Positions 1 through 32,191 of a stretch of 32,191 nucleotides of DNA are shown here, in pieces; the stretch's first letter is position 1; each line of letters begins with the position of its first letter. The translations under genes were made by a program, and so were the position numbers. Source of the stretch: Acetobacteraceae bacterium (lineage in GTDB: Bacteria; Pseudomonadota; Alphaproteobacteria; Acetobacterales; Acetobacteraceae); the NCBI GenBank assembly GCA_027459285.1, contig DAIDIQ010000090.1, positions 1 to 32,191 of the forward strand, read 5' to 3'. Below the pieces are notes generated by a model, which did no database searches, was not told the origin of the DNA, and saw nothing but the letters and a program-made list of their open reading frames with translations.

Positions 1-143
1 CACCCCCACCCGGCCACCCATGGCAGTGTACGCTCGTGGGTGGCCGGGTGGGGGTGCGGGCCGGTGCCGGACTTCAAGTCAGCATGTGGGGGCGCGGGCC
101 GGTGCCGGACTTGACCAAGCACGTGGCCGGGTGGGGGTGCGGG
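1..143. repeat. GC-rich direct and inverted repeats
   Basis: Bases 1-20 and 37-56 are perfect 20-base inverted copies of each other around a 16-base spacer. The right arm recurs as a direct copy: the 21 bases at 40-60 match those at 123-143 exactly. Between them a second 19-base unit occurs at 56-74 and 94-112, 38 bases apart, and contains the small palindrome CCGGTGCCGG. The layout suggests two to three decayed copies of a tandem unit of roughly 40 bases, possibly continuing left of the window. It lies just downstream of the minus-strand CHRD gene, so it could act in transcript termination, but there is no T-run after a stem. No gene is visible here. Confidence 0.8.
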
Positions 144-155
144 CGGCTCAGTCGG

Positions 156-605
156 TCAGCGTGATGGGGGCATCACGGGTCCGGCGGCGGCGCCGGCCGG
201 ATGGTCCTTGGTGTGCACATTGATGTACCAGTGTCCGGCCTCGAAGGCGCGGGCCTGCTCGGGCGTCAGGAAGGCATGGCCGGTGATCGGGTCCGGCAAT
301 TTTGCCTCGCCCTTCTTGGAGATCCACAAAACCGGCGGGCCGCTTTCGCCGGGGGCGCTGGCCTGGTGGAAATGCACCATGGTAACTTTGCTGGGAAAGC
401 CCTTGTATTTGAAGCTCCATCCCAGCAGGCGGGTATCCGGGTCGTAGGTCAGCTGTGCCACTCCGGTGCCGGTATGCGCCACGGGCGGCATTTCATGCGC
501 GCCGGAAACGGGCACGTTGAATTCGGTGCTGGCGGCAAAGGCGGGCGAGGCGATCAGCGTTGCAAACAGTGTCGCCGCCATGGATCGGGCGAGCAGGCGC
601 TTCAT
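156..605 (-). CDS. Secreted CHRD-domain protein
   Basis: A protein of about 149 residues whose body resembles the CHRD domain, first described in chordin and found in many exported bacterial proteins of unknown role. Residues 1-24 look like a Sec signal peptide: a basic start (MKRLLAR), a hydrophobic stretch and an AFA cleavage site. The rest, about 27-140, shows typical CHRD features: an opening strand TEFNVPVSG with EMPPV, a G-T-G-x-A-x-L-T-Y segment, and a late W-Y-I-N-V-H-T strand preceding the glycine-rich end. The ATG at 605 is chosen because GGAG lies six bases upstream and the signal peptide starts there; an ATG two codons earlier abuts that GGAG. The protein probably acts in the periplasm or outside the cell. 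The function is unknown, and it seems unrelated to the neighbouring mscL. Confidence 0.85.
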   Translation of the reverse strand: MKRLLARSMAATLFATLIASPAFAASTEFNVPVSGAHEMPPVAHTGTGVAQLTYDPDTRLLGWSFKYKGFPSKVTMVHFHQASAPGESGPPVLWISKKGEAKLPDPITGHAFLTPEQARAFEAGHWYINVHTKDHPAGAAAGPVMPPSR

Positions 606-694
606 TGTCATCTCCGTTCCTGGTGAGGGCCGCCATCGACATTGGCCCAGCCTGGGCGCGTGGCAAGGGTTGCGGCCGCGCGCCGGCATGCGGT

Positions 695-1144
695 TCAGGG
701 CTTCGACTTCAGCGTATCCCGGATTTCCATCAGCAGGGTTTCGGTCAGCGTCGGCCCGGGTGGCGGCGCCGCCTCCTTCGCGCGTTGGAAGCGTGAGATC
801 ACCTTGACCAGCCAGAAAATCGCGAAGGCGACGATCAGGAAGTTGAACACGGCGTTGAGGAACAGGCCGAGATTGATGGTGACCGCGCCGGCCTTCTGTG
901 CCGCCGCCAACGTGTCGAAATGCGCACCGAGGGGCTTGAGCACAAGAAAGATATTCTTGAAATCGATGCCCCCGACGAGCAGGCCGATGACCGGGGTGAT
1001 GATATCCTTGACCAGGCTGCTGACGATGCCGGTGAAGGCGGCGCCGATGATGATGCCGACCGCGAGATCGACCACGTTGCCGCGCATGATGAAGGCTTGG
1101 AATTCGGCCACCCAGCCGGGCTTTTTCACGTCAACGCCCACCAT
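695..1144 (-). CDS. mscL: Large-conductance mechanosensitive channel MscL
   Basis: MscL forms a homopentameric pore in the inner membrane that opens under tension to release solutes during osmotic downshock. The 149-residue length fits the family. The N-terminal amphipathic helix leads into the conserved segment FIMRGNVVDLAVG (18-30), and the pore-lining first transmembrane helix continues to about residue 50. The second helix is about 90-114 (NLGLFLNAVFNFLIVAFAIF), and the C-terminal bundle helix with LLMEIRDTL is at 137-145. The ATG at 1144 is chosen because AGGGGAG lies a few bases upstream and the family N-terminus starts here; the longer open frame reads back into serS. It follows serS by 85 bases on the same strand, so it may be co-transcribed or have its own promoter. 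Confidence 0.95.
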   Translation of the reverse strand: MVGVDVKKPGWVAEFQAFIMRGNVVDLAVGIIIGAAFTGIVSSLVKDIITPVIGLLVGGIDFKNIFLVLKPLGAHFDTLAAAQKAGAVTINLGLFLNAVFNFLIVAFAIFWLVKVISRFQRAKEAAPPPGPTLTETLLMEIRDTLKSKP

Positions 1145-1229
1145 GCTGCTCCCCTGTGTTTCGTGTGCGAGCGAGTGTGGCGGAGGTTCACAGCAAACGG
1201 AAGATGAAATGAGGCCGGGGCGCCGCGCG

Positions 1230-2501
1230 CTATGTCGCGATGGTTTCCAGCCCGCCGAGATAGGGCCGGAGGGGGCTGGGCACCCGGATCGACCCATCCG
1301 CGTTCTGGTGGTTTTCCATGACCGCGATCAGGGCGCGGCCGACGGCGACGCCCGAGCCGTTGAGTGTGTGCACCGGCAGGGTGGCCTTGGCGCCCGTTGG
1401 GCGGTAGCGGGCTTCCATGCGACGGGCCTGGAAGGCATGGCAGTTGGAGCAGGAGGAGATTTCCCGATATCGTCCCTGGCCCGGCAGCCAGACTTCGAGA
1501 TCATAGGTTTTGGCGGCGGCAAAGCCGGTATCGCCGGCACATAGCAGAACGCGCCGATAGGGGAGTTCCAGCGCCTCGAGCACGGATTCGGCGGCGCGGG
1601 TCATGTGTTCATGTTCAGCCTCGCTTTGCGCGGGTGTTGCGATGGTCACCATTTCGACCTTGCGGAACTGGTGCTGGCGCAGCATGCCGCGCGTATCCCG
1701 TCCGGCCGACCCTGCCTCGCTGCGGTAACAATCGGTGAGGGCCGCGCGACGGATGGGTAGGGACGCCTCGGGCAGGATTTGCCCGGCCACCAGGTTGGTG
1801 AGCGGCACTTCGGCGGTGGGAATAAGCCAGCGCCCGTCAGTGGTGCGGAAGCAATCCTCGGCGAATTTGGGCAGTTGGCCGGTGCCGTAGAGGGTTGCGT
1901 CGTTGACCAGGCCAGGCACGGCGGTTTCGGTGAAGCCATGCTGGCGGGTGTGCAAATCGAGCATGAATTGGCCGAGTGCCCGCTCCAACTGGGCGAGCGC
2001 ACCGTGCAGCACGGTGAAACGTGCGCCGGCGATGCGGCCGGCGGTATCGAAATCCATCAGGCCGAGCGCCTCACCCAACTCGAAATGCTGACGGGGGGTG
2101 CCGGCAAAGCCGGGCAAGGTGCCGACCTGCTTTTGCACCTGATTATGGGCTTCGTCCGGCCCGTCCGGCACGGTGGGGTCGAGCAGGTTGGGCAGGGCGG
2201 CGAGGAGGGCGCGCTGTTCGGCCTCGGCCGTGTTCGCCCGCGCCTCGATCGCTTCCAGCCGGGCGCGCAGGCTGGCGGCCTCGGCCTCCTGCGTCTCGGT
2301 CGGGTCCCCTGCCCTTTTGGCTTGGCCGATGGCTTTGGCCAGCGCGTTGCGGCGGGCCTGGCCTTCCTGCAAGTCGGTCAGGTCGGCGCGGCGGGCGGCG
2401 TCGATCGCGAGCAACCGGGCCGAGATCGGCGGCAGGTTGCGCCGGGCCAGGGCCGCGTCGAAAGCGTCGGGGTTTTCCCGGACGAATTTGATGTCGTGCA
2501 T
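1230..2501 (-). CDS. serS: Seryl-tRNA synthetase
   Basis: Charges tRNA-Ser (and tRNA-Sec where present) with serine in the cytoplasm. The 423-residue protein has the standard layout: an N-terminal tRNA-binding domain starting [10 protein letters not shown] with an Ala/Glu/Arg-rich helical hairpin (about 35-105), then a class II catalytic core. Visible motifs are the serine-binding TAE at 229-231, motif 2 around R260 to R271 with the FRKVEM strand just after it, and motif 3 with NGSG at 381-384 and the ATP-binding arginine R389. The C-terminal PLRPYLGG is also typical. The start lies six bases after the tatC stop, so the two genes are probably co-transcribed; a tatC-serS linkage is common in alphaproteobacteria. 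No strong ribosome binding site is seen, which fits translational coupling. Confidence 0.98.
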
Positions 2502-2507
2502 GGGGGG

Positions 2508-3284
2508 TCAGATGTCGATTGGCTTCGGCTCGACATAACGGGCGGCGAGCACGGACAGTTCGTAGAGAATGATCAGCGGCACGGCGAGACCGGTCTGGGT
2601 GAAAATATCCGGCGGCGTGAGGATGGCGGCGATGATGAAGCAGCCGACATAGGCGTAACGCCGCATCTTGCTCAGGGTGGCGGCGGAGACGATGCCGACG
2701 CGGGCCAGCAGGGTGAGGGCCACCGGCATCTGGAACGCGAGGCCGAACGCGAAGATCAGCTTCATGACCAGGGCGAGATATTCATCGACCTTGGGCGCCA
2801 GTTGAATGGGCAAGCCATCGGCGCCGGCGGATTGAAACGACAGGAAGAAACGCCAGGCCATGGGGAATATGAAATAATAGGCGAGCGCCGCGCCGGCCAG
2901 AAACAGCACCGGGGTTGCGACCAGGAACGGCAGCACGGCGCGCTTTTCGCTGCGGTATAGGCCGGGCGCGATGAACAGCCAGAGCTGGATGGCAATGAAG
3001 GGAAACGACAGGAACAAACCGCCGAAAACGGCGACCTTGATGTAGGTGAAAAATGCCTCGTACAGCGCGGTGTAGATGAAGCCGCGGTTCTGGCCGGAGG
3101 TTTTCTCGAGTATGTGAGCGAGCGGTGCCGCCAAATATGCGAAAATGGCGTGCGAGAAATGATAACAGAGCAGAAAGCACAGCACGAAAACGACCGCTGA
3201 CCACAAGATGCGCCGCCGCAGCTCGATCAGATGCGCGAGCAGCGGCATCTCCTTGTCGTCGATCGGGTCGTCCTCGCGGGTCAT
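2508..3284 (-). CDS. tatC: Sec-independent translocase subunit TatC
   Basis: TatC is the multi-spanning core of the twin-arginine translocase; with TatB it binds the twin-arginine signal of folded substrates. The 258-residue protein carries the family's cytoplasmic N-terminus with MPLLAHLIELRRRI (13-26), followed by hydrophobic segments consistent with the six transmembrane helices of the family. The conserved FFTYIKVAVFGG and PFIAIQLWLFIAPGLY regions are present, as is the late FGLAFQMPVALTLLARVGIV stretch. It lies 15 bases downstream of tatB. Likely substrates include cofactor-containing periplasmic enzymes of the respiratory chain. No irregularity is seen in the protein itself. Confidence 0.98.
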   Translation of the reverse strand: MTREDDPIDDKEMPLLAHLIELRRRILWSAVVFVLCFLLCYHFSHAIFAYLAAPLAHILEKTSGQNRGFIYTALYEAFFTYIKVAVFGGLFLSFPFIAIQLWLFIAPGLYRSEKRAVLPFLVATPVLFLAGAALAYYFIFPMAWRFFLSFQSAGADGLPIQLAPKVDEYLALVMKLIFAFGLAFQMPVALTLLARVGIVSAATLSKMRRYAYVGCFIIAAILTPPDIFTQTGLAVPLIILYELSVLAARYVEPKPIDI

Positions 3285-3299
3285 GGCGGAAAATTCGGA

Positions 3300-3773
3300 T
3301 CAGGCGCCGGCGACGCGCGGTGGCACGAAGGCGGGCGCGGCCTGAAATTTGCGCTCCGCCGCGACCAGGCTGGGCGGAATGCAGGCGGGCGCGCGGTCCG
3401 GCGGGGGGCGCAGATGATCCGGTGGCGGCGCGGGACGGGCGGGGCGCAAGATGGTTGGCTCCGGGCGCTCCGTGATGTCGATGGGCGGGTCATCGATCGG
3501 GTTGGCGCGGGGAACCGCCGTCGGGTCGATGGCCCGGGCAATCTGGCTGCGCACGTCCAGGCCCCGCAGCGAGGCCAGTTCCTGGCGCATTTCGCCGAGA
3601 TCGGCTTCTCGGATCAGGTCGTCGACATGGGTCTGGAACTCACCGGCCATGCCGCGCATTTTCCGCACGGTTCTGACCACGGCGCGAATGGCATGCGGCA
3701 GGTCCTTGGGCCCGATGAGCACCAGGGCAACCACGACGACCAGCGCAATCTCGGACGGAGCGAACCCGAACAT
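3300..3773 (-). CDS. tatB: Sec-independent translocase subunit TatB
   Basis: TatB, with TatC, forms the receptor complex for twin-arginine signal peptides. The 157-residue protein has one N-terminal transmembrane helix (about 5-20), the Gly-Pro hinge of the TatA/B family at 21-22, and a long amphipathic and charged helix (about 24-80) with KMRGMAGEFQ. A Pro/Arg/Ala-rich, probably disordered tail follows from about residue 95. The helix and long tail favour TatB over TatA, as does the position next to tatC. No tatA is found in the window, although tatA, tatB and tatC are often adjacent; it is presumably elsewhere. The gene is transcribed divergently from the SRPBCC-like gene across a 143-base gap that must hold both promoters. 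Confidence 0.93.
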   Translation of the reverse strand: MFGFAPSEIALVVVVALVLIGPKDLPHAIRAVVRTVRKMRGMAGEFQTHVDDLIREADLGEMRQELASLRGLDVRSQIARAIDPTAVPRANPIDDPPIDITERPEPTILRPARPAPPPDHLRPPPDRAPACIPPSLVAAERKFQAAPAFVPPRVAGA

Positions 3774-3916
3774 GACGTGGAGTCTAGAGCGGAACCGCCT
3801 GTGTGCAAACCTGCCAAGGCTTGGGGCTGGGCTGCCACGGCGCTAGGCTTGCCATGCCGCCTCGGCACGGCCCGCCTGGCGCGCGGCACGCAGTTGAGGC
3901 GGCCAGGAGGCATAGC

Positions 3917-4330
3917 ATGGCAGCGTCGCGCCAGCCGAACACGGTGACACTCAGCATTACCATCGCGCGGGATTGGCGCGAGGTGTATGCCCGGTTCTGG
4001 CGGCCCGACACGTTTGCCCTTTGGGCCAGGGGGTTGAGCCAGGGCGCGCTCCGGGAAATCGCCGGCGGGTGGCAGGCGGATGGGCCGGGCGGGCTGGTCA
4101 GCCTCCGCTTCACCGACCGCAACGAATACGGGATCATGGACCATTGGGTGTCGCTCGCCTCCGGCGCGGTGGTTTATGTGCCGATGCGGGTGGTGGCCCG
4201 CGGCACGGGCGCGGAAGTGATGCTGACCCTGTTTCGCCAACCGGACATGGACGATGCCGCCTTCACCCGCGATGCGGCCTGGGTCGAGGCGGACCTCGCC
4301 CGGCTCAAAACGCTCGCCGAGGGGGAATGA
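3917..4330 (+). CDS. SRPBCC/polyketide-cyclase-like protein
   Basis: A 137-residue protein without signal peptide or membrane segment. Its pattern fits the SRPBCC (START/Bet v1-like) fold, which binds hydrophobic ligands: an opening strand TVTLSITI, an amphipathic helix RDWREVYARFWRPDTFALWA, a run of strands including LVSLRFTDRNEYGIMDHWV, and a long C-terminal helix with WVEADLARLKTLAE that would cover the cavity. The ligand is unknown. The ATG at 3917 is chosen because a perfect AGGAGG lies six bases upstream; upstream in-frame codons read through the divergent promoter region. The glutathione S-transferase-like gene starts one base after its stop, so the two are almost certainly one transcript and may work on the same small molecule; that last point is inference. 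Confidence 0.8.
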   Translation: MAASRQPNTVTLSITIARDWREVYARFWRPDTFALWARGLSQGALREIAGGWQADGPGGLVSLRFTDRNEYGIMDHWVSLASGAVVYVPMRVVARGTGAEVMLTLFRQPDMDDAAFTRDAAWVEADLARLKTLAEGE

Positions 4331-4331
4331 C

Positions 4332-4976
4332 ATGCAGGAACCCGCGCCCGCGCCGCGCCTGATCGGCCAATACGATTCGCCCTTCGTACGCAGGGTCGGG
4401 GTGGTGCTGCGCCATTACGGGGTGGCCTATAGCCACTGCCCCTGGTCGGTGTTCCGGGACGCGGCACAGGTCGCGAGCATCAGCCCGCTGTGCCGCGTGC
4501 CGGTTCTGGTGCTGGCGAATGGGGAAGCGCTGATCGATACTGTCTCGATTCTGGATTATCTGGATGAAATTGCCCCGCCCGACCGGCGCCTGATCGCCGC
4601 ATCCGGCCCCGCCCGGCGGGCCGTGCTGCGCATCGCCGCCTTGGCGAACGGCTTGTGCGATAAGCTGGTGAGCCTCGTCTATGAACGCGCCATGCATGAC
4701 GCCACCTCCGCCCAATGGCTCGCCCGCTGCGAGGCACAGGTCACGGCGGTGATCGCGGCGCTGGAGGCGGAGTGCACTGGCGGCCCCGGCGCCTATTGGT
4801 TCGGCCCGACCCTGTCGCACGCGGACATCGCCCTCACCTGCGCCCACCGGTTTCTCCGCGAGGCCCAACCACCCCTTTATGCCGCGCTGACAGCCCCAAA
4901 GCTCGCCACCCACGCGGCAAAATGCGAGGCGCTGCCAGTGTTCGCGGCGGTAACGCAGGCGTTCGTGCCGCCGTGA
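4332..4976 (+). CDS. Glutathione S-transferase-like protein
   Basis: A 214-residue cytosolic GST-fold protein. The N-terminal thioredoxin-like domain shows the opening strand LIGQYDSPFVRRV (about 10-22), with Ser or Tyr near the usual catalytic position, the cis-proline motif RVPVL at 55-59, and DTVSILDYLDE at 69-79, which corresponds to the glutathione gamma-glutamyl-binding E/D-S-x-x-I segment. The all-helical C-terminal domain follows, with the conserved LSHADIALTCAHRFLRE in its core. The ATG at 4332 is one base after the preceding stop, and GAGGGGGA lies just upstream; the longer frame runs inside the preceding gene. Substrate and reaction are unknown; detoxification or an isomerase role are possible. 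Confidence 0.88.
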   Translation: MQEPAPAPRLIGQYDSPFVRRVGVVLRHYGVAYSHCPWSVFRDAAQVASISPLCRVPVLVLANGEALIDTVSILDYLDEIAPPDRRLIAASGPARRAVLRIAALANGLCDKLVSLVYERAMHDATSAQWLARCEAQVTAVIAALEAECTGGPGAYWFGPTLSHADIALTCAHRFLREAQPPLYAALTAPKLATHAAKCEALPVFAAVTQAFVPP

Positions 4977-5009
4977 GAGCCGGGTGACAACAGGTCGGAA
5001 CCAGGTGCC

Positions 5010-5975
5010 ATGAAAAAATCCGAACCCGTCGCACGCATCGTCATGGACGCGGTTGCAACCGAACAGAATTTCGTCGAGGCGGACTATCTTCTTTGCAATC
5101 AGGATGTCGCCGAGGCGGTTGCGGCGCAACGGATTCCGAGCGGGCTGTGGCATTTCCGGCATTTCGGCGTGCATGAAGGGCGCATGATTCGCCGGGCATC
5201 ATCCATCGAACCGATGCGCGCGATGAAGATGCGGAAGCTAGCCAAAAATCTGCTTCCCGGCATGGCCCGCAAGCGCCACGGGCTGAAACTGGACTTTCTT
5301 ACCGAGGCACTGGTACGAGAGACGGGAATTTCGACGACCGGTTCGGTGTCGTCGAACGATTACGACGCGTTCACCGGTGCAATGATCGAAGATTATTCCG
5401 ACGGGCTGATCCTCGATTGTGGCGCGGGGAAACGCCCGGTTTATTACCATAATGTCGTCAATTATGAAATCGTCGATTATGACACGACCGACGTTCTGGG
5501 GGTGGGAGAGGCGCTGCCTTTCCGCGACAACTGTTTTGACGGTGTGATTTCGGTGGCCGTGCTGGAACATGTCAGAGATCCATTCCGATGTGCCGCGGAG
5601 ATAATTCGCGTGCTTAGGCCAGGCGGCAGATTGATATGCTGCGTTCCGTTTTTACAGCCGGAACACGGCTACCCGCATCATTACTACAACATGGCGCCGC
5701 AAGGATTGCGCGCCTTGTTCGAGCGGTCGCTGGTAATTGACGACCACAAGGTGATCGCCTCGATCCTGCCGATCTGGTCGCTGAAGTGGATCGTCACGTC
5801 CTGGGCGGCGGGCTTGCAGGGCGAGGCGCTGGCGCATTTCCGGAAGACAACGCTGGAGGATTTGCTGACAACCGACATCGGCGCGCTGCTCAGGGCCGAC
5901 TGGGTAACAACGCTCCCTGACCGCAAGAATTTCGAGCTCGCCAGCGCGACGCTGTTATTGGCGCACAAGCCATGA
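5010..5975 (+). CDS. SAM-dependent methyltransferase with N-terminal NPDVA-like module
   Basis: A 321-residue protein in two parts. Residues about 21-58 (FVEADYLLCNQDVAEAVAAQ, then WHFRHFGVHEGR) resemble a short module seen, from general knowledge, in bacterial glycan-related and secreted proteins, with consensus YLxxNPDVAxAV...H(Y/F)xxxGxxEGR. Residues about 130-250 form a class I methyltransferase: motif I LILDCGAG at 133-140, the acidic residue region YEIVDYD at 152-158, GVGEALPFRDNCFDGVISVAVLEHV across 165-188, and RVLRPGGRLICCVPF at 200-214. This is the Methyltransf_11 pattern. The substrate is unknown; a sugar or lipid-linked glycan is only a guess from the N-terminal module. It starts 33 bases after the GST-like gene and may be in the same transcript. 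It ends against hairpin terminators facing dnaE. Confidence 0.85.
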   Translation: MKKSEPVARIVMDAVATEQNFVEADYLLCNQDVAEAVAAQRIPSGLWHFRHFGVHEGRMIRRASSIEPMRAMKMRKLAKNLLPGMARKRHGLKLDFLTEALVRETGISTTGSVSSNDYDAFTGAMIEDYSDGLILDCGAGKRPVYYHNVVNYEIVDYDTTDVLGVGEALPFRDNCFDGVISVAVLEHVRDPFRCAAEIIRVLRPGGRLICCVPFLQPEHGYPHHYYNMAPQGLRALFERSLVIDDHKVIASILPIWSLKWIVTSWAAGLQGEALAHFRKTTLEDLLTTDIGALLRADWVTTLPDRKNFELASATLLLAHKP

Positions 5976-6007
5976 CGGAATCGGGGGAGTAAACGGAGGA
6001 AAGAGTT

Positions 6008-6031
6008 GTTCTTTTTGTGAACAAAAAGAAC
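6008..6031. terminator. Perfect 11-bp hairpin between convergent genes
   Basis: An 11-base arm (GTTCTTTTTGT) and its exact reverse complement flank a two-base centre, 32 bases after the methyltransferase stop. The A/T-rich arms mean either strand ends in a U-rich or A-rich stem. On the minus strand it is followed by AACTCTTTCC. Because the methyltransferase and dnaE converge here, it probably helps end transcription from both sides. It adjoins the dispersed repeat described next. Confidence 0.6.
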
Positions 6032-6039
6032 CAAAAAAA

Positions 6040-6130
6040 CTTCGTTCCTTCAGGGCGAAGTGCCACCATCACCCCAAAATCCCGGTATGAAAGTTTTTTG
6101 CGCGACTTTTTTTCAGAAAAGTCGCTTCTT
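6040..6130 (+). repeat. Composite dispersed repeat, copy A
   Basis: The 38-base core at 6093-6130 matches the reverse complement of 32047-32084 with one mismatch. It contains the hairpin 6102-6125, a nine-base stem GCGACTTTT with a six-base loop, followed by a T-rich tract (TTCTTTCTTCC) that would suit plus-strand termination. Upstream of the core, both copies carry a CTTCG...CGAAG stem with CCTTC and GGGCGAAG, then a C-rich spacer. When translated, both copies give a similar run (TPKS, then F-x-R-x-F-F), so the likeness extends beyond the hairpin. It lies in the gap between two convergent genes, a usual site for such elements. Confidence 0.75.
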
Positions 6131-6138
6131 TCTTCCTC

Positions 6139-9100
6139 TCAAACCTCCTCCACCTTATCAATCCCAGGCAGCGTCATCAAAGCCTGCGCCAGTCGCGGCG
6201 TTACCGGGTACTTGCCTGGCAAGAGAATTTCAACCTCGTTCATGGCGTCGAGCCTTGGGTAGAGGCGGATATGCCCCGTGGCGCGCGGCTCGCGGGGCAG
6301 GTTGCGGAGCAGGGTCGCGAGATGGGGAAGGGCCGTATCGTCACGCAGATACAGACGCAAATCGGATGCCGCCCCGGCCGCGGCCTCGTCGAGCAGGGTC
6401 ACGTCCTGGGCGATCAGCCTGATCGCCTCACTCCCCTCGGCGCGTCGCTCGACACTGACAAGAACCATGGTACCGGCATTCAGATGCGGGCGGGCCCGCA
6501 TGAGGGTTTCACTGAACAGTGTCACCTCGAACCGGCCCGTGGCGTCGGACAGGGTGACAAACGCCATCCGCGTGCCTTTGCTGGTGGTGCGTTCCTTGAT
6601 GGCGGCAATTATGCCGGCAAGGCGAAGCACCCGGCCCGATGGTGCCTGGGCAAGATTGGCACTCGGGGTAACGCCGAGGCGCCTCAGCGCCGCATTATAC
6701 GCATCGAGCGGATGGGCGGTGAGATGAAATCCGATCGCCTCGGCCTCGAAGGCAATCCGATCGATGCCTGACCAGGGTTCGGTTTCGGGAAGAATAATCG
6801 GGTCGGGGCCGCTCACGCTGCCGAACAAGGCGGATTGGCCGGTGGCACGGTTTTCCGCCTCGGCGCTGGCACGGCGTAGCAGGGTTTCGGCGCCGGCGAA
6901 CAGCGCCGCGCGACGATGATCGAGCGTGTCGAACGCACCGGCGCGCACCAGATTCTCGATCTGCATCCGGTTCAGCGCGCGCGGCTCGACCCGTGCCGCG
7001 AAATCGGCGAGCGAGGCAAAGGGCGTGTTGCCGCGCGCCGCGGTGATTTCCTGCATTGCCGAAAACCCTACCCGCTTGATCGCGGCGAGCGCGTAGCGGA
7101 TGGCATAGCTGCCGTCGGGCTGGCGTTCGAGCGTGAAATCGGCGCCCGAGCGGTTGATATCCGGCGGTAGCAGGCCGATGCCAAGCCGGGTTGCCTCGGC
7201 CCGCAAGGCCGCCAGCTTGTCGGTATTGTCGCGCGCGAGGCTCATGCAGGCGGCGATGAACGCAACCGGATGGTTCGCCTTCATCCAGGCGGTGTGATAG
7301 GCGACCAGCGCATAGGCGGCGGCGTGCGACTTGTTGAAGCCATAATCGGCGAATTTCGCCATCAAATCGAAAATTTCCTCGGCCTTCGCCGGGGCGATGC
7401 CGCGCGCGGTGGCACCTTTGGTAAAGGTTTCGCGCTGCTTCTCCATCTCGGCGCGAATTTTTTTGCCCATCGCCCGGCGCAGCAGATCCGCCGCCCCCAG
7501 ACTGTAACCGGCCAGATGCTGCGCAATCTGCATAACCTGTTCCTGATAGACCATGATGCCGTAGGTCTCGGCCAGAATATCGTGCAGGTCGGGGTGCGGC
7601 GCTTCCCAGGGCTCGCCGTGCTTGCGCCGGCAATAATCGGGAATATTGGCCATCGGACCGGGGCGATACAGCGCCACCCCCGCGATCAGATCCTCGAACC
7701 GGTCGGGCCGCATCTGCCGCAGCACATCCCGCATGCCGGCGGATTCGAACTGGAACACGCCCGCCGCGTCACCGCGCGCCAGCATGGCATAGGTCGGCTT
7801 ATCATCGAGCGGCAAGGTGCCGAGATCGACGCTGACGCCGATATCGGCCAGGAAATCCACCGCCCGGCGCAGAATGGTGAGGGTGGTCAAGCCAAGAAAA
7901 TCGAACTTCACCAGCCCGGCCTGTTCCACGTATTTCATGGAATATTGCGTGACCAGGAAATCCGATTTCGGGTCCCGGTATAGCGCGACCAGATCGATCA
8001 GCGGCCGGTCGCCGATGACGATGCCGGCGGCGTGCGTGCTGGCGTGCCGATACAGCCCCTCGAGTTGCAGCGCTATCGCCAGCAGGCCGCCGATCGTTTC
8101 ATCCTCGTCACGCAATTGGCGCAGCCGCGGCTCACCCTCGATCGCTTGTTGCAGGGTCACCGGCTTGGCCGGGTTGTTCGGGATCAGCTCACAGACTTTG
8201 TTGACCTGTCCGTACGGCAGGCCAAGCACGCGCCCCACATCGCGCACCGCGGCGCGGGCTTGCAGCTTGCCGTAGGTGATGATTTGCGCCACCCGGTCCG
8301 GCCCATATTCGCGCCGGACATAGTCGATCACCTCATCACGCCTGGCCTGGCAGAAATCGATGTCGAAATCGGGCATCGACACGCGCTCCGGGTTCAGGAA
8401 GCGCTCGAACAGCAGATCAAAGCGCAGCGGGTCGAGGTCGGTGATGGTCAGTGCCCACGCCACCACTGAGCCGGCGCCCGACCCACGACCGGGCCCGACC
8501 GGAATGGATTGCGATTTCGCCCACTGGATGAAATCCGCGACGATCAGGAAATACCCATCGAACCCCATGCCGCCGATGACGGCAAGCTCGTACTCCAGCC
8601 GCTCGGCATAGCGGGCGGCGGTCACGGCATCGGCGCCGATGCCGGCCATGCGTTGCGCAAGCCCGGCGCGAGCCAGCGCATGCAGGGTTTCACGCTCGGT
8701 CTGGCCCGGAAGAATTTTCGGGCAGGCAGGCAGCATGGGCTTGCGCGCCACCTCGATTGCGCTGCAGGCACGCGCGATGGCCAGCGTATTGTCGCAGGCC
8801 TCTGGCAGATCGGCGAACAGGGCGCGCATGGCCGGGGCCGGCTTGAACCAATGGTCCGGCGTCACGCGCCGCCGATCCTGTTCCTGCACGGTGCGCTGTT
8901 CGGCGATGCACAGCAGCACATCGTGCGCGCGATACAGGCCGGGGCCGGGGAACATCGCGTCATTGGTGGCAACCAGTGGCAGGCGCGCGGCATCGGCAAG
9001 GCTGATCAGTCCCGGCTCGAGGGCGGCCTCGGCATCCGTGCCGTGCCGATGCAGTTCGACCGCGAGGCGATCTGGAAAGGCCTCGGCGAAGCGGGCCAAC

Positions 9101-9561
9101 AGCGTACGCGCCGCGGCCTCGTGCTGCTCGGCGAGCAGGCGGGATAACGGGCCGGTGCCGCCACCGGTCAGCATGATCAGTCCGGCCGCGTGTTCGGCCA
9201 GCACATCCCATCGCAGTTGCGGCTTCTGGGCCGGATCACTGTACAAAAAAGACAATGATGACAGACGCTTGAGGTTGGCGAGGCCAGAATCGGTCTTGGC
9301 CAGCAACACCACATGGTCTGGTGGCGCGGCGGGTTGATCGGCCCGGGTCAGGGCAAGCTGGCAGCCGATTATGGGCTGCACGCCGGCGTTCAGACAGGCC
9401 TGGGCGAATTCGAGCGCGCCGAACAGGTTGCCGGAATCGGTGATGGCCGCGGCGGGCATGCCGGCCGCGGCGGCGAGATCGGCGATTTTGCCGGCCTTGA
9501 TGGCGCCCTCGCTGAGCGAATAGGCGGAATGGGTTCGCAGATGAACGAAGCTGTCCGGCAT
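6139..9561 (-). CDS. dnaE: DNA polymerase III alpha subunit
   Basis: The replicative polymerase subunit. The 1140-residue length and layout match E. coli-type DnaE: PHP domain (about 1-270), polymerase core, helix-hairpin-helix and OB-fold (VLRLAGIIAAIKERTTSKG) near the C-terminus. The catalytic aspartates are visible as PDFDID at 397-402 (D400 and D402) and KFDF at 552-555 (D554), and the nucleotide-binding GRGSGAGS lies at 358-365. The PHP motif reads HLRTHSAYS, lacking the second metal-binding histidine of proofreading PHP domains (HLHxH), so proofreading presumably relies on a separate DnaQ. Full length and the lolCD neighbourhood argue for the main DnaE rather than the mutagenic ImuC/DnaE2. 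It is the last minus-strand gene before convergent terminators and has its own 247-base upstream region. Confidence 0.97.
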   Translation of the reverse strand: MPDSFVHLRTHSAYSLSEGAIKAGKIADLAAAAGMPAAAITDSGNLFGALEFAQACLNAGVQPIIGCQLALTRADQPAAPPDHVVLLAKTDSGLANLKRLSSLSFLYSDPAQKPQLRWDVLAEHAAGLIMLTGGGTGPLSRLLAEQHEAAARTLLARFAEAFPDRLAVELHRHGTDAEAALEPGLISLADAARLPLVATNDAMFPGPGLYRAHDVLLCIAEQRTVQEQDRRRVTPDHWFKPAPAMRALFADLPEACDNTLAIARACSAIEVARKPMLPACPKILPGQTERETLHALARAGLAQRMAGIGADAVTAARYAERLEYELAVIGGMGFDGYFLIVADFIQWAKSQSIPVGPGRGSGAGSVVAWALTITDLDPLRFDLLFERFLNPERVSMPDFDIDFCQARRDEVIDYVRREYGPDRVAQIITYGKLQARAAVRDVGRVLGLPYGQVNKVCELIPNNPAKPVTLQQAIEGEPRLRQLRDEDETIGGLLAIALQLEGLYRHASTHAAGIVIGDRPLIDLVALYRDPKSDFLVTQYSMKYVEQAGLVKFDFLGLTTLTILRRAVDFLADIGVSVDLGTLPLDDKPTYAMLARGDAAGVFQFESAGMRDVLRQMRPDRFEDLIAGVALYRPGPMANIPDYCRRKHGEPWEAPHPDLHDILAETYGIMVYQEQVMQIAQHLAGYSLGAADLLRRAMGKKIRAEMEKQRETFTKGATARGIAPAKAEEIFDLMAKFADYGFNKSHAAAYALVAYHTAWMKANHPVAFIAACMSLARDNTDKLAALRAEATRLGIGLLPPDINRSGADFTLERQPDGSYAIRYALAAIKRVGFSAMQEITAARGNTPFASLADFAARVEPRALNRMQIENLVRAGAFDTLDHRRAALFAGAETLLRRASAEAENRATGQSALFGSVSGPDPIILPETEPWSGIDRIAFEAEAIGFHLTAHPLDAYNAALRRLGVTPSANLAQAPSGRVLRLAGIIAAIKERTTSKGTRMAFVTLSDATGRFEVTLFSETLMRARPHLNAGTMVLVSVERRAEGSEAIRLIAQDVTLLDEAAAGAASDLRLYLRDDTALPHLATLLRNLPREPRATGHIRLYPRLDAMNEVEILLPGKYPVTPRLAQALMTLPGIDKVEEV

Positions 9562-9607
9562 GCGGCCAGCATAGGCCAGCGCGGGGCTACGGACAAAATC
9601 CGCGTGA

Positions 9608-9643
9608 TGTAAACGGTTTTTTTACACTGACAAGGAACAGTGT
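9608..9643. promoter_or_regulatory. Overlapping inverted repeats upstream of dnaE
   Basis: Two inverted repeats overlap in the gap between the divergent dnaE and the unknown plus-strand gene. TGTAAA and TTTACA (9608-9613 and 9621-9626) are separated by seven bases. ACACTG and CAGTGT (9624-9629 and 9638-9643) are separated by eight. They begin 46 bases upstream of the dnaE start, where a repressor or activator could sit. The rest of the gap (9562-9808) is GC-rich and contains a further hairpin with one bulged base at 9694-9717. No clear -35/-10 pair is assigned. The operator reading is inference. Confidence 0.4.
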
Positions 9644-9808
9644 GCGCGCGAGCGAAGGCGGCGCGCGCGGCAAAATGCCGTTCGGGTCGCGTGCCTGCCC
9701 GGCCCCTGGCCGGCAGGTTTGAACCACGCGCGCCGGTGCGGCGGGGCCTGACCCCCCTGCCCTATCGGCACGCGCCTTCAGGCACGGACCACGAAAGGAA
9801 ACGAGACG

Positions 9809-10318
9809 ATGTCAGACAGTATCGGCGCCATCAGCAGCGCCGCCCTTCCCGGCGCGGCAGGCGCCACGGTCGATCGACTGCATAATGTGTTGAAGCAACA
9901 GCGCGCATCCGGCAACGGCGCGGCGGTTGGCCAGGCGGTCATTGCCGCGGTCGATAACGCGCTGGCGCCGTCGGGAAAATCCGTATCGATCAATGGCGCC
10001 ATCACGGATGTGAACGAGGTGTTGCGCCAGACCGCCCAGCAGCTCGGCGGCAATGCGCCGCAATTCGCGTTCCCCAACAACAAGGCTACCCTCAGCCAGG
10101 ATTTCGGCGCCGCGAGCCAGGGGCTGGCCACCTTGGCAGGCCGTGGCACCCTGGTCACGGACGCCAAATATGCCGCCCACAACGCCGTGAATGACCTGGC
10201 CAATAAGGGCATCAACGTGACCGGAAGCATTGCCAACACGATCGTTGACCAAGCCATCAACAGCGTCGAGACGAATCAGGGTGGCACCACGCCAGCGTCG
10301 ATCAACCTGGTTGGGTGA
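9809..10318 (+). CDS. Ala/Asn/Gly-rich protein of unknown function
   Basis: I do not recognise this 169-residue protein. It has no cysteine or tryptophan, only one methionine and one tyrosine, no signal peptide and no hydrophobic segment long enough for a membrane helix. Ala, Asn, Gly, Ser and Thr dominate, with helical-looking stretches (TVDRLHNVLKQQR; GAAVGQAVIAAVDNAL; ITDVNEVLRQTAQQL) and a repetitive C-terminal half (NAVNDLANKGINVTGSIANT). An AAAGGAAACGAG segment precedes the ATG. The plus frame is preferred over two long minus frames because of its plausible composition, ribosome binding site and following hairpin. It is oriented opposite to both neighbours, dnaE and lolD. Export by a leaderless route or a structural role is possible but not shown. 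Confidence 0.7.
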   Translation: MSDSIGAISSAALPGAAGATVDRLHNVLKQQRASGNGAAVGQAVIAAVDNALAPSGKSVSINGAITDVNEVLRQTAQQLGGNAPQFAFPNNKATLSQDFGAASQGLATLAGRGTLVTDAKYAAHNAVNDLANKGINVTGSIANTIVDQAINSVETNQGGTTPASINLVG

Positions 10319-10368
10319 TGGGTAAGGCAAGCCGGCGCCAAGGTTCCGACGCCTGGCTCCGGCCATTT

Positions 10369-10394
10369 CTGGGGTGGCCTCCGGGCCGCCCCAG
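10369..10394. terminator. Strong 11-bp hairpin after the unknown gene
   Basis: The arms CTGGGGTGGCC and GGCCGCCCCAG pair over 11 positions (one T-G) around a TCCG loop, 50 bases after the plus-strand stop and 68 bases before the convergent lolD end. There is no T-run on either side, so it may be a weak or bidirectional terminator or a transcript-protecting stem. Confidence 0.5.
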
Positions 10395-10461
10395 ACGCAT
10401 CCGCTGATCTCATGTCTCGACAAACGCGGTCAGGACAGGCCGGTCGTTATTCCCTGAGCGA

Positions 10462-11139
10462 TTACGCTGGCCATATCTTGCCCTGACGCAGTGTCACCGT
10501 GCGGTCCATGCGCGCGGCCAGGTCGGGGTTGTGGGTGGCAATCAGCGCGGCGACGCCCTGGCTACGCACGGTCCGCAATAATTGCTCGAATACGGCGTCG
10601 GCGGTCGCGCTGTCCAAATTTCCGGTTGGTTCGTCCGCGAGCAGCACGCGCGGCGCGTTGGCCAGCGCGCGGGCCAGGGCCACCCGTTGTTGTTCTCCGC
10701 CGGAGAGCTTGCTTGGCAGATGGTCGAGCCTTTGGCCAAGCCCCAGCGCGCCCAGCAGGTCCCGCGCGCGGGCGGCGGCCTTGCCGCGCGGTTTGCCGGC
10801 GACCATTTGCGGCAGCATCACGTTTTCCAGCGCGCTGAATTCGCCCAGCAGATGGTGAAACTGGTAGACGAAACCAATCGTATCCCGCCGGAGCCTTGTG
10901 CGTGCCGTGTCGTCCAGGGTCGCGCTATCCTGGCCGGTGACAATGACGGTGCCGCTGTCGGGCCGTTCCAACAGGCCGGCGACATGCAGCAGGGTGGATT
11001 TGCCGGTGCCGCTTGGTGCCACCAGGGCGATAATCTCACCGGCACGCAGCGTCAGGTCGGCACCGTCCAGCACGGTCAGCGTCGCATCGCCGCTGCGGAA
11101 GGCCCGGCATGCTCCGCGCAGGCTGAGCGCCTCATTCAT
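10462..11139 (-). CDS. lolD: Lipoprotein-releasing ABC transporter ATP-binding subunit LolD
   Basis: The ATPase that powers release of outer-membrane lipoproteins from the inner membrane by LolCE-type permeases. The 225-residue protein has Walker [10 protein letters not shown] at 41-49, the Q-loop VYQ at 91-93, the ABC signature LSGGEQQR at 145-152 and Walker B VLLADE at 165-170 followed by PTGNLD. This LolD/MacB/FtsE-like pattern and the adjacent lolC give the assignment. The ATG at 11139 is chosen because it matches the family N-terminus; the gene overlaps the end of lolC by eight bases (ATGAATGA), so translation is likely coupled. Upstream in-frame ATG codons lie deeper in lolC. Confidence 0.96.
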
Positions 11140-12382
11140 GGCGCAGCGCCTCCACCGGGTCGGTGCCGGCGGCACGCCAGCTTGGATAGAGTGTTGCCAG
11201 AAGCGACAGCACCAGCGCCATGGTGACGATTTGCACCACCTGCGCGGGGTTAAGCCGCGCGGGCAGATGCGACAGGTAATAGACTTCCGGGTTGAATACC
11301 TTTGTGCCGGTGATGGCTTCGACCCAATGCTGGATTCGGGCGATATTCAGACAGAACACCACGCCGATCAGCGTGCCGATGGCGGTGCCCAGCACCCCGA
11401 TCGAGGCGCCGGCCATCAGGAATATGCGCAGAATGGCGCCGCGCGAGGCGCCGATGGTGCGCAGCACCGCGATATCGGCGGTTTTGTCCTTCACCATCAT
11501 GATCATGGAACTGATCACGTTGAAGGCGGCAACGACGATGATCAATGTCAGGATCAGGAACATCACGTTGCCTTCCACCTTGACCGCGTCGAAGAAGGAA
11601 TCATTGCTCTGCTGCCAGTCGATGATACGCAATGGCTGGCCGGCGAAGGTGGCGTCGATTTCGGCCTTCACGCGGGCCACGCGCGTCGGGTCGGTGGTGT
11701 GCACCTCGATCTGGGTTGCCGCATCATGCGTCTGAAAGAATATCTGCGCCGCATGCAGCGGAATGAAGACATAGCTGCTGTCGTATTGGTTCATGCCGAC
11801 CGAGAATATGGCAACGATCCGATACGCCCGCACCCGCGGTATGGTGCCGAAGGCGGTGGCTGCCCCCTGGGGTGAAATAAGCGTCAATTTATCGCCGATG
11901 CCGAGCCCGTCGCGCACGGCCAGGGCATCACCGATCGCTATCGTATCATCGCCGCCGAAGTCCTTCAGCGAGCCGAGTTTTATGCCCTTGGCCACAAGTG
12001 TGTCGTGGCGCAGATCGTCCGGCGCAATGCCACGCACATACCCGCCACTGGCGGCCCCGCCGGCGGCGGAAAGCAAGGCCTCGCCATCAACGACGGGGGT
12101 CGCGGAAACCACATCCGGCAAGGCACGCACCTGCCGGGTCAGGTCGAGATAATTGGTCATTGGCGCGCCGGCGGCGTAAATGCCGAGGTCGCCATTGAAG
12201 CCGAGAATGCGCGACAGCAAATCGACCCTGAAGCCGCCCATGACGGACATGACAATGATGAGGGTGGCCACGCCAAGCGCGATGCCAATGAGCGAGAAGA
12301 TGGCGATCACGGATACGAAACGCTCGCCGCGGCGGGCGCGCAGGTAGCGCGCGGCGACCAGACGTTCAAAGGGGCCGAACAT
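11132..12382 (-). CDS. lolC: Lipoprotein-releasing ABC transporter permease LolC/E
   Basis: The inner-membrane permease that hands lipoproteins to the periplasmic carrier LolA. The 416-residue protein shows the MacB/FtsX layout: a cytoplasmic start [20 protein letters not shown], a first membrane helix (about 23-50) with [22 protein letters not shown], a large periplasmic domain to about 270, then three C-terminal helices, with [26 protein letters not shown] at the first. A single lolC-type permease, as often in alphaproteobacteria, may serve as a homodimer. The ATG at 12382 is chosen from the family N-terminus; the frame extends upstream through a hairpin repeat and is unlikely to be coding there. 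No good ribosome binding site precedes it. It overlaps lolD by eight bases. Confidence 0.95.
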
Positions 12383-12390
12383 CAAACGTG

Positions 12391-12416
12391 ACGTCTTTTT
12401 CTGAAGAAAAAGAAGC
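12391..12416. repeat. A/T-rich hairpin just upstream of lolC
   Basis: CTTTTTCT (12395-12402) and AGAAAAAG (12405-12412) form an eight-base stem with a two-base centre in otherwise GC-rich DNA. On the minus strand it reads TTCTTCAGAAAAAG, similar to part of the 6093-6130 core (TTTTTTCAGAAAAG), so it may be a reduced member of the same repeat family. It ends nine bases before the lolC start and fills much of the 124-base gap to proS. It may end proS transcripts or affect lolC translation; both are inference. Confidence 0.5.
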
Positions 12417-12506
12417 AAATAGACTTCGGAACCGGGAGTTTCCGGCTCAGTTCCGGAGCCTGGCGCCGCAATTGGCGCGTAGACATAGGCGCGCTCGCCT
12501 GCCGGG

Positions 12507-13820
12507 TCACGCACAAACCCGTGTCAACGCATCCTCCAGCGAAAGCTCGACTCGTTCGCCGGTCAGGCGGCGCTTCACTTCCACCATGCCGTTCGCGGCG
12601 CCACGCGGGCCGACGATGATCTGCCATGGGTGGCCCAACAAATCGGCGTCGGCGAATTTCACGCCGGCGCGCTCCTCACGGTCGTCATACAACGCATCCG
12701 GCGCCAAAGCCGAATAGAGCCGCTCGGCAATCGCGTCGGTGGTGGCATCGCCCTGCTTCAGATTGAGAATAGCAGCGCGGAAAGGTGCCACGCTGTCCGG
12801 CCATTTGATGCCCGCTTCGTCGTGATGCGCCTCGATCAACGCGCCAACCAGGCGGGAGACGCCGATACCGTAGCTGCCCATGTGCGGCACCAGCGGCGCG
12901 CCGTCGGGCCCGGCGACGGTCAGCCCCATCGGCCGACTGTATTTCTCGCCAAAATAAAAGATATGCCCGACCTCGATACCCCTGCCCTGCCTTTGGCTTG
13001 CGGGCGCCACGCGCGCCCAGGCCTGCGCATCGTGCTTGTCCTCGGTTGCCGCATAAATGCCGGTCATGCGGGTATAGAATTGCTCGAGCTGCTCGGACGA
13101 GAACAAATCATAATCATCGCCGGTCCAGTCGATTGCCTCGAACGCGGCATCATAGAACACCTCGCTCTCTCCGGTCGGGGCCAGCACGATGAATTCGTGC
13201 GACAAGTCACCGCCGATCGGGCCGGTATCAGCCACCATGGGGATGGCGCGCAGGCCAAGTCGCTGGAAGGTGCGCATATAGGCCAGCATCATGCGCCGAT
13301 ATGAAACCACCGCCCCGGCATAATCCAGGTCGAAGCTATAGGCGTCTTTCATCAGGAATTCGCGTCCGCGCATCACACCGAAGCGCGGGCGCACCTCATC
13401 GCGGAATTTCCACTGAATGTGATAGACCGATTGAGGCAATTGCCGATAGCTGCGCACCGCGTTGCGGAACAGATCGGTCACCATCTCCTCGTTGGTCGGG
13501 CCATACAGCAGGTCACGCTCATGCCGGTCACGTATGCGCAGCATTTCCAGCCCGTAATCGTCATAGCGGCCGGATTCGCGCCACAAATCAGCCGGCTGAA
13601 TGGTCGGCATCAGAATTTCCTGCGCGCCGGCCCGGTCCTGCTCCGCGCGCACGATGCGCGCCACGTGGCTCAGCACGCGCAGGCCGATCGGCAGCCAGGC
13701 ATATATGCCGGCCGCTTCCTGCCGCACCATGCCGGCACGTAGCATCAAGCGGTGCGAGGCAATGGTGGCCTCGGCCGGGGTTTCCTTGAGCGTCGGGATC
13801 AGACTTCTGGACAGGCGCAT
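12507..13820 (-). CDS. proS: Prolyl-tRNA synthetase, short alphaproteobacterial type
   Basis: Charges tRNA-Pro in the cytoplasm. The 437-residue protein is the short form typical of alphaproteobacteria, without the roughly 180-residue editing insertion found between motifs 2 and 3 in E. coli ProRS. Visible parts are the N-terminus [24 protein letters not shown] at 107-112, motif 2 with FRDEVRPR at 139-146 and [13 protein letters not shown] at 151-163, and motif 3 with [10 protein letters not shown]. An anticodon-binding domain forms the C-terminal quarter. The ATG at 13820 is chosen from the family N-terminus; the open frame continues 94 codons upstream into hairpin-rich DNA and is not coding there. 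Lack of the insertion suggests any editing is done by separate proteins. Confidence 0.97.
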
Positions 13821-13866
13821 GGGTGGGGTATTTAACGAAGCCCGCGCCGGCACGCCACCAGGCGCC

Positions 13867-13886
13867 GCGCCATAGCACCATGGCGC
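13867..13886. other. Perfect 7-bp hairpin in the proS leader
   Basis: GCGCCAT and ATGGCGC flank a six-base loop 46 bases upstream of the proS start. It lies between the proS start and the terminator-like hairpin at 13898-13923. If the leader is transcribed it would form a stable stem. No function can be assigned from the sequence alone. Confidence 0.5.
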
Positions 13887-13897
13887 AAAAGCAGAGC

Positions 13898-13923
13898 AAG
13901 AAAAGCCGGGCGCAGCAGCCCGG
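13898..13923 (-). terminator. Intrinsic terminator-like hairpin upstream of proS
   Basis: On the minus strand CCGGGC, a six-base loop and GCCCGG are followed at once by CTTTTCTTGC, the layout of a rho-independent terminator. It lies 78 bases before the proS start, on the same strand and pointing towards proS. It could end a transcript from rnj or a small RNA made in the gap, in which case proS must start transcription after it, or act as an attenuator within the proS leader. Confidence 0.55.
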
Positions 13924-14160
13924 AGCCCGCGATATCTTGCCATTTTGTGCGCTGCAACATCGATTTTTGCATAAATCGAACGACTAGCAGCGTTTTTGCG
14001 CCATTTCGGCGTGACAAACGGGTCAGGGTAACTTATCAAAGAAAGTGGCCCGCGCGTGCGACGCCACGGGCCAAGTTTGGGGAGAGAACGCCAGTCAGTC
14101 ACACAAAGCGGGTCAGGGTCCGCCCTGGTCTGTCAGGATGTTTGATCAAAAGGCGGTGCG

Positions 14161-14186
14161 GCGCCAGCAAAAAAACACGCTGGCGC
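14161..14186. other. Perfect 8-bp hairpin with poly-A loop
   Basis: GCGCCAGC and GCTGGCGC enclose a ten-base loop containing seven consecutive A on the plus strand (seven T on the minus strand). A second A-run (TAAAAAA) follows on the plus strand, so on the minus strand a T-run precedes the stem. It does not have standard terminator layout in either direction, but it is part of the structured rnj-proS gap. Confidence 0.55.
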
Positions 14187-14207
14187 CCAATAAAAAAGCG
14201 ATTTGAT

Positions 14208-14260
14208 GCGGGCCTTGCCTCATTTTCAGGAAACTTGCCTGAAATTGCGGCAAGGCCCGC
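14208..14260. other. Nested hairpin with 12-bp perfect outer stem
   Basis: The outer arms GCGGGCCTTGCC (14208-14219) and GGCAAGGCCCGC (14249-14260) pair perfectly. Inside, TTTCAGG (14224-14230) and CCTGAAA (14238-14244) form a second perfect stem. TTGCC occurs at both 14215 and 14235 and either copy could pair with GGCAA at 14249, so two mutually exclusive folds are possible. On the minus strand it lies about 210 bases after the rnj stop and is followed, ten bases on, by TTTTTT, so it may end the rnj transcript. A small RNA is the alternative. Confidence 0.6.
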
Positions 14261-14470
14261 ACAATTTATGGGCAGATTGGTTTGTGCGGATCGTCAGGGC
14301 AAGCGCGGCTTTCCGCGCCAGCGTATCTGCGCCAGGAATCGCGGGCAGACGCCTTTCGCCCCCTCCGGCATGGCCAGCCATATGCCGTGGACCTCCGGAC
14401 AGGGCTTGCGCTCGACGGCACTTCCCGCCGCTTGGGTGGCAGCGCCTGGCGGCAAACCGCCTTGTTGCCG

Positions 14471-16120
14471 TCACACTTTCAGAATGTGCACATCCACCAG
14501 CGGCCGCTTCTGCAACCGCCGGCCGAGCGCGCGGCGCAGGGCCGCGCGGGCCGATTCGGCATACTCGTCACTATCGGCACGCGCCAGCGCCGGCGGAATC
14601 TCCCCCAGCAGACTGACGAATTCGGTCTGCACGCGCGCCGCCTCTGGCTCGTCCGCGTCAAACAGGCCGGGCGCGCTGATGCGTGGCGCGCCGACCACCC
14701 GCCCCTGCTGATTGACGGCAACGCTTGCCAATACCACGCCATTGAAACCGATACGCCGGCGTGCCGCCATGACGGGGCCGGCAAGCGGCAGCAGGCGCGC
14801 CCCGTCGATCGCCAACCGCCCCACCGGTGCACTGTCCACCACGTCCGGCCGGCCGGGTGCCAGCGCCAGCACATCGCCATTTTCCAACAGGACCGATCGC
14901 ACCCCGAGCGATTGCGCAAGCTCGGCATGCGCGGTCAGATGCCGCCATTCCCCGTGCACGGGAATGGCGATGCGCGGCCGCACCCAGCCATATAATTTGC
15001 GTAAATCGTCCCGCGCCGGGTGGCCGGAAACATGGGTCAACCGGTCGTCGGCGGTGATGACCCGCACACCGCGCCGCACCAGATTATCCTCGACCAGGCT
15101 GATCGCGCGTTCATTGCCGGGAATCACGCGGCTCGAGAAAATAACCGTATCGCCCTCGCCCAGCGCCAGGTTGCGGTGCTGGTCGGCGGCCACGCGGGCC
15201 AGCGCGCTGCGCGGCTCACCCTGGCTGCCGGTTATGATCATCAGCAGATTGTCATCCGGCACATCGTCCAGGTCATCCTCGGACAGAAACGGCGGCACCT
15301 CGGTCAGATAGCCGCAGGCGCGCGCCGCGGCATCGATGTTGCGCAGGCTGCGCCCGACCAGCGCCACGCTGCGCCCGGCATCACGCGCCGCGAGCGCTAT
15401 CGATTCGATGCGCGCCACGTTGCTGGAAAAACAGGTGACCGCCACCCGGCCAGACAATTCCGCCACCAGTTCGGCCAAGCTTTCCCGCACCGTTGCCTCG
15501 GACCCGACCGAGCCTTCCACCATCGCGTTGGTCGAATCGCACACCAGCGCCAGCACCCCCGCATCACCCAGGGCCTGGAACAGGGACGCATCGGTCGCCG
15601 GACCGATGAGCGGTGTGTCGTCCAGCTTCCAGTCACCCGTATGCACGATCCGGCCAAGGCGGGTTTCAATCGCCAGCGCCTGCGCCTCTGGCACGGAGTG
15701 GCTGACCGGTAGAAAGCGCAGCGCGAACGGACCCAGCGTCAGGCTGCCGCCGAGCGGCACCACATGCAGCGGCACCTCGTTCAATAATTGCGCCTCGGCC
15801 AGCTTGCGGCGCAGCACGGCGGCGGCAAACGGGCTCGCGTAGACCGGGCAACGCAACTGCCGCCACAGCCAGTGCACCCCGCCCAGATGGTCCTCATGGG
15901 CGTGGGTGATGACGAGCCCAAGCAAATCGGCGCGGCGCTCGGCAATGAAGCTGGGGTCGGCCAACATGATCTCGACCTCCGGCATCTCCGCGCCGCCGAA
16001 GCCGATGCCACAATCGACCGCCAGCCATTTGCCGTCGCAACGATACAGATTGAGGTTGATGCCGATTTCACCCGTGCCGCCAAGCGGCAGGAAAGCGAGG
16101 TCTCCGGTTGCTGCGTCCAT
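14471..16120 (-). CDS. rnj: Ribonuclease J
   Basis: A metallo-beta-lactamase/beta-CASP ribonuclease that trims and degrades RNA with 5'-exonuclease and, in many species, endonuclease activity. The 549-residue protein opens with LAFLPLGGTGEIGINLNLY, typical of RNase J, and has the zinc-binding motif HAHEDH at 73-78, a later H-x-V-P-like SHSVPEA segment, HTGDWK, and the beta-CASP-side PVHGEWRHL. The C-terminal domain ends with LVDVHILKV. The ATG at 16120 has AAGGAA at a suitable distance. In alphaproteobacteria RNase J shapes rRNA 5' ends and RNA turnover. The gene lies 201 bases after birA, longer than the nuo spacings, so it may have its own promoter. Confidence 0.97.
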   Translation of the reverse strand: MDAATGDLAFLPLGGTGEIGINLNLYRCDGKWLAVDCGIGFGGAEMPEVEIMLADPSFIAERRADLLGLVITHAHEDHLGGVHWLWRQLRCPVYASPFAAAVLRRKLAEAQLLNEVPLHVVPLGGSLTLGPFALRFLPVSHSVPEAQALAIETRLGRIVHTGDWKLDDTPLIGPATDASLFQALGDAGVLALVCDSTNAMVEGSVGSEATVRESLAELVAELSGRVAVTCFSSNVARIESIALAARDAGRSVALVGRSLRNIDAAARACGYLTEVPPFLSEDDLDDVPDDNLLMIITGSQGEPRSALARVAADQHRNLALGEGDTVIFSSRVIPGNERAISLVEDNLVRRGVRVITADDRLTHVSGHPARDDLRKLYGWVRPRIAIPVHGEWRHLTAHAELAQSLGVRSVLLENGDVLALAPGRPDVVDSAPVGRLAIDGARLLPLAGPVMAARRRIGFNGVVLASVAVNQQGRVVGAPRISAPGLFDADEPEAARVQTEFVSLLGEIPPALARADSDEYAESARAALRRALGRRLQKRPLVDVHILKV

Positions 16121-16238
16121 GCCGTTCCTTCTGGCCTAAGTGACCTCAGATGGGAACCGATACCCGGACAGGCCAGGGGCGCTTGCGCGTGGACCACCCG
16201 ACGCGGTGATTTCGCCCTGGATGGGGGTGAGGCTGGTC

Positions 16239-16252
16239 GCCAACCGGTTGGC
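16239..16252. promoter_or_regulatory. Perfect 14-bp palindrome between birA and rnj
   Basis: GCCAACCGGTTGGC is a perfect palindrome 119 bases upstream of the rnj start, in a 201-base gap without a gene. On the plus strand a run of seven T follows at 16260-16266. It could be an operator for rnj; the sequence does not match a regulator site I recognise. Confidence 0.35.
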
Positions 16253-16321
16253 AGACGGGTTTTTTTGCGGAAACGACGCGGAAACTGTTGCTGTGTCTGC
16301 CCGCGGTGCCGCTTGCGTTTT

Positions 16322-17104
16322 TCAGGCGCCGGCCTCGGGCGTGGCGGACGAGGGTCCGATAATCTCGCCCGACACCACCTCCCGCGGGCCTGCCTCTGTC
16401 TCGAGCCGCAGCGCGCCCGATTCCGCCAGCCCGGCAAATCGGCCGGTCAGGCGGCCGCCTGGCGTTGCCACGCTCAGCCGAATTCCCAGCGGGTGGGCAC
16501 GCGCAAGCCAGGCCCCTCGGACCGGGGCAAACCCGCCTTGGCTGTAGGTTTGGCGCCAGTCGGCCAGGCGGGCCAGCACGGCGTGGGCTGCCTGTTCGGC
16601 GGTGACGTTGGCCGCGCCGAGGGCGGCCAGGCATGAGGTCGGTCGGTCGGGCAGGTTTGGCGCCACGGCCAGATTGGCGCCGATGCCGATGACCAGGAAG
16701 GCCAGATTGCCATCCGTGCCTGGCTCTGCCTCGGTCAACACGCCGGCAAGCTTGGCGGCGCCATCCGCCAGAACATCGTTCGGCCATTTCAAGGAAAGAC
16801 GCGGCCGCGCCGCCGGCGGCAACAACGCGGCCAGGCCTTCCAGCGTGGCGAGGCCCGCCAGCAACGCCCATTGGCCCGATGTGGTGAGTGGCGTTGCCGG
16901 CCGCAACAACACCGAGAGCGCGAGGCCGCCGGAGGTGGCCAGCCAGCTTCGCCCTTCCCGCCCCCGTCCGCGCGTCTGGTGTCTGGCGAGAATGGCGAGC
17001 CCATCGACCGCGCCCGCCCGGGCCCGCGCGAGGCACGCATCCGAGGTGGAGGCAAGCTGGTCGTATGCCTCGATCGACCAGGCGAATGGCGCCGGGCCGC
17101 TCAT
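16322..17104 (-). CDS. birA: Biotin--[acetyl-CoA-carboxylase] ligase
   Basis: Attaches biotin to the carrier protein of acetyl-CoA carboxylase and similar enzymes through biotinyl-AMP. The 260-residue protein is the short form: it begins directly with the catalytic domain and lacks the N-terminal DNA-binding domain that lets E. coli BirA repress biotin genes. Visible are the adenylate-binding loop TRGRGREGRSW at 44-54, KWPNDV at 106-111 and KLAGVL at 118-123, whose lysine is the conserved ligand contact, followed by the small C-terminal SH3-like domain (GGRLTGRFAGLAESGALRLE). It starts 19 bases after the nuoN stop, so it is probably read from the nuo transcript, as in many alphaproteobacteria. 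Confidence 0.95.
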   Translation of the reverse strand: MSGPAPFAWSIEAYDQLASTSDACLARARAGAVDGLAILARHQTRGRGREGRSWLATSGGLALSVLLRPATPLTTSGQWALLAGLATLEGLAALLPPAARPRLSLKWPNDVLADGAAKLAGVLTEAEPGTDGNLAFLVIGIGANLAVAPNLPDRPTSCLAALGAANVTAEQAAHAVLARLADWRQTYSQGGFAPVRGAWLARAHPLGIRLSVATPGGRLTGRFAGLAESGALRLETEAGPREVVSGEIIGPSSATPEAGA

Positions 17105-17123
17105 GGCGCCGGCCTAGGCCGGA

Positions 17124-18539
17124 TCAGCCCAGCAACGCGCGCGAGGCGGCTTCCGCGGCGCCGATGATGGGCTGGCTGAATGCCGCGAAAAACACCGTGA
17201 AGGCGGCGGCGCCAAAAGCCACCGTGCTCAAAACCCCGGAGCGCTTGTCCAGCGCGTCGCCGGCCGCATCGAAATACATCACCTTGATGACGCGCAGATA
17301 GTAATAGGCGCCGACCACGCTGGTGAGCACGCCGAGCACGGCGAGCGTCCACAACCCGCCTTGCACCGCGGCCAGGAACACATAGAGCTTGCCGAAGAAG
17401 CCGGCCATGGGTGGAATTCCCGCCATACTGAACATGAAGACGGCCAGCGCCAGCGCCAAAGCCGGGTCGGTGCGGCCAAGCCCGGTCAGATCGGCGATGC
17501 GTTCCACCGGTTGGCGGCCGCGGCGCATGGCAATGATGATGGCGAAGCTGCCCGCGCTCATGAACACATAGGTCACCATGTAGATCATCACGCCGCGAAT
17601 GCCCGCGGCGGTGCCGGTGGCAAGCCCGATCAGCGCGTAGCCCATATGCCCGATCGAGGAATAGGCCATCAGCCGCTTGATGTTGGTTTGCCCGATGGCG
17701 GCGAACGCGCCCCACAGCATGGAGACGATCGAGACCAGAATGATCAGTTGCTGCCAGGATTGCAGCAGATGGCCGAAGGGCTCGGCCAGCACGCGCAGCA
17801 GCAGGGCGATGGCGGCCACTTTCGGCGCGGTCGCCAACAGGGCGGTGACCGAGGTGGGGGCACCTTCATAGACATCCGGCGTCCACATATGAAACGGCGC
17901 CGCCGACAGCTTGAAGGCGATGCCGGCCACCATGAACACGATGCCGATGACCAGGCCCGGCGCCGGCGAGGCCGTCAGTGCCGCGCGGATTTCGGCGAAA
18001 TCCATGCCGCCGCTGAAGCCATAGACCAGCGATATGCCGTAAAGCAGCAGGCCAGAGGCCAGGGCGCCGAGGACGAAATATTTCAGCCCGGCCTCGACCG
18101 AACGCCGCGTGTCCCGCGCGAAGGCGGCCAGCACGTAAATGCACAGTGATTGCAATTCCAGCCCCAGATAGAGGCTGATCATGTTGCCGGCGCTTATCAT
18201 GACCAGCATGCCCAGGGTCGAGAACAGGACCAGAACCGGAAACTCGAACCGGTCGATGGCGGCGGCTTTATTGTAGTCGAGTGAAAGCAGCAGCGCCAGA
18301 ATGGCGCCGGCCAGCACCAGAAGCTGCATGAAGCGGGCAAACGCGTCGGCGACGAACAACCCGGCATAGCCGACGCCCGGTGCTTCGGCCAGAATGAGAT
18401 AGCCCGTGGCAATGAAGGCGGCGATGGCCAACAATGTCGCGGTGGTGAACGCATTGCGGCGGCTTAATACGCCCACCATCAGAATAATTAGGCCGGCGCC
18501 ACCCAGGCAGATTTCCGGTAGGGCGATTTGCCAGGTCAT
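17124..18539 (-). CDS. nuoN: NADH-quinone oxidoreductase subunit N
   Basis: One of the three antiporter-like proton-pumping subunits of complex I in the inner membrane. The 471-residue protein is hydrophobic throughout, consistent with the roughly 14 helices of the family, and includes the conserved [16 protein letters not shown] helix, [20 protein letters not shown] with the amphipathic turn, the lysine-bearing [18 protein letters not shown] segment and [15 protein letters not shown]. The ATG overlaps the nuoM stop by four bases (ATGA), indicating coupled translation. It is the last nuo gene. Confidence 0.98.
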
Positions 18540-20068
18540 CGCGCCAACTCCGCGAGTTTGGTCTGTATGCCGGCGTGTGGTGGCGCCAGCGCCGCCATGT
18601 GCTGGGCGGACAGCGCCACCGCGTCAGGATCAAAAAAACGGGTGAAGCTGGAGGGGTAGACCCCCATCCACAGCGTCAGCGCCAGCAGGGGCAGAAATAT
18701 CGCCACCTCGCGCGGCGACAGATCGAGGATCGATTTCAGGTCATCCCGGGTGATGCGGCCGAAAATCACCCGTCGATACAGTGAGAGCGCATAGATGGCG
18801 CCGAGGATCATGCCGCTGCCGCCCAGCAGGGCCAGCCAGAAATTCACCTTGAAGGCGCCGATCAGCACCAGGATTTCACCGACAAAGCCGGCGGTGCCCG
18901 GCAAACCCACGCTCGCCATGGTGAATACCATGAAGGCCAGAGCATATTTCGGCATCCGGTCGGCAAGGCCGCCATAACGCGCGATTTCGCGGGTGTGGAT
19001 ACGGTCATAAACCACGCCCACGCATAAGAACAGGGCCGCGGAAACGATGCCGTGGCTCAGCATCTGGAATATGGCGCCGTCGATGCCCTGCGGGTTGAAG
19101 GTGAAAATTCCGATCACCACCACACCCATGTGCGCGACCGAGGAATACGCGATCAGCTTCTTCATGTCGGTCTGGGCGAACGCTACCATGGCGGTGTAAA
19201 TCACCGCGATGACGCCCAGCGCGAACATCAATGGCGCGAAATGCGCCGAGGCATTCGGCAACATGGGCACCGAGAAGCGCAGAAACCCGTACGCGCCCAT
19301 TTTCAAGAGCACGCCCGCCAGAATGACCGAACCCGCGGTCGGCGCTTCCACGTGCGCGTCCGGCAGCCAGGTGTGCACCGGCCACATCGGCACCTTGACC
19401 GCGAAGGAGGCCAGGAAGGCCAGAAACAGCCAGAACTGCATGGCGGGGGGGAAGCTTGTATGCAACAGCGTTGGTATGTCGGTGGTGCCGGCAAACAGCC
19501 ACATCGAGAGCAGGGCCAGCAGCATGAGCACCGAGCCCGCCAGCGTGAACAGGAAGAATTTGACGCTGGCATAAACCCGCCGCTGGCCACCCCACACGCC
19601 GATGATCAGATACATCGGGATAAGCACGCCCTCGAAGAACATGTAGAACATGACGAAATCGAGCGAGCAGAACATGCCCACCATCATGGTTTCCAGCACC
19701 AGGAAGGCCATCATGTATTCGCGCACGCGGGAATGGATGGATTCCCAGGAGGCCAGCACGCAGATTGGCGTGAGCGCGGTGGACAGCAGGACGAACAGGA
19801 CGGAAATGCCATCGACGCCGAGATGATACGAAACCGAGAAATCCGGCAGCCAGACATGGTTCTCGACAAACTGAAACCCCTGCCCCGGCACGAAGCGGAA
19901 CCACAGAACCAATGACGCCGCGAACACGGCCAGGCTGGTTGCCAACGCCACCCAGCGCGCGAGCGCCGCCACGCGCGGCTCATCGCCGCGCAGCAGCATC
20001 AGCACGCCAGCCCCCAGCAGCGGCAGCCAGACCAGCAACGACAACAACGGAAAGCCAAGCGTGTTCAT
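18536..20068 (-). CDS. nuoM: NADH-quinone oxidoreductase subunit M
   Basis: The central antiporter-like proton-pumping subunit of complex I. The 510-residue protein shows the family's [17 protein letters not shown] near residue 80, the glutamate-bearing [38 protein letters not shown], the lysine segment [17 protein letters not shown] and [11 protein letters not shown]. Two starts are possible. A GTG at 20077 overlaps the nuoL stop, but the ATG at 20068 is preferred: the string GGTGA, whose TGA is the nuoL stop, lies five bases upstream and can serve as a ribosome binding site. The same layout is seen at nuoJ. Confidence 0.97.
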
Positions 20069-20073
20069 CACGG

Positions 20074-22005
20074 TCACCGGAACAACAGGAAGGTGCTGAT
20101 CAGCACGACCAGCCCGATCAGCATGGTGAAGGCATAGACGGCCATCGACCCGGTTTGCAGGCGCACCACCTGGCCGGACGCATCAGCGGCCAGAGCGGCA
20201 AGCCCGTTCGGTACGCCATCGATCAGCTCCACATCGCCGATCTGCCATAATTTGCCGGCAAGGTAACGATAGGGACGCACGAAGATCACGTCGTAAATTT
20301 CGTCCACATACCATTTGTTCAGCAGCAGCAGATAAATCGGCCGGAACAGGCTGGCCAGGCGCGCGGGCAGGCCCGGTGCCGCCACATACATGAGATAGGC
20401 CAGGGCGACGCCGGAAAGCCCTGCCACCAATGGCGCATAACCGACCCAGCCGGGAATATGCTCCATCGCCGCCAGCACCGTGGCCGAGGCCGCGTCGATC
20501 GCGCCATGCCAATAGGTCGCTTGATGCGCGCCGATGAACCAGGGCTTCAGCAGATAACCGGCAATGGTGGCGCCAGTGGCCAACAACAGCAGCGGCACCA
20601 GCATGACCAGCGGGCTTTCATGCACGGCGTGCCCGGCATGCGACGCGTGTTCGAGGCGGCTTTTGCCATGGAACGTCATCAATAGCAGCCGCCAGGAATA
20701 GAAGGCGGTGAGAAACGCCGCCAACACGCCACACCAATAGCCGTAATGCGCGGCCGCGTTGCCCGCGGCATAGGCGGCTTCGAGGATTGCATCCTTGGAG
20801 TAATAACCGGCGAATGGCGGAATGCCAGCCAACGCCAGGCTGCCCACCCACATCACCGCGTAGGTGACGGGAATGTTGCGCCACAGCCCGCCCATTTTGC
20901 GCATATCCTGTTCACCATGCACGGCATGAATTACGGAACCCGCGCCCAGGAACAGCAGAGCCTTGAAGAAGGCATGGGTGATCAGGTGGAAGATCGAGAC
21001 CTGAAACGCGCCCGCGCCCGCGGCGACGAACATGTAGCCCAACTGCGAACAGGTGGAATAGGCGATCACGCGCTTGATGTCGGTCTGTACGCAACCGATG
21101 GTGGCCGCGAACAAGGCGGTGGTGCCGCCGATGATGGCAATGACCGCCAGAACCGGGGCGGCCAGTGAGATGAGCGGCGACATGCGGGCCATCAGGAACA
21201 CGCCGGCGGTCACCATGGTCGCGGCATGGATCAAGGCCGAGACGGGGGTTGGCCCCTCCATCGCGTCCGGCAGCCACACGTGCAACCCGATCTGCGCCGA
21301 TTTGCCCATGGCGCCGATGAACAGCAGCAGCCCGATGACGCCCAGCACATGGTGCGAGCCGAACAGGGAAATCCGGTCCTGCAGATGCGCGCCGAGCCCG
21401 GCAAAAATGCTGTTGAAGCCGATGCTGCCGAAGGTTGCGAACAGCATGGCGATGCCGACCGCGAAAAACAGATCGGCGATGCGGTTGACCACGAATGCCT
21501 TGATGGCGGCGGCACACGCCGACGGCTTGTCGTACCAGTAGCCGATCAACAAATAGCTGGCGAGCCCCACCCCTTCCCAGCCAAAGAAAAGCTGGAGCAG
21601 ATTATTTGCCGTCACCAACATCAACATCGCGAAGCTGAACAGCGACAGATAGGCAAAGAACCGGTAGGTGGGCCGTTCCTCGTGGCCCATGTAGCCGATG
21701 CTGTAGATGTGGATCAGCGTCGCGATGAAGGTCACCATCGCCACCATGGTCACCGACAGCGCGTCATAGCGCAGTGCCCAGTTCACATGAAAGCCGCCGG
21801 CGACGATCCAGTCACTGATGAAATCGGTGCCGGCGTGGGTGACCCCGGTGATCAGGGCCACCCAGGTGACGATGCCGCAGGCGGCCGCCGCGATCATCAG
21901 GCCGATCGTGACGGCCTGCGCCGCCCTATCGCCGATGACGCGACCGGACAGGCCGGCAATTGCCGCGCCGAGAAGCGGCGCAAAAACGGCAATCGGGAAC
22001 AGCAT
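20074..22005 (-). CDS. nuoL: NADH-quinone oxidoreductase subunit L
   Basis: The distal antiporter-like subunit of complex I. The 643-residue protein carries the conserved [68 protein letters not shown], the lysine segment [18 protein letters not shown] and [12 protein letters not shown]. The C-terminal part, from about residue 540, would include the long lateral helix along the membrane arm that is known from complex I structures, and a final membrane anchor that ends FLLFR. It starts five bases after the nuoK stop. Length and motifs are normal. Confidence 0.98.
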
Positions 22006-22010
22006 GACGT

Positions 22011-22340
22011 TCAGCCCCTCATCAACGTCACGTCCTCGACCTCGATCGAGCCGCGGTTGCGGAAATAGATCACGACAATGGCAAGCCCGATCGCGGCTTC
22101 CGCCGCCGCCACGGTGAGCACGAACAGCGCCAGTACCTGGCCCGTTATATCATGCAGGGCGGCGGAAAACCCGACCAGGTTGATGTTGACGCCGACCAGG
22201 ATGAGCTCGATCGACATCATGATGGTGATGACATTCTTTCGGTTAAGAAATATGCCGAACATGCCCAGCACCAGCAACAGCGCGCCCACGGACAGATAAT
22301 GCATGAGCCCGATACCGGGGAGAATTTGTCCGCCGCTCAT
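22011..22340 (-). CDS. nuoK: NADH-quinone oxidoreductase subunit K
   Basis: A small three-helix subunit of the complex I membrane arm that contributes to the proton path. The 109-residue protein shows [23 protein letters not shown], then a helix with [15 protein letters not shown] and a third with [15 protein letters not shown]; the two membrane glutamates (in SIEL and AAEA) match the essential pair of the family. The ATG at 22340 overlaps the nuoJ stop as ATGA. The family usually begins near the internal ATG at residue 13 (LMHYL), so a start 36 bases later is possible, giving about 97 residues. Confidence 0.97.
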
Positions 22341-23059
22341 GCCGCATCTCCCCGGCCGGTTGCATCATCCGCGGAAACGGGTGGCGTCGGTCCGATCAGA
22401 TCGAGCGCGGGCGCCTGTGGAAGCGTGGTCAGCGGGCGAAAAATGCCCAGCTCGGCCATGGTCTGGCCCGGGCGCACATCAACCATCAGCAGCGTATCGC
22501 CGACCTCACGCGTGGTCTGGCGCGCGATGCTTTGCCGGCGGGCGCGCGGCTTGTCGCGCAATGTGAGTACTATCGCACCGATCATTGCCACCAGCAGCAC
22601 GAGCCCGGAAAGCTGGAACGCCAGCACGTAATGCGTATACAGCACGAGGCCGAGGGCTTCCGTGTTGCTGGTCTGGGCGGCGATTGGCGCCACGTGCAGC
22701 GTGGCCAGGCTTGGCGCCACGCGAACGCCGCCAAACGTCATCAACAATTCCGCCAGCAGCACGACGCCAATGGTTGCGCCCACCGGCGCGTAACGCTGCA
22801 CCCCTTCACGCAACTGGGTAAAATTCACATCCAGCATCATGACCACGAACAGAAACAGCACGGCCACGGCGCCGACATAGACCACCACCAGGATCAGCGC
22901 CAGAAATTCGGCCCCGGCCAACAGGAACAACCCGGCGGCGTTGAAAAAGCACAGAATGAGAAACAGCACGGAATGCACCGGGTTGCGCGCGCTGACCACC
23001 AGGGCGGCGGAGACAACCAGAATGGTGGCGAAAATCCAGAAAACCGCGGTAATCAACAT
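22337..23059 (-). CDS. nuoJ: NADH-quinone oxidoreductase subunit J
   Basis: Membrane subunit of complex I next to NuoK. The 240-residue protein has a conserved N-terminal half with [24 protein letters not shown] and [13 protein letters not shown]-like [20 protein letters not shown] later helix is [19 protein letters not shown], and a charged soluble tail of about 65 residues follows. A GTG at 23068 overlaps the nuoI stop, but the ATG at 23059 is preferred because GGTGA (containing that stop) lies five bases upstream. The C-terminal tail is longer than in E. coli NuoJ and rich in Pro, Thr and Ala at its end. Confidence 0.96.
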
Positions 23060-23064
23060 CGCGT

Positions 23065-23553
23065 TCACCGATACGGCGCGTCGAGTTCAAGCCGCTTGGC
23101 CAGCAGCGGTTCCCAGCGGTCACCATTCTCCAGCAGCTTGTCCTTGTTGTACATCAGCTCCTCGCGGGTCTCGGTGCTGAACTCGAAATTCGGCCCCTCG
23201 ACGATCGCATCGACCGGGCAGGCTTCCTCACACAACCCGCAATAGATGCACTTGGTCATGTCGATGTCATAGCGCGTGGTCCGGCGTGAGCCGTCCGCCC
23301 GCGGCTCCGACTCGATCGTGATCGCAAGGGCCGGGCAGATCGCCTCGCACAATTTGCAGGCAATGCAGCGCTCCTCGCCATTGGGATAGCGGCGCAGCGC
23401 ATGCTCGCCACGAAAGCGCGGGCTCATCGGCCCCTTCTCGTAGGGGTAATTGATGGTCACCTTCGGCTTCAGCATATATTTGAGGGTCAAGCGCATGCCG
23501 GCCAGCAATTCAGCCAGAAACAACGAACGCGCGGCGCGGTCCAGACGTGCCAT
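23065..23553 (-). CDS. nuoI: NADH-quinone oxidoreductase subunit I
   Basis: Ferredoxin-like subunit that passes electrons through clusters N6a and N6b towards N2. The 162-residue protein has two complete [4Fe-4S] motifs: cysteines 63, 66, 69 and 73 ([12 protein letters not shown]) and 102, 105, 108 and 112 ([12 protein letters not shown]). The N-terminal amphipathic helix (about 1-27) and [21 protein letters not shown] are typical, as is the end with [13 protein letters not shown], which resembles the mitochondrial TYKY subunit. It lies 12 bases after nuoH. Confidence 0.98.
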
Positions 23554-23565
23554 GGTTTTCCCCCG

Positions 23566-24576
23566 TCAGGCCAGCTTGTGCGGCAGCAAGTGAAAGGCGA
23601 ACAGGAACGACGCGGTCAATACCAGCCAGAACAGGGAGATCGGCAGGAACACCTTCCAGCCGAGCCGCATCAATTGATCGTAGCGGTAACGCGGAAAGGT
23701 TGCCCGCACCCAGAAGAACATGAAGATGCACAGGAAAACCTTGAGCAGAAACCAGATTGGCCCCGGCACCCAGGTGAACGGCGCGAACGGCAGTGGCGAA
23801 AGCCAGCCGCCCAGAAACAAGATGGTCGTCAGCGAACTCATGAGGAACATGTTCGCGTATTCGCCCAGGAAAAACAGGCCGAACGACATCGAGCTATACT
23901 CGACGAAGAACCCGGCCACGATCTCGCTTTCGCCTTCGGGCAGGTCAAACGGCGCCCGGCCGGTTTCCGCCAGCGTCGAGATGAAAAAGATCACGAACAT
24001 CGGAAACAGCGGCACGCAGAACCAGATAGTCTTTTGCGCGAGCACGATGTCGTTCAGATTCAGGCTGCCCACGCACAACAGCACGCAGACGATCACGAAC
24101 CCCATCGACACTTCATACGAGACCATCTGCGCGGCCGATCGGAGCGCCCCAAGGAAGGCATATTTCGAGTTGCTCGCCCACCCGGCGATGATGATGCCAT
24201 AGACGCCCAGGGAGGATATGGCGAACAGATAGAGAATACCGACATTGATGTCGGCCACCGCCCAATGATTATTCACCGGTATCACCGCCCAGGCCACCAT
24301 AGCCAGGATGAAGGTGAGCATGGGGCCGGCCAGAAACAGCGCCCGGTTGGCGCCGGCGGGAATGATGGTTTCCTTCAGCAGCATCTTCGCCGCATCGGCG
24401 AATGGCTGCATCAGCCCGAACGCGCCCACCACGTTCGGGCCTTTGCGCGACTGCATGGCCGCCAGGACCCGCCGCTCGGCGTATGTCGCGTAGGCGACGC
24501 ACAACAGCACCGGCACCAAAATCGCCAGCGCCTCCAGCACGGTCAATGAAAGCGTGGTCACATCCTGCCAGAACAT
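23566..24576 (-). CDS. nuoH: NADH-quinone oxidoreductase subunit H
   Basis: The membrane subunit that forms much of the quinone chamber and links the peripheral and membrane arms. The 336-residue protein shows [19 protein letters not shown] (about 33-51), [15 protein letters not shown], the acidic loop [20 protein letters not shown] and [21 protein letters not shown], all diagnostic. The ATG at 24576 is chosen because it gives the family N-terminus ([11 protein letters not shown]) and starts eight bases after the nuoG stop; an in-frame start 17 codons earlier lies inside nuoG and adds a glycine-rich stretch unlike the family. Confidence 0.98.
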
Positions 24577-24584
24577 CGAACCGC

Positions 24585-26624
24585 CTATTCCGCCGCGACC
24601 GGATATGGTGCCGCCACCCGCGCGCATTCCGCCATGGTCGGGCTCGCGCGGCTGATCGGGTCGGTCTGGTAATAATTCGCGTAAAGCTCTGCCAGTGGCG
24701 CCCGGCCGACGCTGTCGTCAGGCATGGCTGGGCCTTCCGGGCCCATGGCGCCCAGCGCCGGGCCGGCATCCAGCAAGCCGAACACCGGGTTCGCCGCCTC
24801 CAACGCCTGCCGCACCGCGTCGAGCGACCCATAGGGCAAGCCATGGCCCAACGCGTCGGATAGCGCGCGCAGAATGGCCCAATCCGGCCGCGCCTCACCG
24901 GGCGGTTCCACCGCCGCCTGGCCACGCTGCACCCGCCCTTCCAGGTTCACATAGGTGCCGGATTTCTCGGTATAGGCAGCACCGGGCAGCACCACGTCGG
25001 CGACCGCGGCCCCCTTGTCGCCATGATGGCCCTGATAGACCACGAAGGTGTCGGGGCTGATCGCCTTGGTGTCGAATTCATCCGCCGCCAGCAGATACAG
25101 CAAGTCGGCCGCGCCGTGCAGCGCGCGCGCGAGCGGCGCGCCCGTGGGCACCAAGCCCAAATCCAGCGCGCCGACGCGCGACGCGGCGCCGTGCAGCACA
25201 TTATAGCCGTGCCAATCGGGACGCACCCCGTCTACCGCGAGCAGAAGCTGCCACGCCAACGCCGCCGCCGCGGGGTCACGCAGCGCCGCCGGCCCGATGA
25301 TGATCGCGGGCCGCTTTGCGCCGGCCAGCGTTTCGCGGAACGGGTGCTCGCCCGCGTGCAGGGCCGCGAGCGTATCCAACCCGGTGCCGAGCCAATTCAC
25401 CGCATAGGTCAAATCAACCGGCTGGCCGATACCGGCAATTGTCAGTCCGCCAGCGAGCCAGGCCTTGCGCAGCCGCGCGTTCAGCACCGGTGCCGCATGG
25501 CGCGGGTTGGCGCCGACCAGCAAAATGGCATCCGCCTGCTCTATGCCGGCGATGCCCGAATTGAACAGGTAATGGTCCCGCCGCGCGGGCGAGAGAAAGG
25601 CGCCGTCCTGTCGGCAGTCGATGCTGCCGCCGAGCGACCGCATCAGATCGCGCAACGCCAGCATCGCCTCCGCGTCACACTGGTCGCCGACGATCGCGGC
25701 AACGCGGTTGCCCGGCACAGCACGCACGCGGGCGCTGATTGCGCTGAATGCCTCGGTCCAGCCGGCGGGTCGCAATTTCCCGCCGACCCGAAGCCAGGGC
25801 CGGTCCAGCCGCCGGTGCTTCAACCCGTCGATGGCGAAGCGCGCCTTGTCGGCCAGCCATTCCTCGTTCACGGCCTCATGGACGCGCGGCAGCACACGCA
25901 GCACCTCGGTGCCGCGCACATCGACCCGAATGGCGCTGCCCAGCGCGTCGAACACATCGATGCTGTCGGTTTTGCGCAATTCCCAGGGCCTGGCGGCGAA
26001 CGCATAAGGCCGGCTGGTCAATGCGCCGACCGGGCAGATATCGATCAGGTTACCGGACAGTTCCGACGTCAATGCCCGCTCGACATAATTGGTGATTTCC
26101 ATCGCCTCGCCGCGCGCGGTCGCCCCTAATTCCGGCGTGCCGGCAATCTCGGTTGCAAACCGCACGCAGCGCGTGCACTGAATGCAGCGCGTCATCACGG
26201 TTTTTACCAGCGGACCGAGATATTTGTCGCGCACCGCCCGCTTGGGCTCGCGGTAGCGCGTGTGGTCGGCGCCATAGCCCATGGACTGGTCCTGCAGATC
26301 GCACTCCCCGCCCTGGTCGCAAATCGGACAATCGAGCGGGTGGTTGATCAGCAGAAATTCCATCACGCCGCGGCGGCCGGCGCGCACCATTTCGGAATCG
26401 GTGAACACCTGCATGTTTTCCGCCACCGGCAGCGCGCAACTGGCCATCGGCTTGGGCGGGCCCGGCTTCACCTCCACCAGGCACATCCGGCAATTTCCCG
26501 CCACCGACAGGCGTTCATGGTAACAGAAGCGCGGAATTTCCCGCCCCGCCGCCTCACATGCCTGCAACACGTTGCTGCCGGCGGGCACGTCAACCTCCAG
26601 TCCGTCAACCGTCAGCTTGACCAT
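24585..26624 (-). CDS. nuoG: NADH-quinone oxidoreductase subunit G
   Basis: The largest peripheral subunit of complex I, carrying several iron-sulfur clusters of the NADH module. In the 679-residue protein the ligands of N1b (C34, C45, C48, C63), N5 (H95, C99, C102, C108) and N4 (C147, C150, C153, C197) are all visible. No extra cluster motif of the N7 type is seen, so this is the mitochondrial-like form. The C-terminal two thirds belong to the molybdopterin-oxidoreductase fold, here without visible cofactor ligands, as in all NuoG. It follows nuoF by five bases. Confidence 0.98.
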
Positions 26625-26629
26625 GGCGG

Positions 26630-27919
26630 TTACGCCGCCGCCAGGGAATGCCTGCCGGCATAGGCGGCCAGGCGCGCTTCCACCTCGGGGCGGAAATGCC
26701 GCAGCAGACCCTGGATCGGCCAGGCCGCCGCGTCACCCAGCGCACAGATGGTGTGCCCCTCGACTTTTTTGGTCACTTGATACAGCACATCGATTTCCTC
26801 GGGTTCGGCACGCCCTTCCACCATGCGGTCCAGCATACGCATCATCCAACCGGTGCCTTCACGGCAGGGGGTGCATTGGCCGCAACTTTCATGCTTGTAG
26901 AAATGCGCAAGCCGGGCGATGGCACGGATAATGTCGGTCGATTTGTCCATCACGATCACCGCCGCCGTGCCTAGACCGGACTGGACGTCGCGCAGACTGT
27001 CGAAATCCATCAACACCGTGTCACAGATCGATTTTGGCAGCAGCGGCACCGATGACCCGCCGGGAATGACCGCCAGCAGATTGTCCCAGCCGCCGCGCAC
27101 GCCGCCGCAATAGCGCTCGATCAATTCCCGCAACGGAATGCCAAGCTCCTCCTCCACGTTGCAGGGCTTGTTCACATGGCCGGAAATGCAGAACAGCTTG
27201 GTGCCGGTATTTTTGGGCCGCCCGAGCGCGGAGAACCAGGCGGCGCCGCGCCGCATGATGGTTGGCACCACCGCGATCGATTCGACATTATTCACCGTGG
27301 TCGGGCAACCATACAGCCCGCACGCGGCGGGAAAGGGCGGCTTCAGGCGCGGCATGCCCTTCTTGCCTTCCAGGCTTTCCAGCAGGGCGGTTTCCTCGCC
27401 GCAGATATAGGCACCGGCGCCGCGATGCACGAAAAGATCGAACGCGAAGCCGGAGCCGCAGGCATCTCGACCGATCAGCCCGGCCTCATAGGCCTGCATG
27501 ACGGCGGCTTCCAGCACGCAGGCCTCGTTGTAGAACTCACCACGGATGTAAATATAGCAGGCATGCGCCCCCATCGCGAAGCTCGCGATCAGCGCGCCCT
27601 CGATCAGTTTATGGGGATCGTGGCGCAGTATGTCACGGTCCTTGCAGGTGCCTGGCTCACTCTCGTCGGCGTTGATAACCAGGTAGGATGGACGCCCGTC
27701 GGAGGTTTTCGGCATGAACGACCATTTCAGCCCGGTGGGGAACCCGGCACCGCCCCGCCCGCGCAGGCCCGAGGCTTTCATTTCCTCGATCAGGGCGTCC
27801 CGGCCGCGGGCCAGAATGGCGGCCGTACCGTCCCAGTCGCCGCGGGCGCGCGCGCCGTTCAGGCCCCAGTCATTCTGGCCGTATAAATTGGTGAATATGC
27901 GGTCCTGGTCGGAAAGCAT
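26630..27919 (-). CDS. nuoF: NADH-quinone oxidoreductase subunit F
   Basis: Holds the NADH site, FMN and cluster N3: the entry point for electrons. The 429-residue protein has the glycine-rich nucleotide-binding loop [16 protein letters not shown] at 51-66, the FMN-region motif [34 protein letters not shown], and the N3 ligands C346, C349, C352 ([11 protein letters not shown]) and C392 (CALGD). The start is two bases after the nuoE stop. Length and motifs are normal. Confidence 0.98.
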
Positions 27920-27921
27920 GG

Positions 27922-28644
27922 CTACTTCACGTCCAACGTTGCCGGGTTAGGATAACGCGCCGTGCCGAAGGCGGGCGGATGGTCGGCCGGAACGTCCGGT
28001 CCCAAATTCTCAAGCGTTGTCAGGGTCGCCGGGCCGCCGGTCGGCGCCGAGTTTTGCCGCCCGGCGCGCGACCCCGGTGGGGGCGCCTCGCCGCGACGCA
28101 GCGCCTCGATCAGCGCCAACGTCGAGTCATGGTCGAGATCCTCGTAGAAATCATCGTTCACCTGCACGATGGGCGCATTCACGCAGGCGCCAAGACATTC
28201 AACCTCGGACATGGTGAACAGCCCGTCCGCGCTGGTTTCGTGCCAGCCCTTGATGCCGGTGGCGCGACGGCAGGCCGCCACCACCGCGTCAGACCCGCGC
28301 AGCCAGCACGGGGTGGTGGTGCAGATCTGTAGATGATAGCGGCCGATCGGGCGCAGATTGAACATGGTATAGAACGTCGCGACCTCATAGACGCGAATTT
28401 TCGGCATCGACAGAACATCCGCCACCGCGTCCATCGCCACCAGCGGCAGCCAGGGGCTTCCGGTGACGCGCCCCATCTGTCGCTGCGCGATATACAGAAC
28501 CGGCAATACCGCGCTCGCCTGCTTGCCGGGCGGGTATTTGGCCAGGGTGCGGTCGATTTCGGCCCGGCTTTCCTCGTCGAACGCGAAATGCGCCGGCTGC
28601 GGCACCGGGACGGCCTGCCCATTCAGTGGAGTCTGGTCAGTCAT
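27922..28644 (-). CDS. nuoE: NADH-quinone oxidoreductase subunit E
   Basis: Thioredoxin-like subunit with the off-path [2Fe-2S] cluster N1a. The 240-residue protein shows the ligands C108 and C113 (CTTTPC) and C150 and C154 (CLGAC), preceded by the conserved [19 protein letters not shown]. After about residue 185 a Pro/Gly/Thr-rich tail of some 55 residues follows, containing [13 protein letters not shown], a type of extension I associate with alphaproteobacterial NuoE; it is longer than in E. coli. It lies 12 bases after nuoD. Confidence 0.97.
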
Positions 28645-28656
28645 GCCGGAATTCCC

Positions 28657-29886
28657 TCAGCGATCCACTTCGCCAAACACAAGGTCGAGCGAGCCGACAA
28701 TGGCCACCACATCAGCCAGCATGTGGCCACGCGCCAGCGCATCGATTGCCTGCAGATGGGCGAAACCGGTCGCGCGTATTTTGCATCGGTACGGCTTGTT
28801 GGTGCCATCCGCCACCAGATACACACCGAATTCCCCCTTCGGACTTTCCACCGCGGTATAGGTGGCGCCCCGCGGCACATGGTAGCCCTCGGTGAACAGC
28901 TTGAAGTGGTGGATCAGCGCCTCCATGCTGCGCTTGGCATCGGCCCGAGCGGGGGGGGTTATTTTGTGGTCCTGCACCTTGACCGGCCCGGGTCGCATTT
29001 TCTCCAGGCACTGGTTGCAGATCTTTACGCTCTCGCGCATTTCCGCGATCCGCACCAGGTAGCGGTCATAACAGTCACCGTTGCGCCCGACCGGTATGGC
29101 GAATTCCAGTTCGTTATATTTATCGTAGGGCTGCGCGCGGCGCAAATCCCAGGCGATGCCACTGGCGCGCAGACATGGGCCGGAAAAGCCCCAGGCCAGC
29201 GCTTCCTCCGGGGTGAAACGGCCAATATCCACCGTGCGCTGCCGCCATATGCGGTTACGCGTCAGCAAACCTTCAAGGTCATCGAGCCAGGCGGGAAAGC
29301 CCGCCATCCAGGCGGCAATCCTGTCCTCGAGCCCGGCTGGCAGATCACGGTCCACCCCGCCCGGGCGGAAATAGTTCGCATGCAGCCGCGCGCCGGAGGC
29401 GGCCTCATAGAATTCCATCAATTCCTCGCGCCGCTCGAACCCCCAGAGCGACGGGGTGAGCGCGCCGACATCGAGCGCGTAGGTGGTGACGTTCAGAAGG
29501 TGGTTGAGAATGCGGGTGATTTCGCAAAACAGGGTTCTGATCCACTGCCCGCGCTCCGGCACCTCGAGCCCGAGCAGTTTTTCCTGCGCCAAGGCAAAGG
29601 CATGCTCCTCGGCCATGGGGCTGACATAATCCAGCCGGTCGAAATACGGCATGGCCTGCATGTAGGTCTTGTATTCGATCAGCTTTTCCGTGCCGCGGTG
29701 CAGCAGGCCGATATGCGGGTCGGCGCGGGCCACGACCTCGCCATCCATCTCGAGCACGAGGCGCAGCACGCCGTGTGCCGCCGGATGTTGCGGGCCGAAA
29801 TTGATGGCGTGGCTGTCGATTTCAACCGTCTGGGTGGTGCGGCCGGATTGATCGGCCTGCGCCTCGGGGACGAGCGTGCTGCTCAT
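28657..29886 (-). CDS. nuoD: NADH-quinone oxidoreductase subunit D
   Basis: The 49-kDa-type subunit that forms the quinone-binding site with NuoB. The 409-residue protein is a separate gene from nuoC, unlike the fused nuoCD of E. coli. Conserved stretches include [20 protein letters not shown] (about 28-47), [16 protein letters not shown], the quinone-site tyrosine region [15 protein letters not shown], and the C-terminal [18 protein letters not shown] that ends nearly all family members. The start overlaps the nuoC stop as ATGA. Confidence 0.98.
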
Positions 29887-30554
29887 GGCGCATCTCCCTT
29901 CTCGATGTCGGCGGCGCGCGCCTGGTATTGCGCATGGGCCTTTTCATCGCCGGGCAGACTGGTCATTGCCTCCCAGGGGGAGAGAAAATCGAACCGGCGG
30001 AAATCCTGCGTCAGCCGCACCGGCTCGTGCACCAGTTCCTTCCGGTCCTCGTCGTAGCGCACCTCGACATAGCCGGTGAGGGGAAAATCCTTGCGCATCG
30101 GATGGCCGTCGAACCCGTAATCGGTCAGGATGCGCCGCAGATCGGGCTGGCCGGCGAAAACGATGCCGAACAGATCCCACGCCTCACGCTCCCACCAGGT
30201 GGCGGCGGGCCAGACCATGTGCACGGATGGCACGGGCGTCTGCTCGTCCGCGGCGACGATCACGCGGATGCGTTGATTGAGCGAGACCGACAGCAGATTA
30301 TACACGACCTCGAAGCGAGCCGGACGTTCCGGCCAGTCAACCCCGCACAAATCCACTAATTGCTCGAAGCGAAAGCGCGGATCGTCGCGCAAAATCTGCA
30401 TCAGCATCGGCAGCGAATCGGGTTCGGCCCAGAGCACGGTTTCGCCGAGCAGGGTTGCGCTGCGGTGCACGCCGGGCAGCAGCTTGGCCAGTTGCTCGAG
30501 CCTGGGTGGCGCCACCTGGCCGCCAGCGTTCTGCACGGGTGTTTCCTCAGTCAC
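29883..30554 (-). CDS. nuoC: NADH-quinone oxidoreductase subunit C
   Basis: The 30-kDa-type structural subunit of the connecting module. The 223-residue reading begins with GTG at 30554, overlapping the nuoB stop by eight bases; AGGAA lies ten bases upstream. The GTG start is preferred because the longer frame, which opens upstream inside nuoB, codes for Cys/Arg-rich sequence unlike the family, and there is no ATG close to the domain start. The family signature is clear: [22 protein letters not shown] followed by [25 protein letters not shown]. The end with [10 protein letters not shown] matches mitochondrial homologues. Confidence 0.93.
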
Positions 30555-31113
30555 GCAGTATTGTTCCTGTGCGGCGAATTTTTTTCTGCAGTTGCAGAAT
30601 GCCATAGACCAGCCCCTCGGCCGTGGGGGGACAGCCTGGCACATACACATCAACCGGCACCACCCGGTCGCAGCCGCGCACCACCGAGTAGGAATAATGG
30701 TAGTAGCCGCCGCCATTGGCGCAACTGCCCATGGAAATAACCCAGCGCGGCTCCGGCATCTGGTCATAAACCTTGCGCAGGGCGGGGGCCATTTTGTTGG
30801 TGAGGGTGCCGGCGACGATCATGCAGTCGCTTTGCCGCGGAGAGGCGCGGGGAATAACGCCGAATCGGTCGAGGTCCCAACGGCTCATGTAGGCGTGGAT
30901 CATTTCCACCGCGCAGCAGGCCAGCCCGAAGGTCATGGGCCACAAGCTGCCGGTGCGTGCCCAGTTTACGACCTTGTCGAGGTTGGCCACCACGAAGCCG
31001 CGGTCCGCCACCTCGCCGGTGATGCCGCGCAGCACCGCATCCTGCTCGGGCCCCGGGGTCAGCGCGGCGCGGTTCCAGGCGATTGCGGTTGGTTCAGACG
31101 GGGTAGCGCCCAT
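30547..31113 (-). CDS. nuoB: NADH-quinone oxidoreductase subunit B
   Basis: Binds cluster N2, the immediate electron donor to quinone. The 188-residue protein has the four ligands: the tandem cysteines C66 and C67 in [11 protein letters not shown]131 in MGSCANGGG and C161 in [21 protein letters not shown] and [20 protein letters not shown] are also standard. It starts five bases after the nuoA stop; the ATG at 31113 gives a short, variable N-terminal extension of about 35 residues before the conserved fold. Confidence 0.98.
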
Positions 31114-31118
31114 CGCGA

Positions 31119-31484
31119 TTACTCCCAGTCAAGCGCACCCTTGCGCCATTCGTAGACAAAGCCGACGGTCAGCACCGCCAGAAAACCGAGCATCGAAAAG
31201 AATCCGAAGGCGCCAATGCGCCATAAACTCACGGCCCAAGGAAACAGAAAGGCGACCTCGAGGTCGAAAATGATGAACAAAATCGCGACCAGGTAAAACC
31301 GCACATCGAACCGGCGCCGCGCGTCATCGAACGGTTCGAACCCGCATTCATAGGCGGATAGTTTCTCGGCATATGGCTTCTGTTTGGCGAACAACAATGA
31401 CAGGCCGATGAAGGCAGCCGACAAGACGATGGCGATAGCCATGAACACGAGTATGGGGAAGTATTTCCCCAGCAACAGCGTCAT
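31119..31484 (-). CDS. nuoA: NADH-quinone oxidoreductase subunit A
   Basis: First gene of the complex I operon; a three-helix membrane subunit next to NuoH. The 121-residue reading starts at the ATG at 31484, giving the family N-terminus [12 protein letters not shown], with GGGGA upstream; an in-frame start 11 codons earlier lies within the upstream palindrome area and is unlikely. The conserved cytoplasmic loop [32 protein letters not shown] is diagnostic (shown here in part as [15 protein letters not shown] and [14 protein letters not shown]). The operon promoter should lie in the 105 bases between this gene and tRNA-Asp. Confidence 0.97.
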
Positions 31485-31509
31485 CTGCGTCGGTCCCCAG
31501 ACCTGGTTA

Positions 31510-31524
31510 CGCTGCAATGCAGCG
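31510..31524. promoter_or_regulatory. Perfect palindrome upstream of nuoA
   Basis: CGCTGCA and TGCAGCG flank a single central base, 25 bases upstream of the chosen nuoA start. At that spot it would lie in the 5' leader or near the promoter of the nuo operon, so it could be an operator or a leader hairpin (the one-base centre favours a protein site over an RNA stem). No regulator is recognised from the sequence. Confidence 0.4.
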
Positions 31525-31589
31525 AGGCTGGACCTTAGCCCCTGTTCCGGCGCTTGGCCAGAGCCGGGGGTGAGGCGAAACCCTCTGTC

Positions 31590-31666
<77 letters not shown>

Positions 31667-31878
31667 TAGACAGGGTGCGCCGTGTAAGACGCGGCGGGCC
31701 AGGGCGTCAAGCGCGGCGGTTGCGACAGCGGGGCTTGAGGCAACACGGTGCGATGGCGTTGGCGAAAAGCCGGGGCAAACGCTTTGTGCAGCACGGTGCC
31801 AGGCCCGGCGCGCATGCGGCTGTCGCAGACCTGCGGCCCAATAACCTGGCGGCGCACCACCGGCACGCCGGGCCGCGC

Positions 31879-31953
31879 TGGTAGGCGGTGACGGGTTCGA
31901 ACCGCCGGCCCTCTCGGTGTAAACGAGACGCTCTACCACTGAGCTAACCGCCC
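31879..31953 (-). tRNA. tRNA-Val (TAC)
   Basis: The minus strand gives acceptor GGGCGGT with ACCGCCT (one G-T pair), D arm GCTC AGTGGTA GAGC, anticodon stem TCTCG/CGAGA with loop TTTACAC giving anticodon TAC, T arm GGCGG TTCGAAC CCGTC, discriminator A and an encoded CCA. It reads valine GUA codons and probably others by wobble. The 212 bases between it and tRNA-Asp show no gene; the pair may form one precursor transcript. Confidence 0.97.
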
Positions 31954-32046
31954 CTGGCAACGTGCTAACGCCAGCTATGCGCCAGGGTCAACGGATGTTG
32001 CGCGAAGAGCAAGGGCGGGCGTGCGGCGAGAGAAGCCGCGGAAGAG

Positions 32047-32174
32047 AAGAAGCGACTTTTTTGAAAAAAAGTCGCGCAAAAAACGTTTGGGACTTGGGGG
32101 TGGAGGGTGGCGCCGTGGGGGGAGTTTTGGCGGGTGATTGGGATTTATGGGGGGCTTCGCCCACCGAAGGAAGG
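32047..32174 (-). repeat. Composite dispersed repeat, copy B
   Basis: The inverted counterpart of the 6040-6130 element. The core at 32047-32084 matches it over 38 bases with one mismatch and forms a hairpin at 32052-32075 with GCGACTTTTTT and AAAAAAGTCGC arms. On the minus strand the core is preceded by a C-rich spacer about 37 bases longer than in copy A, and by the CTTCG-GTGGG-CGAAG stem at about 32153-32167. It lies in the 238-base gene-free end of the window upstream of tRNA-Val. Confidence 0.75.
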
Positions 32175-32191
32175 CGGCCGTTCATGACTGA

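What the first reader, a model, noticed from the sequence alone, without database searches (positions are those of the whole stretch)
13821..14470. Gene-free 650-bp stretch with at least eight strong inverted repeats
In an otherwise very compact minus-strand region, the gap between rnj and proS holds a series of perfect or near-perfect hairpins (13867-13886, 13906-13923, 13960-13979, 14046-14073, 14114-14127, 14161-14186, 14208-14260) and an 11-base direct repeat. In many alphaproteobacteria genes such as a methylmalonyl-CoA epimerase or a DUF1467 membrane protein lie between rnj and proS; here there are none. One or more structured small RNAs, a long proS leader, or a landing site for small repeats would each explain it.
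Basis: partly seen in the sequence, partly recalled or inferred. Interest (0 to 1): 0.55.

Follow-up and report, generated by a model that had tools for sequence, protein, structure and literature searches.

The report
Diverged MmgR-type regulatory RNA beside proS
The gene-free stretch most likely encodes a small regulatory RNA of a family known from many alphaproteobacteria, followed by a probable binding site for PhaR, the regulator of bioplastic (PHB) storage, so it is a new example of a known kind with an unusual layout.

Summary
The gap is real and enriched in hairpins (8 perfect stems of at least 6 bp; shuffle mean 2.35; 0 of 100 shuffles reach 8). They are not one structure. The centre, minus strand about 14137-14039, is a homologue of the alpha-r8/MmgR/suhB small RNA. 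The window copy is weak for Rfam RF00519 (26 bits, cutoff 41), but a model from copies in the same family (Acetobacteraceae in the wide sense) finds it at 44.1 bits, E 1.5e-11. Those copies have rnj upstream in 97 of 115 testable loci and proS downstream in 106 of 115, two paired stems and, mostly, the anti-Shine-Dalgarno core UUUCCUCCCU. The window copy is unusual: core UUCUCUCCCC, changed 5' hairpin. 87 nt past its terminator-like stem, at 13945-13959, a palindrome matches the PhaR/AniA motif. Of 116 distinct family loci, 87 have such a site downstream of the RNA and 7 upstream; in 19 of 30 loci elsewhere in the class it lies near the probable promoter. PhaR was found in 40 of 40 sampled family genomes with the RNA and 0 of 20 without. 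The hairpins at 14160-14261 recur only in the same-genus genome and are probably the rnj 3' end. Expression, targets and PhaR binding are untested.

The parts
14039..14137 (-). alpha-r8/MmgR/suhB-like small RNA (extent given by model R1; ends not mapped)
   Evidence: R1 cmsearch 44.1 bits, E 1.5e-11 in the window; only match in own genome at E<=0.001, E 1.3e-9; Rfam RF00519 26.0 bits at 14103-14032, below the 41-bit cutoff
14114..14127 (-). remnant of the 5' hairpin (CAGGG/CCCTG, 5 bp); best-fit stem of 8-10 pairs in 119 of 124 family loci
   Evidence: swap test over relatives
14079..14088 (-). counterpart of the 10-nt anti-Shine-Dalgarno core: UUCUCUCCCC instead of UUUCCUCCCU (3 of 10 differ)
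   Evidence: core sequence as quoted in PMC12559287
14046..14073 (-). terminator-like stem of the small RNA, followed by CTTTCTTT
   Evidence: fold; compensatory pair in relatives, columns 87-127, GC in 51 and CG in 39 of 99 rows, not paired in 9
13945..13959 (.). probable PhaR (AniA) operator, TTGTGCGCTGCAACA on + strand, contains core YGCRNYGCR
   Evidence: matrix score 20.6; next best site in the window 13.0; motif text in PMC12542648
14008..14015 (-). GTCACGC element about 57 bp before the PhaR-like site, conserved in part of the family, role unknown
14207..14261 (-). long hairpin, possible rnj transcript 3' end; recurs in the same-genus genome with two pairs changed on both sides
   Evidence: no other copy in own assembly
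14160..14187 (-). 9-bp hairpin next to it, also present in the same-genus genome
13906..13923 (-). 6-bp GC hairpin with a T-rich tail upstream of proS, not conserved in the same-genus genome
14471..16120 (-). rnj (ribonuclease J), upstream neighbour
   Evidence: Pfam RNase_J_b_CASP 129.2 bits
12507..13820 (-). proS (proline--tRNA ligase), downstream neighbour
   Evidence: NCBIfam PRK12325 703.5 bits

Best explanation
The gap encodes a trans-acting small RNA homologous to alpha-r8 (MmgR of Sinorhizobium, SisA-D of Caulobacter), read on the minus strand from about 14137 to a terminator near 14039. Shown by comparison: homology, the same position between rnj and proS in most testable loci of the family, two paired stems in relatives, and a conserved CU-rich core. 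Inferred: the RNA is transcribed, bound by Hfq, and its CUCCC core pairs with ribosome-binding sites to repress mRNAs, probably in carbon-storage metabolism. Also inferred: PhaR binds the palindrome at 13945-13959 and ties the locus to PHB status. What that 3'-side site controls is not known. The hairpins at 14160-14261 are a separate feature, most simply the 3' end of the rnj transcript.
For: RF00519 is the best Rfam match of the gap (26.0 bits, E 0.0045) and this is its best place in the own genome. Of 14 relatives matched by blastn at the RNA, 13 also match RF00519, 5 at or above cutoff; same-genus L004 does not. Model R1 finds the window copy at E 1.5e-11 and a match in 208 of 249 family genomes at E<=0.001. 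Synteny: rnj upstream in 97 of 115 testable loci, proS downstream in 106 of 115 (seven pairs of loci are the same DNA). Stems: arms of one sequence pair better than arms swapped between sequences, 8.47 v 7.74 of 9 pairs (maximum of 200 swaps 7.92) and 6.86 v 6.26 of 7 (maximum 6.38). PhaR-like site downstream in 87 of 116 distinct loci, background 0.033 per kb. PhaR and phasin genes in the own genome, with two PhaR-like sites (scores 18.7 and 11.3) flanking CTTGAC before one phasin gene.
Against: The window copy is below the RF00519 cutoff, its core differs at 3 of 10 positions, its 5' hairpin is mostly lost, and its fold alone is ordinary (z -1.2; 24 of 200 shuffles fold as well). No sigma-70-like promoter was found. 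No expression data. The T tract after the terminator stem is interrupted. Phasin leaders read by eye showed no strong pairing with the core, so no target is supported. Apart from L004 and the window, the counted loci were selected by a pattern containing YYCTCCCY, so the core's conservation is partly by choice. 29 of 116 loci have no PhaR-like site downstream. For Caulobacter sisA-D, PMC12559287 reports no conserved motif upstream.
Confidence: 0.82

Rival explanations
1. The small RNA gene is decaying in this genus: a former alpha-r8 gene whose core and 5' hairpin are degenerating, with little or no function.
For: Core changed in both species of the genus, 5' hairpin reduced, model scores of 44.1 and 25.7 bits against 70.8-102.4 for the main copies of 58 other loci.
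Against: Between the two species the RNA body and the terminator stem stay aligned while the region next to rnj does not; CUCCC and the PhaR-like site are kept.
Confidence: 0.2
2. The conserved elements form a regulated proS leader or proS promoter region, and the PhaR-like site controls proS.
For: proS follows in 106 of 115 testable loci; the site lies about 125 bp before the proS start in the window.
Against: Of 9 loci without adjacent proS, 6 keep the site core at the same distance (two of the six are the same DNA) and three do not. The RNA has its own terminator-like stem.
Confidence: 0.15
3. The hairpins are mobile small repeats (REP or MITE type).
For: One long near-perfect inverted repeat, 14207-14261.
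Against: It matches only itself in its own assembly and recurs at the same place in the same-genus genome with two compensatory changes. Assemblies from short reads can lose repeats.
Confidence: 0.04
4. A PhaR-controlled promoter at the site makes a further transcript, for instance one antisense to the small RNA that acts as a sponge.
For: Conserved GTCACGC and GATTTTCTTGCG elements at near-fixed distances from the site; an RNA sponge of alpha-r8 RNAs is known in Caulobacter (PMC12559287).
Against: No recognisable -35/-10 pair was found in either direction by eye; little is conserved after the site in the 42 rows aligned.
Confidence: 0.12

Closest known systems
MmgR (alpha-r8) of Sinorhizobium meliloti
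   Same: Small RNA with a CU-rich core and a PhaR/AniA motif at the locus (passages of PMC8401924 and PMC12542648)
   Different: Located between rnj and proS; PhaR-like site lies 3' of the RNA instead of in its promoter; core differs at 3 of 10 positions in the window
SisA-D (alpha-R8) of Caulobacter crescentus
   Same: 10-nt anti-Shine-Dalgarno core downstream of a weak hairpin, then terminator (passages of PMC12559287)
   Different: One detected copy in this genome; different neighbours; core altered; no sponge partner sought
suhB RNA element, Rfam RF00519 (PMC1273637, passages)
   Same: Conserved unstructured core, short 5' helix, terminator
   Different: Window copy scores 26 bits, below the 41-bit cutoff
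AbcR (alpha-r15) RNAs
   Same: Partial homology to RF00519 and CU-rich anti-Shine-Dalgarno motifs (PMC7143759, passages)
   Different: Described as 114-120 nt with three stem loops and two motifs; the loci here show one core and two stems. Not compared by sequence here

Membership tests
alpha-r8 / MmgR / suhB small RNA (RF00519) | Rfam gathering score of 41 bits | tested here: not met
   Window 26.0 bits. Among relatives 5 of 13 matches reach it
alpha-r8 / MmgR / suhB small RNA (RF00519) | exact 10-nt core UUUCCUCCCU, unpaired | tested here: not met
   Window UUCUCUCCCC; 106 of 117 distinct loci have the exact core, in a set partly selected for it
alpha-r8 / MmgR / suhB small RNA (RF00519) | homology through the lineage's own copies at the same locus | tested here: met
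   R1 model E 1.5e-11; same rnj-proS interval
alpha-r8 / MmgR / suhB small RNA (RF00519) | short 5' helix | tested here: inconclusive
   Only 5 bp (14114-14127) or a GU-rich alternative in the window; best-fit stem of at least 8 of 10 pairs in 119 of 124 loci
alpha-r8 / MmgR / suhB small RNA (RF00519) | Rho-independent terminator | tested here: inconclusive
   Strong stem 14046-14073 but interrupted T tract; the terminator scan did not list it
alpha-r8 / MmgR / suhB small RNA (RF00519) | neighbouring FGase gene in most species (PMC12559287) | not tested
   Neighbours here are rnj and proS. FGase was not searched; PMC1273637 says the element has no specific neighbours
alpha-r8 / MmgR / suhB small RNA (RF00519) | transcribed, Hfq-bound, pairs with mRNA leaders | not testable with these tools
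   No expression or binding data; presence of Hfq was not checked
PhaR/AniA operator | palindromic core YGCRNYGCR | tested here: met
   13945-13959 contains TGCAGCGCA on the minus strand; motif from PMC12542648; its AT-rich arms were not scored
PhaR/AniA operator | bound by PhaR and controls transcription | not testable with these tools
   PhaR gene present in own genome

The most novel reading that the evidence does not exclude
In the Acetobacteraceae the PHB-sensing repressor PhaR acts on the alpha-r8 small RNA locus from an operator placed 3' of the RNA gene, by looping, roadblock or a PhaR-controlled second transcript, whereas other alphaproteobacteria keep it in the promoter. In the window's genus this rewired circuit is combined with a changed pairing core, hence possibly a changed target set.
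Probability: 0.3. Interest if true: 0.62.

Novelty: new variant of a known kind. Interest (0 to 1): 0.42.

Why it matters
It puts a conserved small-RNA gene into a gap that recurs across a bacterial family, links it by position and by co-occurrence to PhaR and PHB storage, and gives a testable case of an operator that appears to sit on the 3' side of a small RNA instead of in its promoter. The genus with an altered core could show which targets depend on the exact anti-Shine-Dalgarno sequence.

Tried and rejected
Rfam at gathering thresholds found nothing in the gap. Mobile repeat: not supported, single copy in the assembly. DUF1467 remnant in the gap: no usable tblastn match (best E 0.20). 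Hidden gene: none of six ORFs has a family match above cutoff. RNAalifold on the plain MAFFT alignment A1 missed the 5' hairpin, whose arms shift between clades, and proposed a weak three-pair helix instead. Model R1 used an RNAalifold structure of A2 with 9 pairs and without the proposed 5' stem, so its scores rest mainly on sequence. The 5' stem was therefore judged by a best fit and by the swap control, not by a phylogeny-aware test. An exact TTGTGCGNCGCACAA search in 40 genomes at first argued against a PhaR regulon: 6 of the 8 sites lie at small-RNA loci already found, a seventh (G008) beside what looks like a diverged copy, and the eighth (G001 C25) in what looks like coding DNA, by eye. 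The matrix scan of phasin and phaR loci reversed that. Pairing of the core with phasin leaders was looked at by eye only and gave no clear support. The second RF00519 hit in the own genome (19.3 bits) was read and looked like coding DNA by eye; the third (14.9 bits) was not looked at.

Limits of the PhaR evidence. The first matrix came from palindromes at the small-RNA loci and was run only on 30 phasin and phaR loci; its 17 best sites of 91,101 positions lie on the upstream side of the phasin or PhaR domain matches (the two phaR ones judged from coordinates, and one phasin start, L197, is uncertain). The second matrix was built from those sites, so the two are not independent. The published motif is the independent check: core YGCRNYGCR at +100..+185 in 101 of 131 loci, not dereplicated, against 246 of 2204 random 85-nt segments. 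The 30 class-wide loci are those laid out for the best RF00519 scores and include close relatives (for example L155/L158, L172/L176, L164/L167/L170), so that sample is biased and not independent. The PhaR co-occurrence may reflect one or few losses in a single clade; that these genomes are acetic acid bacteria is my guess from their size.

Rows dropped. L018 (blastn match elsewhere), L011 and L142 (core block does not fit the pattern) are not in the 131 loci used for counts; seven pairs are identical DNA, leaving 124 distinct; ten near contig ends were left out where a flank was needed, giving 117, 119 or 116 in different calls. L142 was given to model R1 and gave no match.

Full report
Observation. 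The 650-bp interval 13821-14470 between proS and rnj holds no gene that the family models recognise in the six ORFs scanned. It is richer in hairpins than chance: 8 perfect stems of at least 6 bp against 2.35 in shuffles, 0 of 100 shuffles reaching 8; for stems of at least 8 bp there is no excess. Whole-gap folding z-scores are -5.6 and -5.2. All seven listed hairpins are there, one of only 5 bp. The proS frame is open up to 14102, but the proS model starts at the codon at 13820.

Which family. NCBI places these in Acetobacteraceae and Roseomonadaceae. I use Acetobacteraceae for the whole group.

Homology. In a blastn search of 60 genomes, own genome included, 16 had a match. Apart from the own genome, 14 matched at the small RNA (13 of them within window 14034-14097, L004 over a longer stretch) and one (L018) matched elsewhere. 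In a sensitive Rfam scan of the gap the best family was RF00519, suhB/MmgR, at 14103-14032 minus, 26.0 bits, E 0.0045, cutoff 41. Of the 14 relatives, 13 match RF00519 at 32.5-48.7 bits, 5 at or above the cutoff; L004, from the same genus as the window, does not.

Distribution. Most titles are genera that I know as members of this group (recalled; only Acidisphaera and Roseicella were looked up), or unresolved Acetobacteraceae, Rhodospirillales or Proteobacteria; one says Solirubrobacterales, but that record has the same locus sequence as L015 from a same-family genome. rnj lies upstream on the same strand within 1.2 kb in 97 of 115 testable loci, and proS downstream within 0.7 kb in 106 of 115 (130 loci without the window, before removing identical pairs). 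Covariance model R1, from 51 sequences, finds the window copy at 14137-14039 minus, 44.1 bits, E 1.5e-11, and has a match at E<=0.001 in 208 of 249 family genomes. The weaker of those matches were not inspected. RF00519 itself is widespread in the class: 158 of 289 genomes at E<=0.001 with stricter filters, under which the window's genome has no match.

Anatomy. In relatives the RNA has a 5' hairpin, a conserved GTGTGACTGGCG, the core TTTCCTCCCT and a GC-rich stem with a T tract. The core is exact in 106 of 117 distinct loci, TTTCCTCCCC in 7, TTTTCTCCCT in 2, and different in the two members of the window's genus; the pattern that selected most loci fixes part of it. This agrees with the alpha-R8 description in PMC12559287 (passages read) and the suhB description in PMC1273637 (passages read). 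For both stems, arms of the same sequence pair better than arms swapped between sequences (8.47 v 7.74 and 6.86 v 6.26 pairs), and one terminator pair is GC in 51 and CG in 39 of 99 rows, unpaired in 9. Relatedness was not modelled, so this is support and not proof.

The window copy. It has a 4-bp duplication (GTGTGACTGACTGGCG), the core TTCTCTCCCC, and a 5' hairpin reduced to CAGGG/CCCTG. Its sister in G001 (L004) has TTTACTCCCC. The fold of the window RNA alone is ordinary (z -1.2). Because two defining features are not met, I call it a diverged homologue that probably works like MmgR, not a clean family member.

PhaR-like site. A palindrome of the TTGTGCGNCGCACAA type lies about 140 nt after the start of the conserved block in many loci. 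A matrix from 40 such palindromes, scanned over 91,101 positions in 10 phaR and 20 phasin loci, placed its 17 best sites on the upstream side of the domain matches. In eight phasin loci the sites come as pairs 55-59 bp apart, some with a weaker second member, around a TTGA-type -35-like box. The palindrome matches the core YGCRNYGCR of the S. meliloti PhaR motif, from a paper whose binding assays included an mmgR promoter fragment (PMC12542648, passages read). With a matrix from 14 phasin/phaR sites, 79 of 124 distinct loci score at least 13 at +100..+180, against 0.008 hits per kb elsewhere in these loci. At a threshold of 10, 87 of 116 distinct loci have a site downstream and 7 of 116 upstream, background 0.033 per kb; 29 have none downstream. 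In the window the site is 13945-13959, score 20.6; the next best in the window scores 13.0. In 30 RF00519 loci from elsewhere in the class, 27 have a site of at least 10 within 400 nt; in 19 it lies at -46 to -77 from the core, near the probable promoter; background 0.044 per kb; three have none, and none of the 30 has rnj or proS within the roughly 1.5 kb held on each side. So the association looks old, and the 3' position looks like a trait of this family. The Caulobacter paper, however, reports no conserved motif upstream of sisA-D and does not mention PhaR.

Co-occurrence. PhaR (PF07879) was found in 10 of 10 genomes chosen first, in 30 of 30 others chosen from those with R1 matches, in 10 of 10 with weak R1 matches (E 7e-6 to 6e-4), and in 0 of 20 with none. 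The 20 are those the output listed, of 41 without a match. Their genomes are 1.9-3.7 Mb, and a single clade-wide loss could explain the pattern.

What the site does is open. It stays in 6 of 9 loci that lack adjacent proS, two of the six being identical DNA, and is missing in three, so control of proS is not the favoured reading. In part of the family GTCACGC sits about 57 bp before it and GATTTTCTTGCG about 7 bp before it. I could not recognise a promoter there.

Other hairpins. 14207-14261 and 14160-14187 recur in L004 and in no other of the 60 genomes at the blastn threshold. The long one has two pairs changed on both sides with pairing kept, and three positions unpaired in at least one species. 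In the own assembly it matches only itself. The most economical view is the 3' end of the rnj transcript; this was not tested. DUF1467, which lies between rnj and the RNA in L004 (PF07330, E 1.1e-17), is not found in the own assembly, which is 93.67% complete.

Literature. A search for suhB with Acetobacteraceae and small RNA gave no paper. In these searches of the held library I found no description of this locus in the family or of a 3' PhaR site, but the main survey of the family's distribution (Lagares 2016) is not held, so this is not a claim that it is unpublished. PMC12559287 states that alpha-R8 occurs in all Alphaproteobacteria except Rickettsiales. Papers were seen as passages only.

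Noticed in passing
window 13821-14470; L004: The DUF1467 gene found between rnj and the small RNA in the same-genus genome is not found in the own assembly.
   Followed up: yes
window 14008-14015 and related loci: GTCACGC about 57 bp, and GATTTTCTTGCG about 7 bp, before the PhaR-like site are conserved in part of the family; no explanation.
   Followed up: partly
L020 (same DNA at the locus as L015): A contig titled Solirubrobacterales carries rnj at 69% and proS at 75% identity with the small RNA between them; its locus is identical to that of a same-family genome, so the title is probably wrong.
   Followed up: partly
L054 2968-3063: A second weaker match to the small-RNA model (31.7 bits) about 1 kb from the main one.
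   Followed up: no
L142: Genome G008 seems, by eye, to have a diverged copy with core TTTCCTCCCC but without GTGTGACTGGCG, followed by the perfect palindrome; model R1 did not match this locus.
   Followed up: partly
phasin loci L187, L189, L190, L191, L192, L194, L195, L197: PhaR-like sites occur as pairs 55-59 bp apart around a TTGA-type box (CTTGAC in four of eight) upstream of phasin domains.
   Followed up: partly
window 31593-31666 and 31882-31953, minus strand: Two tRNA genes.
   Followed up: no
window 29691-29705: A weaker PhaR-like site, score 13.0.
   Followed up: no
window 12507-14102, minus strand: The proS reading frame has no stop codon up to 14102, across part of the small RNA region; the homologous start is at 13820.
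   Followed up: partly
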